A stretch of 64,000 nt of DNA from a virus. Position 1 is the first letter of the stretch. The number at the start of each line of letters is the position of its first letter. The notes under the pieces were generated by a model, which was not told the origin of the DNA, ran no database searches, and worked only from the letters and a program-made list of their open reading frames with translations. Both the position numbers and the translations under genes were made by a program. The stretch is from IMG/VR virus record IMGVR_UViG_3300035204_002103, positions 1-64,000 of that record; one strand, 5' to 3'. Of this stretch, positions 1 through 64,000 are shown piece by piece.

Positions 1-1
1 A

Positions 2-253
2 GATACGGGTGCCACAGGTCCAGCGGGTAATGATGGCGCTGACGGTAGCGATGGCGCTGACGGTAGCGATGGAGCCGCAGGAAGCACAGGCGCTCAGGGA
101 AATACAGGTGCTACAGGTGCTCAGGGAGATACGGGTGCCACAGGTCCAGCGGGTAATGATGGCGCTGACGGTAGCGATGGCGCTGACGGTAGCGATGGAG
201 CCGCAGGAAGCACAGGCGCTCAGGGAAATACAGGTGCTACAGGTGCTCAGGGA
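2..253 (+). repeat. Two tandem 126-bp repeats in the collagen-like gene
   Basis: Bases 2-127 and 128-253 are the same 126-bp (42-codon) unit and look identical at base level by eye. The phase suggests further units lie left of the window. Such near-perfect repetition implies recent expansion or ongoing slippage or recombination of the fibre shaft, changing its length in steps of 42 residues. Confidence 0.9.
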
Positions 254-352
254 AATACGGGTGCAGCTGGAACTTCAGTAAATATTACAATTGACACAGG
301 TAATCCTTCGGGAGGAAGCAATGGAGATGTTTGGTATAAGGTATCATCGTAA
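2..352 (+). CDS. Collagen-like fibre protein, 5'-truncated by window edge
   Basis: The frame starting at base 2 encodes uninterrupted Gly-X-Y triplets (such as [15 protein letters not shown]) for about 85 codons, then a short C-terminal segment ending VWYKVSS and a TAA stop. Collagen-like triplets are typical of phage tail-fibre or other surface fibre shafts that trimerise. The start lies left of the window. The stop overlaps the ATG of the next gene (TAATG), so the two are probably co-translated virion genes. An ATG-initiated frame at base 9 has no Gly triplets and is a shadow. Confidence 0.85.
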
Positions 353-672
353 TGAGCAATCATATAAATGACAATGGAACATGGAAAGAAATTTCCAGTT
401 TACATGTAAATGACGGTGGAACATGGAAAGAAGCAACTAAGGCTTGGAAAAATGTAAACGGTACTTGGACTTTATTTTACGATGAAACAACAGCAACTAC
501 GCCGGGCGCCACTACAACAACCACCACCACAACAACGACTGCGGCCCCCGCTACGACAACGACTACGACAACGACAGCAAGTGGCGGTAGCTGTGAAGAA
601 TGTGCTGAGTGGGAAAGTGACCCGATGGGATTCTCGAGTGAATCAGAGTGTGTAATGTATTACGGGTGTTAA
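352..672 (+). CDS. Small probable virion protein with GTWK repeats and Thr-rich linker
   Basis: This 106-residue protein opens with three short repeats of the type NGTWKE/GGTWKE/NGTWTL (about residues 7-42), a pattern seen in phage tail and fibre proteins. A long Thr run (about residues 47-75) follows, then a Cys-containing tail (CEEC and a terminal Cys). The Thr tract looks like a flexible spacer. It directly follows the collagen-like gene with a TAATG overlap. The exact role is not recognised. Confidence 0.7.
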   Translation: MSNHINDNGTWKEISSLHVNDGGTWKEATKAWKNVNGTWTLFYDETTATTPGATTTTTTTTTTAAPATTTTTTTTASGGSCEECAEWESDPMGFSSESECVMYYGC

Positions 673-681
673 ATTTTAAAC

Positions 682-870
682 ATGAAACAACAAGACTTGG
701 TAATTAACAATATACCTGTTGTTCTTAATATTAATGAAGACAACTGGACAAGTACCAGTGTCTACATACTTAAACCTGACGCAACATCATGGGAGGCTTT
801 AGATATTATTAATTATTTATATGAAGAAGGATTCATATTAGATAGAAGAATAAAATATAAAATAGTGTAA
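682..870 (+). CDS. Small protein, paralogue of the gene at 38278
   Basis: A 62-residue protein without a recognised domain. Its C-terminal half (YLYEEGFILDRR) matches the small protein at 38278 (YLYQEGFIKKDE), and the N-terminal LVINNIPVVL resembles LVMNGLKVRL there. The two are therefore diverged paralogues about 37 kb apart. Function unknown. Confidence 0.6.
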   Translation: MKQQDLVINNIPVVLNINEDNWTSTSVYILKPDATSWEALDIINYLYEEGFILDRRIKYKIV

Positions 871-882
871 TTATTAAAGTAA

Positions 883-1089
883 ATGACTCATCCTATGAAC
901 ATGCCTTACATATCACTACAGACAGCCTTTAAGGTAATTGATGAGGTTGTTAATGATTATAGTGATATGCTTCACAATGGTAAAAATCCAGAAGAAAAAC
1001 ACGTAGGAAGAATTGGTGTGACCGCTACCTTAAAAATAAAAAAATCTCTCCTAAAAGAAATTAAAAGGAGAGAAAGAGATTTTGATTAA
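883..1089 (+). CDS. Small hypothetical protein
   Basis: A 68-residue protein with a Lys/Arg-rich C-terminus. It is preceded by a GTGTAAT box at 865-871 (11 nt before ATG). It ends four bases from the end of the convergent minus-strand operon, so its 3' end marks a switch in gene orientation. No domain recognised. Confidence 0.55.
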   Translation: MTHPMNMPYISLQTAFKVIDEVVNDYSDMLHNGKNPEEKHVGRIGVTATLKIKKSLLKEIKRRERDFD

Positions 1090-1093
1090 ATCT

Positions 1094-1801
1094 TTATTTT
1101 TTGATCTTTTTAATTCTTTCGATTAATTCAAAAACTTTTGGCTTTGAGATGTCTTCCAAGGTGTTTATAGACGAAGCTTTTTCATACCCATCGTTTTCTA
1201 AACGAGTCTTAAGCTTGTCGAAAGTTATACCTTTATCTTTCATTATATTCCTAAGTAAAGAAATAGGATTTGCTTGATTTTCTTCACCAGAGTCTTGGTC
1301 TAATGGAAACTTCATACCGGATCCGGGAAGCTCCTCTTGACCAACGATATTAATTTTAAGAAAATTACGAACACAACGTACGAACGCTCTGTTCTCTGCG
1401 ATAGGGCCAAGAAAAAACTTAGCAAAGCTTTGGGTATTGTTTGGTGAAGCGTCTCCTATACCGGAAAAGGTAACTTCACGACCCTCTGTTTCGTAATTTG
1501 GAATCCAATTCATCGTGCATGTAGCGACGACATAATCTGGGGAAGGAGTCCTAACGTCATAACATACAGACGTATATCCCCTAATTTGAGCAAGCTCTTT
1601 AATTCCTCCAAGAAGAATAATTAAGTCTTTATCGTCTAAGTTATTGACATCTGTTTCTGAGGTTTTTTGTCTGTTAGGAACAAGGTGTTCCTGTTTAACC
1701 ATCTTCCTCCAATCAACAAAACCAAGCTCATTGAAAACATATTTTACGGATGAGCCTGAAATTAATCCGTTGTCATCTCTTTTAATTTTTTTTAGTTTCA
1801 T
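1094..1801 (-). CDS. Putative ssDNA-annealing (recombination) protein
   Basis: A 235-residue protein just downstream of the SSB-like gene (4-nt gap). The central block has YVVATCTMNW, then FSGIGDASPNN, then an AENRAFVRCVRNFL helix. This order (beta strands, 'GIGDA', then a helix with Ala/Arg/Val spacing) resembles Rad52-like and Red-beta-like phage annealases. The C-terminus (about residues 180-235) is a separate helical segment, as such proteins often have for binding SSB. Identification is by pattern only. An alternative is a replication accessory protein of unknown fold. Confidence 0.45.
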   Translation of the reverse strand: MKLKKIKRDDNGLISGSSVKYVFNELGFVDWRKMVKQEHLVPNRQKTSETDVNNLDDKDLIILLGGIKELAQIRGYTSVCYDVRTPSPDYVVATCTMNWIPNYETEGREVTFSGIGDASPNNTQSFAKFFLGPIAENRAFVRCVRNFLKINIVGQEELPGSGMKFPLDQDSGEENQANPISLLRNIMKDKGITFDKLKTRLENDGYEKASSINTLEDISKPKVFELIERIKKIKK

Positions 1802-1805
1802 AATT

Positions 1806-2399
1806 TTACCAGAGATCGTCTTCGTCTTCTATTTCTGTAACTTCATTAACAACTTCTTGTTGTTGCTGCTGCTGTCTCTCTTGATTTTTCCTAAAGGAAG
1901 CTTCCATGGCTTTATCTGTTAAAGCAAAGCTCTCGTTTAGGAGATATACCAAGTGCTCTCTAAGAAGTTTTCCTTCAGCGAAGGTTAGCCCTATGACATA
2001 GCTTTGTTTATTAGTTGAATCTTCTTTAGATTCTCTAGTCACTCTAAAAGAAAAACCCTTCTGCTCTGTCCCTTCGATCCATTCGCCTTCCTCTGTTTTA
2101 GTCTTTGGCGTATAAGGTCCAAAACTAAATCTGACTACTTGATTGCTTCCATGATATCCGGAAATTTCTGTATTCCTGTCAACTGAATCGATGATAGAGG
2201 CAATCTCTGTCTGACTAAATTTAATATTTACGTTTTTTCCTTCGACCTTTTTATTTTTCTGAAAGGAGCCGATTTTCCGAGAGCTGTCCCAAGAATCCTG
2301 CTTAATTAAATTAGAGAAGAAAGAATTATCTCTTTTATTGAGATAAAAGGACATAGCAGTGCCCGTTACTTTCGGGGTTGGTTTGTAAAAACTTATCAT
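1806..2399 (-). CDS. Putative single-stranded-DNA-binding protein
   Basis: A 197-residue protein at the head of the SSB-annealase pair. It ends in an acidic tail closed by an aromatic residue (TEIEDEDDLW), the hallmark of phage and bacterial SSBs that recruit partners through the tail. A Gln-rich stretch (about residues 172-182) links body and tail. The body has several aromatic/basic strands but no recognisable OB signature; a PC4/whirly-type fold is possible. It is expressed from a strong-looking promoter at 2406-2433 whose -10 is 6 nt from ATG, so the mRNA is probably leaderless. Confidence 0.55.
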   Translation of the reverse strand: MISFYKPTPKVTGTAMSFYLNKRDNSFFSNLIKQDSWDSSRKIGSFQKNKKVEGKNVNIKFSQTEIASIIDSVDRNTEISGYHGSNQVVRFSFGPYTPKTKTEEGEWIEGTEQKGFSFRVTRESKEDSTNKQSYVIGLTFAEGKLLREHLVYLLNESFALTDKAMEASFRKNQERQQQQQQEVVNEVTEIEDEDDLW

Positions 2400-2405
2400 A
2401 TTATG

Positions 2406-2433
2406 AGTATAGGGGTTTTTTTATTAATGTCAA
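2406..2433 (-). promoter_or_regulatory. Sigma-70-type promoter, predicted leaderless start
   Basis: On the minus strand: TTGACA (2433-2428), 16-nt spacer, TATACT (2411-2406), then 6 nt to the ATG at 2399. The -35 box overlaps the last codons of the polymerase gene at 2430. Confidence 0.75.
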
Positions 2434-5009
2434 GCATCTTTTAGGTCAGATAGCTTGGTGTAAATTTTATTGGTTTGGATGGCTATTCTATCCGCAAAAA
2501 CTACTTCATCCTTTTTCTTCCCACTTACTATTATAATGTTGTCTGCTTCCGGTGGGTTATTTGCGTTTTCTGACATCATATTTTCTAGCCTATTCGAGAA
2601 GATCATTACTTTCATGTTAGCTGTTTCGTCTTTTACAAAGATTTTCATGTATTGATTATCGTTTCTAGACTTACCGAAATAAGGCTTATCTTCAATTGAG
2701 CCAACGAATGCTACCGTTTCATCAACATCGGCATCTTCCACTTCTCTTAAGGTGTATAACCCTGTCCTTTTGTCTTCGAAAATATCTTTTAATGTCTTTC
2801 CGCAAGTATAACCTAGTAAGTGGTTCTCATAATACCAGTTTGCAAATGACTCTGAATATTTATTTTTAAAATAAATTTGTTTATAAGGCTCTGATTTCTT
2901 TTTAATAGTTTTTAGCCTAGTGTCTTTTACCATGGGTTTACCTTTATCGTCTTTTTTATTGGATAGACTCTTAACTATTTCTACTAAATCAAAATCAAAT
3001 TTTTGAGCCATTGAAAGTGCTGCGGCCTTTTCTTTTTTAGTGAGAATGTTCCATAGTTGTGCCTCATAAACTATTTTACTGCGAGATATTTGAAACCCCT
3101 CAAAAGTTCCAGCCTGAATTAAGGCGGATAAAATACCAATAGTAAGCCCCGACTCTTTAGCTCCCTCAAAAACTTCGAATTTAGTGGAATAATTATTCTT
3201 AAAGTTGTTTAGCTTTTCAATTGATTTTTCTGATATTCCCTTGATAGATAGTAGTCCGAATCTAATGTTTTTATCTTCGATGCTAAAGTCCATATCTGAT
3301 TTTACGATATGAGGGCGTAAAAGCTCTACCCCAAAGTAAGACATCTCTCTTTGTATTTTAGAAATTTCTTGGATTGGATCTGGCTCGTGCCTTGTCATTT
3401 TAAGCAAGCTCAAGAAAAATTGTTGAGGGTACTTGAATTTAAGATATACAGTCGTTGCCGCTAAGGCAGCGTATGAAATGGAGTGAGACTTGTTAAAGGA
3501 GTAGTTCGCTGAGTCTTCTAATAAACTCCATAGAATGTCACCTATTTTAGTATCAAGATTATTATCTTTTACTTTGCTTTTAATTTTCTTTTTCCATTTC
3601 CTTACTTCAGAAACCTTCTTTTTGCCGACGATACGACGAAGTAGTTCGGCTTCATCTAGACTAAAGCCAACCTTGTTAGCCATCTTCATTAACTGTTCTT
3701 GATAGAGCGCGACTCCTCCTGTCGAGGACAAGATATCGTCAAAAAATGGATGAATAGATTTAGTTTCCCCCGTATTAACGTATTCAGCGTATTGATCTAC
3801 AAAAGCCAATGCTCCGGGGCGAGCCAAGGCTAGTACCCCGCTTAATTCTTCTAGGTTTTTAGGTTTAACTTTTTGACATACTCGAAAATTCGTATCCGCC
3901 TCGATCTGAAATAACCCGTGAGGTGTCCTAAGGTGTTGTAGATTATCGTATATCAAGTTATCCGTTAAATCTATGTCAGATATTTCAATGCCAACATTCT
4001 TGCATACATCATCGACAACAGAAACTGCTCGAAGACCAAGTATATCAAGCTTAACATTAAACATGGAAACCCAATTCATATCGTAAGACGATACAAAGCT
4101 TTTCTTATCTGAAGTTAGTTCTGTCGGGCAACTGTCTTCCATCATGTCATGAGAAAGAGATATCGCTGAGGGGTGTACTCCTTTGTTCTTGTTAAGGCTT
4201 TTTATTTTAAGGGCAATTTCGTAGCACTCTCTATTTTCGTCACACCACGATCTGAATTCAGGTTCTTCAGCGTAAGCTTCTTTCAGGTCTTTAACTTGAC
4301 CAAAAACTTTTGGAATAAGAGCGGAGACTTTATTCATTTCTTGCTCTGACTTAGAGGCTACTACTTTACCACATTCCTTCATACAAAGTTTACCGCTTAA
4401 GGTATTTAATGTGATTATTTTAGATGTTTTACCTTTGAATTTGTTTTCTAAAAACTCTAAAACTTTTTGTCTGTTGTAGTAACAGATATCTAAATCAACA
4501 TCCATCATTAGAGATCCATCTAGGTAAGTGATTCCATCTACAATAGTTTTCTTTGCTCTAATTTTTGAAATGAACCTCTCAAAATACAAGCCGTATTCTA
4601 ATGGGTCTATCTTGGTGACATCCATTAGGTAAAGGAGTAGACTTCCCGCTGCAGAGCCTCTACCAATACCTGTTGGAATTTTTTCTTTTTTGCAAAAGTT
4701 AATTACTTCCCAAACAAGTAAAAGGTAGTCAACAAAACCTAAATCTTTGACTGTTTTTAGCTCGTATTGTATTCTCTCTGCGTATTCGGACTTATGTTCT
4801 TTCCGTATATTGCTCCATATTTTTTCTCTACCAGAATCGCATAAGGCCTCTAAAAAATCTTCGTTAGTTATATCTTCGCTTACTCCCAATTTCCTTTTAT
4901 CTTCATCGCTAACCGTAAAGGAAGGGAGTCTTACCCCATGTATACCAAGGTCAAGCTTATCAAAGTTGTCTGTAAAATTAGCCATTGTTTTTATAAGTCT
5001 ATCATCCAT
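2430..5009 (-). CDS. dnaE: DNA polymerase III alpha, polymerase part (split dnaE)
   Basis: An 859-residue C-family polymerase without its PHP domain. It has the palm GIGRGSAAGS motif (about residues 114-123), the catalytic Asp motif MDVDLDICY (about 169-177), the third Asp in LDILGL, then thumb/fingers, helix-hairpin-helix region and a C-terminal OB-fold segment (about 760-830). Its first residues align with the point where the upstream PHP fragment at 7483-8232 stops, so little or no sequence is missing. It overlaps the DnaQ-like gene by 19 nt and is the last gene of the split-dnaE operon. Confidence 0.9.
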   Translation of the reverse strand: MDDRLIKTMANFTDNFDKLDLGIHGVRLPSFTVSDEDKRKLGVSEDITNEDFLEALCDSGREKIWSNIRKEHKSEYAERIQYELKTVKDLGFVDYLLLVWEVINFCKKEKIPTGIGRGSAAGSLLLYLMDVTKIDPLEYGLYFERFISKIRAKKTIVDGITYLDGSLMMDVDLDICYYNRQKVLEFLENKFKGKTSKIITLNTLSGKLCMKECGKVVASKSEQEMNKVSALIPKVFGQVKDLKEAYAEEPEFRSWCDENRECYEIALKIKSLNKNKGVHPSAISLSHDMMEDSCPTELTSDKKSFVSSYDMNWVSMFNVKLDILGLRAVSVVDDVCKNVGIEISDIDLTDNLIYDNLQHLRTPHGLFQIEADTNFRVCQKVKPKNLEELSGVLALARPGALAFVDQYAEYVNTGETKSIHPFFDDILSSTGGVALYQEQLMKMANKVGFSLDEAELLRRIVGKKKVSEVRKWKKKIKSKVKDNNLDTKIGDILWSLLEDSANYSFNKSHSISYAALAATTVYLKFKYPQQFFLSLLKMTRHEPDPIQEISKIQREMSYFGVELLRPHIVKSDMDFSIEDKNIRFGLLSIKGISEKSIEKLNNFKNNYSTKFEVFEGAKESGLTIGILSALIQAGTFEGFQISRSKIVYEAQLWNILTKKEKAAALSMAQKFDFDLVEIVKSLSNKKDDKGKPMVKDTRLKTIKKKSEPYKQIYFKNKYSESFANWYYENHLLGYTCGKTLKDIFEDKRTGLYTLREVEDADVDETVAFVGSIEDKPYFGKSRNDNQYMKIFVKDETANMKVMIFSNRLENMMSENANNPPEADNIIIVSGKKKDEVVFADRIAIQTNKIYTKLSDLKDA

Positions 5010-5629
5010 TTAATTTTATTCCAAACCTTTACGTTTAATTCTAGGTCAACTATAGCGTCATGTAAATTATCGTAATCGTGATCAATTTCGTATTCTTTTC
5101 CTAACGCAGTTAGGTTTGTCCTAACCCCTCTTCTTCTTTCGCTATACATTTTATATTGATATTCGAGAAAATTATCCCCCGGTTTATAATAGTTTCCGAA
5201 CTTCAATCCACGCGCTATACAGTTCGTGTCTATGACTTTTTCTACTAAATGCTTGTATGGCTTGCCCATATATTTGTAAAAGTCCTTTAATAAATATAAA
5301 TCAAACCCAAGAAAATTATGACCAACGATGTGGTCACAATTATCTAGCCAATCTTCTACCGTGGGGAAAACCTCTTCTGGGGGTAGCCCCTTTTTTTCTA
5401 AAACCTTAGGATTAAATTTAGTTATCCTTGCTGCGTCTGCGCTAATTTTTAAATGAGTATCCCACTTTATGTAAAAGTTTTTAGAAGACGTAGCTTTGTC
5501 CGCCACTACTTTAATCATGCCAATTTGCCAAGGAAGGTTATGGCATGAGTTAAGGCAAAGATTCAGTGTTTCGCAATCGAGAAAAACGTATTCTTTTTCT
5601 TTATCAAATCTTAAAAATTGTTCATCCAT
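4991..5629 (-). CDS. DnaQ-like 3'-5' proofreading exonuclease
   Basis: A 212-residue DEDDh exonuclease. Visible motifs: ExoI FLDCET (about residues 16-21), ExoII GHNFLGFDLYLL (about 101-112), and ExoIII with the DEDDh His in LHDAIVDLELN (about 190-200). It should supply proofreading for the alpha subunit encoded next to it; a 19-nt overlap suggests translational coupling. It sits inside the split dnaE locus together with two homing nucleases. Confidence 0.85.
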   Translation of the reverse strand: MDEQFLRFDKEKEYVFLDCETLNLCLNSCHNLPWQIGMIKVVADKATSSKNFYIKWDTHLKISADAARITKFNPKVLEKKGLPPEEVFPTVEDWLDNCDHIVGHNFLGFDLYLLKDFYKYMGKPYKHLVEKVIDTNCIARGLKFGNYYKPGDNFLEYQYKMYSERRRGVRTNLTALGKEYEIDHDYDNLHDAIVDLELNVKVWNKIKWMIDL

Positions 5630-5635
5630 AATTAG

Positions 5636-6607
5636 TTATAAGTTATAAAACATTGCGTTACTATCTTTCCAGTCCTCCACGTTAAGGCAGGTCCAACCCT
5701 CTTTACTTTTTTTAGATTTTCCAGTCCTTAAGGAAAATATTTGAGCATAGCTTATCGTGTGTTTTTTTGCAAACTCTTTAGCATTATTGTTTTTAACTTT
5801 GTGTATTTCGCCGTCTGGACCTTTAAATATCATTAAACGATTCTGTCTACTTATAATTCTTTTAGAGTATTCAAGGGCCTCTAGCGCTTTCTCATACTTT
5901 CTGTTCATGCGCGTTTCTTCTGTGGAATTTTCATATAAATATTCTAGAAGAAGCTTAATTGATAAACCTTTACTTACTGTTAAGACACAAAACGGCTTTT
6001 CTATGTCCTCTTGGGAATGCTCTCTTTCTTCCATATAATAAGAAAATTCTTTTCCGAAAATTTTCTTTAATTTTTTCCCTAAACCATTAATAAAATACCA
6101 AGAACCAGCAAAGGCAACTGTCCAGTTACATAAGATTTGCCCATTTTTATATGCCGTTCCTTTTTTGCAAGCAATGCTCCCGTCTCCATCTAAATACCCC
6201 CTAAGATAATGGTTAAGTAATTTATCTGATACTTGAGATCGTTTTGGAAATTCATGCCTTAAAGTTTTACGAGGCCCGCATTCTAATTTAGATAGGTTTA
6301 GAAGCGTATTCTCATCGGAAAATTGAAATCTACATCTACGGGCCGCAATCCCACTCCCAAGCAAATGATTCGTCGGAAGGTTCTGCGCAACTTTGTTTGG
6401 TATGCCTGTAAACTTGGCAAATTTTTTAAGGTGATCCGCGTCTGAGGCCTGTAGGCACAACTCTATTTTAGAAGAGGAATAAGTGGTCCCATTAGCGTGT
6501 AACCACTTAGACTTATAAACGCTTCCATCCGCTGTAAGGAAACCTAACCAGTAGGCTTCTTCTGGGTTTCTTATTTTTTCAAATAAATTATAATTATTTT
6601 TCTTCAT
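5636..6607 (-). CDS. LAGLIDADG homing endonuclease (free-standing)
   Basis: A 323-residue protein with two LAGLIDADG-type helices, WLGFLTADGS (about residues 19-28) and LRGYLDGDGS (about 135-144), the usual two-repeat monomeric arrangement. The C-terminal region (KGPDGEIHKVKN... then GWTCL) resembles the DNA-recognition modules (NUMOD-like) of intron-encoded nucleases. It lies between the two dnaE fragments, overlapping the HNH gene by 14 nt. No intron or intein boundary is visible, so it seems to be free-standing. Confidence 0.85.
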   Translation of the reverse strand: MKKNNYNLFEKIRNPEEAYWLGFLTADGSVYKSKWLHANGTTYSSSKIELCLQASDADHLKKFAKFTGIPNKVAQNLPTNHLLGSGIAARRCRFQFSDENTLLNLSKLECGPRKTLRHEFPKRSQVSDKLLNHYLRGYLDGDGSIACKKGTAYKNGQILCNWTVAFAGSWYFINGLGKKLKKIFGKEFSYYMEEREHSQEDIEKPFCVLTVSKGLSIKLLLEYLYENSTEETRMNRKYEKALEALEYSKRIISRQNRLMIFKGPDGEIHKVKNNNAKEFAKKHTISYAQIFSLRTGKSKKSKEGWTCLNVEDWKDSNAMFYNL

Positions 6608-7490
6608 TAAGCTCTAAACCTAGTTTTTTGAATAAGTGCGTTGTCGAGTTATCTGACTTCATCCTGTTCCAAAACCATGATGTTATCTCAACATTGCCTA
6701 AGATATACCCTTCGACTGGGTGAATTTTATCAAGAGAAGGAGCGTGAATATCTTCAAGACCGTTAACCCCTGTTCCATCTTTCGGGACACATTGCGTGTA
6801 GCCGTGGTATTGTAATTTTGGTTCTATGTTAAACAGGCGCTTGAGGTAGGGGCAATATTCCGGTAGTTCAATTTCGTTAATCACTGGCAGGAGTTCTTTT
6901 CTGCCAGCGTACGATATAATTTTTCTTTTTATAAACTCTTTTTTAGTGGGCAAAAGCTGAGCGCATTGTCTAACTATGACGGGTTCCCCTTCTTTGAGGG
7001 TGGCTTTCATTTTGTAAAAGGCATTCATCTTGGGCCGCTTTTTCCCGCTTCGAGTTGTATATTCTCCTTGCCGAAGCATTACGACTTTTTCATCCACCAA
7101 GGGGTAGAATTCCGATGGGTTTGTCTCTGCTGTTTCATACCTTGAGATAAGTTTATCTATTTTGAACTTCTGCCCGAATTCTCCAGAGCCATCGCCGGGA
7201 AGCCTGCTTCTGTTAGGGATTTTTATGCTAAGGAATTTTTCTACCTCATCAAAAAAACAATGAATGCTGTCTTTGTGGCGCTTAAGTAAGATTGCCCTAC
7301 TAAATGGAGCTTTTCCTAGTCGGTGAGCCTGCACGATTTCGTCCATTGTCGGTCCCCTTTGATTGGCTTTTATAAACTCTCTTACCCATATTGCGGACGA
7401 CTTAAAAGTCCCGTATTCTAGATCTCCGGTATAATGAGATCCATCTCTTGGCACTCTTTCAGCTCCGTTATTGTAAGCCTTTTTAGGCAT
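6594..7490 (-). CDS. HNH-type homing endonuclease at the dnaE break
   Basis: A protein of about 298 residues whose C-terminus carries the phage HNH-like signature PSLDKIHPVEGYILGNVEI followed by SWFWNRMKSD. The start at 7490 is preferred because GGAAGG lies 7 nt upstream and it gives an 8-nt overlap with the PHP fragment; an in-frame ATG at 7523 would overlap more. Its position exactly at the end of the PHP fragment makes it the best candidate for the element that split dnaE. Confidence 0.75.
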   Translation of the reverse strand: MPKKAYNNGAERVPRDGSHYTGDLEYGTFKSSAIWVREFIKANQRGPTMDEIVQAHRLGKAPFSRAILLKRHKDSIHCFFDEVEKFLSIKIPNRSRLPGDGSGEFGQKFKIDKLISRYETAETNPSEFYPLVDEKVVMLRQGEYTTRSGKKRPKMNAFYKMKATLKEGEPVIVRQCAQLLPTKKEFIKRKIISYAGRKELLPVINEIELPEYCPYLKRLFNIEPKLQYHGYTQCVPKDGTGVNGLEDIHAPSLDKIHPVEGYILGNVEITSWFWNRMKSDNSTTHLFKKLGLELNEEK

Positions 7491-8232
7491 TTTTTTCCTT
7501 CCAGCTTTCCATGCAGAACTCATTACTTGTCATATGTTCTAGCTCTGGCTTATCGAGAGTACTTCTTTTATTTATGCATCTAAAAGTAAGGTAAGCTTTA
7601 AAGTCTTTTTTATTTCTATAATAAATACTTTGAGCCTTTTGTGTGTTCTTCGATATATTTATTATTTTTTGTTTTATTAAATCGTCGAAAGGTAAATCAT
7701 TGTCTTCGATAAAATACGTGGGGTCTGTAAAGCCAAATTCTGGCACGCAAATGTTATTTTCCAATGTATTTTTAAAAACGTAAGAATCATAGAATGGAAT
7801 AACCATCATAAGTTCTGAGTCGTTCCACATTTCCTTTAGGCTTTTGTAATCAATTCTAGGCTCATAATAAAACCCCTCTCTTGCTGCGTGAGAAAATAAT
7901 TTTATTAGCCTTTTATATCCGTCATTATTTTTTGTGAAAATAATTATCTTGCTGTTGCTTTTAAGGGACTCTGGGGACTTGTCTTGCATGTCCAAGCAAA
8001 CTGTGAGCCTTAAGCCAAAAATTAATTTAATGTTTAATTCGTTTGAATTATTATAGGCCTCTAAAAATCCAGTCATACAGTCTTCTACTAGAACTAAATC
8101 TTTTAAGTTATTATTTTTTGCTATGGAGAAAACAGAGTCAGACTCATCGGGTTCATTGTCAACCAAATTGAGATTAAGTATTGATTTCCCGAGACTGTAA
8201 TGAGTCTTAAATAAAGGTAGCACTCCTTGCAT
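7483..8232 (-). CDS. dnaE: DNA polymerase III alpha, PHP part (split dnaE)
   Basis: A 249-residue protein matching the N-terminal PHP region of DnaE: LFKTHYSLGKSIL near the start (the HTHYSLLDG position), LKLIFGLR-like strands in the middle, AREGFYYEPRIDY, and a final segment MTSNEFCMESWKE that corresponds to the '...FYLKSPEEM' region just before the palm. It stops there, and the rest of the polymerase is encoded 2.5 kb downstream. Several PHP metal ligands appear degenerate, so the role is likely structural. Promoter at 8240-8267. Confidence 0.8.
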   Translation of the reverse strand: MQGVLPLFKTHYSLGKSILNLNLVDNEPDESDSVFSIAKNNNLKDLVLVEDCMTGFLEAYNNSNELNIKLIFGLRLTVCLDMQDKSPESLKSNSKIIIFTKNNDGYKRLIKLFSHAAREGFYYEPRIDYKSLKEMWNDSELMMVIPFYDSYVFKNTLENNICVPEFGFTDPTYFIEDNDLPFDDLIKQKIINISKNTQKAQSIYYRNKKDFKAYLTFRCINKRSTLDKPELEHMTSNEFCMESWKEKNA

Positions 8233-8239
8233 GAACTAT

Positions 8240-8267
8240 ATTATAGTATTTATTTTTGGCAAGTCAA
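8240..8267 (-). promoter_or_regulatory. Sigma-70-type promoter, predicted leaderless start
   Basis: On the minus strand: TTGACT (8267-8262), 16-nt spacer, TATAAT (8245-8240), 7 nt, ATG at 8232. It drives the split-dnaE operon. The -35 overlaps the end of the nuclease gene at 8264. Confidence 0.75.
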
Positions 8268-9253
8268 GCCCAATCGAACGGATCATCGCTAGAATCTGCT
8301 GAAGTCTGCGAATAAGTATGTGCAGGGCATCCTTCGTATTTCAATTTAGCTATTCTTTCCCCCTGCTTAGGTTCTCTTAGATCTTCTTTTTTAAATGCTG
8401 TTTGGATTATATCATCAAACTCATCCTTAAGAGCGTAATATTCTAAAGCGTCATAGTAAGGACATTTCCAAGTGGCACCCGCCTTGCACAACCACCTTGA
8501 TTCCGCTGAATCTGCTGCAAAGTTTGTCCTAGCTTTCTCCTTATCAAAATTGTTTACAATCTTATAAACGTGTGCCAGATAATGCTCAAACCCTTTAAGC
8601 TGTTCTTGGGTAACATTGACTTGTTGTAGTGGTTGTCTGGGAAATTTAAGAAATTGGAACTCAACCTCTACGTTTTTAATCTTGGGGAAAAGTTTTTTCT
8701 TGGAGGCTAAGGTATAAGCCATAGCTTGTACGTTGGCTGTTAATTCGTCTCCTTTGAATTTGTATTTACTTGTTTTGTAATCTATGATTTTAACTCTATC
8801 TTTGTATTTAAGAGTTTTATCAATGAACCCTCTTATTTTATAGGGTGGTCTTTTACTTTCTAGAAGAAACTCTAGTTCTGGGGCAGCGGGTTCGACCTCT
8901 TCTCCTGTGCCATAGAAGTCTTGATTAAGCCCTACTAAGATCATGCTCATACATAACTCGAAATTCTCTTTTGTTAGCGCCTCTCTCTTCTTCAGGTTTT
9001 TTTTGACGAGCCTTACTATCGGGCCGCTTGCTTCCGTGTTAGATTCTTTAATAATTAAATCGTAGTGCTTTCTGTGTCTTTTATTTAGTAGACACTCAAA
9101 TACTAGGTGGCATACAGTACCCCTTATAGCGCCGTCATTTGACTTCTGAGGGACTTTTAAGTGATAGTTGCACCAGTATGACCAGCTGCAGCTTTCTAGG
9201 GTTTTTATCCTTGAAGCGGATAAGATTTTTTCATTGTTTGTTTTCTTAGGCAT
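8264..9253 (-). CDS. PD-(D/E)XK nuclease, RecB/Cas4-like with probable Fe-S cluster
   Basis: A 329-residue nuclease. The N-terminal SASRIKTLESCSWSYWC resembles the first-Cys segment of Cas4/AddB nucleases. The catalytic core has RGFID, then IIDYKTSK (Asp and Lys of PD-(D/E)XK, about residues 165-172) and a QAMAYTLA helix. Near the C-terminus come WLCK, KCPYY and CPAH, which with the N-terminal Cys could ligate an Fe-S cluster. Likely a DNA end-processing exonuclease for recombination. A strong AGGAGG sits just before ATG at 9253. Confidence 0.8.
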   Translation of the reverse strand: MPKKTNNEKILSASRIKTLESCSWSYWCNYHLKVPQKSNDGAIRGTVCHLVFECLLNKRHRKHYDLIIKESNTEASGPIVRLVKKNLKKREALTKENFELCMSMILVGLNQDFYGTGEEVEPAAPELEFLLESKRPPYKIRGFIDKTLKYKDRVKIIDYKTSKYKFKGDELTANVQAMAYTLASKKKLFPKIKNVEVEFQFLKFPRQPLQQVNVTQEQLKGFEHYLAHVYKIVNNFDKEKARTNFAADSAESRWLCKAGATWKCPYYDALEYYALKDEFDDIIQTAFKKEDLREPKQGERIAKLKYEGCPAHTYSQTSADSSDDPFDWA

Positions 9254-9259
9254 AACCTC

Positions 9260-9376
9260 CTAATTAAGTTTAGCAAACTTTTCTCTAATTGCAACAAAAA
9301 AAATACATCCGACACACCCTAATAAATATAAGAAAGTAAGAATGATAATCCAAATAGCGGAACTAATCTCTTTCAT
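9260..9376 (-). CDS. 38-residue membrane microprotein
   Basis: A short frame between the saccharopine-dehydrogenase-like and nuclease genes. It overlaps the former by 14 nt and ends just before the Shine-Dalgarno of the latter. The product begins MKEISSAIWIIILTFLYLL, has one hydrophobic segment with two Cys, then a charged tail. Function unknown; the tight packing supports it as a real gene. Confidence 0.45.
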   Translation of the reverse strand: MKEISSAIWIIILTFLYLLGCVGCIFFVAIREKFAKLN

Positions 9377-10514
9377 AGTCGGCATCTTTAACGGCTTCCC
9401 TGAGAGAGTTCATGTTTTTCATAAACTCTTCATAGTCTACATCTTTATAGCTTAATGCGATGGGGATTTTGTCGTAGTAGTCTCTGTGTTGTGGTGCATT
9501 TTTTTCGAAAAAGTTTTCCGCCATCATTTTTGCAACAGAAGATATAGGAAAAGACGTGGCTTTTTGCATGGCAGAAAATGCTCCAGAAGATGGTATAAGT
9601 AACTCTTTTTCCCAAGAGGATTCTCTGGCTTTAACGGAGACTTTCATTATGACTAAATCGTCAACGCGCGTGTTGCCGGATTTAGCACACCCTTTATCAA
9701 ATATCTCCTTCATGCAGTCTGCGCTTAGATCAACGTTCCTTATTAAAAACTTTACTATGTCACAGTGACCTTTGTATCTAAGGGTTTTGTAAGAGCATTC
9801 TTTTACATTCCTTTTAGTCATTGAATCTATTGTATGCGAGGCTCCTCCACTAGTATAGAACGCTTCTAGCTCCCCAAGAGATTTTGTTTCGACTAACTCG
9901 AGCCCATCCATGCCCTTCGCTTTAGTTTTTACACCGTTAATTATTACGTCACAATCATCCTTGTATTCGTTTATTAAACCATCATAAGACCAGCTCATTT
10001 CGTAATTTAAAGGAGGGTTATTGGGTAGGGAAGGTAGTCCTCCGACCATCATTTTTACCTCATTTATCTCATTCGCTTTACCGTAGAGGCTTTTGCATCC
10101 ATGCTCTGCTAATATGTTTATCCATCCCGGTGCAAGACCTAAGTCTGTAAAGATGTGTGATTTGGATGTGGATAACCTCCCGCAAATATCATTAATCTCC
10201 TTTGAGACATCGACTCTTCCGCCAAGATCACAATAGTTATAACCTTTATTAGCACAAAATTTTGCTACGTCTTTCGTTTGGTGATAAGGTAAAGAAGATA
10301 TGACTACGCTTGGGCTCGATAACGTAATCATTTGCTCTATATCTTTTAAATTTTTAACTTCGTAAAAATCATAAAAACGTCTGGGCGGGTTGTTTCCTCT
10401 TGCTGCGTTGGGGTTACTGTCTATAGCTATTACGTCAAAGCCAAGGTGATTCATGCACCAAACTATGGCTTTACCCATATTTCCTAAACCACAAACTAGT
10501 ACTCTTTTTCTCAT
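9363..10514 (-). CDS. Saccharopine-dehydrogenase-like NAD(P) oxidoreductase
   Basis: A protein of about 383 residues with an N-terminal Rossmann motif RVLVCGLGNMGKAI, an acidic strand end (VIAIDSN), SSLPYHQT, then CDLGG and FTDLGLAPGW. This motif order matches the saccharopine dehydrogenase / lysine-6-dehydrogenase superfamily. The start at 10514 follows the preceding stop by 2 nt and has GGAG upstream. With the aldehyde dehydrogenase and VOC genes nearby it suggests lysine/aminoadipate-semialdehyde chemistry, but the substrate is inferred. Other superfamily members act on unrelated substrates. Confidence 0.75.
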   Translation of the reverse strand: MRKRVLVCGLGNMGKAIVWCMNHLGFDVIAIDSNPNAARGNNPPRRFYDFYEVKNLKDIEQMITLSSPSVVISSLPYHQTKDVAKFCANKGYNYCDLGGRVDVSKEINDICGRLSTSKSHIFTDLGLAPGWINILAEHGCKSLYGKANEINEVKMMVGGLPSLPNNPPLNYEMSWSYDGLINEYKDDCDVIINGVKTKAKGMDGLELVETKSLGELEAFYTSGGASHTIDSMTKRNVKECSYKTLRYKGHCDIVKFLIRNVDLSADCMKEIFDKGCAKSGNTRVDDLVIMKVSVKARESSWEKELLIPSSGAFSAMQKATSFPISSVAKMMAENFFEKNAPQHRDYYDKIPIALSYKDVDYEEFMKNMNSLREAVKDADYERD

Positions 10515-10516
10515 TT

Positions 10517-10720
10517 TTAGAAAAACTCCAGCCACCACAAAGTTAATATTCCTATTAGTATAGCTATCTCTATGGTATACAAACTATTAAAAAACAAAAA
10601 TGTAGATAACGTTATTATTGTAACGCCAACAAATAAGTCTTTCCAAAGTTTTTTAGTCATAGATTTTTCTTTTTTTTTAAAATGTTCTTCTCTCCATGCC
10701 AACCAGTCCTTATAGTTCAT
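10517..10720 (-). CDS. Small membrane protein
   Basis: A 67-residue protein: charged N-terminus (WREEHFKKKEKS) followed by two closely spaced hydrophobic segments (about residues 28-46 and 49-66). It lies 3 nt from the HAD gene and 2 nt from the dehydrogenase gene in the same operon. No family recognised. Confidence 0.55.
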   Translation of the reverse strand: MNYKDWLAWREEHFKKKEKSMTKKLWKDLFVGVTIITLSTFLFFNSLYTIEIAILIGILTLWWLEFF

Positions 10721-10723
10721 GCA

Positions 10724-11122
10724 TTAAAGCTCTTCAATTCTTTTTGCTTTATCATCTACGACCATGTCGTATGGGGGTTTTATAAACTCTCCTTTAGTTC
10801 CTGTTGACAAATCGTGAAACTTGCATCCCCATGACTCTAATTGTTGCCAAGTAAAATCATAGTAACATAGTCCTTTCTTTTTGGATCTCTCAGACCCTCC
10901 TCTCGCGGTCCAGTAGATTATTCGCCAACCTTCATCGTACAGGTCGTTTATTTTTTTGATATTTGCCATATGACCTATGGCTTTATCATATCTTCTTTCA
11001 TTTTCGTAAAAACATATGGTTTCATCTATGTCTACTAATGCGACTTTTTGTTCACCTTCTGGTGCAAATCTTAGCGATTGATGAAACTCTCTGTTTTGCG
11101 TGTGTTCTGGGTGTTCGCTCAT
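10724..11122 (-). CDS. HAD-superfamily phosphatase, PNKP/5'-nucleotidase-like
   Basis: A 132-residue HAD protein: motif I ALVDIDETI (about residues 29-37), motif II IIYWTARGG with the conserved Thr (about 68-76), and motif III/IV KPPYDMVVDDKAKR near the C-terminus. The small cap-less form resembles the polynucleotide 3'-phosphatase type of HAD domains and similar phage proteins. AAGGA lies upstream of ATG at 11122. Substrate not determined. Confidence 0.75.
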   Translation of the reverse strand: MSEHPEHTQNREFHQSLRFAPEGEQKVALVDIDETICFYENERRYDKAIGHMANIKKINDLYDEGWRIIYWTARGGSERSKKKGLCYYDFTWQQLESWGCKFHDLSTGTKGEFIKPPYDMVVDDKAKRIEEL

Positions 11123-11231
11123 TATTCGGTTCCTTTTTAACTTCTTCCATTCTTTTTAGGCAGTTGTTTAGCATTCCCAAACATAAAAGTACCACTGCGG
11201 ACATTAATATTAATAAAATTAATACTGTCAT
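11052..11231 (-). CDS. Small membrane protein overlapping the HAD gene
   Basis: A 59-residue frame starting MTVLILLILM with a single N-terminal membrane segment and a basic tail. Its ATG overlaps the stop of the upstream 49-residue gene as ATGA, which supports the start. Its 3' part overlaps the HAD gene by 71 nt, longer than usual. Confidence 0.45.
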   Translation of the reverse strand: MTVLILLILMSAVVLLCLGMLNNCLKRMEEVKKEPNNERTPRTHAKQRVSSIAKICTRR

Positions 11232-11377
11232 TTTTTGGGTTTGCAGTTTTGGCGACACCTTTTCCTGTGTCCGCCTTGCCCTTTGTATTTTTTCATACCT
11301 TTGCTTCGGTTACTGCATCCTTGCCGGGTTTTCTTTCTAACTCTTTTCTTATCGTAGTCTGCGTGTTTTCTTACCAT
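11228..11377 (-). CDS. 49-residue highly basic Cys-containing protein
   Basis: A short gene between aldehyde dehydrogenase and the small membrane gene. Its ATG is 1 nt after the upstream stop, it has AAGGA upstream, and its stop overlaps the next ATG (ATGA). The product is extremely rich in Lys/Arg with two Cys (GCSNR and QNCKP), suggesting nucleic-acid binding. No family recognised. Confidence 0.5.
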   Translation of the reverse strand: MVRKHADYDKKRVRKKTRQGCSNRSKGMKKYKGQGGHRKRCRQNCKPKK

Positions 11378-11378
11378 G

Positions 11379-12914
11379 TTATTTCATTCCTTGTGGGAAA
11401 GTCAGTCTGTCTGCATGATTTACAGTCCAGCTAACTTCATGTGTTACTGCTCTATATGTTCTTGCTGCGCTTGGGAATCCGTTTCCAGATTTTTTTACTC
11501 CACCAAAAGACAGGTGTGACTCTGCCGCAATGGACCCTCCGTTCCAGTAGATCATTCCTGCGTCACACTCATCCCTCATTATTCTTGCTTTCCTGAAGTC
11601 ATTAGTTAAAACCCCTACAGCAAGACCATAATCCGTATCGTTATAAATGCGTATAGCTTCTTCTATGGTATCAAATGGTATAATTGATACGTGAGGACCA
11701 AACACTTCATTCTTTAAGTAAGGAACATCTCTCCATTCGGTTTTATAAACCATGGGAGACATAAAATAACCGGGTCTTAGTTCCTCAATTCGTTTACCGT
11801 CTAGTAAGATTTGAGCTTTAGGGTCGACCCTTACCATGTCGTTATAAGATTCTATTTTATCAATACCTTGTTGATTGATTATGGGGCCATAATAGTTTTC
11901 TTTATTGGGGGTGTATTCTTCCCAGCATATCGATGCGGGTGTGCCACATGAACCCATATTAATATCAAACGGATTGCCCGTCTTTAACTTTTCCGCTTCT
12001 TCAGCAAATCTCCTTGCAAATTCTTCGTAAATCGTTCTTTGAACAATCATTCTGCCTGAGGAAACGCATCGTTGACCCGAAAGTTTGAACGCGCTAGCAA
12101 CAGCAGATTCTGTGGCTAATCTAGATTCAACATCATCAAAAATAATACAAGCAGACTTACTCCCCATTTCGCAAGAAGTTGTTTTATGCCAGCTTTCTGC
12201 GGCCACCATTCTTACGTGTTGACCCACTTCAGCACTTCCTGTAAAACAAATATGATCAACGTCTTCGTGGATTAAGCTATCACCCGTTTCTCCTTCTCCA
12301 TGAATCAAGTTAATGACTCCACGGGGTATTCCTGCCTCTTCGTAAATCTGAACCGCTAACTCTGTTGAAATTGGTGCATCTTCGGACGGCTTAAATATAA
12401 CAGTGTTGCCCTCTACTAAGGCTGGAGCAGCACACCAATAAGCTCCGATAGCTAAAGGAAAATTAAAGGGAGAAACTATCGCAATAACTCCTTTGGGTTT
12501 ACGAAGCATATAGGCGTCCTTATCTTGAATTTCAGATGAAACAGCCTCTCCGTGTGGTCCACGACCAGAACCAAAGGCAAACTGAGCCATGTGAAGCGCT
12601 TCGTTTACCTCTGCAATGCTTTCGTTATAATTCTTACCAGTTTCCCAAGAGATAACTTTAGCTAATTCTTCTCGCCTTCTTTCTATAATTTGAGCAACTC
12701 GATACATATAGTCTGACCGCACAAACCTACTTAGCTTTCTCCAGTCATTAAAGGCGCTCCTTGCAGCAAGGTAAGCGTCATGCACTTCTGGCTTACCGGT
12801 ATTTGGGAAAACTCCCATGTATTTTCCTGTAGATGGATTGACCTTAGAATAAACGTTATCCGTAGGTTTTATCCATTCACCGTTTATATAATTTTTTCCT
12901 TCGTAATCTCTCAT
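11379..12914 (-). CDS. Aldehyde dehydrogenase (semialdehyde type)
   Basis: A 511-residue, full-length NAD(P)-dependent ALDH. Visible: ISPFNFPLA-type cofactor entry (IVSPFNFPLAIG), FTGSAEVGQ, the general-base region CEMGSKSA, catalytic Cys in SGQRCVSS, and EVFGPHVSIIPF. The C-terminal GAEVHLPFGG-like segment (AAESHLSFGGVKKSGNG) resembles semialdehyde dehydrogenases related to piperideine-6-carboxylate/aminoadipate-semialdehyde enzymes. Its neighbours suggest it oxidises the product of a saccharopine- or lysine-dehydrogenase-like step. Full ALDHs are unusual in phages. Confidence 0.9.
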   Translation of the reverse strand: MRDYEGKNYINGEWIKPTDNVYSKVNPSTGKYMGVFPNTGKPEVHDAYLAARSAFNDWRKLSRFVRSDYMYRVAQIIERRREELAKVISWETGKNYNESIAEVNEALHMAQFAFGSGRGPHGEAVSSEIQDKDAYMLRKPKGVIAIVSPFNFPLAIGAYWCAAPALVEGNTVIFKPSEDAPISTELAVQIYEEAGIPRGVINLIHGEGETGDSLIHEDVDHICFTGSAEVGQHVRMVAAESWHKTTSCEMGSKSACIIFDDVESRLATESAVASAFKLSGQRCVSSGRMIVQRTIYEEFARRFAEEAEKLKTGNPFDINMGSCGTPASICWEEYTPNKENYYGPIINQQGIDKIESYNDMVRVDPKAQILLDGKRIEELRPGYFMSPMVYKTEWRDVPYLKNEVFGPHVSIIPFDTIEEAIRIYNDTDYGLAVGVLTNDFRKARIMRDECDAGMIYWNGGSIAAESHLSFGGVKKSGNGFPSAARTYRAVTHEVSWTVNHADRLTFPQGMK

Positions 12915-12917
12915 TAT

Positions 12918-13484
12918 TTAACCTTTCGTGCTTTCCATAAGCCCTTTGACATTGACTTCACAGAATCCTTTATTATCTTTACCTCTTTTAATAAGTTCAT
13001 AAATAACTCCTGTTAATTCTGAAGGCTTTGTAAAAACTTGGACTAGATCAGTTTCTTTACATATCAAGGGCTTCTCAGAGTAAAATTCCGCATACCCCTT
13101 TTCTTTCCATTCCTGCATTGTTCCTGCTACATCTTCCACTTGATAAGCAATGTGGTGAACGCCCCCAATACCTCCACGCTCATCCACCCAATCACCCACA
13201 ATACTCCCTTTGGGGCCGTCGCTAACAAAAATTTCGGGGGGCGCATGATATTCGACAGGAGTTTCTGTTTCGATTTCGTTCAAAGAAATGTAGGTTTCCA
13301 TTATCCATAAGTTAGTCTCTTTAGTTCTGTTCTCTGGTGGAGCGAGAGCGATACAATCTGTAGTTGTTCCATCGTCAAATTTTAAATCGAATTCTGTACC
13401 GATGGTGTACCCTAAGCAATCTTGAAAAAATTGAGCAGTTTTACGTCTGTCTTTTGCCCTATAAGCTATGTGATCTAGTCTCAT
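12918..13484 (-). CDS. VOC-superfamily protein (glyoxalase/HPPD-like), copy 1
   Basis: A 188-residue vicinal-oxygen-chelate protein with two beta-alpha-beta modules: LDHIAYRAKD near the N-terminus (first metal His) and GGVHHIAYQVED (about residues 107-118), then LTGVIYELI (terminal Glu ligand). The DLVQVFTKPSELTGVIYEL stretch is nearly the same in the second copy at 53124. VOC enzymes include dioxygenases, glyoxalases and isomerases; the reaction is not predicted. It is 3 nt from the aldehyde dehydrogenase gene, so probably in one pathway. Confidence 0.85.
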   Translation of the reverse strand: MRLDHIAYRAKDRRKTAQFFQDCLGYTIGTEFDLKFDDGTTTDCIALAPPENRTKETNLWIMETYISLNEIETETPVEYHAPPEIFVSDGPKGSIVGDWVDERGGIGGVHHIAYQVEDVAGTMQEWKEKGYAEFYSEKPLICKETDLVQVFTKPSELTGVIYELIKRGKDNKGFCEVNVKGLMESTKG

Positions 13485-13486
13485 GT

Positions 13487-13714
13487 CTACTTTCTATTCT
13501 CTAATAAATCAAGTAGATATTCAATTAAATTTTTAGCTTTTCTAAATCTTATTGTTCTTTTGTATGCTTCCTGACCTTTTTCGTATTTATACCTGTAGGC
13601 GCTAAAGGTGTATTGGCTATCTACTTCTCTTAGGACTTTCTTAATTAACTCTTTTTCTGGTTGAAGCTCTATTAGGATTTCTTCTACTTCTTCGCAAAAC
13701 TCTTTTTTATCCAT
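13487..13714 (-). CDS. Small hypothetical protein
   Basis: A 75-residue, mostly helical charged protein. Its start overlaps the end of the primase gene by 31 nt and it ends 2 nt before the VOC start. No recognised domain; it may be a replication accessory given the coupling to primase. Confidence 0.5.
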   Translation of the reverse strand: MDKKEFCEEVEEILIELQPEKELIKKVLREVDSQYTFSAYRYKYEKGQEAYKRTIRFRKAKNLIEYLLDLLENRK

Positions 13715-14601
13715 GTTTTTATTTCTCCAGTGTCCATATCTCCGAAGTCGTTCTTATCTGGGAGTTTTATGGTTACGTCCTCGGGGTTGAAATGTTTTAT
13801 TAATTTTAATTTAACTTTTTCAGCTGCTTCGTTCCCAGCATTATTATTATAGGAGTCATTATTGAAAGAAATAAAAATTTTATTTGGATCTAATTTAATT
13901 AAAAGAGCAATCATGGAAGGAGAAAGATTTAAACCAAAGACAATTAATGTATTTTTAACTCCAGCCTCCCATAAGGCAAGCATATCTCCGATGCTTTCGA
14001 TTAAAAGGATTTCTTTTTGTTCTTTTATTGTTTTATAATTTATTTGTAGTGGGTATTTCCACTCGGAAGTCCTGCCTTTGTGTAGCCATTTGGGAATGTT
14101 TTTATTTTTCAATGGTTTTACATATCTACCTGTTACGCCTATTAGCTGTCTCTTTGAATTGAATATAGGAAACACATATCTATTGGCCATTGTCCCGCTC
14201 TCAGCTATTCCTCCTTCAAAAATATTTAAGGTTTCTTTAGATATACCTCTGCTTGCCCAGTATTCGTGGTTTGGGATTAATTTGGATAAATAGCTGTTAG
14301 GAAAAATTTTTACACCGTTAACCGTCGGCCGGTGCTCCCTTTTAATTTCTGAGACAGCCCACTCATCTTGTAATTTTTTCCTTGCTTCATCTATGTTTTT
14401 TAACCCAAGAGAAAGCTGTATTAAATATTCAAACGAGCCACTTATAGACTTACTAAAATCGATAAAATGTCCGGTATCTTTCCTTACGGAAAGTACCGAA
14501 TCATTTCCTGAGTCCCTATAAATAGGTCTCATTCTTAACTCTCTTCCGTTGTCTTTAATGTTAGAGTATCCAACGTCTAAGAGTATGCTTTTTACGTCCA
14601 T
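13684..14601 (-). CDS. DnaG-like primase with degenerate zinc domain
   Basis: A 305-residue primase. Residues about 20-65 have the CHC2-like layout (YRDSGNDSVLSVRKDTG then FIDF) but no zinc-binding Cys/His. The TOPRIM part has ILLIESIGDMLAL (catalytic Glu, about 205-217) and FISFNNDSYNN (Asp motif). It lacks the C-terminal DnaB-binding domain of cellular DnaG, so it is of compact phage type. The stop-start overlap TAATG with dnaB couples the two replisome genes. Confidence 0.8.
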   Translation of the reverse strand: MDVKSILLDVGYSNIKDNGRELRMRPIYRDSGNDSVLSVRKDTGHFIDFSKSISGSFEYLIQLSLGLKNIDEARKKLQDEWAVSEIKREHRPTVNGVKIFPNSYLSKLIPNHEYWASRGISKETLNIFEGGIAESGTMANRYVFPIFNSKRQLIGVTGRYVKPLKNKNIPKWLHKGRTSEWKYPLQINYKTIKEQKEILLIESIGDMLALWEAGVKNTLIVFGLNLSPSMIALLIKLDPNKIFISFNNDSYNNNAGNEAAEKVKLKLIKHFNPEDVTIKLPDKNDFGDMDTGEIKTWIKKSFAKK

Positions 14602-16088
14602 TACAGGAGCTCTCCGTCATTTTGCGCGGGATCATTTAGGTCGTGCTGATCTCTTTCTCTGTTTACAATGTCTTGTAATGACCCCACTTCCGTGGCATCA
14701 AAATTTCTGACATTAAAATTAAGAAAGTTATTAGTAAACCTAACTGTTCCGTCTGGCATGACTCTCCTAACTAAGTCATGGTGCCCAGCCGCATCTCGAC
14801 CTTGGAACCTTGTTTTTAAGGGGACTAATTTATGAGTACCGAAGTCTTCTCCGTCTTCGGCAATTTCATCTAACGTTTTTCTTCTAAAGATAGCAACAAA
14901 TGACGCGAACCATTGAAAACGATCTGATAAGGAAATTGCAGAACTGTCGTCAACGACTGCCCCTGCTCTCCTGTTAAAGTTTTCCCCTGATCTGTTCATT
15001 TGCATTGCTGTTATAATCGGGCAATTGAGTTCTTCGGCAAGTTTTTTAAGCTTATCTATTTTATCTCCTATCGCTTGATATTCTGCCCAGTTATTACCAA
15101 CTTTTTCTCCCGTTAGTTTTATGTAATCGTACCCGAGTATAAAAGGGTTTCCTCTTCCTATTTCGGAATAGTAAAACCTTCTAACAAAAGAGCAGATTTG
15201 ATCTATATTTTTGTTTCCTACTGGATAATGATGTATAGACTGGTCTTTGATTGAGTCGTAAGAACTCCTAACTTTTTCTACTAAGTCAGGGTTCCTTCTC
15301 CAGTTTCCTGTTTCTAGGTGCCATAAGGATACTCCTGACTCCGCAGCAGCAACCCTAAACTTAATGTCCTCCGTGCTCATCTCCGTGTCTAGGATTAGCG
15401 TTGGTACATTATGTATTTTTGCTGTTTTTCTACAGACATCAAGTATCCAAGTAGACTTACCTTGCCCCGGCCTTGCAACTATTCCATATAAATTTCCGGG
15501 TCTTAGTCCTCCATATAACCTGTTAAACTCTTCGTAAGGAGTAGAAAATCCAAAGTCTTCTTGTGGGTTTTCTCCAGTTTGTTCTATTAATTCCGGTAAA
15601 CCTTCGTAAAGATTCTCTGGATCTTTTTCTGCTACTTCGAAGTCTCTTATCAGGTCGCCGTAAAGGTGATCTGCTGTAGATATAATTTCATCAACTGCTT
15701 TTTCTCCGTTTTCCTTTAAGAATTTTTTGATATCATCACATTTATGGTACATTCTCCTTCTTACCGTGAGCTTAGCTAGCTCTTTACAGGCCTCGAGAAT
15801 GCCTTTTTGAGTTATCGTATTAAAGGATATTGCTTCAATGTAATCATAAATATCTACATCATCTTTAAATGATATACCTATGTTTTTTATTTTCTCTGCA
15901 AGTACAACCGAGTCAATTGTTTCGTTGTTTAAGAAGCAGTTCCTGAGCACACAGAAGATTGTCTGGTGAACTTCGTTGATAAAGTCCTTCTCTGAAATAT
16001 ATCTCTCTACGTCTGCGAATAATTTAGGGTTCTTAATTAACCCTCCTAATACATGTTTTTCTATTTTTATTGAATATATCGAATCCAT
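14601..16088 (-). CDS. dnaB: Replicative DNA helicase (DnaB family)
   Basis: A 495-residue hexameric helicase: N-terminal DnaB domain (EKHVLGGLIKNPKLF), then a RecA core with Walker A ARPGQGKST (about residues 205-213), Walker B-like LGYDYIKL and the PIITAMQMNRS segment. It unwinds the fork ahead of the polymerase and works with the primase downstream. Length is normal for the family. Confidence 0.92.
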   Translation of the reverse strand: MDSIYSIKIEKHVLGGLIKNPKLFADVERYISEKDFINEVHQTIFCVLRNCFLNNETIDSVVLAEKIKNIGISFKDDVDIYDYIEAISFNTITQKGILEACKELAKLTVRRRMYHKCDDIKKFLKENGEKAVDEIISTADHLYGDLIRDFEVAEKDPENLYEGLPELIEQTGENPQEDFGFSTPYEEFNRLYGGLRPGNLYGIVARPGQGKSTWILDVCRKTAKIHNVPTLILDTEMSTEDIKFRVAAAESGVSLWHLETGNWRRNPDLVEKVRSSYDSIKDQSIHHYPVGNKNIDQICSFVRRFYYSEIGRGNPFILGYDYIKLTGEKVGNNWAEYQAIGDKIDKLKKLAEELNCPIITAMQMNRSGENFNRRAGAVVDDSSAISLSDRFQWFASFVAIFRRKTLDEIAEDGEDFGTHKLVPLKTRFQGRDAAGHHDLVRRVMPDGTVRFTNNFLNFNVRNFDATEVGSLQDIVNRERDQHDLNDPAQNDGELL

Positions 16089-16092
16089 TTAT

Positions 16093-16365
16093 TTATTTTG
16101 CTTTCTTTGTTTCTTTTTCCGTCTCTTCATCTATTTTTCTAGATGCTTCTAGAATTTTCCTAGATATTTCTTTATAAAGGGGCTCTCCCCACTCGCCTAA
16201 ATGACTACAATGTTTTGCTAGGGGGTCATTAGGTTGAAGCATTCCGAGTATTTTGTAGCGGGTTTTATTAATCTTATCTACTTTTTTGCAAGTGGATCGC
16301 GCGACATAAAACTGTATAGCATCTTCTATTAACCATAACTCTTGTCTGTCAAATGTGCTTTTCAT
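16093..16365 (-). CDS. Hypothetical protein upstream of dnaB
   Basis: A protein of about 90 residues (start MKSTFDRQELWLIED) with a highly charged C-terminus. A GTG at 16419 would extend it to the end of the tRNA, but the ATG at 16365 is more likely. No Shine-Dalgarno is evident. It lies between tRNA-Val and dnaB. Function unknown. Confidence 0.5.
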   Translation of the reverse strand: MKSTFDRQELWLIEDAIQFYVARSTCKKVDKINKTRYKILGMLQPNDPLAKHCSHLGEWGEPLYKEISRKILEASRKIDEETEKETKKAK

Positions 16366-16425
16366 ACTTGGACTAGCATACCAGAATTTTTTTTTGAGAC
16401 AACATTTTTCTGTCACCACCCTTGA

Positions 16426-16501
16426 TGGTGGGCGATGAGGGATTCGAACCCCCGACCAACGGCGTGTAAAGCCGCTGCGCTAGCCACTGCGCCAATCGCC
16501 C
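16426..16501 (-). tRNA. tRNA-Val (anticodon UAC), CCA encoded
   Basis: A cloverleaf on the minus strand: acceptor GGGCGAT pairs with ATCGCCC, anticodon loop TTTACAC between GCGGC and GCCGT gives UAC, T-loop TTCGAAT. The 3' ACCA is encoded. It reads GUA. It is the only tRNA on this strand in the window. Confidence 0.9.
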
Positions 16502-16505
16502 GTTT

Positions 16506-16922
16506 TTAGAGCTTTAAGTCGAACTTTTCTAGGAAGAACTCTTTTGAAAGTAGTTCTATCTCATTTTCTTCTACTTCTATTAACTTATAATTATTTGCCT
16601 CCAGCCATTGCCTTTTAGTTACGTCTCTTTTAATCGACTCTAAATATTTACTCCTCGAGTTTGAGTGAAAAAACTTGTTAAACGAGCTATGCTGTTTACC
16701 TTGCACTTCGACAGCCACTTTGACTGTAGCATTTAAAATGTCAACCTTTTGTCTTGTGCCAAAGACCGGAAATTCTTCGTAAACAATATGATTACCCCAA
16801 AATAATTCGAGAAATTTTTTAGTTTTAAATTGTATTTTTGATCGAGACTTCTTATCCCAATCTATTAAGAATTTGGATACGTTCTTGCTCCTAAGCCTCC
16901 CTTTTATATCGTAAAGCCTCAT
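16506..16922 (-). CDS. PD-(D/E)XK / Vsr-like endonuclease
   Basis: A 138-residue protein. Core: EEFPVFGTRQKVDILN (acidic residues) then VAVEVQGKQHSSFNKFF, a D...ExQxK-H arrangement typical of very-short-patch-repair-like and EDxHD nucleases common in marine phages. The DVTKRQWLEANNYKLIEV segment is the usual C-terminal helix-strand. It could be a structure-specific recombination nuclease or a small mobile nuclease. It sits between tRNA-Val and the recombinase. Confidence 0.65.
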   Translation of the reverse strand: MRLYDIKGRLRSKNVSKFLIDWDKKSRSKIQFKTKKFLELFWGNHIVYEEFPVFGTRQKVDILNATVKVAVEVQGKQHSSFNKFFHSNSRSKYLESIKRDVTKRQWLEANNYKLIEVEENEIELLSKEFFLEKFDLKL

Positions 16923-16928
16923 TTTTCA

Positions 16929-18026
16929 TCATGATTTTTTAAGGGCTTCTCTAAACTTTTTAAAAAGATACTTACCTATCTCAATGTTTTCTTCAAAGTA
17001 TTTTCTTAGATTATCCATACCTTGGTGTTGCTTCTTAAATTCTAGCCCAGTTTCTTTCTCTACTTCTTCTATTATTTCATCAGAAACGGTAACCCACGCG
17101 CCTTTAGCTGTTGCCATATCCCATTGTAAAAGCATGTCTACTACTTCATATTCTACCCATATACTTTTTCCGTGTATCCTACCATACCTAATAGGGTATC
17201 TAACTGTCACCCCAGTCTTTTCGTTAGGTGTTTTTCTAAACACAACCTTACACCAATGGCCAAGCATATCTCCTTTACCGTTGGGCTGTGTTGATATCAT
17301 GTCTTTAAGATACCGAGGCTGAAACTCTAAAATCCAATCGCTATAATGAAGTGCAGCATTACCTCCGGATGCGTTTGTTACTTGTGGGTCAGATTTTTCA
17401 TATGGATTAATTTTAATAGTGCTTCTTACCTGAGAGACCATGTAACATATATGTCCTCGGGTAGCTAACGCAAGGGCCATCCTTCTAAGAAAATCGGAAC
17501 TTAACAATGCTCCTGCTCCAACCTTAAGCGCTTCTTCTGACCCCTTCTCTAGGTCGCCTTTAGGTATTAAGGCGTCCATAGAATCGATAATAAACATATA
17601 TCGAACATCTGTTGGATTATCTTTTACTAGCTGTCTCATTAGGTTGATAACGGTTTCATAAACGTTGGATTTTATTATCTTCCATTTCTGAGAACTAGTA
17701 TCTATTCCCATTCTTTCTATCAAATCGTCAGATAACCTTCCTTCTGCCTTAACGTAGATAACCATGCTGTTCTCCATTTTTTGGAAATTCCTAGCAAAAG
17801 CGAGCGCGCACGAAGTCTTTCCTCCCTCAGTCACGCCGGTAGCACGAACAACACCGGGCTTTATTCCTCCTCCTAGTTCAATATCTAGCAAAAGGCTTCC
17901 GCTCGACACGCTGTAAACTCGGTCCTCTTCAAAGTTGTAATGATCTCCCTTGTTCTGCTCAAGATAGGCTTGAATTTGGTCTTCGGGAGAGATCGACGAT
18001 TGTTTTTCTTGTTTTTTACGACTCAT
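16929..18026 (-). CDS. RecA/UvsX-like recombinase
   Basis: A 365-residue strand-exchange ATPase. The core includes SSGSLLLDIELGGGIKPG, Walker A GVTEGGKTS (about residues 64-72), Walker B MFIIDSMDAL (about 144-153) and YMVSQVRSTI. The order matches RecA/UvsX. The stretch around GGNAALHYSDWILEF resembles UvsX L2/core. It forms filaments with the SSB-like and annealase-like proteins' substrates. It overlaps the upstream gene by 11 nt. Confidence 0.88.
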   Translation of the reverse strand: MSRKKQEKQSSISPEDQIQAYLEQNKGDHYNFEEDRVYSVSSGSLLLDIELGGGIKPGVVRATGVTEGGKTSCALAFARNFQKMENSMVIYVKAEGRLSDDLIERMGIDTSSQKWKIIKSNVYETVINLMRQLVKDNPTDVRYMFIIDSMDALIPKGDLEKGSEEALKVGAGALLSSDFLRRMALALATRGHICYMVSQVRSTIKINPYEKSDPQVTNASGGNAALHYSDWILEFQPRYLKDMISTQPNGKGDMLGHWCKVVFRKTPNEKTGVTVRYPIRYGRIHGKSIWVEYEVVDMLLQWDMATAKGAWVTVSDEIIEEVEKETGLEFKKQHQGMDNLRKYFEENIEIGKYLFKKFREALKKS

Positions 18027-18390
18027 TGTTAATAAAATCTATTAGCGAAAACTTCTTTAGTGGTTTAAGTCCGAGACTATCCCCTACTTTATTTTTTTCA
18101 AGAAGCGTTTCGGGGTTTTCTGGAGATATAGCTGAAAGTTCTCCTCTCTTTTGATGAATATGGTGATTATATTTTAAAAAATATTTACCCTCTTCCGTTA
18201 AGAAGTACGCTAATGAGTTAAGTACGCTACGTTTTGAGTCTAACAATGTCGATTTCCAAAAAGTAAAGTCATCGTAGGTTGCGAGTAACTTTTTAGCTAA
18301 ACCATACTCTCTAGGGTAGTTGATCTTGGTAGGCTCTCTAAGAAAAAGACGTACAAGAATAGCATAATCTGATCTTTTGAAGCGTTTCAC
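18016..18390 (-). CDS. Hypothetical protein upstream of the recombinase
   Basis: A 124-residue basic protein starting with GTG (MKRFKRSDYA), coupled to the recombinase gene by an 11-nt overlap. The RSVLNSLAYFLTEEGKYFL part is helical. The position suggests a recombination or replication accessory, but no family is recognised. Confidence 0.55.
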   Translation of the reverse strand: MKRFKRSDYAILVRLFLREPTKINYPREYGLAKKLLATYDDFTFWKSTLLDSKRSVLNSLAYFLTEEGKYFLKYNHHIHQKRGELSAISPENPETLLEKNKVGDSLGLKPLKKFSLIDFINNES

Positions 18391-18425
18391 CCCTATACTT
18401 TAACAGTTTTTTTAATTGAAGCAAG

Positions 18426-18710
18426 CTATCTTTTCAGTTGATCGATCTTTTCTTCGATTCTATCAAAGCGATCATTCATTCTTTCGGAGAACATCTTGAA
18501 GTCGTCCTTACTTACATATTTTTCGGGTAAAGAAAGGGCTAAATCGTTGTGTTTTTCTCTGATTTTATCAACATCATTATGATGTTTGACCATTAGATCG
18601 TGATGCTCTTCTTTTATTTCGTTGACGTGACCAAGGATCATTTTAAAAACCCAGCCTCCCATTAGGGTGATAACACCAACCGCTATGTTTACTAAAATTT
18701 GGTAGTCCAT
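18426..18710 (-). CDS. Membrane-anchored coiled-coil protein
   Basis: A 94-residue protein: one N-terminal membrane helix (VNIAVGVITLMGGWVFKMIL) then a long charged helix with heptad-like spacing (HHDLMVKHHNDVDKIREK) and RFDRIEEKIDQLKR at the end. The layout is common in phage lysis-cassette or envelope proteins (holin/spanin neighbourhoods), but specific identity is uncertain. The GTGTAAT box at 18718-18724 is exactly 7 nt before ATG. Confidence 0.6.
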   Translation of the reverse strand: MDYQILVNIAVGVITLMGGWVFKMILGHVNEIKEEHHDLMVKHHNDVDKIREKHNDLALSLPEKYVSKDDFKMFSERMNDRFDRIEEKIDQLKR

Positions 18711-18717
18711 GACCTTT

Positions 18718-18724
18718 ATTACAC
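18718..18724 (-). promoter_or_regulatory. GTGTAAT box, 7 nt before ATG
   Basis: On the minus strand GTGTAAT, 7 nt, then ATG at 18710. One of six exact-spacing copies in the window; read as a -10-like element giving a leaderless transcript. Confidence 0.5.
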
Positions 18725-18766
18725 TAGATCTACAGACCTTTAGCTTTTTTTAGTTAATATGTTTTT

Positions 18767-19042
18767 TTAACGCCACCTAAAGTGTTCTATTAGCTCTAGT
18801 ACTCCCCAACCAAGTAAAAGAAAGCCTGCAGTACATTCAAGGCTGCCAGTAAACCAAAGCCAAGCCGCTGCACCCACTAATCCTAGACCTTTCAGTAATT
18901 CGGTTTCGGGTAGTTTATCCCATAACCAATTTTTTAGGCTGTTGTAGTTGGTTTTTAGCCAATTCCACGCCCTACAGTGAAGACACTTACACCTTTTTGT
19001 GCATTTGCATTTAGATTTTAACCATTTCCATAGTTTGCTCAT
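18767..19042 (-). CDS. Cys/Trp-rich small membrane protein
   Basis: A 91-residue protein. The N-terminus carries a dense Cys cluster (CKCTKRCKCLHCRAW) that could bind metal, then an amphipathic Trp-rich part, then hydrophobic segments (LVGAAAWLWFTG and FLLLGWGVLELI). No known family. The GTGTAAT box at 19050-19056 lies exactly 7 nt before ATG. Confidence 0.55.
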   Translation of the reverse strand: MSKLWKWLKSKCKCTKRCKCLHCRAWNWLKTNYNSLKNWLWDKLPETELLKGLGLVGAAAWLWFTGSLECTAGFLLLGWGVLELIEHFRWR

Positions 19043-19049
19043 GCTTGTA

Positions 19050-19056
19050 ATTACAC
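19050..19056 (-). promoter_or_regulatory. GTGTAAT box, 7 nt before ATG
   Basis: Minus-strand GTGTAAT followed by 7 nt and the ATG at 19042; same layout as at 18718. Confidence 0.5.
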
Positions 19057-19185
19057 TCTATTAATCGTTGTAATCTTTTGGGGATTTATTAAAGAAAAAC
19101 CTTTTGCTAAAGTTTATTTCTATCTTTTTTTAAAGAAGTGTACCGCTTTACAGGGTTTTTAAAAAAAATATTATGGTTTTAAGGG

Positions 19186-19192
19186 GTGTAAT
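19186..19192 (+). promoter_or_regulatory. GTGTAAT box, 7 nt before ATG
   Basis: Plus-strand GTGTAAT, 7 nt (TATTTAT), then ATG at 19200. This spacing chooses ATG 19200 rather than the upstream in-frame ATG at 19173. Confidence 0.5.
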
Positions 19193-19199
19193 TATTTAT

Positions 19200-19613
19200 A
19201 TGAAAAAGCTTTGGGATTGGGGTAACAGGAACGTTAAGAGTATTTATACTGGATGTGTGGTTGCTTTATTAATGATGATCGTAATCTTCGTTAAAGATAT
19301 ACAAAACACAAATAGAGAAATTAAACGACTCGGAGAAATGGGACAACTACTTGAGTCTCACGAAAAGCTGGTTGAAGACTACAAGGCTGCTGGAGAATTC
19401 ATAGAGTTCCAACAATTAGTAATGGATAATTTAAGGAATGAAAACACGCTTCAAGAACGATACCTCATGAGACTTACGGAAATGATTAATAAGCAATCTT
19501 TAACTCTTAAAGCTTTAATAGATTATCTAAAAGAAATTAAAGAATGGCCACCAAAAATTGACCCGCCTAAACCAATAGATCCAGATACGCTCGCCGGGAG
19601 GAGTGAGGCATGA
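19200..19613 (+). CDS. Membrane-anchored coiled-coil protein (i-spanin-like layout)
   Basis: A 137-residue protein (MKKLWDWGNRNV start): one N-terminal membrane helix (GCVVALLMMIVIFV) and a long periplasmic-type coiled coil, ending in a Pro-rich stretch (WPPKIDPPKPIDP). This layout is that of inner-membrane spanins, but it is not proof. It starts a four-gene plus-strand operon linked by ATGA/TGATG overlaps that ends with signal peptidase. Confidence 0.6.
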   Translation: MKKLWDWGNRNVKSIYTGCVVALLMMIVIFVKDIQNTNREIKRLGEMGQLLESHEKLVEDYKAAGEFIEFQQLVMDNLRNENTLQERYLMRLTEMINKQSLTLKALIDYLKEIKEWPPKIDPPKPIDPDTLAGRSEA

Positions 19614-19852
19614 GGATTCTGAATAAATATAGTTATTGGTGGAAAAAAGAAGAAAAAGAATGGGCTGCTCAAGATAAGTCTGGCAACTGGTGGATATATA
19701 AAAGAAACCGAGAACCTGCTATGAAGACGAATAATAAAAGGCGAAAGGGGCAGACTTCTAACAAATTTAGAACAGAGCACTATGTAATCCTCGCTTTAGC
19801 TTCAGCTCTCGGGGTTAGCTTAGCTTTAAATGTAATAGCCGTAATGTCATGA
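19610..19852 (+). CDS. Small membrane protein
   Basis: An 80-residue protein with an aromatic, Lys-rich N-terminal part (WWKKEEKEWAAQDKSGNWW) and a C-terminal membrane helix (HYVILALASALGVSLALNV). It overlaps its neighbours by ATGA at both ends. No family recognised. Confidence 0.55.
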   Translation: MRILNKYSYWWKKEEKEWAAQDKSGNWWIYKRNREPAMKTNNKRRKGQTSNKFRTEHYVILALASALGVSLALNVIAVMS

Positions 19853-20028
19853 GTTGTTTTTTTCCAAAAATTAATTTTTTTCATAAACCTAAAGAATGGG
19901 TTAAGTCAAACTCCTGTTGGATAAAATTATCTGTAGGATTACTATTAATAGTAAGCCTCGTCTTTAATGTTTATCAATATAAAATTATTAAATATTATAA
20001 AGAGGAGGTCTCGATAGAATCAAAATGA
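19849..20028 (+). CDS. 59-residue membrane protein
   Basis: A short gene between the 80-residue membrane protein and the signal peptidase. Start ATGA overlaps the upstream stop and its TGA overlaps the next ATG. The product has one membrane helix (LSVGLLLIVSLVFNVY) and charged ends. The double overlap strongly supports it as real. Confidence 0.6.
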   Translation: MSCFFPKINFFHKPKEWVKSNSCWIKLSVGLLLIVSLVFNVYQYKIIKYYKEEVSIESK

Positions 20029-20525
20029 AGATGGATAAGAAAAAGTTTTGCAGAATCATGAGGATTTTTACTCTTTTTGTGGTTTTTGCTATATTTTTTC
20101 ATTTAGGCTACAGCTTCTCAAAGATTGAGGGTAATAGTATGGACCCTACGCTAACCCATGGTCAACGATTGCTTGTTGATGAATGGACATATAAGTTTTT
20201 TAGCCCAGAAAAAGGAGAAATAGTTATTCTTAAAGATCCAGAAAAAAAGGAAGACGAATTAGTTAAAAGAATAATAGCTACCGAAGGTGATACCGTGCAG
20301 ATAAAATGGGGAAAAATATTTTTAAATGATCACGAATTTAAAGATTCGTTTTCTAATAAGGCAATTATCTTTTACGTTAATAAAGAAGAAACGTTATGGT
20401 TTAATGAAAATGGAAATAAAATTAAAGTACCCAAGGGTTATGTTTGGGTAATAGGAGACAATAGAGAAATATCTTGGCATGGTTTAGTAAAAATTTCTAA
20501 AATCCAAGGAAGGATTATGAAATAA
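20025..20525 (+). CDS. lepB: Type I signal peptidase
   Basis: A 166-residue SPase I with an N-terminal membrane anchor (residues about 9-30), the catalytic Ser in EGNSMDPTL (Ser38), the general-base Lys in ELVKRIIATEGD (Lys81) and the box E segment VWVIGDNR. All hallmark motifs of bacterial signal peptidases are present at compact, single-anchor length. It would process Sec-exported proteins on the outer face of the inner membrane. The phage also encodes several proteins with Sec signals. Very unusual phage cargo. Confidence 0.88.
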   Translation: MKMDKKKFCRIMRIFTLFVVFAIFFHLGYSFSKIEGNSMDPTLTHGQRLLVDEWTYKFFSPEKGEIVILKDPEKKEDELVKRIIATEGDTVQIKWGKIFLNDHEFKDSFSNKAIIFYVNKEETLWFNENGNKIKVPKGYVWVIGDNREISWHGLVKISKIQGRIMK

Positions 20526-20557
20526 AAAAGCCCCCCAGAAACAGGGGGGTTGTTTTA
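20524..20557. terminator. Bidirectional rho-independent terminator
   Basis: Stem CCCCCC (20531-20536) / GGGGGG (20544-20549) with AAAAAA on the left and TTGTTTT on the right. It serves both the plus-strand signal-peptidase operon and the convergent minus-strand lipoprotein gene. Confidence 0.85.
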
Positions 20558-20571
20558 GTTATTTTAGACCT

Positions 20572-20772
20572 TTATTTTTTCTTTTTGTCGGTCGCCGTCG
20601 TCGATTTCACCTCCCCCTTAATAAACGGTACTGTTACGCTTGCTCCTTTAGTGGAAGCTGATGCACCAAGCATCTCGTTTTCGTTGGCTTTAGAACCAAG
20701 GGTTACTGTGCTCGAACAACCTGATGCTACAATAAGCAGCATCCCTACTTTTAGTGTTATTAGTTTTTTCAT
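20572..20772 (-). CDS. Small lipoprotein
   Basis: A 66-residue protein with a lipoprotein signal (MKKLITLKVGMLLIVASGC) where Cys is the lipidated residue, followed by a short, Ser/Thr-rich, Lys-ended mature part. The start at 20772 gives a normal signal peptide; the frame is open further upstream. Probably an envelope lipoprotein made after the RNR operon. Confidence 0.65.
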   Translation of the reverse strand: MKKLITLKVGMLLIVASGCSSTVTLGSKANENEMLGASASTKGASVTVPFIKGEVKSTTATDKKKK

Positions 20773-20779
20773 TGTGTGG

Positions 20780-21790
20780 TTAAAAATCATCTTCTAAGAC
20801 TCCCGAGTTCTGGTAATCTTTCACTTTCCTCTCGAAAAAATTAGTCATCGCCCCCGTGTCTACTACTTCAGACAGCCAAGGAAATGGGTTGTTGTCGCTT
20901 TCAAAACGAAAATCTATACCCACCCCTTCAAAGCGTCTGTTGCCAATATACTGCATATAATCAATAAACATATCTGCATTTAACCCTAGAATACCTCTGG
21001 GTAATACGTCATGCGCGTAAGCGACCTCAAGTTCTACTGCTTTTTTGATGTGTTTTATGGTTTCTTGTTCAAATTTTTTTGTCCATACCGTCGGGTATTG
21101 TTCTTTAATTGTATTTATTAAGTAGGTCCCGAATTGTATATGTAGACTTTCGTCACGTAAAGTATATCTAATTTGGTCTGATAAGCCGGGGAGTTTGTTT
21201 TGCCTCCCTAATGCTAGCAGCATGGCAAAGCCACTAAAGAAAAAAGTGCCCTCGCAAACTATGTAGTAAGTAATTAAGTTTCTTAAGAACTCCCGCTTAC
21301 CCTCTATCGTTTTAGTCGAAAAGTCAGGTCTATTAACATCCGACGTTATCTCCATTAAAAAATCATCCTTAGCTTTAATGCTGTCTACGTTAATGTATGC
21401 TTCGTAAACCTCACTAACTTTAAGTCCATACGAATCACAGCAAGTAACTATTGTCCAGTTATGTAAGGATTCTTCGTAGGCTTGCCTTAATATATACTGA
21501 CTGCATTCCGCATCAGTTACCCACCTGTTAACCGTTAGGAGTAAGTTATTACCAACTAAAGATTCTGTTCCGGCAAAAAAACCAAGACATCTTTTAACTA
21601 AGAGCTTTTCATCGTCTGAAAGATCACTAGACTTCCATTGATCAACGTCAATAGACATATTAACCTCTGCTGGAGACCAGCTATTAGCTACCCCCTTAAG
21701 GAATAAATCCCAAGCGACTTGATGCTTGTGAGGGAGAATTTGATTAACTCCCGAGACTTCTTCTTCTAGAATTAATCCAGTCTTACTCAT
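20780..21790 (-). CDS. nrdB: Class I ribonucleotide reductase small subunit, radical-Tyr absent
   Basis: A 336-residue R2. Metal-ligand motifs: FFAGTESLVGNN (Glu76 at the first carboxylate position), EESLH (Glu107, His110), the second-half IVCEGTFFFSGF and RDESLHIQFG. At the position of the E. coli radical Tyr122 (four residues after the first His) the phage has Ile114. A Glu first ligand and a non-Tyr residue there match the class Ic (Chlamydia-type) group, which uses a metal-based oxidant. The C-terminal LEDDF tail would dock to NrdA. Confidence 0.92.
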   Translation of the reverse strand: MSKTGLILEEEVSGVNQILPHKHQVAWDLFLKGVANSWSPAEVNMSIDVDQWKSSDLSDDEKLLVKRCLGFFAGTESLVGNNLLLTVNRWVTDAECSQYILRQAYEESLHNWTIVTCCDSYGLKVSEVYEAYINVDSIKAKDDFLMEITSDVNRPDFSTKTIEGKREFLRNLITYYIVCEGTFFFSGFAMLLALGRQNKLPGLSDQIRYTLRDESLHIQFGTYLINTIKEQYPTVWTKKFEQETIKHIKKAVELEVAYAHDVLPRGILGLNADMFIDYMQYIGNRRFEGVGIDFRFESDNNPFPWLSEVVDTGAMTNFFERKVKDYQNSGVLEDDF

Positions 21791-22049
21791 TTGGTTTAAT
21801 TATTTTATCTGATAGGTCTTTAACTGTCTGCTCTTCTTCTCTGATATCGGCAACTTCATTTATGACGCTATCTGCCCACGTAGCATTCCATAAGGCTAAA
21901 GACTTCATGGCTTCTGGTCCTAGGAGGGTGGCTCCAGCGACAACGTATAGCACTACAGACAGCTGTTCGGTCTCTGGGTTTTTTTCAAGCTCTTGAGCTA
22001 GGTCTTCGAGCTTATCCTTCGGTGTTTTTATTATTTTTTCTTTTCCCAT
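21783..22049 (-). CDS. Small protein between nrdA and nrdB
   Basis: An 88-residue protein overlapping nrdB by 8 nt and 1 nt away from nrdA. An acidic/basic N-terminus is followed by a hydrophobic stretch (LSVVLYVVAGATLLGPEAM) and a charged C-terminus. Position suggests a ribonucleotide reductase accessory; no family recognised. Confidence 0.5.
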   Translation of the reverse strand: MGKEKIIKTPKDKLEDLAQELEKNPETEQLSVVLYVVAGATLLGPEAMKSLALWNATWADSVINEVADIREEEQTVKDLSDKIIKPNE

Positions 22050-22050
22050 A

Positions 22051-24528
22051 TTATTGGCAGCTTTCGCAGTCTGGATTCATGATACTGCAAGCCTCCACAT
22101 CAGTGAGGCTATTATTATCGTTATTTGTATTACTATTACTATGGTCACTACCTTTTTTAATTTCTGTAGACTTTTCAATTTTGCTTGCAGACTTATTCCT
22201 TAAATAGTAAGTGCTTTTTAAGCCTAGTCTTTTAGCATGAAAATAAAGATCATTCAAGTATTTTAAAGAAGTTTTATTATTAAACAAGTTTAAACTTTGT
22301 CCCATGTCTATCCATTTTTGTCTAGCTGCACCGCATTCGAGCAACTTAAATTGGTCATGTTCGAAGGCTGTCTTGTATCTATTTTTAATATCTTCGGTAA
22401 GTTCTCCGTTTAGTCTGCTTACGTCTCCGTCTACAGATTTAACCATATCTATTAAATTTTGGTTCCAAATTCCTAGATCTTTGCATTCTTGTACAAACCA
22501 TTCATTTGTTATCGTAAGGTTTCCGGATTTATTTTCGTAAACAAAAAGTACTGAAAAGTCTGGTTCAATGCAGGGAGAACATCCTTGTATGTACGAAATC
22601 GTTGCGGTTGGGGCTATAGCCATAGTATTGCTATTCCTCATTCCGTGTTCTTTTATGTGAGTACGAAGAGTTTTCCAGTCAAGTTCTGGGCAGAATTTTT
22701 TTCCCCTATGGATTATTGGCTTTTCTTTTAAGTAATCGATAAGGTTTCGGTATGTATCAATAGGCAGTACTCCTTTATCCCAGAGAGACCCTTCAAAAGT
22801 TGAGTAAGATCCCTTCTCTTTTGAAATTTTGCTAGAGTTTAATATGCAATGGTAAGAAATAAATTCATAGAGTTCGTCAGAGAACTTAACTGCATCGTCT
22901 GATGAAAAGTCTATCTTATAGGAATGGAAAACGTCAGCCCACCCCATACTACCGGCGCCAATGGGTCGATGTTTTAAATTAGAGTTTCTCGCTTCTTCTG
23001 TGGGATAGAAATTTAAATCAATTACGTTATCCAGCATCCGTATTTGAGTCTTTATTGTCTTAGCTAACAATTTAAAATCTAATGTTCCGTTATCTTTTAA
23101 GTGGCTTTTAAGATTAACCGAACTTAAGTTACATACCGCTGTTTCTCCTACCTCAGATTTAGATCCATTTTTATATTGAGATGGTTTAGTGTGTAAGAAA
23201 ATTTCCGTACATAGATTAGAGCTATGAATAACGCCTTCATGAGAGTTAGAATAACGCATGTTAGCGTTATCCTTGAAAGTCATCCAAGGGTGTCCTGTTT
23301 CAAACAGGGTTCTTAGCATTTTTTTCCATAGGTCTTTGGCTTTTATTTTTTTAAAGTTCGTTAACTCTCCTTTGTCTGCTTTATTGCAATACTTTTTATA
23401 CCTCTTATCAAAGGCGCTTCCGTAGAGTTCGTGCAAGTCTCTTACATCAGAGGGAGAGAAAAGGTACCACTCCTTGTCTTTATCCACGTATTCAAGGAAT
23501 AAGTTAGGTAACCAATTCGATGTATTCATATCATGACATCTACGTCTTTCGTCACCTGTGTTCTTTTTTAAATCAAGAAATTCTTCTATATCTAAATGCC
23601 AAGGCTCAAGGTAGGCACAACCTGCGCCGGGCCGTTTACCTCCTTGATTAACTGCTACAAGTAGGTCATTGTAAATTTTAAGCCATGGAACAAGCCCACT
23701 AGAAGTGCCGTTGGTTCCATTAATGTGGGAACCAGAGGAACGGAAATTAGTAACATCGAAGCCTAGCCCCCCCGCATACTTAGACTTTCGGGCTTCTTGC
23801 CATGCACCCTCAAATATACCGTCAATACTATCATCGAAAGTGTTGAGATAACAAGAACTAAGCTGACTATGAGTAGTCCCGCTATTGAAAAGAGTGGGCG
23901 TAGAAGGACATAAAAGAAATTGAGAAATTGTTTCATAAAACTCTATAGCTTTTTGTTCTTTATTTTTTTCGTTGAGGGCGAGACCCATAGCTACTCTCAT
24001 CCAGAGTGACTGAGGAGCTTCAAGCCTTCTGTTATTATGCGAAAGAAGATAACGATCAAAAAGCGTTTGGAGGCCAAGGTACTTAAACTTAAAGTCCCTC
24101 TCTAAAACGAGAGATTCAGAAAGTTTTTTCAAATCAAATTTAAGCAGGTCTTTTGTTAGAATGCCTTCTTTAACTAAGGACTTTATATTTTTTACAAAAG
24201 ATAATCTGTATTGATGGTCAAACGCGTCTTTGTCTACACTGCTACCGAAGACTTCTTTGTGGATATTGAATAGTAAAAGCTTGGAGGCTACGTAATTATA
24301 ATTAGGCTCTTTCTCTATTTTTTGACGAGCAGATAAAATTAAGGCCTTGTCTATTTCCTTGGTCGTTATTTTTTCATAAAGTTGGACATGTGCATCAAGC
24401 ACTATTTCACTTGCTGAAACATTATCTAAACCATCACATGCTCGCTCAGCACATAAGTTAATTTTGTTAATGTCTAACTTTTGAAGACGACCGTTTCTTT
24501 TTTTTACGTTTATCGAGTCGTTGTTCAT
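22051..24528 (-). CDS. nrdA: Class I ribonucleotide reductase large subunit
   Basis: An 825-residue R1. It has an N-terminal ATP-cone (VKKRNGRLQKLDINKI, residues about 8-95) for allosteric control, active-site Cys in LSSCYL and AVCNLSS, the radical Cys in SSNLCTEI, the YY radical-transfer pair in KSTYYLR, and a C-terminal redox CxxC (CESCQ). Reduces NDPs to dNDPs together with NrdB encoded downstream. Full length and apparently intact. Confidence 0.95.
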   Translation of the reverse strand: MNNDSINVKKRNGRLQKLDINKINLCAERACDGLDNVSASEIVLDAHVQLYEKITTKEIDKALILSARQKIEKEPNYNYVASKLLLFNIHKEVFGSSVDKDAFDHQYRLSFVKNIKSLVKEGILTKDLLKFDLKKLSESLVLERDFKFKYLGLQTLFDRYLLSHNNRRLEAPQSLWMRVAMGLALNEKNKEQKAIEFYETISQFLLCPSTPTLFNSGTTHSQLSSCYLNTFDDSIDGIFEGAWQEARKSKYAGGLGFDVTNFRSSGSHINGTNGTSSGLVPWLKIYNDLLVAVNQGGKRPGAGCAYLEPWHLDIEEFLDLKKNTGDERRRCHDMNTSNWLPNLFLEYVDKDKEWYLFSPSDVRDLHELYGSAFDKRYKKYCNKADKGELTNFKKIKAKDLWKKMLRTLFETGHPWMTFKDNANMRYSNSHEGVIHSSNLCTEIFLHTKPSQYKNGSKSEVGETAVCNLSSVNLKSHLKDNGTLDFKLLAKTIKTQIRMLDNVIDLNFYPTEEARNSNLKHRPIGAGSMGWADVFHSYKIDFSSDDAVKFSDELYEFISYHCILNSSKISKEKGSYSTFEGSLWDKGVLPIDTYRNLIDYLKEKPIIHRGKKFCPELDWKTLRTHIKEHGMRNSNTMAIAPTATISYIQGCSPCIEPDFSVLFVYENKSGNLTITNEWFVQECKDLGIWNQNLIDMVKSVDGDVSRLNGELTEDIKNRYKTAFEHDQFKLLECGAARQKWIDMGQSLNLFNNKTSLKYLNDLYFHAKRLGLKSTYYLRNKSASKIEKSTEIKKGSDHSNSNTNNDNNSLTDVEACSIMNPDCESCQ

Positions 24529-24577
24529 TTAGAAGCCTATACTCTATATAGTAAAGGAATTTTTTTAAAATGGAAGC

Positions 24578-25858
24578 TTAAATTTCCCTGCCGTGCATGG
24601 GAATATCAAACCCCTTCTCTGGAAGCTTAACTAAGTGAACCTTTGCGAACGTCATGTTGTGAAATTCTTCAAAGTTACTAGGGTAGTAGTTGTCTGCCCT
24701 GTTGAGCTGAAATTTAACAGGCGAGCCTATAAGACGGGCAAATTCAGATTTAGTATAATACCAGAAACTATTAGTATTCCAAAAGCTAACTAACTGCGGG
24801 TCTTGGAAGGCCGCGCGACCATCTGTACTGGGTACATCTATTATAGCCCAACCGTAATCAGCGAGACACCTATAAATTTCTTTCATGGTTAATATGGGGT
24901 CTTTAAGATAGCCCAAGGCATTCCATGCCCTAAAAACTCCAACGGAACCATCTTCGAAAGGCCAGTAGGGGTTGTTTAAATCATAAACCACGCGTTTTTT
25001 TTCATCTCGAAAGATTTCTTTATCCACGCCGGTGAAGCCTTCAGGAAGCGTTTCTCCACTACACAAATCCACTTTACTTAATTGATTCTGGTCTGCCCAT
25101 TTTGATGCTAGGCCTAGAATATAATTATCATGAATTACGTGAGTAAGCTTTTGTATTTTTTCATTTTTTTCGTTAGCCGAAGTTCTCTCTGGGTAAGCGT
25201 AGTATTTATACAGGGGCTTGTCTATTTTATGGCATGCTCCTAAAATATATGTTCTGCAAAGAAGTTCGTAGTCATCGCAGACATCTAAAGATTCATCATG
25301 CCCACCAATCTTGTCATAGAATTCTTTTTTCCAAGACCTTACGTGATCTGGCGAATACCAAATATAAGAAAACGCTAAGGGTGATGGAAGTGGGGTAGGG
25401 TGGTATTGATTTCCTTCACTATCTTTTTGCGTTTTCCATCCCCATTGCGCTGAAAAGGGAGCTATGTGTTTTTCTTTGTTATCCTCTCCTACTTCTATGT
25501 AGTAATCATCCGAGTAACAAAAATCATGTCCGCCTTCAAATGCGATACTTAGCTCTTCTAAACAGTCTGGAGTTAGTGCATCATCGTGGTCTAGTTCTAC
25601 AAGAATTTCTCCTGATGCGGCATTACAACAAAGTTTTTTTAGATATCCTATATTTTTATTCTCTGTTTCGTCTCGTATAATTTTTAAATTTAATTCAGAT
25701 GCTTGAACTGACGTTAGTAGCTCCTCCTCTTGCTCTAGAGCCTTTCCGTTTAGCAAAATAACCCACTCAAAATCTTTAAACGATTGATTAAGTAGGCTCT
25801 GGAACGGAGTGTCTATACGACTTAAGTCATGAGTTGGTGTGAATATTGAAAATTTCAT
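24578..25858 (-). CDS. Glycosyltransferase (GT2)-methyltransferase-like fusion
   Basis: A 426-residue two-domain protein. Residues about 1-230 are a GT-A fold family-2-like transferase: FSIFTPTHDL start, LVELDHDDAL (DxD-type metal site), FCYSDDYY and a DVCDDYELLCR acidic motif. The C-terminal half resembles a class I methyltransferase-like domain (VDLCSGETLPEG, PFEDGSVGVFRAWNALGYL, then DYGWAIIDVP), with the SAM-binding loop degenerate. It may transfer and decorate sugars on virion or host surface glycans. Confidence 0.7.
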   Translation of the reverse strand: MKFSIFTPTHDLSRIDTPFQSLLNQSFKDFEWVILLNGKALEQEEELLTSVQASELNLKIIRDETENKNIGYLKKLCCNAASGEILVELDHDDALTPDCLEELSIAFEGGHDFCYSDDYYIEVGEDNKEKHIAPFSAQWGWKTQKDSEGNQYHPTPLPSPLAFSYIWYSPDHVRSWKKEFYDKIGGHDESLDVCDDYELLCRTYILGACHKIDKPLYKYYAYPERTSANEKNEKIQKLTHVIHDNYILGLASKWADQNQLSKVDLCSGETLPEGFTGVDKEIFRDEKKRVVYDLNNPYWPFEDGSVGVFRAWNALGYLKDPILTMKEIYRCLADYGWAIIDVPSTDGRAAFQDPQLVSFWNTNSFWYYTKSEFARLIGSPVKFQLNRADNYYPSNFEEFHNMTFAKVHLVKLPEKGFDIPMHGREI

Positions 25859-25859
25859 T

Positions 25860-26231
25860 TTATATCTCTACTATGTTGCTGCTTGACGGTTTGTTAGTTT
25901 TTTTATTTGGGTGAGCTTTACCGGTTTTCTTTTCGTATTTATTTACGGCTTTCCGTTTTATGTGATCACCGTCTTGGTTTCTTTCTCTTTTTTGGCTTAA
26001 TTGAGTAGAGAGGTCTGCCATGTCTCCATAGGTCATGCCTTTCTTTGCGGTGCATCTCATAAAATCACTTTCGGAGTAGGGGTCCATTTCTGTGTCTATG
26101 GACGCGTTTGGGCTTTTCCAAACCCTTTTCCACTCTACACCATCAGTTTCGTAAACGTGCGGGTCTTTCATCTTTTGAACGACCTCGATAATCTCTCCTG
26201 TCTCTGGGTGTTGAAATTCGTAAAGCGGCAT
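25860..26231 (-). CDS. FmdB-like small protein without the zinc Cys
   Basis: A 123-residue protein that opens MPLYEFQHPETGEIIEV like FmdB-type zinc-ribbon proteins but lacks their CxxC pairs. The C-terminal half is basic and low-complexity. It follows the glycosyltransferase operonically (1 nt gap). Role unknown. Confidence 0.55.
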   Translation of the reverse strand: MPLYEFQHPETGEIIEVVQKMKDPHVYETDGVEWKRVWKSPNASIDTEMDPYSESDFMRCTAKKGMTYGDMADLSTQLSQKRERNQDGDHIKRKAVNKYEKKTGKAHPNKKTNKPSSSNIVEI

Positions 26232-26270
26232 CGTAAGTAGACTATATTATAGCTTGAAATATTTATTTTG

Positions 26271-26301
26271 AAAAGAAAAACCCCCCTTAAAAAAGGGGGG
26301 G
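26271..26301 (-). terminator. Rho-independent terminator
   Basis: Minus-strand stem from GGGGGG 26295-26300 and CCCCCC 26281-26286, loop of 8, followed on the minus strand by TTTTTCTTTT. It ends transcription of the gene at 26328. Confidence 0.85.
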
Positions 26302-26327
26302 TGTTGGAGGGTAGCCCGAGGTACCAA

Positions 26328-26651
26328 CTACAGTACGTCTTCTTCGGAGACCTCTTGAACTCCCGAAGCCATGGCAACTTGTTCTTCGGATACTGGTGGT
26401 TTTTGACCACTGGTAGTGTTCTGTTGAGTCCTAGGAAGGGACTTGTAGATCCTAAAGTCAGGATGATTATCCTGTTTCTTGTGTTTATTGTTAAAGATCA
26501 CGACTTGGAGGGTCTCTTCTCCTCCCATGCCATCGTCAATCTTGATGTGTCCTGAAAGAAACTTTTGCGTCGGGCTTTGTTTCTTCCACAGTGCGCCGAC
26601 TTCTCGTTCGGCCCAGTCGTTTTTGTTCTTGTTATCAGTTTGATCACTCAT
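26328..26651 (-). CDS. Hypothetical phage protein (small beta-rich)
   Basis: A 107-residue protein with a WKKQSPTQKFLSGHI start, LQVVIFNNK and DFRIYKS, a layout seen in small phage proteins of unknown role (DUF736-like in pattern). The C-terminus is polar and acidic. It has its own promoter (26664-26691) and terminator, so it is a monocistronic gene, probably highly expressed. Confidence 0.6.
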   Translation of the reverse strand: MSDQTDNKNKNDWAEREVGALWKKQSPTQKFLSGHIKIDDGMGGEETLQVVIFNNKHKKQDNHPDFRIYKSLPRTQQNTTSGQKPPVSEEQVAMASGVQEVSEEDVL

Positions 26652-26663
26652 AATGTTAACGTA

Positions 26664-26691
26664 AGTATAGCTCTTTTTTTATTGTTGTCAA
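26664..26691 (-). promoter_or_regulatory. Sigma-70-type promoter
   Basis: On the minus strand TTGACA (26691-26686), 16-nt spacer, TATACT (26669-26664), 12 nt to the ATG at 26651. Confidence 0.7.
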
Positions 26692-26694
26692 CAA

Positions 26695-27330
26695 TTAAAT
26701 TGAGTCGTAGATCTCTTTTGATTTTAATTTTTTATTTAAAATTTTGACTCCTCTTTGGTGGAGGTTTATCGCTGTTTGGGTGCTCGTGTGTATTTTTGAG
26801 GCGATGGTGCTCCAAGTAGCTTTTTTTGTGTTCATGCTTTTATCGTCAAAGTATCTCAATCTAAAGACTTTTAGTATTCTTTTGTCCTTTAGCTTATTTA
26901 GAATATCAAAGACGAAGTCCTTTTCGTCTTTTAAATCGTTTTCAGAGTCAAAGTCTTGCTTACTTTTATTGGTGAGAAAGGTGTGGATGCACTCATCCTC
27001 CATGTCTACAAGTCTATTATTTGAATTAATAAAAGTTAGAACGTGATACTTACTACAATTACCAAGCCAAGTAGAAAATTTACATTTTTTATTAGGTTTA
27101 TAAGATTTTATAGCCCTAAATATTACGAAGTCTTTATCGCTTAGTAGGTCTTCTTTTCTCAATCCTTTAGCTAAGATTACAGGAATATATTTTTGGCACA
27201 TTTTATAGAAGAGCTTTTCATGCCTCTCGGAGAGAAGCTGAAAGCTTTCATTACAACCAGTAGACTTCACTTTTTTTACTAAAGTGTTGTCGCATGGCGT
27301 CTTCTTCTTTGTATTTCTTCGTTGAGCCAT
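26695..27330 (-). CDS. Sigma-70-family factor (divergent)
   Basis: A 211-residue protein with sigma region 2 (about residues 28-110: LRKEDLLSDKDFVIFRAIKS, then FSTWLGNCSKYHVLTFI) and region 4 (about 145-205: RILKVFRLRYF, WSTIASKIHTSTQTAINLHQRGVKIL, an HTH). It would redirect host RNA polymerase to phage promoters. The annotated start overlaps the dNMP kinase gene by 52 nt and may be too far upstream; a GTG near codon 21 is an alternative. Confidence 0.78.
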   Translation of the reverse strand: MAQRRNTKKKTPCDNTLVKKVKSTGCNESFQLLSERHEKLFYKMCQKYIPVILAKGLRKEDLLSDKDFVIFRAIKSYKPNKKCKFSTWLGNCSKYHVLTFINSNNRLVDMEDECIHTFLTNKSKQDFDSENDLKDEKDFVFDILNKLKDKRILKVFRLRYFDDKSMNTKKATWSTIASKIHTSTQTAINLHQRGVKILNKKLKSKEIYDSI

Positions 27331-27926
27331 TTTGTGAAATTATCCACATGCGGAGATAATTCCTCAATTTGACCATTTTTCAAGAATTCCCATTCAATTT
27401 GAAAGTTACTTTTTTTCTTAACCTTGGGGTCATTTCTGGCCTCTTCAGAATTAACTGGCTCCCTGAATTTTTTAGAAAATGGACCTAATTGTGGTTTGTA
27501 AAGATTCTCGGAGCAAAGTTCATATTGAGAAACGTGAACCAGAATTCCATTAAGTTCATCTTGAAGCCAGCTTACTTCATCGTTTTCGTAATCATCATAT
27601 CTAATGTCCGTTATGACCTTAAAACCATGAAAGGGGTCTGTTAGAATCTTGTTTTGAAGCTGTTCAATCCAATGTCTTCCTTGTGTGAGTTTTCTCTTGG
27701 TTGTCCCGTGAGCTACCAAAAAAGGTCTAATCACTTCCTTTGTTTCTCTATCGCAATTAACAGAATCTATTTTATAATGTAACTGACACCACTGTTTAAC
27801 TTCTTTTTTTAATGCGTCAGCAAGTGAGAATTTCTTGCAAGGCAAAACCTCCGACAACAGGGAAAAGAACGTATCTTTACCTGAGCCAGCCACACCTGAG
27901 ACTCCTAGGATTATATTATTTTTCAT
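27279..27926 (-). CDS. Deoxynucleoside monophosphate kinase
   Basis: A 215-residue P-loop kinase: Walker A GVSGVAGSGKDT (residues about 8-19), FLVAHGTTKRK, GRHWIEQL and VITDIRYDDYEN, an arrangement like T4 gp1-type dNMP kinases. It phosphorylates dNMPs in the cytoplasm and works with dCMP deaminase, ThyX and RNR found elsewhere in the window. Confidence 0.82.
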   Translation of the reverse strand: MKNNIILGVSGVAGSGKDTFFSLLSEVLPCKKFSLADALKKEVKQWCQLHYKIDSVNCDRETKEVIRPFLVAHGTTKRKLTQGRHWIEQLQNKILTDPFHGFKVITDIRYDDYENDEVSWLQDELNGILVHVSQYELCSENLYKPQLGPFSKKFREPVNSEEARNDPKVKKKSNFQIEWEFLKNGQIEELSPHVDNFTKWLNEEIQRRRRHATTL

Positions 27927-27939
27927 CTTTAGTTTTAAT

Positions 27940-28385
27940 TATAACAATCTTCCCAGTGACTGCTTATCCTTTGAATTTTTCCTCTGGGTTGAGAAAGCCC
28001 AAGGGGCTTTCGAGATAAGAACATAGCTGTCCACTTGAGACGAAATATAAAACCTTAACAAACCCGCTTCAGTCCGTCGCGTTAACCACTGTTAGTCTCG
28101 CTTGCTGAGTCTGTTAAGCTATATTGGTTTTTTGTTTTAAGCGGCGGGACTTTTTTTCATGACTGCTTATCCTTTTCCTCTTGGGAGGATTAAGTTTCTA
28201 GCTTGGGTATCTCTACCCACATTAGCCTCAACTGCCGCTTTTTCCCGAAATAACAGCAGACTTATTAGGTCTAGTTGGCTAAGGTCTTTTTACGGGCCTG
28301 TGGTCTCTTACGAGTTAATACGGGGCTAACCCCCGAAAGCTATTCACCGCTAACAAAGAACTTTGACTAGAGTAACAAGTTTTTT
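27940..28385 (-). ncRNA. Candidate structured RNA in a 470-bp gene-free stretch
   Basis: No plausible gene lies in 27927-28399, but there are many hairpins. They read best on the minus strand: TGGGTA-GAGA-TACCCA (28219-28204, a GNRA tetraloop), CGGGG/CCCCG (28335-28321), GAAAGCCC/GGGCTTTC (28011-27993), long-range pairs AAGCGGC (28240-28234 with 28145-28139) and CTTAACA/TGTTAAG (28118-28054). A motif is duplicated at 27957-27988 and 28160-28185. It might be a stand-alone ncRNA or a long leader of the dNMP kinase gene. Family unknown. Confidence 0.45.
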
Positions 28386-28399
28386 ATTTGAAGCAAGAA

Positions 28400-28996
28400 T
28401 TATTTTTTCTTTTTTCCTTTTTTCTTTTTGTCGTCTTCATCTTCCCCTTCGTCTTTATCCTTGTCTTCCTTTTTTGAATCATCGTATCCCGCATCGAGGA
28501 GTTCTTGAAGTATCTTTTGACCGCCGCTAGACTCAAATTCTTCCATAATATCAGGGTTGCTAATAGCATGAAAATTAGAAATGATTTCTTCTTTCTCTGT
28601 TGTTTTTTGTTTATAAAATTGAATGATGTGAATCAAGTTTCTTATATCTTTATCGCTTACCGCGGAAGCGGTACATAGATCCGTCTTATCCTCAATCAAC
28701 CCACAAAACTCATTAATTTCTCCAGCAAGCCACTTACTTGTAAATGCTGTAAGCTCGATGTTTTGATTGTAAGCATCGTACGGTTTATTAAGAATGTAAT
28801 ATTTTTTGTCCCCCCATTCTTGAGAAGCAATCATGGTGTTGTTTTCTAGATCTAGTAATGCCAGCTTGAACGCAGACAGAGTCTCTTCTTCATGATCTAT
28901 AATTGGCAAAATTTTCTTAAGGTCTCGGTTCATTTCGAAGCTGTCGTTTGAACCAAACCATTCATACAGGTGATTTGCGGCGTCTAAAACGGTCAT
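28400..28996 (-). CDS. Hypothetical protein with low-complexity acidic/Lys tail
   Basis: A 198-residue protein: a globular part (about 1-165, mixed helix/strand, KKYYILNKPYDAY) and a tail alternating Asp/Glu and Lys (KEDKDKDEGEDEDDKKKK). No domain recognised. It is the first minus-strand gene upstream of the probable structured RNA and is divergent from the gene at 29056. Confidence 0.6.
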   Translation of the reverse strand: MTVLDAANHLYEWFGSNDSFEMNRDLKKILPIIDHEEETLSAFKLALLDLENNTMIASQEWGDKKYYILNKPYDAYNQNIELTAFTSKWLAGEINEFCGLIEDKTDLCTASAVSDKDIRNLIHIIQFYKQKTTEKEEIISNFHAISNPDIMEEFESSGGQKILQELLDAGYDDSKKEDKDKDEGEDEDDKKKKGKKKK

Positions 28997-29018
28997 ATAT
29001 TTATAATAAAAAAAGGGG

Positions 29019-29046
29019 TTGACTTTTCAAAAAAACAAACTATACT
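29019..29046 (+). promoter_or_regulatory. Sigma-70-type promoter
   Basis: TTGACT 29019-29024, 16-nt spacer, TATACT 29041-29046, 9 nt to the ATG at 29056. Divergent from the 28400 gene. Confidence 0.75.
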
Positions 29047-29055
29047 ACAAGAAGT

Positions 29056-29343
29056 ATGGATAATAAGCTTAAAATCACACAAAGAGGTCGGCCTCCCGTT
29101 GAAATCAAGTGGCCCGACGTAGTGTTTACCGCTCAAGACGTAGTAGATACTCAGCCAGAACGGGTTTCTCGGGTAACAATCCACAGCAAGTTAAATAAAG
29201 CTGTTGACGAAGGAAAATTAAAAGTAGTGGGTAAGATCAAGACAAAAAATGGTCGCCCCCGCATTACTTACGAAAAGTCCTGTCAAGAACAACAGCAAGA
29301 AATTGGTACTCAAGTTAATCAACCAGACACTTGTCAAGGATAG
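29056..29343 (+). CDS. Winged-helix-like DNA-binding protein
   Basis: A 95-residue protein. Residues about 25-75 (FTAQDVVDTQPERVSRVTIH, then a 'wing' around KVVGKIKTKNGRPRITYE) look like a winged helix-turn-helix. The C-terminal tail is Gln-rich. It is a candidate phage transcription regulator, first gene after a strong promoter in the divergent region. Confidence 0.6.
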   Translation: MDNKLKITQRGRPPVEIKWPDVVFTAQDVVDTQPERVSRVTIHSKLNKAVDEGKLKVVGKIKTKNGRPRITYEKSCQEQQQEIGTQVNQPDTCQG

Positions 29344-29345
29344 TT

Positions 29346-29426
29346 ATGGAATTCTTAACGGTAGTAGTTTGTTATTTCTTTTTTAGAATAGGATACTTAG
29401 TCTTTTTTAAGAATGCCAGCTTCTAG
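29346..29426 (+). CDS. Possible 26-residue hydrophobic microprotein
   Basis: ATG 29346 to TAG 29426 encodes a very hydrophobic peptide (FLTVVVCYFFFRIGYLVFF). It starts 2 nt after the upstream stop and overlaps the dCMP deaminase start. Weak evidence; it could be non-coding. Confidence 0.25.
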   Translation: MEFLTVVVCYFFFRIGYLVFFKNASF

Positions 29427-29829
29427 AATATCTTGGGAGAGGTTTGCTATCGAGATAGCAGATACAGCCTCCTTAAGAAGCGAAGACCCTCACCGTAAGG
29501 TGGGGGCTTGTGCTTTAAATCACCAAAATATGGTGGTAGGAGTTGGTTATAACGGTTTAGCGTCAGGCAAAGACGTAGGTAAGGAATTTTGGGAAGACAG
29601 GGATGCTCGTAGACCTTACATGATTCATGCTGAGGCCAACTGCTTGTCTCTTTGCAAGAAAGGGGAAGTTAGATTGCTTGCCGTAACGCTTTTACCCTGT
29701 TCTTATTGTGCAACCTTAATAGCCTCTTACGGTGTAGAAAAAGTTGTATTTCGTGACGATTACGAGAAAGATCTTAAAGCTTACGAAATTTTTAGCTTCT
29801 ACAAAATTCAAGTGCATCAAAGATTATAA
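29413..29829 (+). CDS. dCMP deaminase
   Basis: A 138-residue zinc-dependent deaminase: HAEAN (zinc His and catalytic Glu, about residues 76-80) and LPCSYCATLI (two zinc Cys). The N-terminal DPHRKVGACAL is typical of dCMP deaminases. It makes dUMP for ThyX-dependent dTMP synthesis. Confidence 0.9.
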   Translation: MPASRISWERFAIEIADTASLRSEDPHRKVGACALNHQNMVVGVGYNGLASGKDVGKEFWEDRDARRPYMIHAEANCLSLCKKGEVRLLAVTLLPCSYCATLIASYGVEKVVFRDDYEKDLKAYEIFSFYKIQVHQRL

Positions 29830-29872
29830 TTTTAATTAGAATATTTAAGCTGTTTTTAAAATATAATGTATC

Positions 29873-30220
29873 GTGGAAGCCATAGTTTATTCTTTTTTGG
29901 GAGCGTCTTTGTTGTTTTTTATTTACGACACAGAGGCTTTTGTGGAGTATTCTAAGTTATTTAAACTTAATAAAGTTCTTGAGATAGATAAGTACGAAAG
30001 CTACCTAGACACAGCAGGAGATAGCTCTTATTGGGAATATATAGTCTGGGAAAATCCTAGCTTTTTAAGAAAGTTAGTTTCTTGTCCTTTTTGCGTAGGT
30101 TTTTGGTATAATCTCGGCGCGTTGTATTTTTATGCAAGTTTACCAATGCTTGTAATAAACATTTGGCTGACATTATTTTTATATTTAATTTTAAAAACGC
30201 TACTTAAGAAATCATCATGA
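29873..30220 (+). CDS. Membrane protein with CPFCxGFW motif
   Basis: A 115-residue membrane protein starting with GTG. It has an N-terminal hydrophobic segment, a soluble loop, and CPFCVGFWYN before two more hydrophobic stretches. The motif resembles DUF1360-like membrane proteins found in phages and bacteria. The stop overlaps the next ATG (ATGA). Function unknown. Confidence 0.6.
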   Translation: MEAIVYSFLGASLLFFIYDTEAFVEYSKLFKLNKVLEIDKYESYLDTAGDSSYWEYIVWENPSFLRKLVSCPFCVGFWYNLGALYFYASLPMLVINIWLTLFLYLILKTLLKKSS

Positions 30221-30546
30221 ATAATTTTATTTTTAATAGCCATGAAGAATTTGGATTATTTTTAAAAATTAATTCAGAAGAAATTAAAGGCTTTGCGAAA
30301 GACGAACAAGCAAAAGTTAAGGTTGATGAGGCAGTTAAATTTTTTAGCAACGCTAAAGGAGGCTGCCCCTGTAACTTCGAGAAAAGACTCGCTCTTGCAA
30401 AAAAGACCTACCTAGAGTTCGTTCCTTCTTACTTTGAAAATAACGAAGAAGCGAAGAACTTCTTGAAGGATTTACTGGGCGGACCACCCGAAATACATTT
30501 TAAACGTGACTCGCAAGACGTGGAGCCTTTCTTTTTTATAAAATAA
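30217..30546 (+). CDS. Hypothetical protein
   Basis: A 109-residue soluble protein with a CPCNF pair in the middle and a helical N-terminus. Coupled by ATGA to the membrane protein before it. A similar small-protein layout is common in marine phages; no function recognised. Confidence 0.55.
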   Translation: MNNFIFNSHEEFGLFLKINSEEIKGFAKDEQAKVKVDEAVKFFSNAKGGCPCNFEKRLALAKKTYLEFVPSYFENNEEAKNFLKDLLGGPPEIHFKRDSQDVEPFFFIK

Positions 30547-30549
30547 AGC

Positions 30550-30577
30550 TTGACTTTTTTAAAAAATACCCTATAAA
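30550..30577 (+). promoter_or_regulatory. Sigma-70-type promoter, predicted leaderless start
   Basis: TTGACT 30550-30555, 16-nt spacer, TATAAA 30572-30577, 6 nt, ATG 30584. Confidence 0.75.
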
Positions 30578-30583
30578 GGTAGT

Positions 30584-31639
30584 ATGAAGAAGATACTAGC
30601 CTTACTTATCGGAATATATCCCTTCGCTTCTTATTCTGCTGGACTGCCAATAGATTTTTCAAAGGAAGGTAAGTACAGTTCTGCTACTTGGAATGGGGTT
30701 ACGTATATGTTTCATCCGTCTTTGCTAGATGATAGAGATGAAGCACTTAAAGCATACAGGTACGTAGTTAAAATTTTTTCTGAAGTAGAGCGCGTTATAC
30801 CAAAAACGGTTTCTCACTTCAAAAAACAAAAGTGTAAGATAGTCCTTTATGAGCTTGAAAACACCAGAGGAGGAATGGAGTACGTAAGAAGCGGTCAGTC
30901 TGAGTGGGACCCAAGAATAAATCCCAAGATTAACCATAGTATTCTGATTCCTAGGGCTTACAGCTATAGTCAGTCCGGACACAAGGGAATGGCTTATTTG
31001 CTTCACGAGATGATACATTTTCATCATATAGATATCCTTACCCTTAACGGGGATACGCCTTTCGATAAGGAGCTTAAGAGGAGTTATGCTCTTGCCGTAA
31101 GAAACCCTAAGTACAGGGGAGTGTATGCTTCTAGCAACTATCTAGAATACTTTGCTGAAATCTCTACGGCTTATTTGTTAGAGTCACATAGAACCTCAAA
31201 ATTCCCCAAAGGCTCAAAGGAGCTATATATTCACGACCGAGTAGGGTACAACCTATGTAAGAGCGTCTTCGGAGAAAAGGCGGCAGCGTATACCCCTTTG
31301 AGTAAGCCGGTGAGAGTGGCGACAGTGGCTCCCTACGGAATGACACGTAATCCTTCGGTGCCTTCGCATAACCCTCATTGTAGATGTACCCAGTGTTCGA
31401 CTGGTCACGCCACCAAAGTCTTTAAGATACCCACGGATGAGAGCGTCCTCATGAGTAAAAAGTTTCTTGAGATTGTTTATTTAATAAATAAAGCAGAAAT
31501 AGAAAGCAATGATCGACACGCCCATTGGTTGCTTGGCAACGCGCTGGATATGCTTGAGAAGTTTAAAAGAGAATACCCAAATCACAGGGTTGCGCTAGTT
31601 AACCAGATGATAACAAGCATTAAGGCTAGAATAAATTGA
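30584..31639 (+). CDS. Secreted zinc metallopeptidase (anthrax-lethal-factor-like pattern)
   Basis: A 351-residue protein with a Sec signal peptide (MKKILALLIGIYPFASYSAG). The zinc motif is HEMIHFHH (HExxH, about residues 141-148), with a downstream glutamate in NYLEYFAEISTAYL, the spacing of M34/ATLF-like peptidases. A Cys-rich segment (HCRCTQC) and a helical C-terminus follow. It would act in the periplasm or outside the cell. A secreted protease is unexpected in a phage; roles could be virion maturation, host-surface cleavage or lysis. Confidence 0.7.
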   Translation: MKKILALLIGIYPFASYSAGLPIDFSKEGKYSSATWNGVTYMFHPSLLDDRDEALKAYRYVVKIFSEVERVIPKTVSHFKKQKCKIVLYELENTRGGMEYVRSGQSEWDPRINPKINHSILIPRAYSYSQSGHKGMAYLLHEMIHFHHIDILTLNGDTPFDKELKRSYALAVRNPKYRGVYASSNYLEYFAEISTAYLLESHRTSKFPKGSKELYIHDRVGYNLCKSVFGEKAAAYTPLSKPVRVATVAPYGMTRNPSVPSHNPHCRCTQCSTGHATKVFKIPTDESVLMSKKFLEIVYLINKAEIESNDRHAHWLLGNALDMLEKFKREYPNHRVALVNQMITSIKARIN

Positions 31640-31664
31640 ATTAATATATGTTTTGAGTTATTAT
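31636..31664 (+). promoter_or_regulatory. Sigma-70-type promoter, predicted leaderless start
   Basis: TTGAAT 31636-31641, 17-nt spacer, TATTAT 31659-31664, 7 nt, ATG 31672. The spacing favours ATG 31672 over the TTG at 31669. Confidence 0.6.
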
Positions 31665-31671
31665 TAGCTTG

Positions 31672-32394
31672 ATGAGGTTTTGTGCTACTTATAGTGATTC
31701 CCATAGAGTTTTTTTAGATAAATTTTTCTTAAAAACTTTCCCGTTCGAGTATCATACCTCCTTAGTCTTAGAGAGAATGCCTCAAAAATGTGCGGGTAGC
31801 TTATTTTCAGGGGGCTGGCGCAAGCAAATGATTCAAAAGCAGGTTTTCATAAATAAGATGCTGACAAGCAGCGGAGAACTCAGTGTTTTTTGTGACGTAG
31901 ATATATCTTTTTATGGAAATTTAACCGAAGACCTAACGGAGTGCTTAGGTGAAAATGATATAGCCTTTATGAAGGATCATAATAACTCTGAAGACTTTGG
32001 TAGGTGCGGCGGTTTTTTTATAGTAAAGCCCAACCTCAAAACAAGAAAGTTATTTTCTATAGTGCTTTCAAAACTTAGCTCTTTCGAAGAAAAAAACACC
32101 GGGTTTTTAACGTCAGAGCAGCACACAATAAACTCGGTATTAAAGTCTATGAATGAAGTTAAGTGGACGTATCTCCCTGAAAGATACTATACTCACGGGC
32201 TTTACAAGCAGGGGATCAAAAACTTTTCTCAATCAAACCAGAAAGGGCTTTGGTGGGATCAAAAAGATAGTGAAGAAAAAGAGAATATATATATTCCAGA
32301 GAATATTAAAATTCATCACGCTAACTGGGCAAAAGGAGTAAAGAACAAGATCGAATTACTTGACTTCGTTTACAAAAAACACAAAGGGGGGTGA
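31672..32394 (+). CDS. Nucleotide-diphospho-sugar transferase
   Basis: A protein of about 240 residues of GT-A type: FCATYSD at the start, the DxD metal motif in VFCDVDISFYGN (about residues 74-85), an acidic acceptor region and RCGGFFIVKPN. It resembles GT77-like transferases in layout. The substrate is unknown. It heads an operon with the metallopeptidase-like and sulfotransferase genes, so probably it modifies a surface glycan. Confidence 0.7.
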   Translation: MRFCATYSDSHRVFLDKFFLKTFPFEYHTSLVLERMPQKCAGSLFSGGWRKQMIQKQVFINKMLTSSGELSVFCDVDISFYGNLTEDLTECLGENDIAFMKDHNNSEDFGRCGGFFIVKPNLKTRKLFSIVLSKLSSFEEKNTGFLTSEQHTINSVLKSMNEVKWTYLPERYYTHGLYKQGIKNFSQSNQKGLWWDQKDSEEKENIYIPENIKIHHANWAKGVKNKIELLDFVYKKHKGG

Positions 32395-32400
32395 AGCGAC

Positions 32401-32760
32401 ATGGTAAGTAAGAAAAACTTTTGTTTTAAATTCAGAAACACAGACGGGATAAGGTATGAGGTTTATTTTGTTAAACCAAATGAGTCTTATTACGGAAAAG
32501 TTCATGGTCTTTGCGATGATCCAGAAGAGAAAAACGCAAAGATTTACATTAATCCATACCTAACACAAAAGTCAGAGCTAAACACTATAATACATGAGAT
32601 GACTCATGCTTTTTTTTGGGACAAATCAGAGAAAGAGGTCTATAAGTTTGCGAACGCCGTCACAGCTTTCCTATATAGACAAGGATGGAGAAGGGACGAC
32701 GACAAAAGAAACAACGAGCCACCGCCCCCCAAAAAAAAGAAGAAGAGGAAGAGGAAATGA
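32401..32760 (+). CDS. SprT-like zinc metalloprotein
   Basis: A 119-residue protein with TIIHEMTHAFFW (HExxH, about residues 64-75) and a downstream Glu (EKEVYKFANA). The C-terminus is a Lys/Arg tail after Pro-rich DDDKRNNEPPPPKK. Such small HExxH proteins are frequent in phages and are usually annotated as peptidase-like; a DNA-binding tail is possible. The stop overlaps the next ATG. Confidence 0.65.
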   Translation: MVSKKNFCFKFRNTDGIRYEVYFVKPNESYYGKVHGLCDDPEEKNAKIYINPYLTQKSELNTIIHEMTHAFFWDKSEKEVYKFANAVTAFLYRQGWRRDDDKRNNEPPPPKKKKKRKRK

Positions 32761-33437
32761 ATCATCGATTATTTTTCATTGGACTAAACAGAACAGGTAC
32801 GAGTTCTTTAGCTAAATTTTTTAATACGAATGGGTACACGACTATCCATAATTCGCTTTGGTGGTATTGGAAACTAGAAGAGAATTTTCAACAGCAAGTT
32901 TACACAGACGGCTTTGAGGGGCACAATAGCAGGGGGTTCGTTTATCCAGATTTAGATTTTCTAGAGAAGACCTTTCCTTTTGCTAAATACATATTAAATG
33001 TTAGAGATTTAGATTCATGGATGCTTTCCAGACTAAAGCACAGCATGATCTTAGATAAAATGAACGAACGAAAAGGGGATGCATATTCTGGCCTATACCA
33101 AAAGACTATAGGAAAACAAAGGGGAGAGTGGCATCATGATCTTCTTTTATCTTGGGTAACAGAAAGAAATTTTTGGCACGCCAAAGCTATTAGCCACTTT
33201 AAAGATAGTCCTAAATTTTTAATAATTAATTTAGAGAAAGAAGCAAAGCGTAACCTCAGAGAAAAGCTGGAAAATTTTTTAGAAGTTTCATTTGATAAGA
33301 AAACGATTCCTTGGATGAACAGAATTAAAAAACAAAAAAAAGACGAACAAAGAACCTACGTTAAGAACTTTTTAAAAAAATACGTAAAAGAAGATTCTTT
33401 TAAGGAGGATTTAATAGTAAGATTAAAAACTGTTTAA
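32757..33437 (+). CDS. Sulfotransferase-family protein 1
   Basis: A protein of about 226 residues. The start at 32757 (ATGA overlap) places the PAPS-binding loop FIGLNRTGTSSL at residues about 6-17. The second PAPS-binding segment is ILNVRDLDSW (about 83-92), with WHHD and EKEAKRNLREKLENFL later. It belongs to the P-loop-like sulfotransferase superfamily and would transfer SO3 from PAPS to a hydroxyl. Acceptor unknown. One of four such genes in the window. Confidence 0.75.
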   Translation: MNHRLFFIGLNRTGTSSLAKFFNTNGYTTIHNSLWWYWKLEENFQQQVYTDGFEGHNSRGFVYPDLDFLEKTFPFAKYILNVRDLDSWMLSRLKHSMILDKMNERKGDAYSGLYQKTIGKQRGEWHHDLLLSWVTERNFWHAKAISHFKDSPKFLIINLEKEAKRNLREKLENFLEVSFDKKTIPWMNRIKKQKKDEQRTYVKNFLKKYVKEDSFKEDLIVRLKTV

Positions 33438-33511
33438 GCGGGTGTCGTATAATGGTATTACCTTAGCCTTCCAAGCTAATGACGCGAGTTCGATTCTCGC
33501 CACCCGCTCCA
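33438..33511 (+). tRNA. tRNA-Gly (anticodon UCC), CCA encoded
   Basis: Acceptor GCGGGTG pairs with CACCCGC, anticodon loop CTTCCAA gives UCC, T-loop TTCGATT, 3' TCCA encoded. It starts at the base after the sulfotransferase stop. Confidence 0.92.
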
Positions 33512-33518
33512 TTTTTCT

Positions 33519-33595
33519 GGGGGAGTAGCTCAGTTGGATAGAGCATCTGTCTTCTAAACAGAGGGTCGTGGGTTCGAGTCCCGCCTTCCCTACCA
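33519..33595 (+). tRNA. tRNA-Arg (anticodon UCU), CCA encoded
   Basis: Acceptor GGGGGAG/CTTCCCT with wobble pairs, anticodon stem TCTGT/ACAGA with loop CTTCTAA giving UCU, T-loop TTCGAGT, 3' ACCA. 7 nt after tRNA-Gly. Confidence 0.92.
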
Positions 33596-33618
33596 TTTTT
33601 TAAAAAAACGTTTTTGGA

Positions 33619-33656
33619 ACCGAACGAGAAAACTCCTCTAAGGTGGACGATATACT
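33619..33656 (+). repeat. 38-bp intergenic element, copy 1
   Basis: This 38-bp stretch (accgaacga... ending gtggacgatatact) matches 36105-36142 at 34 of 38 positions by eye. It lies between a tRNA pair and the small membrane gene. See the finding; role unknown. Confidence 0.8.
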
Positions 33657-33667
33657 CTAATTTTTTG

Positions 33668-33695
33668 TTGACAAAAAATAAATAAAAGCTAGAAT
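33668..33695 (+). promoter_or_regulatory. Sigma-70-type promoter
   Basis: TTGACA 33668-33673, 16-nt spacer, TAGAAT 33690-33695, 18 nt to ATG 33714. Confidence 0.7.
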
Positions 33696-33713
33696 GAAAG
33701 CTCATTATAAACC

Positions 33714-34001
33714 ATGAAAGATAATACACAAACAACATGTGAACAGAATAGTTCTCTCACCCAAGTAAGTACCACGTATGCACGTATTTGCGTCATTCTT
33801 TTGGCGTTAAATTTTTGCCTTACTGGTTATGTTATGACTGGGATGATGAAGCTACAACAAGAACAGAACGAAAGAACGACGACTGTTCCAGCTACCTCAC
33901 AGACCGCTGGAAGTCCTCAAATAACGACTACTCCAGCAACAACTGCTGCCTCGACAGAGGTGGTGGATCCTCCTCAGGAAGTTAACACACTGGATAAATA
34001 G
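33714..34001 (+). CDS. Small membrane-anchored Thr-rich protein
   Basis: A 95-residue protein with a single membrane helix (ICVILLALNFCLTGYVMTG, about residues 24-45) and an outward-facing Thr/Ser/Pro-rich tail. The polar tail could be a surface-exposed, possibly glycosylated stalk. Monocistronic with its own promoter and terminator. Confidence 0.6.
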   Translation: MKDNTQTTCEQNSSLTQVSTTYARICVILLALNFCLTGYVMTGMMKLQQEQNERTTTVPATSQTAGSPQITTTPATTAASTEVVDPPQEVNTLDK

Positions 34002-34013
34002 TAATAAGACATG

Positions 34014-34043
34014 GCTTCCCCCCTAGCGGGGGGAGCTTTTTTT
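34014..34043 (+). terminator. Rho-independent terminator
   Basis: Stem CCCCCC (34018-34023) / GGGGGG (34028-34033) with TAGC loop, then a run of seven T. Confidence 0.88.
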
Positions 34044-34045
34044 AA

Positions 34046-34888
34046 ATGAAAATAGGGGTAGTAGGGAACGGGTTTGTAGGAAACGCTACATCGCTTTTTA
34101 AATGCGATGATATCGATGTCGTAGTATATGATAAAGACCCAAACAGGTGCGACCCTGCTGACACCTCCCCACAGAGATTGTTTGATTGTGATTTTGTTTT
34201 TGTTTGCGTACCAACCCCAATGAACAAAGACGGTAGCTGCCATACTGTCATTGTTGAAAAATGTATTTATGAGCTAAATATAGCGGGAGTGAGGGATGAA
34301 AATATAGTGGTTAGGTCGACGGTTCCTGTTGGTTTTTGTGAATCTCTTGGTGTTAACTTTATGCCAGAGTTCCTAACTGAATCCAATTGGGTGGAAGATT
34401 TTAAAAAGAATAACGCTTGGGTGTTTGGAGTAGATAGCATTTACAGCACTTCTGTGAAGTCTAGATTTATAGAACTAATATCTTTAGCTAAAGGATCTGG
34501 CGCTATAGAAAACGACGACATCTTCTTTTGCTCTACAAAAGAGGCCGAGCTAGCTAAATTAGCTCGCAATTCTTTTTTAGCGACGAAAGTCTCTTACTTT
34601 AATGAGATATTTGATTTTTGTGACAAAGAGGAAGTGGACTACAATACAGTAGCAGAACTAACGGGATTAGACCCAAGGATTGGGCAAAGTCACACTCAGG
34701 TTCCGGGGCCAGACGGTAAAAGAGGATTTGGGGGAACCTGTTTTCCTAAAGACATCTCCTCTTTAAATTATCAGTTAGAGCAAGTAGGAATCGAATCTTA
34801 TATAATTGAGGCAGCGAAATCTAGAAACACTCAAGTAGACAGAAAAGAACAAGATTGGAAAATGAATAAAGGGAGAGCGGTTACGTAA
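34046..34888 (+). CDS. ugd: UDP-glucose 6-dehydrogenase, truncated form
   Basis: A 280-residue protein: Rossmann MKIGVVGNGFVGNAT, then VFVCVPTPM, VVRSTVPVGF, NFMPEFLTE, and the catalytic segment GFGGTCFPKD (Cys about residue 232). It has the NAD domain and the dimer helix but ends before the C-terminal UDP-binding domain present in typical 390-430-residue enzymes. It would make UDP-glucuronate from UDP-glucose if active. UDP-GlcA is the donor expected for a GT43-like transferase at 46745. Confidence 0.85.
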   Translation: MKIGVVGNGFVGNATSLFKCDDIDVVVYDKDPNRCDPADTSPQRLFDCDFVFVCVPTPMNKDGSCHTVIVEKCIYELNIAGVRDENIVVRSTVPVGFCESLGVNFMPEFLTESNWVEDFKKNNAWVFGVDSIYSTSVKSRFIELISLAKGSGAIENDDIFFCSTKEAELAKLARNSFLATKVSYFNEIFDFCDKEEVDYNTVAELTGLDPRIGQSHTQVPGPDGKRGFGGTCFPKDISSLNYQLEQVGIESYIIEAAKSRNTQVDRKEQDWKMNKGRAVT

Positions 34889-34895
34889 GACCTTC

Positions 34896-35345
34896 TTATT
34901 CCTTCCAACTTACTTCAATTAAGTTCTCTCCGAAAAAGTCGTCCACGAAGCAAACAGCTTCTACCGGGGAAAAACTTTTACAAGTATAGATATCTATTGA
35001 AAAAAACTTTGGATCCCTGTTATCCCAACTGTAAATATGCATACCAGACTCCGTCCAATGCATGTAACAACACCACCCATATTCTTCTGCGTTATTTACA
35101 GTAGGTTCTGCCACGGGTGTCATTTTTAGCAGGGTTGAAATCTCTTTGCAGAACCTTTTTTGATCTTCAGGAGTGAAAGCCTCATGAAGCGTTCCTTCTA
35201 TGACCATTCTTTGTCTACAAATATCTGGAGCTAAGTCTTTAAACTTTGCACCCTTCCTTTTTTTTATTTGATTAAATGTCATAAAATTTGTGGGGGATTT
35301 TTTAAAGTGCTTTACGTACCGGAATTTTGGTACAACCCCATGCAC
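34896..35345 (-). CDS. S-adenosylmethionine decarboxylase-like protein
   Basis: A 149-residue protein (a start at 35282, MTFNQIKK, is an alternative). The C-terminal block WTESGMHIYSW, FFSIDIYTCKSFSP resembles bacterial SpeD (..ESHISIHTW.. IDVFTC), the class that self-cleaves at Glu-Ser to form a pyruvoyl group. Here the Ser follows Glu (ES) but the next catalytic His/Cys arrangement is altered (SGMH). Such SpeD-like genes are known in marine phages. Activity is uncertain. It is divergent from the tRNA cluster. Confidence 0.55.
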   Translation of the reverse strand: MHGVVPKFRYVKHFKKSPTNFMTFNQIKKRKGAKFKDLAPDICRQRMVIEGTLHEAFTPEDQKRFCKEISTLLKMTPVAEPTVNNAEEYGWCCYMHWTESGMHIYSWDNRDPKFFSIDIYTCKSFSPVEAVCFVDDFFGENLIEVSWKE

Positions 35346-35507
35346 TGTTGGGCTGCGTTCCCGCGAATGGGTCGCATTTAGTTTTCACCCAGTGTAGATA
35401 TCAGCAATGGAAGAAACTAATATCTAATAAATAATAGCGCCAATACAAAAAAATACAAAATTTTTTATTATTGTTTTTTCAAGAAAAATAGCTATAGTTT
35501 ACATTAA

Positions 35508-35584
35508 CGGGGCGTAGCGCAGTCTGGTAGCGCGCCTGCTTTGGGAGCAGGATGTCGCAAGTTCGAATCTTGCCGTCCCGACCA
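35508..35584 (+). tRNA. tRNA-Pro (anticodon UGG), CCA encoded
   Basis: Acceptor CGGGGCG/CGTCCCG, anticodon stem CCTGC/GCAGG with loop TTTGGGA giving UGG, T-loop TTCGAAT, 3' ACCA. Confidence 0.92.
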
Positions 35585-35602
35585 TTAAATGGTCATTCGA
35601 GG

Positions 35603-35678
35603 GCCAGAGTAGCTTTAACGGTAGAGCAGCGGTTTTGTAAACCGCCGGTTATCGGTTCGAATCCGGTCTCTGGCTCCA
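35603..35678 (+). tRNA. tRNA-Thr (anticodon UGU), CCA encoded
   Basis: Acceptor GCCAGAG/CTCTGGC, anticodon stem GCGGT/ACCGC with loop TTTGTAA giving UGU, T-loop TTCGAAT, 3' TCCA. Confidence 0.92.
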
Positions 35679-35683
35679 AATTT

Positions 35684-35772
35684 GGCGAAGTGGTGGAATT
35701 GGTAGACACAACGGACTTAAAATCCGTCGGCCATCAACAGCCGTGAGGGTTCGAGTCCCTCCTTCGCTACCA
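35684..35772 (+). tRNA. tRNA-Leu (anticodon UAA), CCA encoded
   Basis: Acceptor GGCGAAG/CTTCGCT, anticodon stem ACGGA/TCCGT with loop CTTAAAA giving UAA, a long variable arm typical of tRNA-Leu, T-loop TTCGAGT, 3' ACCA. 89 nt long. Confidence 0.9.
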
Positions 35773-35777
35773 AATAA

Positions 35778-35784
35778 GTGTAAT
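35778..35784 (+). promoter_or_regulatory. GTGTAAT box, 7 nt before ATG
   Basis: GTGTAAT at 35778-35784, 7 nt, ATG at 35792. It overlaps the upstream in-frame ATG at 35783, so the real start is more likely 35792. Confidence 0.5.
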
Positions 35785-35791
35785 GATAGAT

Positions 35792-35980
35792 ATGAAATTT
35801 TACGAAGTCAAACAGCAATTGAATAATCTGCATTGGCAAACTCTAGCTTATCTAAGGAACAAAGAAGACGCGGAGAAATACCGAACACTTTATAATACGA
35901 AGGTTGTGGTATACCTAACAAAAATTGTAGAGCATGAGTTTGTAAAACTTAAAGACTTTAAGGATGAGCTTGAAGGTTAA
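35792..35980 (+). CDS. Small hypothetical protein
   Basis: A 62-residue mostly helical protein (start MKFYEVKQQL; an in-frame ATG at 35783 would add three residues). It follows the tRNA cluster and overlaps the next small gene by 17 nt. No domain recognised. Confidence 0.5.
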   Translation: MKFYEVKQQLNNLHWQTLAYLRNKEDAEKYRTLYNTKVVVYLTKIVEHEFVKLKDFKDELEG

Positions 35981-36056
35981 AAAATGCCCTAAGTGTGGGT
36001 GCTATTTCGTGGAAACTAAATTTCAGTGTCCCAGATGTGCGTGGTGGGTAAAATAA
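35964..36056 (+). CDS. 30-residue zinc-ribbon microprotein
   Basis: ATG 35964 to TAA 36056 encodes a 30-residue protein with two CxxC knuckles, CPKCGC and CPRCAWW, i.e. a minimal zinc ribbon. AAGG precedes the start. It is too short to show up in ordinary searches, but the paired knuckles make it credible. Confidence 0.55.
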   Translation: MSLKVKKCPKCGCYFVETKFQCPRCAWWVK

Positions 36057-36104
36057 TTTTTTATTTGTATATTTTTTTTTCTAAAATAAAAAAACTAATT
36101 TTAA

Positions 36105-36142
36105 ACCGAACGAAAAAAAACCCCTAAGGTGGACGATATACT
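36105..36142 (+). repeat. 38-bp intergenic element, copy 2
   Basis: Second copy of the element at 33619-33656 (34 of 38 positions shared). It ends TATACT directly in front of the ATG at 36143. The preserved part is the last 18 bases, taaggtggacgatatact. Confidence 0.8.
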
Positions 36143-36307
36143 ATGAAGAACAATAAACAAAAAAAGTACTTTAAAACAGAGAAGGGTAAAGAAACCCTTA
36201 AAAACGCAAGAAAAGCCTATGACGAAAGAGATCCAGAAAGAAGAAGGAAGCAGAAAAGAGAATATATGAGGAGAAAAAGAGCTAAGAACCCGTTTATTTG
36301 GAGGTAA
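36143..36307 (+). CDS. 54-residue highly basic protein
   Basis: ATG 36143 to TAA 36307. The product is Lys/Arg-rich with a helical core (KGKETLKNARKAYDERDP then RRRKQKREYMRRKRA) and an aromatic end (NPFIWR). Probably nucleic-acid binding. It directly follows the 38-bp repeated element. Confidence 0.5.
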   Translation: MKNNKQKKYFKTEKGKETLKNARKAYDERDPERRRKQKREYMRRKRAKNPFIWR

Positions 36308-36352
36308 TTTTTTTTAGTTATTTTCTTGTACCCTGCGTAAAATAATTACGGT

Positions 36353-37375
36353 ATGAAAAATATTAAAGCTTTTTTATTCATAGCATTTATTCTCGTCGGA
36401 GGCAGCTCTTACGCCGCCGGAATGAGACAGAGCGTGGCTGACCATCTTCAAAACGTATCTGTAACAATTAGAGCAGAAGGCGCATTTAGCGCGGGCGAGG
36501 GCTCGGGGGTAATCTTCACTAGGAAGGACTCTAATGGGGATCAAGTAAATTTTATTTGGACCGCTGCCCACGTCATAGACAACCTCCGTTCCGAAAGGAA
36601 AGTACTAGTTAATGGTACCCCAAAAACCTTGGTGGAATTCAAAGACCCAGTAGTCATTAAAGAAATTAGGCAAGACGGAAGAACTGTCGGAAGACTCCAG
36701 ATGGATGCGGAAGTGCTGAAGTATTCTGAGAGTGAAAAGGGTCACGATCTTGCTTTATTACGCGTTCGTAAACTTAATTTTGTAACAGACAGCGTAACTT
36801 TTTATTTAGAAGAAAAAATTCCACCACTAGGAACAGACTTACTTCATGTTGGTTCTCTGTTGGGCCAAATGGGCGCGAATAGCATGACAGACGGAATTTA
36901 TTCTCAGCATGGTAGAATTTTAAAGCACCTTAATAAGCACGTTTTTGATCAGACAACTTGTACCGCTTTTCCGGGAAGTTCTGGAGGTGGAGTCTACCTG
37001 AAAAGCGGACCAAATCCAAAATACGTAGGAATGCTCGTTAGAGGAGCGGGGGAAGGGTTTAATCTTATCGTACCAGTACGCAGAATGGTTGACTATTGCG
37101 AAAAACATAAAATCATGTGGGCTCTAGACAGAAATGTAAAAATGCCAGCAGAAGATGAGATAAAAAAAATCCCAGTAGAAACAACCCCAAGAGAAAAGGA
37201 AGAAGCGGCTGACGAAGAAAAAGAAGCCACAAAGAAAATGTTCCCCTTTATGCTTAGAATCCTAACGTATCCGGGACACAAATGTGGACCTAACTGCCTA
37301 CATCCGAGCTTAATTTTAACAGAAAGGGGTGAAATTTCCCCTTTACCCAAGGGAATAAGGCAAAAAAGTCCATAA
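36353..37375 (+). CDS. Secreted trypsin-like serine protease
   Basis: A 340-residue protein with a signal peptide (IKAFLFIAFILVGGSSYA). Catalytic triad motifs in order: WTAAHVIDN (His, about residue 68), HDLALLRV (Asp) and FPGSSGGGVY (Ser), an S1/HtrA-like chymotrypsin fold. A charged linker and a Cys/His segment (HKCGPNCLH) follow. It should act in the periplasm or outside. Terminator at 37405. Confidence 0.82.
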   Translation: MKNIKAFLFIAFILVGGSSYAAGMRQSVADHLQNVSVTIRAEGAFSAGEGSGVIFTRKDSNGDQVNFIWTAAHVIDNLRSERKVLVNGTPKTLVEFKDPVVIKEIRQDGRTVGRLQMDAEVLKYSESEKGHDLALLRVRKLNFVTDSVTFYLEEKIPPLGTDLLHVGSLLGQMGANSMTDGIYSQHGRILKHLNKHVFDQTTCTAFPGSSGGGVYLKSGPNPKYVGMLVRGAGEGFNLIVPVRRMVDYCEKHKIMWALDRNVKMPAEDEIKKIPVETTPREKEEAADEEKEATKKMFPFMLRILTYPGHKCGPNCLHPSLILTERGEISPLPKGIRQKSP

Positions 37376-37404
37376 AGAAAGGAAAAAGTATCCTAATTAC
37401 AATG

Positions 37405-37437
37405 ACGTAGCCTCTATTTAGGGGCTACGTTTTTTTA
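37405..37437 (+). terminator. Rho-independent terminator
   Basis: Stem ACGTAGCC (37405-37412)/GGCTACGT (37423-37430), then a run of T. Confidence 0.88.
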
Positions 37438-37441
37438 TTAA

Positions 37442-37448
37442 GTGTAAT
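37442..37448 (+). promoter_or_regulatory. GTGTAAT box with Shine-Dalgarno leader
   Basis: GTGTAAT 37442-37448, preceded by AA. Unlike the leaderless copies, an AGGAGG lies downstream before ATG 37471, giving a short SD leader. Confidence 0.45.
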
Positions 37449-37470
37449 AATATTTAGGAGGAACCTTAAA

Positions 37471-38193
37471 ATGGCCGAAGAAACAGAGAAAAGAACACCC
37501 GAAGAAATTTCTGCAGAAGTAGCGCTTAAATTAGCGGAAACCCGAAAGACCGAAGCGGAAGCTAGGAAAACCGAAGCTGAAGCCTCCAAAGCCGAATACG
37601 ATGCTCATAAAGCTCAGATTGATTATGAGAAGGTCGTGAGAGCAAGAAGTAAAGAGTTAGCCTTAGATGAAGAGAATCACCTTTACAGATTCTCCGGTTC
37701 AGTAAGCGAAGCTTCTGTAAGAAAATGCATGGGTAAACTTACCGAGTGGTCTAGGCTTGATCCGAAATGCCCAATCGAAATTGTTTTTTCTTCACCGGGA
37801 GGGAGCATAATTGACGGTTTTGAATTATTCGATTTCATACAAGAGCTTAGAGCAAACGGACACGTCGTTACTACGGGCTCACTAGGAATGGCTGCCTCCA
37901 TGGCGGGAATTCTTTTACAAGCAGGAGACCATCGGTGGATTGGGCATCAGAGTTGGTTAATGATTCATAGAGCTGCCTTTGGTGCGATTGGTAAAACTTA
38001 TGAAGTTGAAGACGAGGTAAAGCTTGTTAAAAGAATAGAGGATCGTATCCTAGATATCTTTACTAAGAGGTCCAAACTTACAAAGTTGAAAATTAAAAGA
38101 AACTGGGATCGTAAAGATTGGTGGATTGACGCAGATGAATCTATTTCACTAGGCTTAGTTGACGAAGTTCGCGCAAAGTTAATTATCCCATAA
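37471..38193 (+). CDS. ClpP/SppA-like serine protease with coiled-coil N-terminus
   Basis: A 240-residue protein. The N-terminal about 55 residues are charged heptad-like repeats (ETRKTEAEARKTEAEA). The C-terminal part is ClpP-like: SSPGGSIIDGFELFDFI, the catalytic Ser in GMAASMAG and the His in MIHRAAFG. In phages this fold is also used for prohead maturation proteases; with no head genes nearby either is possible. No signal peptide is evident. Terminator downstream. Confidence 0.75.
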   Translation: MAEETEKRTPEEISAEVALKLAETRKTEAEARKTEAEASKAEYDAHKAQIDYEKVVRARSKELALDEENHLYRFSGSVSEASVRKCMGKLTEWSRLDPKCPIEIVFSSPGGSIIDGFELFDFIQELRANGHVVTTGSLGMAASMAGILLQAGDHRWIGHQSWLMIHRAAFGAIGKTYEVEDEVKLVKRIEDRILDIFTKRSKLTKLKIKRNWDRKDWWIDADESISLGLVDEVRAKLIIP

Positions 38194-38225
38194 TAAACGT
38201 ATTATTGTCAGACAAAAAACGTTAT

Positions 38226-38259
38226 CACCCCTCAAGTAAGTTGGGGGGTATTTTTTTTT
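38226..38259 (+). terminator. Rho-independent terminator
   Basis: Stem ACCCCTC (38227-38233)/GGGGGGT (38243-38249), then a run of T. Confidence 0.85.
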
Positions 38260-38263
38260 ATAA

Positions 38264-38270
38264 GTGTAAG
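38264..38270 (+). promoter_or_regulatory. GTGTAAG box, 7 nt before a GTG start
   Basis: AAGTGTAAG at 38262-38270, 7 nt, GTG at 38278. The match to the paralogue at 682 supports the GTG start. Confidence 0.45.
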
Positions 38271-38277
38271 TATATAC

Positions 38278-38460
38278 GTGAGGGAGCTAGTAATGAATGG
38301 TCTAAAAGTGAGGCTTACTAAGTATAAGCTTATCATTTACGAGGAGGTAGACAAGGAAGTCAGTGATCACGAGGCTCAAGTAATTGCTCAGTATCTGTAC
38401 CAAGAAGGTTTTATAAAAAAAGATGAATTTCCTGTAGAAATTCTGAGAATCGAAGACTAA
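38278..38460 (+). CDS. Small protein, paralogue of the gene at 682
   Basis: A 60-residue protein from a GTG start. It aligns over its length with the 62-residue protein at 682 (LVMNGLKVRL with LVINNIPVVL; YLYQEGFI with YLYEEGFI). The GTG start is chosen because the paralogue extends to the same point and the box spacing is 7 nt. Function unknown. Confidence 0.55.
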   Translation: MRELVMNGLKVRLTKYKLIIYEEVDKEVSDHEAQVIAQYLYQEGFIKKDEFPVEILRIED

Positions 38461-38481
38461 TATAAATAAAGACTAACACAC

Positions 38482-38634
38482 ATGAGGAAAAGCGAAAAAT
38501 GTTACAGGATCGTAGACAAAAATTCTAAGATGCTTCATGGAGCGTTTCCCAAGACGGAAGAAGGGAAAAAAAGGGCTGAAAAATACCTTAAAAAAATAAA
38601 TAAAGACAAGAACTTAGAGATAGTTATAAAATGA
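38482..38634 (+). CDS. 50-residue basic protein
   Basis: ATG 38482 to TGA 38634, coupled by ATGA to the next gene. Lys-rich, with a predicted helix (EEGKKRAEKYLKKI). No family recognised. Confidence 0.5.
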   Translation: MRKSEKCYRIVDKNSKMLHGAFPKTEEGKKRAEKYLKKINKDKNLEIVIK

Positions 38635-38870
38635 AAAGAGAACTCAACAACCATCTTAGATTGCTTAAAGAAAGCATTGATTGGTGGAAGGAAGAAAGCC
38701 TCAAGACAGAAATTGAGGTTGAGGAAATCAATACAGAATTCGAGAAAGGCTTAATAAGCGAAACAGAAGTTATTGACAGACTCACTGAGATTAGCAATAA
38801 AATAGATTACCTTTATCGCAAAGGCGAATACGAAAAAAGAAATCTTTTTAATGTTATTCAGCATCATTAA
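38631..38870 (+). CDS. Hypothetical helical protein
   Basis: A 79-residue, charged, probably coiled-coil protein (EESLKTEIEVEEINTEFEK). It is coupled to the 38482 gene. No known domain. Confidence 0.5.
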   Translation: MKRELNNHLRLLKESIDWWKEESLKTEIEVEEINTEFEKGLISETEVIDRLTEISNKIDYLYRKGEYEKRNLFNVIQHH

Positions 38871-38871
38871 A

Positions 38872-39177
38872 ATGAAGAAAAAACTTTTTACTTCTACTAA
38901 TTCAAAAAAAGGCGTCTTACTAGAATCAGAAGACGACGGAATTACTATCTCTGTTTGGAAGAAAGAAACCCCAATTTCAGTTAAAGTAAGTAAGGAGACG
39001 GTTTTAGAGATGAACGATTTTATTGTTGAAGAGTTTGGGGATAATGAAGACGCAGAAAAAGCAGAATTTTGGTCTAACTACGTTAAAGACTTTATTTCAG
39101 AGCGAGCGAATAAAGTTCCAGAAGACTATAGCGCAGAAACTTACGAAGGCCCTCCTGAACCACCCGAAGAGCAATAA
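38872..39177 (+). CDS. Hypothetical protein with acidic, Pro-rich tail
   Basis: About 101 residues from ATG 38872 (1 nt after the preceding stop). Mixed strand/helix body, then a tail ending GPPEPPEEQ. Function unknown; it may be the last gene before a terminator at 39241. Confidence 0.5.
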   Translation: MKKKLFTSTNSKKGVLLESEDDGITISVWKKETPISVKVSKETVLEMNDFIVEEFGDNEDAEKAEFWSNYVKDFISERANKVPEDYSAETYEGPPEPPEEQ

Positions 39178-39240
39178 TGACACAGAATTTCGGTGTGAAC
39201 GACTGTGACACTGAGACACACAATCCAAAGCAAAATAGCT

Positions 39241-39270
39241 AAACCCCCCGAAAAATGGGGGGTTTTTTTT
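39241..39270 (+). terminator. Rho-independent terminator
   Basis: Stem CCCCCC (39244-39249)/GGGGGG (39257-39262) flanked by AAA/TTT, then a run of T. Confidence 0.9.
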
Positions 39271-39298
39271 GGCATGGTTTTTGCTTAATAAAGTTATT

Positions 39299-39664
39299 AT
39301 GAGAACATTATCATTGACAAATTCACTATATGACAACTTTTTAACAAACTGGGATAGAGCTTTCTTTGAGGAAGATTATTCTTATTGGAGAAGAGATAAC
39401 CACGTTAAAAGCAGCGAAAAAGAGAATTCATTTGAGTATTATATTCCTTTAGCTGGATTTAAGAAGGAGGACATCAAGGCTTCTGTTTCAGACGGATTGG
39501 TCGCCATCTTAGCCAAGAAAAACGATTCTACGCTCTCTTATTCTTTTGAAGTTCCAGAGGGGGGTGATTCGTCTAATTTATCAGCTAAACACGAGGATGG
39601 ATTACTAACTGTGATAGTCGGTAAGTCTGAAGCTGTTAAGCCAAGAAATATAGACATTAATTAA
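39299..39664 (+). CDS. Small heat-shock protein (Hsp20/alpha-crystallin)
   Basis: A 121-residue protein from ATG 39299. It has the alpha-crystallin layout: FEYYIPLAGFKKEDIKASV (start of the domain, about residues 43-61), then FEVPEGGDSSNLSAKHEDGLLTV. It would keep virion or replication proteins folded. sHsps are known in T4-like cyanophages and other marine phages. Monocistronic with its own terminator. Confidence 0.85.
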   Translation: MRTLSLTNSLYDNFLTNWDRAFFEEDYSYWRRDNHVKSSEKENSFEYYIPLAGFKKEDIKASVSDGLVAILAKKNDSTLSYSFEVPEGGDSSNLSAKHEDGLLTVIVGKSEAVKPRNIDIN

Positions 39665-39694
39665 AATAGTTTATACCTTAATTCAGTTAAAATA

Positions 39695-39722
39695 CCGTGG
39701 CCTTCGGGCCACGGTTTTTTTT
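39695..39722 (+). terminator. Rho-independent terminator with UUCG loop
   Basis: Perfect 8-bp stem CCGTGGCC (39695-39702)/GGCCACGG (39707-39714) with a TTCG tetraloop, then eight T. Confidence 0.95.
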
Positions 39723-39750
39723 AGACTTTAAAAAACTATTTTTTTATCAT
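39722..39750 (+). promoter_or_regulatory. Promoter, predicted leaderless start
   Basis: TAGACT 39722-39727 (one mismatch to TTGACT), 17-nt spacer, TATCAT 39745-39750, 6 nt, ATG 39757. Confidence 0.55.
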
Positions 39751-39756
39751 AAATAC

Positions 39757-39954
39757 ATGAAGAGGTCAATAAAGCTGCTCGATCAGATTATTGAAGCAGC
39801 AGAACTGACGGATTTAAAACATAAACAAAACAACATTAAAAATAAAGCTAGCCGTACAGTTGGTGAAAGTTGGATGGTTTATCATCTAAAATTACTAAAA
39901 GAATCTTTACAAGAAGAGAATGCTCAAAGCCAAGATAATAGACTCAGAGACTAG
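39757..39954 (+). CDS. Small helical protein
   Basis: About 65 residues from ATG 39757 (6 nt after a TATCAT box; longer in-frame starts lie inside the terminator). Predicted mostly helical. It overlaps the next gene by 35 nt. No function recognised. Confidence 0.5.
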   Translation: MKRSIKLLDQIIEAAELTDLKHKQNNIKNKASRTVGESWMVYHLKLLKESLQEENAQSQDNRLRD

Positions 39955-40192
39955 AAAGACCAGAGTGACTTGCTCTGCCTGTGGTTTGTCCTATACAGCC
40001 AGAAACTATTCTATTCTTTACAACAACGAGAAGTTGGCTTTTTTTAAGATGAAAATCCCCAGCAAGAGGCTTAAAATTTATTGTCATGACTGTCTTTATA
40101 AAGAGGTAGCTGCTCACATGGGGGTTCTTAAAGAAATGAAGCTAGAAATGGAGTTAGTAGACCACACCGTTAACCTTGTGTTCCACAAATAA
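39920..40192 (+). CDS. Zinc-ribbon-like protein
   Basis: A 90-residue protein with CSACGLSY (about residues 18-25) and CHDCLYKE (about 55-62), i.e. two CxxC knuckles that can bind one zinc. Basic N-terminus. Possibly nucleic-acid binding; coupled to the gene before it. Confidence 0.6.
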   Translation: MLKAKIIDSETRKTRVTCSACGLSYTARNYSILYNNEKLAFFKMKIPSKRLKIYCHDCLYKEVAAHMGVLKEMKLEMELVDHTVNLVFHK

Positions 40193-40198
40193 CAAAGC

Positions 40199-40226
40199 TT
40201 GCTTTTCAAAGCAAAAAGGGATACCT
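40199..40226 (+). promoter_or_regulatory. Promoter-like element, predicted leaderless start
   Basis: TTGCTT 40199-40204, 16-nt spacer, ATACCT 40221-40226, 7 nt, ATG 40234. The -10 is weak, but the spacing is that of the other promoters. Confidence 0.45.
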
Positions 40227-40233
40227 ATTGTCT

Positions 40234-40827
40234 ATGGAATATAGCGCTTTAAGTGACAAAGATTTGATAAAAAAGTCTAAACTTGGCGATTCAAGAGCTT
40301 TTGGGGAAATAATCCTCCGTGACTCAGAATATGTTTTTACTTGGCTTTTACAAAAAACAAGGGACGAATTTTTAGCGGAGGAGCTTCTTCAAATTACCCT
40401 AATAAAATGCTGGAATAACATAAAGAATTTTAAAGGTGATTCTGCATTCAAAACTTGGGCGTGTGCAATAGCTAGAAATCTTTTTATAGATAATTACAGA
40501 AAAATGCAAAGAAAGAATGAAGAGTCTTTAGAGTTTGGAGATGGAAAAGAGAAATTAACAAAAGCCATGGTAGAGTTTGATCCTCTAAGGAAATTTAAGA
40601 ATGAAGACTTGAAATTTTTCTTGGATGAGATTATGGAGGCGTTATCTGAATCTCACAAAAACGTGTTGCATTATTTTGCGGTAGAAGAGTTGTCTTACGA
40701 AGAAATATCTAAAATAGAAAAATGCTCAATAGGAACAGTTATGTCTAGGCTTTTCTATGCTCGTAAAAAAGCTCAAGGACTAATTAAAAAACATAAAAAG
40801 AAAACAGAATATGGGATTAATAAGTAG
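40234..40827 (+). CDS. ECF-type sigma factor
   Basis: A protein of about 197 residues: region 2 from LGDSRAFGEIILRDSEY through EELLQITLIKCWNNI and FKTWACAIARNLFIDNYRK (region 2.4-like), then region 4 from NVLHYFAVEELSYEEISKI to SIGTVMSRLFYARKKA (HTH). The layout is that of extracytoplasmic-function sigma factors. It overlaps the next gene by 17 nt, an arrangement common for sigma/anti-sigma pairs, although the partner is not recognised. Confidence 0.85.
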   Translation: MEYSALSDKDLIKKSKLGDSRAFGEIILRDSEYVFTWLLQKTRDEFLAEELLQITLIKCWNNIKNFKGDSAFKTWACAIARNLFIDNYRKMQRKNEESLEFGDGKEKLTKAMVEFDPLRKFKNEDLKFFLDEIMEALSESHKNVLHYFAVEELSYEEISKIEKCSIGTVMSRLFYARKKAQGLIKKHKKKTEYGINK

Positions 40828-41416
40828 CTTAGTGTGTGAACATCCCCTACCGGTACCTTTCGATACTTTTTCGGAAGACGAACGGGAGGATTTTAAAGAT
40901 ACGAAGTGGGACGAGATAATGTTCTACACATCCTCCTTCTTTGACAGTGTTTCAGATTATTATGGCATTTCTAACTATACAATCAGTGAAGATGGCCAGT
41001 TTTACAAGAATGAAGTAGAGTTAGAGTTCATAAAAAACGAGAAAGGTGTGGTGGATACAAAAGAGAAGGATATGGGTGTAGAAAAGCTAGATTTTACGGG
41101 GGAAATACATTTCGGAACAGAAGTGCTTGGTAATGAATACGACTATTCAATATCTTTTATAGCTTTGTTTTTCAAAGGAGAACTAAAGGAACTTAATTTA
41201 AGCGAATGGAACAAAAGAAGTAACGAGAAGAGAAAGAAGATGACTCAAGAGATCTACAACACCTTTAAAGAAAAAACAAAAGAGGCAAATAAATTAAGTT
41301 ATAAAATTTCTTATGCTATAAAATGGTTGATTTTTAAATTCCTTGGGTTAGTCACTTCAGTTCTCCTATTCTTTTTAAAAGGAATAGCTTACGCACGCGA
41401 ATGGATGAGATCATGA
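40811..41416 (+). CDS. C-terminally membrane-anchored protein coupled to the ECF sigma
   Basis: A 201-residue protein: soluble acidic N-terminal part (about 1-160) and hydrophobic C-terminal helices (IKWLIFKFLGLVTSVLLFFL). The 17-nt overlap with the sigma gene suggests co-regulation. It could be an anti-sigma-like partner held at the membrane; no zinc motif typical of ZAS anti-sigmas is seen. Confidence 0.55.
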   Translation: MGLISSLVCEHPLPVPFDTFSEDEREDFKDTKWDEIMFYTSSFFDSVSDYYGISNYTISEDGQFYKNEVELEFIKNEKGVVDTKEKDMGVEKLDFTGEIHFGTEVLGNEYDYSISFIALFFKGELKELNLSEWNKRSNEKRKKMTQEIYNTFKEKTKEANKLSYKISYAIKWLIFKFLGLVTSVLLFFLKGIAYAREWMRS

Positions 41417-42048
41417 AGAAGGGGAATTTGCTTTATATTCACATCCCCAGAACAGCGGGGACTTATTTTGAGAAATCCTTAGGATTTAAAGGACATAATA
41501 AAGCGCCTAGATGTGGATCACGAGAATGGGGTGCTTGTTACGAGCAAATAATGGGCTGGGATGTTAAAACAAGAATAATGCTTCAACACGCATCTTATTC
41601 CCAGTTGATAAAGCATGATTTTATTTCTCCAGAAAATAATTTAATAAAGGTTACTATATCAAGAAATCCTTATAGCAGGACGGTGTCACTGTTTAAATAT
41701 TTCGGAGGAGAGACAAAATGGAAAAGCTTTGAAGGCTTTCTAACCCATTTAGAGACAGGGGGAATCAACGGGTACTTCTATATGCCTCAGTGGAAATATA
41801 TTTCCGTAACGCCTCCTCAACTTCAACCTGATTTTGAAATAATTAAATTTGAAAACTTTTCTCTCGATGTCCAAGCTTTAAATAAGAAACATAATTTAAA
41901 GATTAAGACTGATTTTGACTCAGAAAAACACGTCAAAAGTTCTAAAAGAGTTTTTAATAAATACTACAAAACAGAAGAAATCACTCAGAGAGTAAGCGAT
42001 CTTTACGAAAAAGACTTTGAAACGTTTAACTACACATTATTGTCTTGA
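41413..42048 (+). CDS. Sulfotransferase-family protein 2
   Basis: About 211 residues from ATG 41413 (ATGA overlap with the upstream stop). It has the PAPS-binding loop LLYIHIPRTAGTYF (residues about 5-18) and the 3'-phosphate segment VTISRNPYSRTVSLF (about 84-98). It transfers SO3 from PAPS; acceptor unknown. It ends 19 nt into the convergent GT32-like gene. Confidence 0.8.
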   Translation: MKKGNLLYIHIPRTAGTYFEKSLGFKGHNKAPRCGSREWGACYEQIMGWDVKTRIMLQHASYSQLIKHDFISPENNLIKVTISRNPYSRTVSLFKYFGGETKWKSFEGFLTHLETGGINGYFYMPQWKYISVTPPQLQPDFEIIKFENFSLDVQALNKKHNLKIKTDFDSEKHVKSSKRVFNKYYKTEEITQRVSDLYEKDFETFNYTLLS

Positions 42049-42695
42049 TTTTTTTTAATCCAAGAGGCTTTAAAATAGTGTCTCATGTAAGTATTCTTAT
42101 GCTCTAATCCCCAAGCAGTGTGGCTTAGGATTTTTATTTCTTTTGTATTTAAATCTTGAACACTTATTCTGTGTGCTGGAGGTGAGTTAACTCCTTTTTT
42201 GAGAAATATATAAAGATGATTAGTTAAAAACATTGGACCAAGGTGAGCGGGCGGCTTTGGTCTAATATCTTCCACCAAGTTTTTCATTAGCTCAAAGCCC
42301 TTGGATGCCCCAAAAAAAGCGTTAGTAATCCAATTGCCTTTATGAGGCTGAATACCTATGAACTTTGTTTCTTCTGTCAGCAAATCATCTATTCGTTTAT
42401 AGCACTCGATGTCTGTATCGACATATATGCCTCCATATTTGAGTACGGCGACAGCCCTAACGACATCAGCTTGACACGCGTAACAAGGGGGGTCAGTGGG
42501 TTGGTTTTTACCATTTGATTCGTTAAAAGCTTCCAAGCAGTTTTCTGGCATATCTAATTCAGGTAATGAATCATTATCCCAAAGCATGAATTTCCAGTCT
42601 GGGTGAATTTTCCTGAAAGATTCCCTGAATTCGATTTCTTCTTTCGGCATCGGTTTCGGTCCGATCCAAACGTGATGGAATATTTTAGGTATCAT
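42030..42695 (-). CDS. Glycosyltransferase (GT32-like)
   Basis: A 221-residue GT-A transferase: IPKIFHHVWIGPKPMP at the start, FMLWDNDSLP, ADVVRAVAVLKYGGIYVDTDIECY (DxD in DTD) and GASKGFELM. This is the OCH1/capsular-transferase (GT32) pattern. It transfers a sugar in a surface glycan. Acceptor unknown. Confidence 0.8.
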   Translation of the reverse strand: MIPKIFHHVWIGPKPMPKEEIEFRESFRKIHPDWKFMLWDNDSLPELDMPENCLEAFNESNGKNQPTDPPCYACQADVVRAVAVLKYGGIYVDTDIECYKRIDDLLTEETKFIGIQPHKGNWITNAFFGASKGFELMKNLVEDIRPKPPAHLGPMFLTNHLYIFLKKGVNSPPAHRISVQDLNTKEIKILSHTAWGLEHKNTYMRHYFKASWIKKNQDNNV

Positions 42696-42731
42696 TTATG
42701 TATTTATTGTAGTTTTTTTATAATTTATTCT

Positions 42732-43232
42732 CTAACAAAAAATAACAAATTGATTTTTAATAATTTCAATTTTAGCGTTATGAACCTTTACAAATTCATT
42801 GACGGCACGCTTTGGACCAAAGGGGCAGTCGACACTAGTCCACCCATAGTCATCACCACACAAGAAGCCACCTTTTTTTACGAGAGGATAATAAAAATCT
42901 AAATCTTTTAAAACCATTGGATACGTATGATCGCCGTCGATATAAACCCAATCAAAATACTCTTTAGGAAATTCAACTTCAGTAGAAAAGCTTCTGTGCA
43001 GCTCTACGCGATTATCATCCGCAAATCTTTTTTGTACGGAGTGATAAATTTTATCCATTTTTTCTTGCTCGATAGAATACCACATTTTTTTATAGTTTTG
43101 ATGTTTCCACGGATCTATAAGATGGAGTTTTGATGGTTTTCGTTTTAGTATTTTCGAAGAAAAAGAACCTTTCCATACTCCTATTTCAGCACATATATCA
43201 TTTTCTTTTATCTTTGTTAAGGGGTATCTCAT
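42732..43232 (-). CDS. Class I SAM-dependent methyltransferase
   Basis: A 166-residue protein of Methyltransf_24 type: AEIGVWKGSFS (SAM-binding motif I, about residues 15-25), LHLIDPW (motif II Asp), then DWVYIDGDHTY. Such enzymes in glycan clusters methylate sugars. It overlaps the sulfotransferase gene by ATGA (43229-43232). Confidence 0.78.
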   Translation of the reverse strand: MRYPLTKIKENDICAEIGVWKGSFSSKILKRKPSKLHLIDPWKHQNYKKMWYSIEQEKMDKIYHSVQKRFADDNRVELHRSFSTEVEFPKEYFDWVYIDGDHTYPMVLKDLDFYYPLVKKGGFLCGDDYGWTSVDCPFGPKRAVNEFVKVHNAKIEIIKNQFVIFC

Positions 43233-43843
43233 TTTCCAAATTCATAACCGAAATACTCAATGTCTTTTGCGTATTTTTCCGCAACGATTTGCTTTGTTTC
43301 TTTATCGTAATATTCGGTATAGTGTTTGTGTTTTGTTTTATTTATGTGTGGAAGTTGCTGTCGGGGAATTCCAATTTTATCACAGACGATGTTGAAGTCA
43401 TCTTGGAGGTTTTCGAATCTCCCTATGAAATTTACTTTGTGATGATTATGCTCTACCCAATCTAATAAATTACCATCTTGACCTCCCCTTGCGGTGACAT
43501 TGGTAGATCTAATAACGGGAGTCTTAAAGGTTTCATCCTTTAACCATTCAGAAAAACTTAATTTTGAAAAGTGTTGATTTTTCTTTCTCCAAACAGTTGG
43601 CCAAGAGCCGTTCGATTTCCACAAGTAATAGTACATTGATACAGTCATATCCCATGGATTCCTTACAAACGAAAATGTGAAATAATCACTACAAAAAGTA
43701 TTATTAAGTACGTAATCTTTAAGCGTCCAATGTTTGGCGGAGATACTGACCCCGTTTATGGGGGATCGTAGAGAATTTTCTATGCTTGTGCCACCGGTTT
43801 TAGGAATGTGCACAAAAATAAATTTATTTTTATGATCTATCAT
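43229..43843 (-). CDS. Sulfotransferase-family protein 3
   Basis: A 204-residue protein with FIFVHIPKTGGTSIENSL (PAPS loop, residues about 8-25) and FSFVRNPWDMTVSMYYY (3'-phosphate segment). Minus-strand operon with the methyltransferase and GT32-like genes, so a glycan-decorating module. Confidence 0.83.
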   Translation of the reverse strand: MIDHKNKFIFVHIPKTGGTSIENSLRSPINGVSISAKHWTLKDYVLNNTFCSDYFTFSFVRNPWDMTVSMYYYLWKSNGSWPTVWRKKNQHFSKLSFSEWLKDETFKTPVIRSTNVTARGGQDGNLLDWVEHNHHKVNFIGRFENLQDDFNIVCDKIGIPRQQLPHINKTKHKHYTEYYDKETKQIVAEKYAKDIEYFGYEFGK

Positions 43844-43848
43844 AACTT

Positions 43849-44166
43849 TTACATTTCTTTAAAATTTTTGATTTGACCTAATATATTTAATGTATTTTCA
43901 CAAGTTATACTGTTGACTTGTATTGTTTTTGGATAATTTAATTCTCTATCAATTCTTACGCCATCTATATTCCATTCAGGCTGAACAAAATCGTCAACGA
44001 AGTCAAACCAGCCTTTTCTTTTTAATAAATTAAAATAGTAGTCTATATCTTCTTTTTGAGACTCTAAAATAACGTCATAATCTAGCTCTTTTTTTGCTAT
44101 CATGGTAATATGCCTAAAATATAAGCCTTCATTGCAAGATAAACTAGAAACAACGATTAAATTCAT
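43849..44166 (-). CDS. Hypothetical protein, glycan operon head
   Basis: A 105-residue protein (MNLIVVSSLSCNEG start). It contains DFVDDFVQPEWNIDGVRID; no known domain. It is first in the minus-strand glycan operon, divergent from the epimerase gene. A GTGTAAT box lies 10 nt upstream. Confidence 0.5.
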   Translation of the reverse strand: MNLIVVSSLSCNEGLYFRHITMIAKKELDYDVILESQKEDIDYYFNLLKRKGWFDFVDDFVQPEWNIDGVRIDRELNYPKTIQVNSITCENTLNILGQIKNFKEM

Positions 44167-44176
44167 ATAGTATATT

Positions 44177-44183
44177 ATTACAC
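44177..44183 (-). promoter_or_regulatory. GTGTAAT box, 10 nt before ATG
   Basis: Minus-strand GTGTAAT (44183-44177), 10 nt, ATG at 44166. It lies in the short divergent gap with the epimerase gene. Confidence 0.45.
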
Positions 44184-44184
44184 A

Positions 44185-45129
44185 ATGAACAAGGCTTTAG
44201 TAACAGGAGGATGTGGCTTTATAGGTAGCCATTTAGTTGATCGCTTAGTAAGGCAGGGCGTGCAGGTTGAGATCGTAGACGACCTCTCTGCTTCAGAAAA
44301 TGAGGCTTTTTATTATAACGAGACTCAATTTCCGGGGTCAGCGACGTATCATAAGACAAATATTCTAAATAAAGCCCAACTTGAGGGCATATTTTCAAGC
44401 TTTAACCCTGATGCAGTATTTCATCTTGCTGCAAAAGCTAGAATCCAACGCGCCATAAAAAATCCCATAGAAACTTGTGAGGTAAATTTTCAGGGAACCT
44501 GTAATATTCTTGAGCTTTCTAGAAAATACGAAGTTAGTAGAGTGATGTTTTCTTCTACGTCTTCCATTTACGGTCTAAAAAATTCTTGCCCCCTTAATGA
44601 AGATATGCCGAGAGATTGTCTTAACCCATATTCGGTCAGCAAGTCTGCCGCAGAAGATTTGTGCAAAATGTATCACGATCTTTACGGTCTCAAGACAGTA
44701 ATTTTTAGATATTTTAATGTTTTTGGAGAAAGACAACCTCTTAAGGGGGATTACGCTCCGGTTGTTGGTCTTTTTTATAGGCAAAAAGCGTCTGGCGTAC
44801 CGATGACTATTGTCGGAGATGGTTTGCAGACAAGAGACTTTACTTACGTTAAAGACGTAGTAGAAGCAAATATGTTAGCCGCGACATCTTCTAACGAAAA
44901 AATTTTTGGAGAAGTATTCAATGTAGGATCTGGAGAAAGCACATCCGTGCTGCAAATTTCTGAAATGATTGGGGGGGAAGCCTCCTTTCTTCCAGAAAGG
45001 AAAGGAGAAGCTAGGGAAACCTTAGCGGATATATCAAAAATTCGTAAATTTCTATTCTTTTCCCCAACAGTAAGACTAAGCGATTGGATGGAAAAAGAAA
45101 ACAATAACATAAATAAATATGCCTCGTAA
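44185..45129 (+). CDS. NDP-sugar epimerase/dehydratase (extended SDR, GalE/WbpP-like)
   Basis: A 314-residue extended SDR: TGGCGFIGSHLVDRL (nucleotide motif, about residues 7-21), SSTSSIYG with the catalytic Ser, NPYSVSK (YxxxK), RYFNVFGERQ and VFNVGSGE. Typical of UDP-glucose/GlcNAc 4-epimerases. It interconverts UDP sugars (possibly UDP-Glc/UDP-Gal or N-acetylated forms) feeding the glycosyltransferases. Confidence 0.88.
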   Translation: MNKALVTGGCGFIGSHLVDRLVRQGVQVEIVDDLSASENEAFYYNETQFPGSATYHKTNILNKAQLEGIFSSFNPDAVFHLAAKARIQRAIKNPIETCEVNFQGTCNILELSRKYEVSRVMFSSTSSIYGLKNSCPLNEDMPRDCLNPYSVSKSAAEDLCKMYHDLYGLKTVIFRYFNVFGERQPLKGDYAPVVGLFYRQKASGVPMTIVGDGLQTRDFTYVKDVVEANMLAATSSNEKIFGEVFNVGSGESTSVLQISEMIGGEASFLPERKGEARETLADISKIRKFLFFSPTVRLSDWMEKENNNINKYAS

Positions 45130-45634
45130 GAAAAAAAATAAAAATAAGAAAAAGACGCAGCAATCAGCTACCAATGCTGCGCTTAACGCTGTGAACCCCA
45201 AGGCTCTTAATAAAGATCAACGACGACGATTAGATCACATGAAGGCCGTGAAGCGCACTCATGATCCAAATTTTGGCGGAAGCGGTCACGCAGCAGCCAT
45301 GAATGCAGATCAAGCAGCCCTACCACCGCGCACGGCGCATTACGATAAAAGAACAGGAACCCAAAAAAGCGAAGCAGTAAAGGTCGGAGAGACCAATAAC
45401 GAAGTAACTTACGCATGGACGGAAGACAGGGGTGGAGAAAATGTACACGTAAAAAAGCGGTCATACTTCAAAGATCATGCAAAGGCTCAGTACGAAAATG
45501 ATTGGACTTCTGATCACGGAAACCATTGTAAAATAAATAAAGAAAAATTTGACGAAGGTTACAAGGAGATCTTTGGAGAGGAAAAGAAGGGAGCTGCTTC
45601 GGGGACATTTAAGAGATTCAAGAAAACATACTAA
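45119..45634 (+). CDS. Lys-rich protein with C-terminal motif shared with next gene
   Basis: A 171-residue protein: a Lys-rich N-terminus (PRKKKNKNKKKTQQ) then an acidic/aromatic body. Its end (GYKEIFGEEKKG ... RFKKTY) shares NxxYKxIFG and FKKTY-COOH with the next small gene. It overlaps the epimerase stop by 11 nt. Function unknown; the basic start suggests nucleic-acid binding. Confidence 0.55.
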   Translation: MPRKKKNKNKKKTQQSATNAALNAVNPKALNKDQRRRLDHMKAVKRTHDPNFGGSGHAAAMNADQAALPPRTAHYDKRTGTQKSEAVKVGETNNEVTYAWTEDRGGENVHVKKRSYFKDHAKAQYENDWTSDHGNHCKINKEKFDEGYKEIFGEEKKGAASGTFKRFKKTY

Positions 45635-45804
45635 TGAGCGCAGGAAAAGGAGACAAACCAAGGCCCGTCGATAAAAAGAAGTACGACAATAATTATAAAA
45701 AAATATTCGGCGGCAAGAGAAAGCTTCAAGGGTATCAAGCTCACGAAGATTGTGATGACTGCTTCAAGAAAATAGGTATAAAAAAATTTAAAAAAACCTA
45801 TTGA
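45634..45804 (+). CDS. 56-residue protein sharing the FKKTY tail
   Basis: ATG 45634 (TAATG overlap) to TGA 45804, MSAGKGDKPRPVDKKKYDNNY start. Its NNYKKIFGGKRK and terminal FKKTY match the preceding gene's end. The GDKPRPVDKKKYDNNY segment is like small phage proteins of unknown role. Its stop lies in the -35 box of the next promoter. Confidence 0.6.
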   Translation: MSAGKGDKPRPVDKKKYDNNYKKIFGGKRKLQGYQAHEDCDDCFKKIGIKKFKKTY

Positions 45805-45828
45805 CAAAAAATAAAAAGCTGGTATATT
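45801..45828 (+). promoter_or_regulatory. Sigma-70-type promoter, predicted leaderless start
   Basis: TTGACA 45801-45806, 16-nt spacer, TATATT 45823-45828, 7 nt, ATG 45836. Confidence 0.78.
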
Positions 45829-45835
45829 ATTAAGT

Positions 45836-46024
45836 ATGAAGACGATGATCTACCAGAACCTCAAAGGCGAAAAACACTTGTACCAAATCGAAGATCCAGA
45901 TCCAGCAGAGACATTCGGCAATAAGGAGGAAAAGCTGAATGATAAAGGTTTTAAAGCTAAATGTTTAAATAGAGACAATCAATGGCGTTCATTCAGGTAT
46001 GATGGCGTTATAGCAATAAGCTAA
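45836..46024 (+). CDS. Small hypothetical protein
   Basis: A 62-residue protein, mixed strand/helix, no domain recognised. It has a strong promoter and probably is expressed as a leaderless mRNA with the next gene (4-nt gap). Confidence 0.55.
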   Translation: MKTMIYQNLKGEKHLYQIEDPDPAETFGNKEEKLNDKGFKAKCLNRDNQWRSFRYDGVIAIS

Positions 46025-46028
46025 TAAG

Positions 46029-46373
46029 ATGCAAGTAGTAGTAATTTACAATCCGAAAAAGAAGTGCTTGGAAGTTAAGGGCAGGAAAGAGAATGCCCGT
46101 TATGCCGATAAGCCAGCAGTACTTAAACGTACCCACGCTTTACACATGGGAGAAGTTTCCGTTACCAAGCAAACACTTACTGGAAAAGTAGACTTAGACG
46201 ATATTCGCTCTTTAGAAGAAAAGAAAACCCCTCGCCCAAAGTGGAAGCACCAAGTGAGGGTTAAAAGACAGAAGGGGAAGACTCCAAAACTTGTAAATTT
46301 AAAAGATGGGAAAGATATTGATCAATATCACCCCAGAGTCTTCGTAGAAGATTCTAAAATTTTTGTTCTTTAA
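46029..46373 (+). CDS. Hypothetical beta-rich protein
   Basis: A 114-residue protein with several short beta strands and basic C-terminal part. It lies directly before the probable structured RNA at 46381. No domain recognised. Confidence 0.5.
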   Translation: MQVVVIYNPKKKCLEVKGRKENARYADKPAVLKRTHALHMGEVSVTKQTLTGKVDLDDIRSLEEKKTPRPKWKHQVRVKRQKGKTPKLVNLKDGKDIDQYHPRVFVEDSKIFVL

Positions 46374-46380
46374 AATAATT

Positions 46381-46645
46381 TTGCTGGTTGATCACCAGCA
46401 AAGGGTGTGACTGAATAAACTGCTGTCGCGGCAGTTAAGGTACAGGGCTTGTAGGCAGGAGATCACCGTCTCTGGGGGCTTACAAGGGCTGGTTCAAAGT
46501 AGGGTTTCTCACGAAACTCAAGCTGTGACCCCGAAACGATGGAGGTAAATGAGATTCCTCCCACCCATTAATTTTGAAACTGAGCGGATAGCGATAGGTG
46601 ATTAATATAGATTCTTCATAGATAGCCTTACGCCGTGACCCTCTC
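46381..46645 (+). ncRNA. Candidate structured RNA with own terminator
   Basis: The 371-bp stretch 46374-46744 has no gene. Plus-strand hairpins: TTGCTGG/CCAGCAA (46381-46401), AACTGC/GCAGTT (46418-46436), CTTGTA/TACAAG (46448-46486) with an inner GAGA/TCTC, GTTTC/GAAAC (46504-46517), GGAGG/CCTCC (46541-46561). Distal AGGGT (46402-46406) can pair with ACCCT (46638-46642) to close them. A terminator follows. No match to tmRNA or RNase P motifs. Family unknown. Confidence 0.5.
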
Positions 46646-46659
46646 TTTTTCAACCTAAG

Positions 46660-46702
46660 GGCGGTGTAGCTTCTTAACGGATTAACTGCACCGTCTTTTT
46701 TT
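46660..46702 (+). terminator. Rho-independent terminator
   Basis: 10-bp stem with two wobbles, GGCGGTGTAG (46660-46669)/CTGCACCGTC (46686-46695), then seven T. It fits the end of the structured-RNA transcript. Confidence 0.85.
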
Positions 46703-46703
46703 C

Positions 46704-46731
46704 TTGAAAAAATAAAAAAAATTCATATACT
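46704..46731 (+). promoter_or_regulatory. Sigma-70-type promoter
   Basis: TTGAAA 46704-46709, 16-nt spacer, TATACT 46726-46731, 13 nt to ATG 46745. Confidence 0.65.
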
Positions 46732-46744
46732 TTCTTTAAGACTA

Positions 46745-47467
46745 ATGAAAGCATTATCTCGCATGACGCATCTTCCTTCTGAGAAATCGAAAAATCCACC
46801 TAAACTTAATATAGTTACACCGTGTTCTCGTCCAGAAAACTTACCTCGCATAGCTCGCTCTATAATTCGCGGTTTCGTAAATCATGGCTGGCATGGAGAA
46901 ATGGGTGGCACTTTAGGGGTTCTCGCAGTTAGGTGGTGGGTTGTTTTTGATATGAACAGCCTTAGTTTAAATAAAGTAAATCAAGGATGTTTATCTATTT
47001 CAGATGGTAGATTTTCGGCGTTGAATCCAACGTTTCTTTTTAACGATAAGAAGGGGGAAGCGGGGCATCAGCACCGTAATATGGTATTAGAAATACTAGA
47101 GGAACGTAATGAATCTGGATGGTATTATAATGTTGATGACGACAATATCCTTCACGAAAAATTTTGGGAAGTAGGAGTTGAGCTAAAACGTAATTCAACA
47201 GCTATAGCCGTAAATCAAGTTTTAAGGAATGGTGAACCAAGGTTTAGTCCAGTTGTCCATGTTCCTTTGGAAGCTAAACCGGAAAATATGAAGCTTTGTT
47301 TCGTAGATACTGCTCAGGTTATTTTCAATTTAGAAAAAATAAAAGGCAGAAAGTTTGACTCATCTCGTTATGACGCAGACGGGCTTTTTATTGAGGGCTT
47401 ATTTAATGACGACGATGATTTTGTTTTTATCGACAAAGACCTGTCTTATTACAACTACTTATCATGA
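46745..47467 (+). CDS. Glycosyltransferase with GT43-like DDDN motif
   Basis: A 240-residue GT-A protein. The N-terminal NIVTPCSRPENLPRIARSI and RWWVVFD, the GHQHRNMVLEIL segment and GWYYNVDDDNILHEKFWEV (DDDN, about residues 137-140) follow the order seen in GT43 beta-1,3-glucuronyltransferases. Related phage GTs share this motif, so the donor is inferred. It is 1.6 kb from the epimerase and could use UDP-glucuronate made by the Ugd at 34046. Confidence 0.65.
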   Translation: MKALSRMTHLPSEKSKNPPKLNIVTPCSRPENLPRIARSIIRGFVNHGWHGEMGGTLGVLAVRWWVVFDMNSLSLNKVNQGCLSISDGRFSALNPTFLFNDKKGEAGHQHRNMVLEILEERNESGWYYNVDDDNILHEKFWEVGVELKRNSTAIAVNQVLRNGEPRFSPVVHVPLEAKPENMKLCFVDTAQVIFNLEKIKGRKFDSSRYDADGLFIEGLFNDDDDFVFIDKDLSYYNYLS

Positions 47468-47769
47468 ATGAGGACTACATAGTAACTTGTGGAAGTTGGA
47501 ACGAAAGAGTGACCGTTGATAGAAGCATATTTGAAAGTCACGAGGAAGCCTGTTTCGAAGCAGCAACAAGGTGCCTTGAAAAACACTTCTTAACGAGTGA
47601 TTATCTCCAAGATAAGAAACAAGGAATAACGAAAGACCTTACAAGATGTTTAGTTCGTCCAGCGGATTCTTTAGACAATAACAAAGATGACTACATAGTC
47701 TTTCCTCCAAAAATTTATGAAAATATAGGGGTAGGCGTAGTAAAAAAATATTTCAAACAAATAATGTAA
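47464..47769 (+). CDS. Hypothetical protein
   Basis: A 101-residue soluble protein coupled by ATGA to the glycosyltransferase. Two Cys (FEAATRCL, LTRCLV). No domain recognised. Confidence 0.5.
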   Translation: MNEDYIVTCGSWNERVTVDRSIFESHEEACFEAATRCLEKHFLTSDYLQDKKQGITKDLTRCLVRPADSLDNNKDDYIVFPPKIYENIGVGVVKKYFKQIM

Positions 47770-47774
47770 TTTTT

Positions 47775-47978
47775 ATGAAACTAGAACTAATAAGGCAATT
47801 GCCTCACGATGATGATACGTTAGAGCTTCTTTTTGAAGTAGACCAAGAGTTATTTGAGGTTTATAGATCGGAAACAGGTGATGACGAATTTGACCAAGAT
47901 TCATTTAACGAATGGATTAATGATTTAATAAAATATGCCGTGGAAGGAGAAAATTTAATAGATTACGATGAAGGATGA
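47775..47978 (+). CDS. Small acidic protein
   Basis: A 67-residue, strongly acidic protein (many Asp/Glu, DDDTLELLFEVDQELFEV). Such acidic small phage proteins can mimic nucleic acid or act as inhibitors, but no evidence specifies a role. Confidence 0.5.
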   Translation: MKLELIRQLPHDDDTLELLFEVDQELFEVYRSETGDDEFDQDSFNEWINDLIKYAVEGENLIDYDEG

Positions 47979-48138
47979 ATTCAAAAAAATAATCGAAGAA
48001 ACGCTGGCGGAAAAGAATTTTTCTCAAGCGAACATAGGCTCACAAGCTTGTCGTGAGATTTTAGCAGAAGAAATAGAGAAGAATATAAAAGCTAAATTTC
48101 ATATTTTTAGGATAAACAGGCTAATAACGGGAGACTAA
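47968..48138 (+). CDS. 56-residue protein
   Basis: ATG 47968 to TAA 48138; it overlaps the previous gene by 11 nt and the next ATG by TAATG. Predicted helical (FKKIIEETLAEKNF, EILAEEIEKNIKAKF). No family recognised. Confidence 0.5.
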   Translation: MKDEFKKIIEETLAEKNFSQANIGSQACREILAEEIEKNIKAKFHIFRINRLITGD

Positions 48139-48368
48139 TGAATCAACGAGAGAGAGACTTAAGGAAGGCTGCCGAAGAATGTAGCGAGTTGGCGACAGTT
48201 CTTATTCAGCAACTTAATAAACCCCATAAAGACCTTAATAATCACATTATTGAAGAAATAGGGGACGTTTTGTTTAGGCTTGAAAACTTAAGAAAACATT
48301 TTGATTTCCAAGCTGTATCGGATAGAATAGAACTAAAGAGGCAAAAGTATAATGAAAGGAGTAAATAA
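48138..48368 (+). CDS. MazG-like nucleotide pyrophosphohydrolase
   Basis: A 76-residue protein with the MazG-fold metal motifs AAEECSEL (ExxE, about residues 12-19) and IIEEIGDVLFRLENL (ExxD). MazG-like proteins hydrolyse NTPs or (p)ppGpp-like nucleotides; phage MazG is common. Length fits a single-domain member. Confidence 0.75.
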   Translation: MNQRERDLRKAAEECSELATVLIQQLNKPHKDLNNHIIEEIGDVLFRLENLRKHFDFQAVSDRIELKRQKYNERSK

Positions 48369-48690
48369 ATATTTATTAATATTAGCTGCTTGTGGATTAC
48401 TATTTACAGCTTGTAGGGTTTTAGAGGCTACTTGGGAAATTCCAAAAGCGATTGTCGGTGTTCCTGTCGCTGTGGGTGAAAGCTTGGGAATCGTAGATAA
48501 AAAAGAGGAACCTCAACAAAAAGTAGTTGACGGGAAAGTCGTCAAAGTAAATTCTGACGGAGAAGTTATACCTTCTTCACAAACAAACAAAAATCGTAAA
48601 TTAAATATAGGCTATTTAGTCTGGTGGCTTGCCGTTTTTACTGTAATAGCTTTAGGAATTAGACACTTTATAAGGAAACGTGATGAATAG
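48352..48690 (+). CDS. Lipoprotein with C-terminal membrane segment
   Basis: A 112-residue protein with a lipoprotein signal (ILAACGLLFTAC; Cys lipidated), a soluble middle and a C-terminal hydrophobic segment (IGYLVWWLAVFTVIALGI). Envelope protein of unknown role; it overlaps MazG-like by 17 nt. Confidence 0.6.
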   Translation: MKGVNKYLLILAACGLLFTACRVLEATWEIPKAIVGVPVAVGESLGIVDKKEEPQQKVVDGKVVKVNSDGEVIPSSQTNKNRKLNIGYLVWWLAVFTVIALGIRHFIRKRDE

Positions 48691-49183
48691 AAGAGACTTC
48701 ATAAAAACCACGGGTGCAATAACCGCAGCGGGGTCATTCACTTCTTTGGGAGAAGAAGAGTCAACGTTAACAGGATCGACTCCCCCTCCTCAATTATTAC
48801 GTTGGGATTACGTGGTCTATTGTTATGAGCGTGAACAGGGAGAGTGGGTATTTAGCAAAAACATCAGAGGGTCTTTCGCTCCCGAAAGGGAGTACATGAC
48901 GTTTGAGGAAGACTGCCCTCAGAACGGTTATCTTGGTTTCATGTACGATGGAATTTTACATTTTCAAACCTTTGATGATGCTACTGATTTCGTTGATATG
49001 CACGTTAGGACTAAAGATGACGCTAACATTATAGATTCCATTTACGATGTCTATCGTCAGTCTGATGATGGTGGAGCAGAAATACAAGTCGCTCATTATT
49101 GGTTTAATGGAGACACGGGCAGCCAAATCCAATGGGAAGACCCGTCTCATAAAACCGATTGGAACAAGGTAGAGAATGGCTGA
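48683..49183 (+). CDS. Tat-signal secreted protein
   Basis: A 166-residue protein that starts MNRRDFIKTTGAITAAGSFTS, a classic twin-arginine (RRxFxK) signal followed by a hydrophobic segment. The mature part is beta-rich (YVVYCYEREQGEWVF ... GFMYDGILHF ... VAHYWFNGDTG), no family recognised. It would be exported folded by the host Tat system, implying cofactor or tight folding. Start at 48683 is chosen so that the RR motif is next to the N-terminus. Confidence 0.65.
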   Translation: MNRRDFIKTTGAITAAGSFTSLGEEESTLTGSTPPPQLLRWDYVVYCYEREQGEWVFSKNIRGSFAPEREYMTFEEDCPQNGYLGFMYDGILHFQTFDDATDFVDMHVRTKDDANIIDSIYDVYRQSDDGGAEIQVAHYWFNGDTGSQIQWEDPSHKTDWNKVENG

Positions 49184-49307
49184 AGACCATAGTTTTTGGA
49201 AGAGAGCGTGGTATTTAATTTTGGTTGGCGCTATGGGTGCGGCTTACTTTGTTCATGCCGTAGCGGTAGGCGTTTGGGAATTAATAAAAAAACCCTTCGT
49301 TAAATGA
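49176..49307 (+). CDS. 43-residue membrane microprotein
   Basis: ATG 49176 to TGA 49307, overlapping both neighbours (8 nt upstream, ATGA downstream). One membrane helix (YLILVGAMGAAYFVHAVAV). Real by packing; role unknown. Confidence 0.55.
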   Translation: MAEDHSFWKRAWYLILVGAMGAAYFVHAVAVGVWELIKKPFVK

Positions 49308-49897
49308 CTCCTTACGAACATAAGGTTTTCGAACGGTCTGAAAAGGACAGGGTTCAAGCTATGGCGGAATCATGGACTCCAAAAGGGGACAAAAAACTCA
49401 GTACCTTTCTAAAAGAAATGGAGCCATTTAAGTTACATCAAGAAGATGTGCCATTGATAATTAAAGTTGTCGAAAATCCAAAGTATTTTACGTCGAAATT
49501 GTTTACTGGTGCTGTTGATTTATTTACGCACGACTGCATCCACGCATTACTTGGGAGAGGTTTGTTGCCTAAAGATGAGGCTTTCGTAATTGGGTACACG
49601 ATGGGCAGTGGCAAGCAAATGGCTCGCTGGAGAAGAAACTTGTTTATGTTTTGCGCAAAGCACCTGTATCCGAAGGGGTATAGTTTTGGAGAAGAAGAAA
49701 GATTCATCTTTAATTTAGGGATCGTAGCTGGTTCGAAATGTGATGTAGATCTGTCAACCGTAGATTTCCATAAACTACTTAATTTAAGGATTTCCGAAAT
49801 AAGAAGAGACTTACAAATAAGTTATGAAATAATTAAACATTGTTATGGGTTAGAAAAGAAGTGTTTTAGCAGCACGGAAAGCAAAAGGCTTTTATGA
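49304..49897 (+). CDS. Hypothetical protein with HDxxH
   Basis: A 197-residue soluble protein with LFTHDCIHALLGRGLLP (possible metal site) and VIGYTMGSGKQMA. Similar in style to conserved marine phage proteins; no function assigned. It is coupled to genes on both sides by ATGA overlaps. Confidence 0.55.
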   Translation: MTPYEHKVFERSEKDRVQAMAESWTPKGDKKLSTFLKEMEPFKLHQEDVPLIIKVVENPKYFTSKLFTGAVDLFTHDCIHALLGRGLLPKDEAFVIGYTMGSGKQMARWRRNLFMFCAKHLYPKGYSFGEEERFIFNLGIVAGSKCDVDLSTVDFHKLLNLRISEIRRDLQISYEIIKHCYGLEKKCFSSTESKRLL

Positions 49898-50124
49898 ATA
49901 AGTATTTTAAAACTCATATTCTTGGATGGGTAGGAGCCGTACTTGTACTTATTGGTTATTTTCTTAATGCTAATATGAACCCAAGCTCTTGGCTTGTTTG
50001 GATTTTGGGGAACACCCTAATTGGAATTTATTGTTTAAATAAGCAGGCATACCCTACCGCAGTTATGTCTTTTGCTCTAGTAATAATCAACGTTTATGGT
50101 TACATTAGATGGCTTGACTTTTAG
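49894..50124 (+). CDS. Small multi-pass membrane protein
   Basis: A 76-residue protein with three hydrophobic segments (GWVGAVLVLIGYFLNAN, WLVWILGNTLIGIYCL, AVMSFALVIINVYGYI). Transporter-like small membrane proteins of this shape exist in phages; no specific match. Confidence 0.55.
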   Translation: MNKYFKTHILGWVGAVLVLIGYFLNANMNPSSWLVWILGNTLIGIYCLNKQAYPTAVMSFALVIINVYGYIRWLDF

Positions 50125-50141
50125 GAAAAACTCTTTATCAT
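50114..50141 (+). promoter_or_regulatory. Sigma-70-type promoter, predicted leaderless start
   Basis: TTGACT 50114-50119, 16-nt spacer, TATCAT 50136-50141, 6 nt, ATG 50148. It overlaps the end of the membrane gene. Confidence 0.7.
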
Positions 50142-50147
50142 ATTAAG

Positions 50148-50312
50148 ATGGGAAGCGGAGACAAATATGAAAACACACCAAAATGGGTAAAAAAAGCTGA
50201 ATTTAAACTAGACAGATACAATCATTTAATGGAGTTTATGAGGACTTTTTTAGCTTTCTGTACCTTAACATTACAGGTGGTTATTTTGTTAAAATTATTT
50301 AATATCATATGA
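50148..50312 (+). CDS. 54-residue membrane protein, operon head
   Basis: ATG 50148 to TGA 50312. The N-terminus is polar (MGSGDKYENTPKWVKK), then one membrane helix (FLAFCTLTLQVVILLKLF). Its TGA overlaps the ATG of the ExbB-like gene; it starts the ExbB/ExbD-like operon. Function unknown. Confidence 0.6.
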   Translation: MGSGDKYENTPKWVKKAEFKLDRYNHLMEFMRTFLAFCTLTLQVVILLKLFNII

Positions 50313-50797
50313 AGAACATGACAACATTCTTGAAGTGGTTTTTGTTTAACGCGGTGGTGGTTACTACCGTAATACTTGCCGAAACTCAGGGAGCGATAAC
50401 AACAATGATTAAGAACGATGTTTCTTATTTAACTATTGTGATAATGCTTTTGTACGTTATTGTCTCTGGTTTAGTAGGGAAATTATGTTATTTAGCAGAC
50501 AAGACTTCAAACAGTATAGGAGGTATTGACGACAGAGCCAAGCTACTTAAGCGTTCGGATATAGGCTGGTTTGCTGCGGAACACTTTTTTTCCCTTGGAC
50601 TGTTAGGGACAGTTTTCGGGTTATGCTTGGCTACGTCAACGAATCTTACGGAGGAGGCTCAGGTTGCTGAAATAGTGTCAGGCCTAAAGACGGGGTTAAA
50701 CACAGCTTTTTACACAACTATATGCGGTATTGTTTTTAGCTTGCCATTACAAGTGCAACTCATGATTTTGAAATTTAAGTTAGAAGATGACAATTAG
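50309..50797 (+). CDS. MotA/TolQ/ExbB-like proton-channel subunit
   Basis: A 162-residue membrane protein. The C-terminal half (HFFSLGLLGTVFGLCLAT, then GLKTGLNTAFYTTICGIVFS) is the conserved MotA/TolQ/ExbB channel region. It forms a pentameric core in such complexes. An ExbD/MotB-like partner lies immediately downstream (11-nt overlap). In Zorya defence a larger MotA-like ZorA occurs, but this is a small phage-encoded form. Confidence 0.8.
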   Translation: MKNMTTFLKWFLFNAVVVTTVILAETQGAITTMIKNDVSYLTIVIMLLYVIVSGLVGKLCYLADKTSNSIGGIDDRAKLLKRSDIGWFAAEHFFSLGLLGTVFGLCLATSTNLTEEAQVAEIVSGLKTGLNTAFYTTICGIVFSLPLQVQLMILKFKLEDDN

Positions 50798-51386
50798 AAG
50801 ATTTTTTTCGTTTAGACCATTTATTGACACGTTGTTTTGCTGCTTGTTAATGTTGGTGGCTATTCTCTTTTTGCTTAAGACAGAAGAAGAGAAGACAAAG
50901 ATGCGTCCCCCTAACGTGTTGTATGAAGTTGTATTAACGTGGGACGGTAACAGTGAAGATGATTTAGATCTTTACGTACAAGCTGCGTCAGGACATACGG
51001 TAAGTTTTAATAATAGAGAAGGCGGGCAAGGTAGTCTGATTAGTCTTGATCATGACGCTTTAGGAAGGAGGCGAAATAATAGTCTTGAAGAAGGGGTCGA
51101 GGGTACGGTGGTAAATTTTAATGAGGAAGTAGTTTCTTTTAGGGGAGTGACCGAGGGAGAAAACATTGTTACCGTACACGTATACGCAAAGAGAGACGAG
51201 TTACCCACGAAAGGTACAATTAAATTAATTAAAATAAAACCCTTTAAAGAAATAGTTGTAAAAGAGAGAATGTTCGAAACCACCGGAGACGAGAAGATTG
51301 CCTTTCGCTTCAAAACAGATAAAGAAGGCAGGGTATTAGAAGTGAACGAATTATCAGCAAGCCTACTAAATCCTTTAGGAGAATAA
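50787..51386 (+). CDS. ExbD/MotB-like subunit fused to a DUF2135-like domain
   Basis: A 199-residue protein with one membrane helix carrying a charged residue (FIDTLFCCLLMLVAILFLL, Asp in the helix as in ExbD/TolR/MotB) and an outside domain. That domain opens VVLTWDGNSEDDLDLYVQ, the DUF2135/YfaP-like pattern. It would complete a proton-channel unit with the gene upstream. No peptidoglycan-binding OmpA domain is seen. Confidence 0.65.
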   Translation: MTIRRFFSFRPFIDTLFCCLLMLVAILFLLKTEEEKTKMRPPNVLYEVVLTWDGNSEDDLDLYVQAASGHTVSFNNREGGQGSLISLDHDALGRRRNNSLEEGVEGTVVNFNEEVVSFRGVTEGENIVTVHVYAKRDELPTKGTIKLIKIKPFKEIVVKERMFETTGDEKIAFRFKTDKEGRVLEVNELSASLLNPLGE

Positions 51387-51390
51387 ATAT

Positions 51391-51582
51391 ATGTGGGAAG
51401 AAAAAATACTGAAAGAAATAGTTATCATTAAGTGGTGCGCGCTTTATATGACTGCGTGTTCTTGGGGTGTAGCAGTTTATTTTTTATTTAAAGAAATACC
51501 AAAGTGGTGGCATAGTTTTGATAAAAAGAAAAATAATTTAGATAAGCTGTCGAAAGGTACTTACGAAGGGGGTCACTATTGA
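51391..51582 (+). CDS. Small membrane protein
   Basis: A 63-residue protein with one membrane helix (IVIIKWCALYMTACSWGVAV) and a charged C-terminus. Follows the ExbB/ExbD pair; maybe a third subunit. Its TGA overlaps the TTG start of APS kinase. Confidence 0.5.
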   Translation: MWEEKILKEIVIIKWCALYMTACSWGVAVYFLFKEIPKWWHSFDKKKNNLDKLSKGTYEGGHY

Positions 51583-52076
51583 TTTATTTACTATATGGAC
51601 AACCAGCCTCGGGTAAAACCACTCTAGGTAAAATGTTGGCAGATCATCTCGATACCCCGTTTATCATTGATGGTGATGAGTTCAGGGGAATGTTCAAGAA
51701 CAAAAACTATGGCTTTGGTGGCCGCAAAAAGAACATTAGAGCAGCAAATGCGGTGGCGACTTATCTAAATCAAAAAGGAAGAGACGGAGACTGGAAAGCA
51801 ATTTATGTTGATGCGGTAAGCGGCTGGAAAAGCCACCCAGTAAATAAGGAAACCCATATAGTAATGACCCTAGTTAATCCTTACAAGCAGTTTAGAGACG
51901 AACTTAAAGAGGATAATAAAGGTGACGTAATTGAGGTTTTGCTAAAGTCAAATAGAGATTTGAGAAAAGAGTATCACGTAGAAGGCTTTGAATCTGGAGA
52001 ACCAGACCACACGTTGTATACAGATGCTAACGAGCAAGAAAGCTGGAAAAAACTAATCGCCTTGCTTGATGGATAA
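51579..52076 (+). CDS. cysC: Adenylylsulfate (APS) kinase
   Basis: A 165-residue P-loop kinase, TTG start overlapping the upstream TGA. Walker A YGQPASGKTT (residues about 5-14), IIDGDEFRGMF (about 29-39) and GRKKNIRAANAVATYL (about 47-62) match the APS kinase order: Walker A, DGD-x-x-R, RxxNI. It phosphorylates APS to PAPS, the donor for sulfotransferases. No ATP sulfurylase is seen in the window, so APS would come from the host. The PxD lid region is divergent; other P-loop kinases are an alternative. Confidence 0.78.
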   Translation: MIYLLYGQPASGKTTLGKMLADHLDTPFIIDGDEFRGMFKNKNYGFGGRKKNIRAANAVATYLNQKGRDGDWKAIYVDAVSGWKSHPVNKETHIVMTLVNPYKQFRDELKEDNKGDVIEVLLKSNRDLRKEYHVEGFESGEPDHTLYTDANEQESWKKLIALLDG

Positions 52077-52106
52077 ATATTATAAATAATAAAAGAAATT
52101 AAAGAT

Positions 52107-52415
52107 ATGGTAAGAAAATTAAGTTTAATGTTTGCAGTTTTGTATTTAACTGGCTGTTGCTGTCTTATGTGTGAACCGACAGTATACTATAGCCCCAGTG
52201 GTAAGCCTTATCCTACTCAGTGGGGCAGTCCTCCGGAAATACAGACAAAGGATTATCGTCCGTTACCCCATCCCTATGGGCATGGCAGTAGCACGCTAAA
52301 TAGCTGGATAATTGAAAATATGAAAAAAGATTTTCAACACAGGTGGAATAATTTACCAAGCGCAGGAACAAATATTGAGAGACATAAAGGACACGCCAGT
52401 TCTTGTGGCGTCTGA
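52107..52415 (+). CDS. Lipoprotein
   Basis: A 102-residue protein with a lipoprotein signal (LMFAVLYLTGCCC), a Pro/Gly-rich middle (YSPSGKPYPTQWGSPPE) and a His-containing tail. Envelope location expected; function unknown. Confidence 0.6.
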   Translation: MVRKLSLMFAVLYLTGCCCLMCEPTVYYSPSGKPYPTQWGSPPEIQTKDYRPLPHPYGHGSSTLNSWIIENMKKDFQHRWNNLPSAGTNIERHKGHASSCGV

Positions 52416-52445
52416 AATAGAATTTAAAGACCATGAAATAGAATT

Positions 52446-52721
52446 ATGAAGAAGTATAAAGAAGTACCCCTTAACGACGACGACCTTGAAGAAATCATGG
52501 CTAGTGATTTTCCGAGGGTTTATATACATGATGTTAAAGATAACCCAGATGAGACTTGCTCGATAACCTTTGATACAAATAAAGCATTTGACGATTTATA
52601 CAAAAAAGAAAAAAATCGTAAGCGAATTAGTAAAAAAGGAGTAGGAGAGTTTTTCATAGAGCTACTTAAAAAGGGCTTGGATAAAGAAGATGGGCATGAT
52701 TTAAGGACTTTAAAGAAATGA
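52446..52721 (+). CDS. Hypothetical protein
   Basis: A 91-residue mixed alpha/beta protein, basic C-terminal half. Overlaps the cytochrome c start by ATGA. No domain recognised. Confidence 0.5.
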   Translation: MKKYKEVPLNDDDLEEIMASDFPRVYIHDVKDNPDETCSITFDTNKAFDDLYKKEKNRKRISKKGVGEFFIELLKKGLDKEDGHDLRTLKK

Positions 52722-52753
52722 ATATATCATTACCAATATTATTATTACTGCTT
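52718..52753 (+). repeat. Duplicated gene start, copy 1 (copy 2 at 53717-53752)
   Basis: The first 36 bp of the cytochrome c gene and of the membrane gene at 53717 are alike at 32 of 36 positions by eye, both starting ATGAATATA. The copies are 999 bp apart and bracket the cytochrome body and VOC copy 2. Confidence 0.75.
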
Positions 52754-53107
52754 GTCAGTTTCGTTCAAGCGGATGACAGCATCAAAAAAGGCAAAGAGCT
52801 TTTTATTAGCAAGAGTTGCTCTTTGTGCCACCAGACAGAAGAGAGTGTACCATGCCCAGCGGGTGACGCATTAAAGTCTCCCAAATTTATGGGTGATTTT
52901 TGGGGAAAGAAAAGAGAGGTCCACATTGGCATAGGCGGACCCATTAAAGAGGTTGTTTTAGATGAAGAGTATTTTTTAGAGTCAATAGAAAAACCTTTTG
53001 CTAAAATTGTTAAAGGAACGCTACCGGGAATGGCTCCATTACCGACAACAAATGATGAGAGAAAGGCAATAATGGCTTATGTAAAATCTTTAAGTAAACG
53101 CAAATAA
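52718..53107 (+). CDS. Secreted c-type cytochrome
   Basis: A 129-residue class I cytochrome c: signal peptide (MNISLPILLLLLVSFVQA), haem motif CSLCHQ (CxxCH, about residues 35-40), and the distal methionine in GTLPGMAPLP. The body (FMGDFWGKKREVH, EYFLESIEKPFAKIVKG) matches the cytochrome domain of cox2-type oxidases. It needs the host's haem-attachment system in the periplasm and would carry electrons there. A phage-encoded cytochrome c is rare. Confidence 0.85.
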   Translation: MNISLPILLLLLVSFVQADDSIKKGKELFISKSCSLCHQTEESVPCPAGDALKSPKFMGDFWGKKREVHIGIGGPIKEVVLDEEYFLESIEKPFAKIVKGTLPGMAPLPTTNDERKAIMAYVKSLSKRK

Positions 53108-53123
53108 AGGAGTATAATATATT

Positions 53124-53720
53124 ATGAGATTAGATCATATAGCATACAGAGTAAAAGATAGGGAAAAGACTACTAAATTTTTAGAAGGCTGTCTTGGATA
53201 CAAATACGCAGGAACGTGGGATATAGAGTTCGGAGACGGCTCAACCACTAAATTTAATATGCTTGCCCCTCCCGAGGTTCGTGCCTCCGAAGCGGGAAAG
53301 TGGACTCATCATGTACTTATGCACGACCCCTCTATCCTTGACGGGCGAGTGGTTGATGAGAATTCAAGCTTCAGAGCAGAGTTCCACGCTCCACCAGAAA
53401 TCGCGGTAAGCGACGGACCAATCGGTTCTATTGTTGGCGATTGGGTAGCGGAGACAAACGGCGGTAGAGGCGGGGTGCATCACATTGCCTACGAAGTAGA
53501 TGACGTAGCGGCAACGATGAAGTGCTGGAAATGTAAATTTGATATAGAATTTTATTCTGATGAGCCTATAGCATGCGAAGAAGACGATCTTGTACAAGTT
53601 TTTTCCAAACCCTCAGAGCTAACAGGGGTGATTTATGAGCTCATTAAAAGAGGCTCGACGAATAAAGGCTTTTGTATTAAAAGTGTTAAAGCGCTTATGG
53701 AAAGCACGAGAAAAGAATGA
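53124..53720 (+). CDS. VOC-superfamily protein, copy 2
   Basis: A 198-residue paralogue of the protein at 12918: LDHIAYRVKD, FHAPPEIAVSDGP, GGVHHIAYEVDD and LTGVIYELIKRG are shared almost residue for residue. The central loop is longer and differs, so substrates may differ. It lies between cytochrome c and a membrane gene; its end overlaps the next ATG by ATGA. Confidence 0.85.
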   Translation: MRLDHIAYRVKDREKTTKFLEGCLGYKYAGTWDIEFGDGSTTKFNMLAPPEVRASEAGKWTHHVLMHDPSILDGRVVDENSSFRAEFHAPPEIAVSDGPIGSIVGDWVAETNGGRGGVHHIAYEVDDVAATMKCWKCKFDIEFYSDEPIACEEDDLVQVFSKPSELTGVIYELIKRGSTNKGFCIKSVKALMESTRKE

Positions 53721-54295
53721 ATATAGCATTACCAATTTTATTATTAGTGTTTGGAGGGCTGACCTTTTGGGTACTCACAGAATCTTCCCTTAAATGGTAC
53801 ATTAAGACAGCTTGCATCTCTACTTTTTGCTTGTTTACTATTGTTTTTTGGTCTTCTATCCATTCTTTTTTGGGTTGGGCTGCGTTAGAAGATGATATAC
53901 CAGAAAAGGTATTAATACATTGGGTTATCATAAAGGAGCCAAATAAATTTACTAAATTTAATGGTAGAATCTATGTTTTAGCCGAGAGCGTTGGAGGGGC
54001 TGATTCTAGCTTTCTTGCAAGATTTTTTGGTTATCGTAAAGAGGAAATTGAACCCCGTTTATACGGACTTAAATATAGCCGTGGCTTACATGAAGAATTA
54101 GAAAAAGGAGTCATGCCTAGACTTAAAAGAGGTCAGCCAGTAGCAGGGAAACTCTCCAAAGATAAAGCGAGAGAAGGAATTAAAGGAAAAGGTAAGTTGA
54201 CCAAGGGTAAAGGAGGGGGAAGTGAATCTCAAGAGCAAGAATGGCAATTTCACGAATTACTACCCTCAGAAATACACAAGAAACCAGAAAGATAA
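53717..54295 (+). CDS. Membrane protein conserved in marine phages
   Basis: A 192-residue protein: two N-terminal membrane segments (LPILLLVFGGLTFWVL, CISTFCLFTIVFWSSI), then IHWVIIKEPNKFTKFNGRIYVL and RLYGLKYSR. The C-terminal half is Lys/Gly-rich. This overall pattern recurs in T4-like marine phages. Function unknown. Confidence 0.6.
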   Translation: MNIALPILLLVFGGLTFWVLTESSLKWYIKTACISTFCLFTIVFWSSIHSFLGWAALEDDIPEKVLIHWVIIKEPNKFTKFNGRIYVLAESVGGADSSFLARFFGYRKEEIEPRLYGLKYSRGLHEELEKGVMPRLKRGQPVAGKLSKDKAREGIKGKGKLTKGKGGGSESQEQEWQFHELLPSEIHKKPER

Positions 54296-54298
54296 CTT

Positions 54299-54397
54299 AT
54301 GGCAAACAAAGAAAAAAGAAAAAAAGAGAAAAAGAAACCCGCAAAACTATCTCCATCAGAAAAAAAGAAGAGAAAAAAAGAAAGGAAAAATAAATGA
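54299..54397 (+). CDS. 32-residue Lys-rich microprotein
   Basis: ATG 54299 to TGA 54397, coupled by ATGA to the next gene. Almost only Lys, Arg and Glu (ANKEKRKKEKKKPAKLSPSE). Short but in a dense operon. Confidence 0.4.
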   Translation: MANKEKRKKEKKKPAKLSPSEKKKRKKERKNK

Positions 54398-54651
54398 GTA
54401 CACAAAATAAACCCCTTCTATTAGAAGCATTAAAAGCCCGATACCAAGCTCAAAAAGCCGAAGCAGTGGCTACGATTGAAGTCTATATGAATAACGCGGC
54501 AGGAATAGGAGAACATCCACAAGTCGTAGAAGAAATGGCTAAACAGGTTGAAGCGTTGGCTAACGCGGAAGACTGCTTACAGGCTCTTAATAAATATGAC
54601 TATGCTGCCATTAAGGAGCCTGCCATGGGAGGGTATGGACGGAAAGGATAA
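54394..54651 (+). CDS. Conserved phage helical protein
   Basis: An 85-residue helical protein (LLLEALKARYQAQKAEAV, then NAAGIGEHPQVVEEM). This pattern is common in small phage proteins of unknown role. The next gene starts at the base after its stop. Confidence 0.6.
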   Translation: MSTQNKPLLLEALKARYQAQKAEAVATIEVYMNNAAGIGEHPQVVEEMAKQVEALANAEDCLQALNKYDYAAIKEPAMGGYGRKG

Positions 54652-55014
54652 ATGTATGATTATAAAGCCAAGTTAATTAGAGTTATTGACGGAGACACTA
54701 TCGACGCAATGATAGATCTCGGTTTTGATACTTGGATAAAAAGAAGGGTAAGATTGGCTGGTATAGACGCTTACGAAGTAAGAACAAGGAATAAAGAAGA
54801 AAAAAAGAAAGGACTTTTAGCCAAAAGCAGACTGCAACAAGTTTTAGCTGAAGGCGATGAGTTTAGACTAAGATCATATGGCGTTGGAAAGTACGGTAGA
54901 TGTTTAGCTGATATTTATATTGTAAAAAGATACATAAAGAGCGATAGATATCATGGTAAATCAGTTAATCAAATGCTAGTAAAAGAGGGTCACGCTAAAG
55001 AAATAAAAAAATGA
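54652..55014 (+). CDS. Staphylococcal-nuclease-like (SNase) protein
   Basis: A 120-residue SNase domain: RVIDGDTIDAMIDLGF, RLAGIDAYEVRT, GKYGRCLADIYI. The first Asp/Arg motif and the second Arg are present. No signal peptide is obvious. It may degrade host nucleic acid or act in phage DNA metabolism. Confidence 0.82.
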   Translation: MYDYKAKLIRVIDGDTIDAMIDLGFDTWIKRRVRLAGIDAYEVRTRNKEEKKKGLLAKSRLQQVLAEGDEFRLRSYGVGKYGRCLADIYIVKRYIKSDRYHGKSVNQMLVKEGHAKEIKK

Positions 55015-55250
55015 AAGCTATAGACGAATACTTAAACTTCTTATGGCAACAGTTCCAATACGATTGGTTTTGGATGTCTAATCCTTGGATGTTGTATACG
55101 GTTATACCCGTTGTTTTATATTTTTTCTTTTTTCTTTGTAAGTGGACAGTCCTTCTGGCCCCCATAACAGTACCAATTATGGTATACAGATGGCCTACCC
55201 CCTCTAAAGAGACAAATAAAATAAAAGAAAATAATTACATTAACAATTAA
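55011..55250 (+). CDS. Small membrane protein
   Basis: A 79-residue protein with a hydrophobic segment (YTVIPVVLYFFFFLCKW) and a second short one. Starts with an ATGA overlap to SNase. Unknown. Confidence 0.5.
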   Translation: MKAIDEYLNFLWQQFQYDWFWMSNPWMLYTVIPVVLYFFFFLCKWTVLLAPITVPIMVYRWPTPSKETNKIKENNYINN

Positions 55251-55265
55251 AAAATAAAAAGCGAA

Positions 55266-56006
55266 ATGGAAGTTAATTTAGTATCACTTACTCAACCCTT
55301 GGTTCATGGACATGATGATAATCTTATGAGCGCAGAGAGTATCATTGCTTACTGCGCTAGAGTTTCTAATCCAAGCAACCAACATAATGTCAAAACCGCT
55401 CCTAAATTACTAAAATTTTTGATCAAACATAAGCATTGGTCGCCCTTTGAATTGGCAAATATGTGCGTGGAAATTAAAACCAGTAGAGCTATCGCGGCAC
55501 AAATATTAAGACACAGAAGCTTTAGCTTTCAAGAGTTTAGTCAAAGATACAGCGAGGCAACAGAAATGGAGTCTCTTGAGTTACGTTCTCCAGCAGAAAA
55601 GAACAGACAAAGCAGTAGCGATAAAATTGATGACATAGTTATAAACAATGTTGCCAAATATTCAATGGAGCAATCTCTTAACGCTTACAACAAGCTTATA
55701 GCTCAAGGCGTAGCTAAAGAGTGCGCCCGAGCCGTTCTTCCACTAGGAACACAGACAACTATGTATATGAATGGTACGGTTCGTAGCTGGATTCATTATA
55801 TTAATTTAAGAACAGAGGAGAATACTCAAAAGGAACATAGAAACATTGCAAATGCAATAAAAAATATCTTTATTAAAAACTTTCCTAACGTAAGCGAAGC
55901 ATTGGGGTGGACTCATTATCACTGGTCACAAGAGGAGCTTGAGGAGCTTGGTTGGGACGATTTTCAAGGATTTCATAGAAAACCCGACGAATCAGCTCAT
56001 GAATAA
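55266..56006 (+). CDS. thyX: Flavin-dependent thymidylate synthase
   Basis: A 246-residue ThyX. The signature RHRSFSFQEFSQRYSE (about residues 79-94) is the RHRxxSxxExSxRY motif; AVLPLGTQTTMY and RSWIHYINLR complete the active site. It makes dTMP from dUMP using methylene-THF and FAD. With dCMP deaminase, dNMP kinase and RNR it forms a dNTP pathway. Confidence 0.95.
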   Translation: MEVNLVSLTQPLVHGHDDNLMSAESIIAYCARVSNPSNQHNVKTAPKLLKFLIKHKHWSPFELANMCVEIKTSRAIAAQILRHRSFSFQEFSQRYSEATEMESLELRSPAEKNRQSSSDKIDDIVINNVAKYSMEQSLNAYNKLIAQGVAKECARAVLPLGTQTTMYMNGTVRSWIHYINLRTEENTQKEHRNIANAIKNIFIKNFPNVSEALGWTHYHWSQEELEELGWDDFQGFHRKPDESAHE

Positions 56007-56355
56007 AAAATACGAACATAAGAAAGTAATAATGATGCCAGCAGATTTAGGTGCGCGTGTCTGCCTGAAAGACAGTGACATTCATGGCGTGGGTCTTTTT
56101 GCGAAAGAAGACATCCCCAAAAGAACGTTCATTCACTATACTCACGTTTATCATCCTGACCATGAAAGCTGGATTAATTTGAATCCTAATTACAAATTTA
56201 ACCATTCTAAAACCCGCGAAAATTGTGAGTTAGTTTTAATGGAAACAGTAATAGGACTAAAAAGTTTAATAGATATAGAAAAAGACCAAGAACTGCTTGT
56301 TGATTACACAAAAAACAAACAAGTAGAGCAACCCGAAGAAGGGTGGGAATTATAA
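55999..56355 (+). CDS. SET-domain protein
   Basis: About 118 residues from ATG 55999 (8-nt overlap with thyX; a longer frame start at 55939 overlaps more). SET-like motifs: SDIHGVGLFAKEDIPKRTFI, then NPNYKFNHSKTRENCEL (the NHS core) and DIEKDQELLVDYT (final Tyr). Small SET proteins methylate lysines; phage and viral SET proteins are known (PBCV-1) but rare. Target unknown. Confidence 0.65.
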   Translation: MNKKYEHKKVIMMPADLGARVCLKDSDIHGVGLFAKEDIPKRTFIHYTHVYHPDHESWINLNPNYKFNHSKTRENCELVLMETVIGLKSLIDIEKDQELLVDYTKNKQVEQPEEGWEL

Positions 56356-56356
56356 C

Positions 56357-56384
56357 TTGACTAATAATAAAAAAATAGTATCAT
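56357..56384 (+). promoter_or_regulatory. Sigma-70-type promoter, predicted leaderless start
   Basis: TTGACT 56357-56362, 16-nt spacer, TATCAT 56379-56384, 6 nt, ATG 56391. Confidence 0.72.
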
Positions 56385-56390
56385 ATTTTT

Positions 56391-56561
56391 ATGAGTGAGA
56401 GCGGAAGAAATCTCAGTGGTAGGTATAAAGAATATAACCCACTGCCCCTAAGTAACCCCGAAATACCAGATAAAAAAGATTGGTGGGATGATCTTTGTAA
56501 GGCTCACGGAGCGAAAAATGTTTGGAAAAAAAACCAGAAGAAGCCAAAGAAAGGCAAATAA
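56391..56561 (+). CDS. 56-residue protein
   Basis: ATG 56391 to TAA 56561, MSESGRNLSGRYKEYN start; basic end. It is the first gene of an operon leading to the HNH nucleases and GMP reductase. Predicted leaderless. No domain recognised. Confidence 0.6.
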   Translation: MSESGRNLSGRYKEYNPLPLSNPEIPDKKDWWDDLCKAHGAKNVWKKNQKKPKKGK

Positions 56562-56565
56562 AATT

Positions 56566-56898
56566 ATGATGCCTCCAAATAAATATAAAATAGAGCTTAA
56601 TGCTTACGCTTCATTCGGTAATGAGGAAAATTGCGACTTGTGTGCGGATTTTTTTTACGGTAAATTTCTTAACTATCTTGATGAAGGTGATTACGTTGGA
56701 GCAAGCCTAGCCAAGAGATTTTTAATGCGTGGTGATTGGCATTGTTCTCAAAACGGATACCAAAGTAATAAGTTTAATGGCTTTTACCAACAGGCTCGCA
56801 GAAATGATACTTTTAATAAATTAAAAACAGATTTTTTTTATGACGGAATGGGCGAGCGAGAAAGAGAAATGGAGACAACGCTTTCGCAAACGTGTTAG
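56566..56898 (+). CDS. Conserved phage protein
   Basis: About 110 residues from ATG 56566, 4 nt after the preceding stop (longer in-frame starts overlap that gene). Contains NCDLCADFFYGKF, RGDWHCSQNGYQS and GFYQQARRNDTF, typical of a conserved marine-phage protein without assigned function. Two Cys pairs may bind metal. Confidence 0.6.
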   Translation: MMPPNKYKIELNAYASFGNEENCDLCADFFYGKFLNYLDEGDYVGASLAKRFLMRGDWHCSQNGYQSNKFNGFYQQARRNDTFNKLKTDFFYDGMGEREREMETTLSQTC

Positions 56899-57130
56899 AA
56901 GCAAGATATTAAAAAGAGACAACTATGCTTGTCGTATTTGTGGAACCAAGGAGGATTTAACTGTTCATCATATATATTCTATATCGACCTGTTTAAAAAA
57001 CAACAAACACTGGTTAATAAGGGATAAAAAAAACTTAGTTACTTTATGCGAATATTGCCACAGTAAAGCTCCTAACGGAAATAGTTACTACAACTGGGAG
57101 TCTAAACAAATTACAAAAAAAATTCTATGA
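56840..57130 (+). CDS. HNH endonuclease
   Basis: A 96-residue HNH protein: RDNYACRICGTKEDLTVHHI (first CxxC and HH) then LVTLCEYCHSKA (second CxxC and His), so a zinc-supported beta-beta-alpha-metal nuclease. Mobile-type; it overlaps the gene before it by 59 nt. Confidence 0.85.
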   Translation: MTEWASEKEKWRQRFRKRVRSKILKRDNYACRICGTKEDLTVHHIYSISTCLKNNKHWLIRDKKNLVTLCEYCHSKAPNGNSYYNWESKQITKKIL

Positions 57131-57903
57131 ATACAACGACCCTAGAGACTCCAGAACCAATTATTCCCACTTTAAACGAAGTAGAAGAATGGCGTGATCT
57201 TCCAGATTTAGAAGAATTAAAACCCTTCGTGGGAGCTTATCAAATATCTAGCTTTGGCTCAGTCAGAAGTTTAGATCGAGCCGCTCATTTTCGAGAAGGG
57301 CGATGTCGTCCTCACGAAAAAAAACTTAAAGGAAAAGTCCTTAAGTTGGGTGTCCGTGGTGATTTATCTAGGCAAGCCTATTATTTCGCTCAGTTAGCAA
57401 ACGCTTCTTTAGCTGCCATTGGTGATAGGCATCGCAAGAAAGTTAGATCTTTTTCTGTTCATAGGTTGGTAGCGTTTGCTTTTGAAGTAGATGGATACGA
57501 CCTTTATATTTCTGAACCCCAAAAATATAATACAGTAGATCATTTAGATCGAAATACCTTAAATAATTATTATAAAAACTTAAGGTTCCTTTCTTATAGC
57601 GAGCAAAAGCTTCACACTGGTATGCACAAAAACAATGAGTCTGGATTCAAAGGGGTAATTTACGATAAAAGAGGGACTCATCGAAATAAACCGTATACTT
57701 GGAGGTTTAGTTTTAATAAAGAAAGATATAGCGGTAAATATTATTCCACACCCGTGGAGGCAGCTATGATGAGAGACAAAGCTCTTATCGCTCTTGAAGA
57801 AAAAGGGAAAATAAGACCAAATATTATATCATTAAATTTTTCCAAAGAATTGTTATCGAAAGAAGAGGATCAACAGTTGACGTTTGAACTTGTTGTCATG
57901 TAA
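57127..57903 (+). CDS. NUMOD4/HNH/AP2-type homing endonuclease
   Basis: A 258-residue protein. N-terminal YQISSFGSVRSLDR is the NUMOD4 pattern; NTVDHLDRNTLNNYYKNLRFLSY is the HNH core; a C-terminal GFKGVIYDKRG... YSGKYYSTPVEAAMMRDKAL is an AP2-like DNA-binding module. It adjoins a second HNH gene, so this is a mobile-nuclease island just upstream of GMP reductase. No intron is evident. Confidence 0.85.
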   Translation: MNTTTLETPEPIIPTLNEVEEWRDLPDLEELKPFVGAYQISSFGSVRSLDRAAHFREGRCRPHEKKLKGKVLKLGVRGDLSRQAYYFAQLANASLAAIGDRHRKKVRSFSVHRLVAFAFEVDGYDLYISEPQKYNTVDHLDRNTLNNYYKNLRFLSYSEQKLHTGMHKNNESGFKGVIYDKRGTHRNKPYTWRFSFNKERYSGKYYSTPVEAAMMRDKALIALEEKGKIRPNIISLNFSKELLSKEEDQQLTFELVVM

Positions 57904-57907
57904 ACGA

Positions 57908-59068
57908 ATGAGGATTGAATCCGAAATAAAGTTAGACTATAAGGATGTTCTTTTGCGTCCCAAGCGTTCCGAGCTAACTTCTCGCAATGATGTTAACTTG
58001 ATGCGCGAGTTTACGTTTCTAAATGCTGGAGGTAAAGGTTCTGACCCAAAGGCGTACGGCTGGAAAGGCATTCCGATTGTTGCTTCAAACATGGATACCG
58101 TTGGCACGTTTGAAACAGCGAAGTCTCTTGCTCAACGGCATATGCTTACCTGTATTAGTAAGCATTACGATGGCGACGTTTGGGCGCATAAACTAAATGG
58201 CTATGGAATTTGGGCAAACAAAGAACAACGGGTTGCTAATGAAAAAGATTGGAAGTATGACCGCGACTCCAATAATTGGCAGAATAGAATTTACGAACAT
58301 ATTTGCCCTTCTATTGGAATTAAATATGATCCAGAGAAAACAGATGATATAGATTACCTTAATAATATTACATGGAATTTCTATCATACGCGATGGGTCT
58401 GTATTGATGCGGCTAATGGGTATACATCAAGGTTTTGTGATTTTATTAAACGAGTCAGAGATGAACACCCCGCTCTTATTATCATTGCAGGTAATGTCGT
58501 CTCTGGTGAAATGACAGAGGAGATATTATTAAGTGGAGCAGACATTGTTAAAGTTGGTATTGGTGGTGGGTCTGTTTGTACTACTCGCATACAGACTGGT
58601 GTTGGATATCCTCAACTCAGCGCGGTCATTGAATGCGCAGACGCTGCTCACGGGATTGGTGGGCATATCATGGCTGATGGTGGTTGTTGTTGCGCTGGGG
58701 ACATCGCAAAAGCCTTTTGTGCTGGTGCTGATTTTGTTATGTTGGGCGGTATGCTTGCTGGTCATACAGAATCGGCGGGACAAGAAGAAATAATAGGGGA
58801 TGATATATATAAAGTATTTTATGGAATGAGTTCAGACACGGCCATGAAGAAATACAGCGGCGGTGTTGCAAGCTATCGCTCGTCAGAAGGCAAAACAGTA
58901 AAGATTAAACACAGGGGCTTGTTAAAGGACACTATTAAAAGTATCCTTGGCGGCATCCGGTCAACTTGCACATACATTGGAGCAAGAAACTTGAAGGATA
59001 TGCCAAAATGTGCGACCTTTATTAGAACAACACAACAATCAAACGAAGTGTTTGGGAAAAACACATGA
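57908..59068 (+). CDS. guaC: GMP reductase (IMPDH/GMPR family)
   Basis: About 386 residues from ATG 57908. KLDYKDVLLRPKRSEL and VASNMDTVGT open the barrel; the catalytic loop GIGGGSVCTTRIQTGVGYPQLSAV with Cys, and HIMADGGCCCAGDIAKAFCAGADFVMLGGMLAG match GMPR. It converts GMP to IMP. An insert after residue about 85 (GDVWAHKLNGYGIWANKEQ...) is longer than in typical GMPRs. Phage GMPR is uncommon. Confidence 0.88.
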   Translation: MRIESEIKLDYKDVLLRPKRSELTSRNDVNLMREFTFLNAGGKGSDPKAYGWKGIPIVASNMDTVGTFETAKSLAQRHMLTCISKHYDGDVWAHKLNGYGIWANKEQRVANEKDWKYDRDSNNWQNRIYEHICPSIGIKYDPEKTDDIDYLNNITWNFYHTRWVCIDAANGYTSRFCDFIKRVRDEHPALIIIAGNVVSGEMTEEILLSGADIVKVGIGGGSVCTTRIQTGVGYPQLSAVIECADAAHGIGGHIMADGGCCCAGDIAKAFCAGADFVMLGGMLAGHTESAGQEEIIGDDIYKVFYGMSSDTAMKKYSGGVASYRSSEGKTVKIKHRGLLKDTIKSILGGIRSTCTYIGARNLKDMPKCATFIRTTQQSNEVFGKNT

Positions 59069-59382
59069 TTAAAAACGCACAACAGTTTAGGGTTTGTATT
59101 TTTTTATTTATTATAGTTTCAATGCTTTGGGGTTATCAGACTTATTTTAATTTTTCTGTTGATAAGGAAATAGATAACGCGATAGAAGAACAAAATAATT
59201 CAGTAAATAGATACTTCCGAATGATTGAAATGTATAGAGCTAAAAATAAAGGTCTAACACAAAGACTTGCCTTTATAAAAAAGCACGGATGTGATTGTGC
59301 ATACGCATATAAGGATGTTTGTCGTGCCTGTGGAAAAAAAATAAGCAAAGAGATTTTGGATTTAAAAACCCCGAAGGAATGA
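59065..59382 (+). CDS. Membrane-anchored Cys-containing protein
   Basis: A 105-residue protein: one membrane helix (VCIFLFIIVSMLWGYQTYF), a coiled-coil-like stretch and a Cys cluster (CDCAYAYKDVCRACGK). i-spanin-like layout but with possible metal/disulfide site. Coupled to GMP reductase by ATGA. Unknown. Confidence 0.5.
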   Translation: MIKNAQQFRVCIFLFIIVSMLWGYQTYFNFSVDKEIDNAIEEQNNSVNRYFRMIEMYRAKNKGLTQRLAFIKKHGCDCAYAYKDVCRACGKKISKEILDLKTPKE

Positions 59383-60011
59383 ACACTATATTACAAATAA
59401 CAAAAGTTGACCCTGAGCTTTTAGAAGAAATAAAGATGTCGTTTGATAAGTTGCCAGAAACAGATCATGCTGACGGAAAATATAGATTAAGAAAATATTC
59501 AAAAGTTCATGCCATTGCAAGCACGGGAGTATTAGTACCACTTAAAGACGATACGTTTACGCAAAGCGAAGAATATAATAAGCATCAAGGAGGAATGGCT
59601 CGTAAATTTGAGAATATTGACGATGAGGTTATTAGCAGTAAAGCATTATCATGTTTAACTAGGGCATTCTTTGAAGGATGCAAAATAAACAAAGGACAGT
59701 ATGAATTTGATATTCATCAAATGAGAGTAAGGTGCAAAGGAGGGGCAACACAACTCTCACCAGAGGGTTGGCATCAAGATGGTTATGACTATATAGGAGT
59801 TATCGGCGTGGATCGTAATAATATTATAGGTGGGGAAATGTTGTTATCAACAAGTAAAGTCGATGCGCCATTTTTGCAAGCGACAATAGACACGGGTACA
59901 TTAGTTATTGTAGATGATAATTATTTATGGCATAATGGTAGGTCTGTCCAACCAATAGACGACACTAAAGAGGCTTATATGGATGTGATGGTGTTTACCT
60001 TAAAATTATGA
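59379..60011 (+). CDS. 2OG-Fe(II) dioxygenase (PF10014-like)
   Basis: About 210 residues from ATG 59379. WHQDGYDYIGVIGVDRNN gives the HxD pair; NYLWHNGRSVQPID gives the distal His and the Arg for 2-oxoglutarate. This is the PF10014 (2OG-Fe dioxygenase) pattern, a family with free-amino-acid hydroxylases. Substrate not known. Phage 2OG dioxygenases exist, but this subgroup is unusual. Confidence 0.75.
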   Translation: MNTILQITKVDPELLEEIKMSFDKLPETDHADGKYRLRKYSKVHAIASTGVLVPLKDDTFTQSEEYNKHQGGMARKFENIDDEVISSKALSCLTRAFFEGCKINKGQYEFDIHQMRVRCKGGATQLSPEGWHQDGYDYIGVIGVDRNNIIGGEMLLSTSKVDAPFLQATIDTGTLVIVDDNYLWHNGRSVQPIDDTKEAYMDVMVFTLKL

Positions 60012-60178
60012 ATCAAAAAGTAAAGCTAGATGAAATGTTTTTAGAATGGTATAAGCAAACGAATCCTCATTTATTCCAAAAGGGTGTCTTAAAAAAAGAA
60101 AGAGACGCAGAGTTGCAGGAATACATTAATGATGTCTTGTACGAGCATATGGAAAGCATGGATAAATATCAAAATTAA
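60008..60178 (+). CDS. 56-residue protein
   Basis: ATG 60008 to TAA 60178, coupled by ATGA to the dioxygenase. Helical (KLDEMFLEWYKQTNPHLF; AELQEYINDVLYEHM). No domain recognised. Confidence 0.55.
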   Translation: MNQKVKLDEMFLEWYKQTNPHLFQKGVLKKERDAELQEYINDVLYEHMESMDKYQN

Positions 60179-60197
60179 TTTAGGAGACGAGAGAATA

Positions 60198-60713
60198 ATG
60201 AAAGAAGGTAAAATAAAAGTATATTTTGACGTAGACAATAAATGGGAAATGGAAGTTTTTTACTTAAAAGAAACCTCAACGCCCGAAAACTTTGCATTAG
60301 GTGATGCAGGATTAGAGCAACCCATAAGCGAGCAGGAGATGTGGGATAAATACGGCCCTGACGCAGAAGAAAAGTTTCTTAAAGATTTAGATGTTATTAT
60401 TGGCGACTGCAAAGGGGGCAATTCAACAGACGATGATTGGTGTGATCCATTAGCAGATGAACTAGATCAGTACGATTATGTGTGTGATGATGAGGGAAAT
60501 GTGAAAGAAATTAAGGGATGTTGTCCTGTTGGGCCGAAAGGAGTGAGTGGGCCGAGGGGAATTGATGAAGAAAAAATGTATCCCTTAATACTAGAGTCCT
60601 TAAAAAAGTTTTCAGAATGTAATGTTGATTTAAAAAAAGATTCGGCCTGTGAAGTTCTAGCAGATGGAATAGCAAAAAAAATTAATAAATATATGTGGGG
60701 TCATACAGACTGA
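60198..60713 (+). CDS. Hypothetical acidic protein
   Basis: About 171 residues from ATG 60198 (AGGAGACGAGAG upstream; a longer frame starts at 60129 inside the preceding gene). It contains a short collagen-like piece (CCPVGPKGVSGPRGI) and several Cys. Function unknown. It is followed by the fourth sulfotransferase with a TGATG overlap. Confidence 0.55.
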   Translation: MKEGKIKVYFDVDNKWEMEVFYLKETSTPENFALGDAGLEQPISEQEMWDKYGPDAEEKFLKDLDVIIGDCKGGNSTDDDWCDPLADELDQYDYVCDDEGNVKEIKGCCPVGPKGVSGPRGIDEEKMYPLILESLKKFSECNVDLKKDSACEVLADGIAKKINKYMWGHTD

Positions 60714-61297
60714 TGCCTATATCTCGCAAATATAATTTAATATTTATTCATATTCCGAAAAACGCAGGAACTTCGATTACGAAGGCGTTTAAAATGGATC
60801 ACGCAGGGCATAGGACAGTAAAACAAACTAAAAAACTTTACCCGAAAGTATGGGATAGCTTCCACAAATTTTGCATCGTCAGAAACCCCTTACACCGTTT
60901 TATTTCCTGTTATGAGTACGCGAAAGAAAAAGACAGTTACTATCATTCTTCTAACAAAAAGTTTAAAGGAGTTGGTGGTAAACATCCAGACTATGACCTT
61001 TTATCAAACAAAACATTTGATGAGTGCATAGAATTATTTTTAAAAAATAAACTTTTACACTGGGGATGGTTGCCCCAATCTTATTGGGTGTGCGAGAAAA
61101 AGAGGTTTGCTTTAGATCAATTTATAAAAATAGAAGAACTACCAGAAACCTTAATGGGTGTTAAGCTTCCTTTTCTAAATAAGTCAAAAAAGAACAAAAA
61201 AACGTCAAATAAAATAGATTCATACTATAACGAAGAATCTCTCGACAAAATAAAAAGAATTTACCAGTCAGACTTTAAGCTTTTTAACTATAAATAG
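60713..61297 (+). CDS. Sulfotransferase-family protein 4
   Basis: About 194 residues from ATG 60713. PAPS loop LIFIHIPKNAGTSITKAF (residues about 9-26) and 3'-phosphate segment FCIVRNPLHRFISCYEY (about 56-72). The most typical of the four sulfotransferase-like proteins. A weak terminator follows at 61305. Confidence 0.85.
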   Translation: MPISRKYNLIFIHIPKNAGTSITKAFKMDHAGHRTVKQTKKLYPKVWDSFHKFCIVRNPLHRFISCYEYAKEKDSYYHSSNKKFKGVGGKHPDYDLLSNKTFDECIELFLKNKLLHWGWLPQSYWVCEKKRFALDQFIKIEELPETLMGVKLPFLNKSKKNKKTSNKIDSYYNEESLDKIKRIYQSDFKLFNYK

Positions 61298-61304
61298 CTA
61301 AAAC

Positions 61305-61347
61305 TCCCCCGCGTAAAGAGTGTTACTTTCTTAGTCGGGTTTTTTTC
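61305..61347 (+). terminator. Weak rho-independent terminator
   Basis: CCCG (61308-61311)/CGGG (61336-61339) with an inner AAAG/CTTT pair, then TTTTTTT. Imperfect but placed between operons. Confidence 0.4.
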
Positions 61348-61375
61348 TTGTTTTTAAATAAAGAAATTGCATAAT
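61348..61375 (+). promoter_or_regulatory. Sigma-70-type promoter, predicted leaderless start
   Basis: TTGTTT 61348-61353, 16-nt spacer, CATAAT 61370-61375, 6 nt, ATG 61382. Confidence 0.6.
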
Positions 61376-61381
61376 CGTAGT

Positions 61382-61918
61382 ATGGACATTTTAGAAAAGA
61401 CTAGAACCTACCTAGTAGGACATATGCAGTACGCTGATGGACGTAATTGGAGGGATGAAGTCGAAGCAGAGCTAGGGCCGTTAGATATTACGGTTTTTAA
61501 CCCCTACAAAAAACCTTTTGTTAAAGACGTAAACGAAGATGAAGAAGCTCGCATGAAAATGCACGAAGCGATGGAAGCGGGCTATTACAATGACATAGCA
61601 AAAAGAATGAGTGTTGTGCGTAGTTACGATCTTAATTTGGTAGATAGGTCTGATTTTATTATAGCTCATTTACTTCCCGAAGTTGCAAGTTGGGGAAGTG
61701 CGGAAGAAATAGTTACAGCAGTAAGGATGAAGAAACCCATTTTTATTTCTATGGAAGGAGGGAAGTCTAGGACACCTCTTTGGATGATGGGTATGCTTCC
61801 GCATCATTATATATATGATAGTATTGATGATGTTTTAAATATGATTAAACAAATAAATGATGGGAAGAAGCCTATTGATAGCGATAGGTGGCGTCTTTTA
61901 AGGAAGGAGTTAAGGTGA
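61382..61918 (+). CDS. Nucleoside 2-deoxyribosyltransferase-like protein
   Basis: About 178 residues from ATG 61382, chosen because it is 6 nt from a -10 box. TRTYLVGHMQYADGRNWRDE, VFNPYKKPF and DFIIAHLLPEVASWGSAEEI match the deoxyribosyltransferase/DNDT-like fold found in T4-like phages. It may salvage bases or act on modified nucleotides. Confidence 0.75.
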   Translation: MDILEKTRTYLVGHMQYADGRNWRDEVEAELGPLDITVFNPYKKPFVKDVNEDEEARMKMHEAMEAGYYNDIAKRMSVVRSYDLNLVDRSDFIIAHLLPEVASWGSAEEIVTAVRMKKPIFISMEGGKSRTPLWMMGMLPHHYIYDSIDDVLNMIKQINDGKKPIDSDRWRLLRKELR

Positions 61919-62385
61919 TGACGCAATCAATTAAATTCCATAACGCCGCTGGGATAGTTCCCATTATAAATGATGACGGCCAAATAAAGGTATTACTTAT
62001 TAAAAGTAGTCTTGGGTGGGAATTTCCCAAGGGGCATATAGAACTCGGAGAAACCTTATTACAAACGGCAAAAAGAGAAGCGAAAGAGGAAACTGGTTTA
62101 GATATTAAGGAGATTCTTCCCTTTAGGCACGTTGTTAAATACTTAATAAGAAAGAATTATGCAACGGGAGAGAAATTGAAAATACCAGAACCCAAGACGG
62201 TCACTTATTTCTTGGGGAAAGCTCCCCAAAAAGATATAAAACTATCTTTTGAACATAGTGCTTATGGTTGGTTTACCCTTCAAGAAGGTTTTAATAAGTT
62301 GAGTTTTGGGAGCAAATCAGAAACTTTACAAAAAGTAGTTTCATTTTTAAAATCAGATTCGTATATAAAATTAATATATACATAG
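61918..62385 (+). CDS. Nudix hydrolase
   Basis: About 155 residues from ATG 61918 (TGATG overlap). The Nudix box is GHIELGETLLQTAKREAKEE then TGL (GX5EX7REUXEEXGU), preceded by WEFPK. AAGIVPI at the start resembles diadenosine-polyphosphate hydrolases. Substrate unknown. Confidence 0.9.
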   Translation: MTQSIKFHNAAGIVPIINDDGQIKVLLIKSSLGWEFPKGHIELGETLLQTAKREAKEETGLDIKEILPFRHVVKYLIRKNYATGEKLKIPEPKTVTYFLGKAPQKDIKLSFEHSAYGWFTLQEGFNKLSFGSKSETLQKVVSFLKSDSYIKLIYT

Positions 62386-62386
62386 C

Positions 62387-63343
62387 ATGAAAAATAAATT
62401 TAGCAAGCTACCTCAAGCAAGTCCAGATTGGATAGCAGAAGAAGCAGATGATACGGTGCAGTCGTATTATACTCACATCAGCCAGTATCCCCTACTAAAG
62501 AAAAAGGAGGAACAAGACCTTTTTAAAACTATGCACAAGTGGTCAAAAAATAAGGCTAATTGTGGACATCGCGCAAGAATTAAGGGTAAAGCAGCGAGAG
62601 AAAAATTAATAAATAGTAATTTACGCTTGGTTGTTAAAATGTCTAAAGATTATTCTGGTCTTGGGTTGCCTCTTTTAGACCTAATTTCGGAGGGCAACAT
62701 GGGGCTTATGAGGGGTGTCGAAAAATACGAACTAGACAAAGGCGCAAAATTCTCCACTTACGCTTCTTTTTGGATTAGACAGTGCATTTTTAGGGCTTTA
62801 GATAATAAAGCTAGGTTAATTCGTGTTCCGAGTGAGGCAAATAGAAAATATCCCAAAATAATTAGGTACATCAACGAACAAGAGGAGCTTACTGGCGAAA
62901 AGCCATCAACACTTGAGATCGCAAAGAAGTTTAAGACCGCAGAACATCGTGTTATATCAATAATGGAGGCAAGAAAAGCCATGACATCAATGGACGCATC
63001 GGTTTCAGACGATGAGGATAACGAAATGACTTGGGGAGAAAGAATAGCGGATTCTTATGGCAAAACCCCAGAAGAATTAACCGAGTTGATGAATAACAAG
63101 GAAGTGCTAAATAAATTACTAAAGAAACTAACCCGCAGGGAAAGAAATATTATAGTAAGACGATTCGGTATTAACGATAAGGACTTTGAAACTCTTGAAA
63201 AAATTGGAGATACAGTTGGCGTAACGAGAGAGCGTATTCGGCAAATAGAAAATGCGGCAATTAAAAAATTAAGAACGCTTGTTCGTGATGAATTCAATAT
63301 CGAGACAGACGAAAAGCAAAGCACTTTTATGTTTAAATTTTAA
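62387..63343 (+). CDS. Primary-type sigma-70 factor
   Basis: A 318-residue RpoD/RpoS-like factor with regions 1.2 (SYYTHISQYPLLKKKEEQDL), 2 (INSNLRLVVKMSKDYSGLGL, then GLMRGVEKYELDKGAKFSTY, WIRQCIFRAL), 3 and 4 (ETLEKIGDTVGVTRERIRQI, HTH). It is complete for recognising -35 and -10 boxes. Phage genomes with a full group 1/2-type sigma are rare, and this window has two other sigma factors. Confidence 0.92.
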   Translation: MKNKFSKLPQASPDWIAEEADDTVQSYYTHISQYPLLKKKEEQDLFKTMHKWSKNKANCGHRARIKGKAAREKLINSNLRLVVKMSKDYSGLGLPLLDLISEGNMGLMRGVEKYELDKGAKFSTYASFWIRQCIFRALDNKARLIRVPSEANRKYPKIIRYINEQEELTGEKPSTLEIAKKFKTAEHRVISIMEARKAMTSMDASVSDDEDNEMTWGERIADSYGKTPEELTELMNNKEVLNKLLKKLTRRERNIIVRRFGINDKDFETLEKIGDTVGVTRERIRQIENAAIKKLRTLVRDEFNIETDEKQSTFMFKF

Positions 63344-63485
63344 TAGAGCATTCCCTTTTTCTTACCAAGGCATCAATAAGAAGTATAATAAAATGATATA
63401 AGATATAATAGTTTCAATATCCATAATATAGTTTACACTTTATATATTTAATTAATTAATCTTAATATCTCTTTTAAAGTAGTCC

Positions 63486-63492
63486 GTGTAAT
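63486..63492 (+). promoter_or_regulatory. GTGTAAT box, 7 nt before ATG
   Basis: GTGTAAT 63486-63492, 7 nt, ATG 63500. The rest of the gap 63344-63499 is AT-rich with no gene or hairpin seen. Confidence 0.5.
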
Positions 63493-63499
63493 CATTTAC

Positions 63500-63700
63500 A
63501 TGGATTGGATTGTCTCAATATTTTTAGCTTTATTTATCGGTTCTATCGGTGGTATAGCTTTTGTCATACATAAAATCATGGAAGAAGAAAAGGAAAGGCG
63601 AGAAAAACTTGCATTTATAAAGGCTTTTTCCGCTAAACATAATGTCCGAAGAAGGTCTTGCCCTAATTGCGGGTGCTTGCCTTGTCATTGTTGTCCTTAA
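63500..63700 (+). CDS. Small membrane protein with Cys-rich tail
   Basis: A 66-residue protein: membrane helix (WIVSIFLALFIGSIGGIAFV) and a terminal CPNCGCLPCHCCP cluster. It overlaps the convergent gene's end by 4 nt. Unknown. Confidence 0.55.
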   Translation: MDWIVSIFLALFIGSIGGIAFVIHKIMEEEKERREKLAFIKAFSAKHNVRRRSCPNCGCLPCHCCP

Positions 63701-64000
63701 TTTTTTGGCTTTTTACTTTTACCGTCGAAAAACAACCCTTTAGGAATTGTTTTTTTATATTCTTCTAGTTTTTTTTTAGAAGCAGTTTTCTTTTTTGTAG
63801 CCTTCTTCTTTGTCGTTTTCTTCTTTGAGGGAGCTTTTTTAAGTTTAGTGTTAGAAAGCCTGTTAACTGTTGAGCTTCCTCGCCTTTTAATAATATCATA
63901 AATAACCCAAATAAGTATAGCAAACAGTATAAACACTAAATAATTTAATATTAATTCAACCCAATCGAAAGACTCTGGAGCGTTAGTTTCCGATGACCCA
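63697..64000 (-). CDS. Membrane protein with Lys-rich tail, 5'-truncated by window edge
   Basis: The minus-strand frame is open from 63697 to the window edge. A GTG at 63936 would start inside the membrane segment, so the start probably lies to the right. The product has a membrane helix (WVELILNYLVFILFAILIWV) and a Lys-repeat tail (KKKTTKKKATKKKTASKKK). Function unknown. Confidence 0.5.
   Translation of the reverse strand, partial: GSSETNAPESFDWVELILNYLVFILFAILIWVIYDIIKRRGSSTVNRLSNTKLKKAPSKKKTTKKKATKKKTASKKKLEEYKKTIPKGLFFDGKSKKPKN

Follow-up and report, generated by a model that had tools for sequence, protein, structure and literature searches.

The viral locus analysed here encodes a DnaE-type DNA polymerase III α subunit as two genes with a gene for a DnaQ-type exonuclease between them, and this arrangement is an old one, shared throughout a large clade of uncultured phages that are mostly marine. 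The locus lies in a 64,000-nucleotide stretch of DNA (the window), which corresponds to positions 1 to 64,000 of the 71.8-kb record IMGVR_UViG_3300035204_002103. The model that best accounts for our results as a whole, and that is probably correct, is that an old split into PHP, dnaQ and polymerase genes would have given rise to a non-covalent three-chain replicase core, into whose operon two nuclease genes were inserted late.

Five ORFs make up the locus, all on the minus strand, and their order of transcription in the ORF list is PHP, HNH-like nuclease, LAGLIDADG nuclease, DnaQ and the polymerase part of DnaE, hereafter POL (Table 1). As the first-pass annotation had proposed, the DnaE-type Pol III α is distributed over two genes, a reading with which the family searches agree; POL was matched by the Pfam families DNA_pol3_alpha (E 1.8e-55), finger and HHH_6. 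The same strand also encodes a primase, a DnaB helicase, a UvsX-like recombinase, NrdA and NrdB. The replication genes are adjoined by minus-strand genes (9363-13484) that resemble, by sequence appearance, those for a saccharopine dehydrogenase, an aldehyde dehydrogenase and a glyoxalase, and that are possible metabolic cargo. Elsewhere on the plus strand, the window contains a manA RNA motif (RF01745; 46382-46571; 60.8 bits, above the gathering score) and, at 2-352, an ORF with collagen-like Gly-X-Y repeats that runs off the start of the window.

Table 1. Features of the divided dnaE locus in the window.
Feature	Coordinates	Strand	Supporting evidence
PHP domain of DnaE, separate 249-aa gene	7483..8232	-	Pfam PHP 1.2e-12
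HNH/endoVII-like free-standing nuclease, 298 aa, ATG 7490	6594..7490	-	phrog_3322 endonuclease 4e-9
LAGLIDADG endonuclease (putative), 323 aa	5636..6607	-	LAGLIDADG_3 6.3e-5; phrog_4645 endonuclease 6e-38
Nuclease cassette in PHP-stop/DnaQ-start seam	5630..7490	-	Empty site in L001 and L008
DnaQ-type 3'-5' exonuclease, 212 aa	4991..5629	-	Pfam RNase_T 2.9e-15
POL, polymerase part of DnaE (palm, fingers, HhH, OB), 859 aa	2430..5009	-	Pfam

The gap between the two halves had been described as holding two homing-type nucleases and a DnaQ, and a family match supports each of these, that of the HNH gene weakly: its phrog_3322 match is confined to residues 260-299 (40 residues), it gave no match to Pfam HNH, and tblastn against phage records returned nothing. 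The LAGLIDADG translation contains two motifs, YWLGFLTADGS and YLRGYLDGDGS, and relatives of the protein in other phages are annotated as homing endonucleases. These features place it among the LAGLIDADG homing endonucleases, with putative cleavage activity; homing by the two nucleases is likewise presumed. Single-sequence queries of viral contigs, whose reach is limited to close relatives, recovered no relative of either nuclease, and in the PDB the LAGLIDADG protein found only a weak match (I-MsoI, E 0.24) and DnaQ found no sequence match. The catalytic DEDDh residues that mark DnaQ/ε proofreading exonucleases (D18, E20, D110, H190 and D195) are invariant in DnaQ. The genes in the gap were said to overlap throughout by a few bases. 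This holds for PHP/HNH (8 nt), HNH/LAGLIDADG (14 nt) and DnaQ/POL (19 nt); LAGLIDADG and DnaQ are instead separated by a 6-nt gap. All coordinates of the first-pass annotation could be retained save the HNH start, which it had placed at 7523, within the PHP coding sequence, and which is most likely the ATG at 7490, overlapping the PHP stop.

Together, the two halves account for a standard DnaE. On the profile phrog_405, PHP residue 241 aligns to position 288, and POL takes over with its residue 9 at position 305; between these points, 16 residues stand against 16 profile positions. In structure comparisons, the model of PHP (pLDDT 86) matches residues 5-258 of Taq DnaE with its residues 1-249 (Z 20.4) and also matches E. 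coli 3-248, the whole length being covered, and the model of POL matches Taq DnaE 265-1123 with its residues 2-847. Confidence in the POL model is moderate (pLDDT 69) and is lowest at residues 1-30, beside the break. The profile tiling and the structure matches therefore indicate that the two ORFs cover DnaE without loss, in agreement with the earlier remark that nothing obvious is missing at the break. The palm aspartates D172, D174 and D322 are invariant among relatives, and the expected parts of a DnaE-type C-family polymerase (PHP, palm with three aspartates, fingers, HhH and C-terminal OB) are all present, in two chains. The metal site of PHP is gone: in the aligned members 8 of 9 ligands are replaced, with the first His retained in most.

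To define the spread of the split, a scan with POL was performed, yielding 80 relatives at 61-87% identity, and further scans used PHP as the query, a group at about 50% identity that was initially encountered in contigs of GTDB MAGs, and another group more distant again. Every POL-scan relative with enough upstream sequence has a separate PHP ORF of about 250 aa, a DnaQ of about 212 aa and POL, and the further scans returned the same arrangement. Both halves are visible in 290 loci, which represent 224 distinct PHP sequences because some contigs were fetched twice; in every one of the 290 the genes are separate and run PHP-DnaQ-POL, with no fusion seen, so that the single polypeptide carrying PHP and polymerase that is expected of a DnaE is absent from each. 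In a tree that also contained fused DnaE proteins from bacteria and cultured phages, the split polymerases group together, apart from the fused ones, in a single clade (61/61, support 0.978). The break therefore predates a divergence in which the polymerases of the clade have come to differ at up to 54% of positions. No fused relative at about 30-43% identity was recovered in these non-exhaustive searches, which may miss fused relatives below about 43% identity because they began from split sequences.

The closest relative (L001; polymerase 87% identical) has PHP, DnaQ and POL joined by short overlaps, with no nuclease gene, and it provides an exact empty site for the 1.86-kb nuclease cassette of the window. 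Its seam reads AAGAATGGATGAACAA, with the PHP stop overlapping the DnaQ start. In the window, the upstream edge reads AAAAAAATGCCTAA, containing the HNH start and the PHP stop, and the sequence 1.86 kb further on reads ATTATGGATGAACAA, containing the DnaQ start. From these letters it follows that the cassette sits exactly in the seam between PHP stop and DnaQ start, altering only the last PHP residue. Other genes occupy such positions elsewhere. In an 86% relative (L009), a glycosyltransferase-like gene stands in the PHP/DnaQ seam with a start/stop overlap of the same kind, and nucleases occur as cargo in L073 and L233 (LAGLIDADG) and in L127 (HNH); cargo named from the look of the sequences includes glycosyltransferases, a cupin and proteins resembling IMP dehydrogenase and SET proteins. 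Of 294 PHP-DnaQ seams, 168 fall below 60 nt and count as tight, and the other 126 are filled; for DnaQ-POL, 174 of 305 seams are tight and 131 are not. The seams are general docks for cargo, and homing-type nucleases take them only occasionally. In 93 loci, a small conserved ORF of about 75 aa lies between DnaQ and POL (for example, L134 7865-8089); it is not present in the window and gave no convincing family match. Large opposite-strand genes that resemble tail or adhesin genes directly follow DnaQ in L137 (7860-12738, where the fetched stretch ends before POL) and L036 (7587-9650).

These comparisons bear on how the gene came to be divided. The first-pass annotation had attributed the pieces to nuclease insertion, which was also to have captured dnaQ, and had named in advance related phages that lack the nucleases yet share the break as the finding that would refute it. 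A split of this type, known from nrdA and mobE of phage Aeh1 (PMC2988022), should leave a nuclease ORF between the halves, and two such genes are indeed there; it should also leave an intact gene in nuclease-free relatives, and this was not found. All 290 relatives are split, nearly all of them without such nucleases and with DnaQ already in the break, and L001 preserves the site as it was before the cassette. That the present homing endonucleases divided an intact dnaE is thus very improbable, and the capture of dnaQ by their insertion fails on the same nuclease-free loci; both nucleases entered an old seam later instead. An older and since-lost mobile element that divided dnaE in the ancestor of the clade and brought dnaQ with it is a more serious alternative, which we regard as possible but doubtful. 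The repeated attraction of nucleases and other cargo to the seams would fit such an origin; however, the clade as a whole shares no trace of an element, tight seams make up about half of the total, and a rearrangement would serve equally well.

A further possibility is that the halves are joined into one chain by RNA splicing or by protein trans-splicing, as might be suspected from other dnaE genes that carry group I introns (KKP_3916) or split inteins (L169 and L319). No Rfam intron was detected in 4800-8300 at E values up to 10, whereas in Alicyclobacillus phage KKP_3916 the same library recovered two group I introns within dnaE, one of 70.6 bits (above the gathering score) adjoining a LAGLIDADG ORF and a second of 41.7 bits (below it). 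Similarly, a family search found no intein domain or intein ends on PHP or POL, whereas in L169 POL the same search recognised the two halves of a split intein. The length of PHP is constant across relatives at 245-259 aa, and in over half of them PHP and DnaQ (<60 nt apart in about half) leave no room for an intron or intein. We therefore consider joining of the halves by splicing hardly credible, and the earlier expectation that no splicing element links them is borne out, with positive controls for both kinds.

Several relatives show further interruptions of dnaE. In KKP_3916 (L334; OQ846916.1 57500-66500) the gene is broken into four pieces, each of them annotated as 'hypothetical protein'. 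In L169 (3726-6701), L319 (5870-9074) and L320, what appears to be a natural split intein divides POL once more, with the junction FNK|C...SN|SHSIS; its site falls within the conserved motif that also holds the cyanobacterial DnaE intein, about four residues away. In L169 both intein_Nterm and intein_Cterm pass the cut-off. A LAGLIDADG-like ORF interrupts the dnaE palm of Lysinibacillus phage LC76P1 (L088 2831-7377), in which no Rfam intron was found, and in Rossellomorea phage phiT1 (L082 3161-6443) dnaE is split further down by a 49-aa ORF.

We next consider what the separate PHP chain does. Measured against the two nearest relatives, pN is 0.08-0.15 for both halves, and no dN/dS ratio is given because synonymous sites are saturated (pS near 0.8-0.9); PHP and POL are both under purifying selection. 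Evolutionary distances correlate between PHP and POL (r 0.86) and between DnaQ and POL (0.93), with 0 of 999 permutations reaching these values, although the PHP-POL covariation may reflect mere joint descent of the genes. The loss of the metal site could be read as a sign that PHP is a dispensable remnant and that POL works alone; we judge this improbable, since PHP is present with stable length in every one of the 290 loci that show the two halves, is under purifying selection and co-diverges with POL. The PHP chain has lost its nuclease site and most likely serves as a scaffold, and from the coverage and conservation of the two halves we infer that they reassemble non-covalently as proteins. 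In E. coli, ε binds the PHP domain, and by analogy DnaQ may be held by PHP here. Bacterial PHP domains that are inactive occur alongside a DnaQ proofreader (PMC12926913), and PHP is nearly universal among C-family polymerases (PMC3919608). We think it somewhat more likely than not that PHP is an obligate, catalytically dead subunit encoded apart from the polymerase, with dnaQ lying between their genes, in which case a large phage lineage would possess a naturally three-chain Pol III core.

Parts of this arrangement have counterparts in known systems. DnaE is likewise encoded by two genes in cyanobacteria with a split-intein DnaE and in the 'fractured genes' of marine phages, where the halves are joined by protein trans-splicing; unlike in cyanobacterial DnaE, there is no intein at the PHP/POL break of the window. 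PHP, polymerase and a DnaQ-type exonuclease also belong to one replicase in E. coli Pol III α-ε and in PolC, and there too an inactive PHP is backed by DnaQ; however, PHP is part of the α chain in E. coli, and in PolC the exonuclease is inserted into PHP within the same chain, whereas the window has three separate genes. A published two-gene case is that of the Microbacterium cluster EF phages (Krampusvirus: Krampus, AnnaSerena and Haunter), which have two Pol III α-related genes (PMC7302621). PHP (345 aa, gp56 in Haunter) and polymerase (766 aa, gp57) are neighbours there, separated by neither an intein nor a nuclease. Their split is of independent origin: the cluster EF polymerase groups with the fused Gumball protein (support 1.0), the break is shifted onward by roughly 40 residues, and the gap contains no dnaQ. 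In Aeromonas T4-like phages 25 and 44RR, gene 43, which encodes a family B polymerase, is split into 43A and 43B, and the endonuclease may postdate the split (PMC2988022). This is again a phage replicative polymerase in two genes whose endonuclease possibly entered an already split gene, although the polymerase family is unrelated and the gap contains no dnaQ; the order of events, left open for gene 43, is settled in the clade of the window by its relatives. The Aeh1 nrdA-a/mobE/nrdA-b locus shares with the window an HNH-type free-standing nuclease between the halves and start/stop overlaps (PMC2988022), but there the nuclease made the split. Literature searches, which left many subscription journals uncovered, found neither a divided phage dnaE with dnaQ between its parts nor a clade-wide PHP-dnaQ-pol layout. 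As far as the searched literature shows, the three-gene layout has not been described for cells; a two-gene dnaE has already been published.

We propose that the dnaE of an ancestral phage broke within the linker that joins PHP to the palm, that dnaQ ended up at the break, and that PHP-dnaQ-pol then became established as an operon of three genes throughout a large clade of phages. The overlapping start and stop codons probably couple translation of PHP, DnaQ and POL. The dead PHP would dock on the polymerase as it does in cis and may also hold the exonuclease, so that POL, PHP scaffold and DnaQ proofreader would form one non-covalent proofreading replicase core. In the lineage of the window, the HNH and LAGLIDADG cassette later entered the seam between PHP and DnaQ, where it makes use of the existing start/stop overlap and leaves the three proteins intact. 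The empty-site comparison shows homing-type nucleases colonising a polymerase gene that was already split. In these phages, PHP is naturally separated from the rest of Pol III α, and more than two hundred distinct sequences have kept it so; free-standing parts therefore make it possible to test what an inactive PHP domain contributes structurally.
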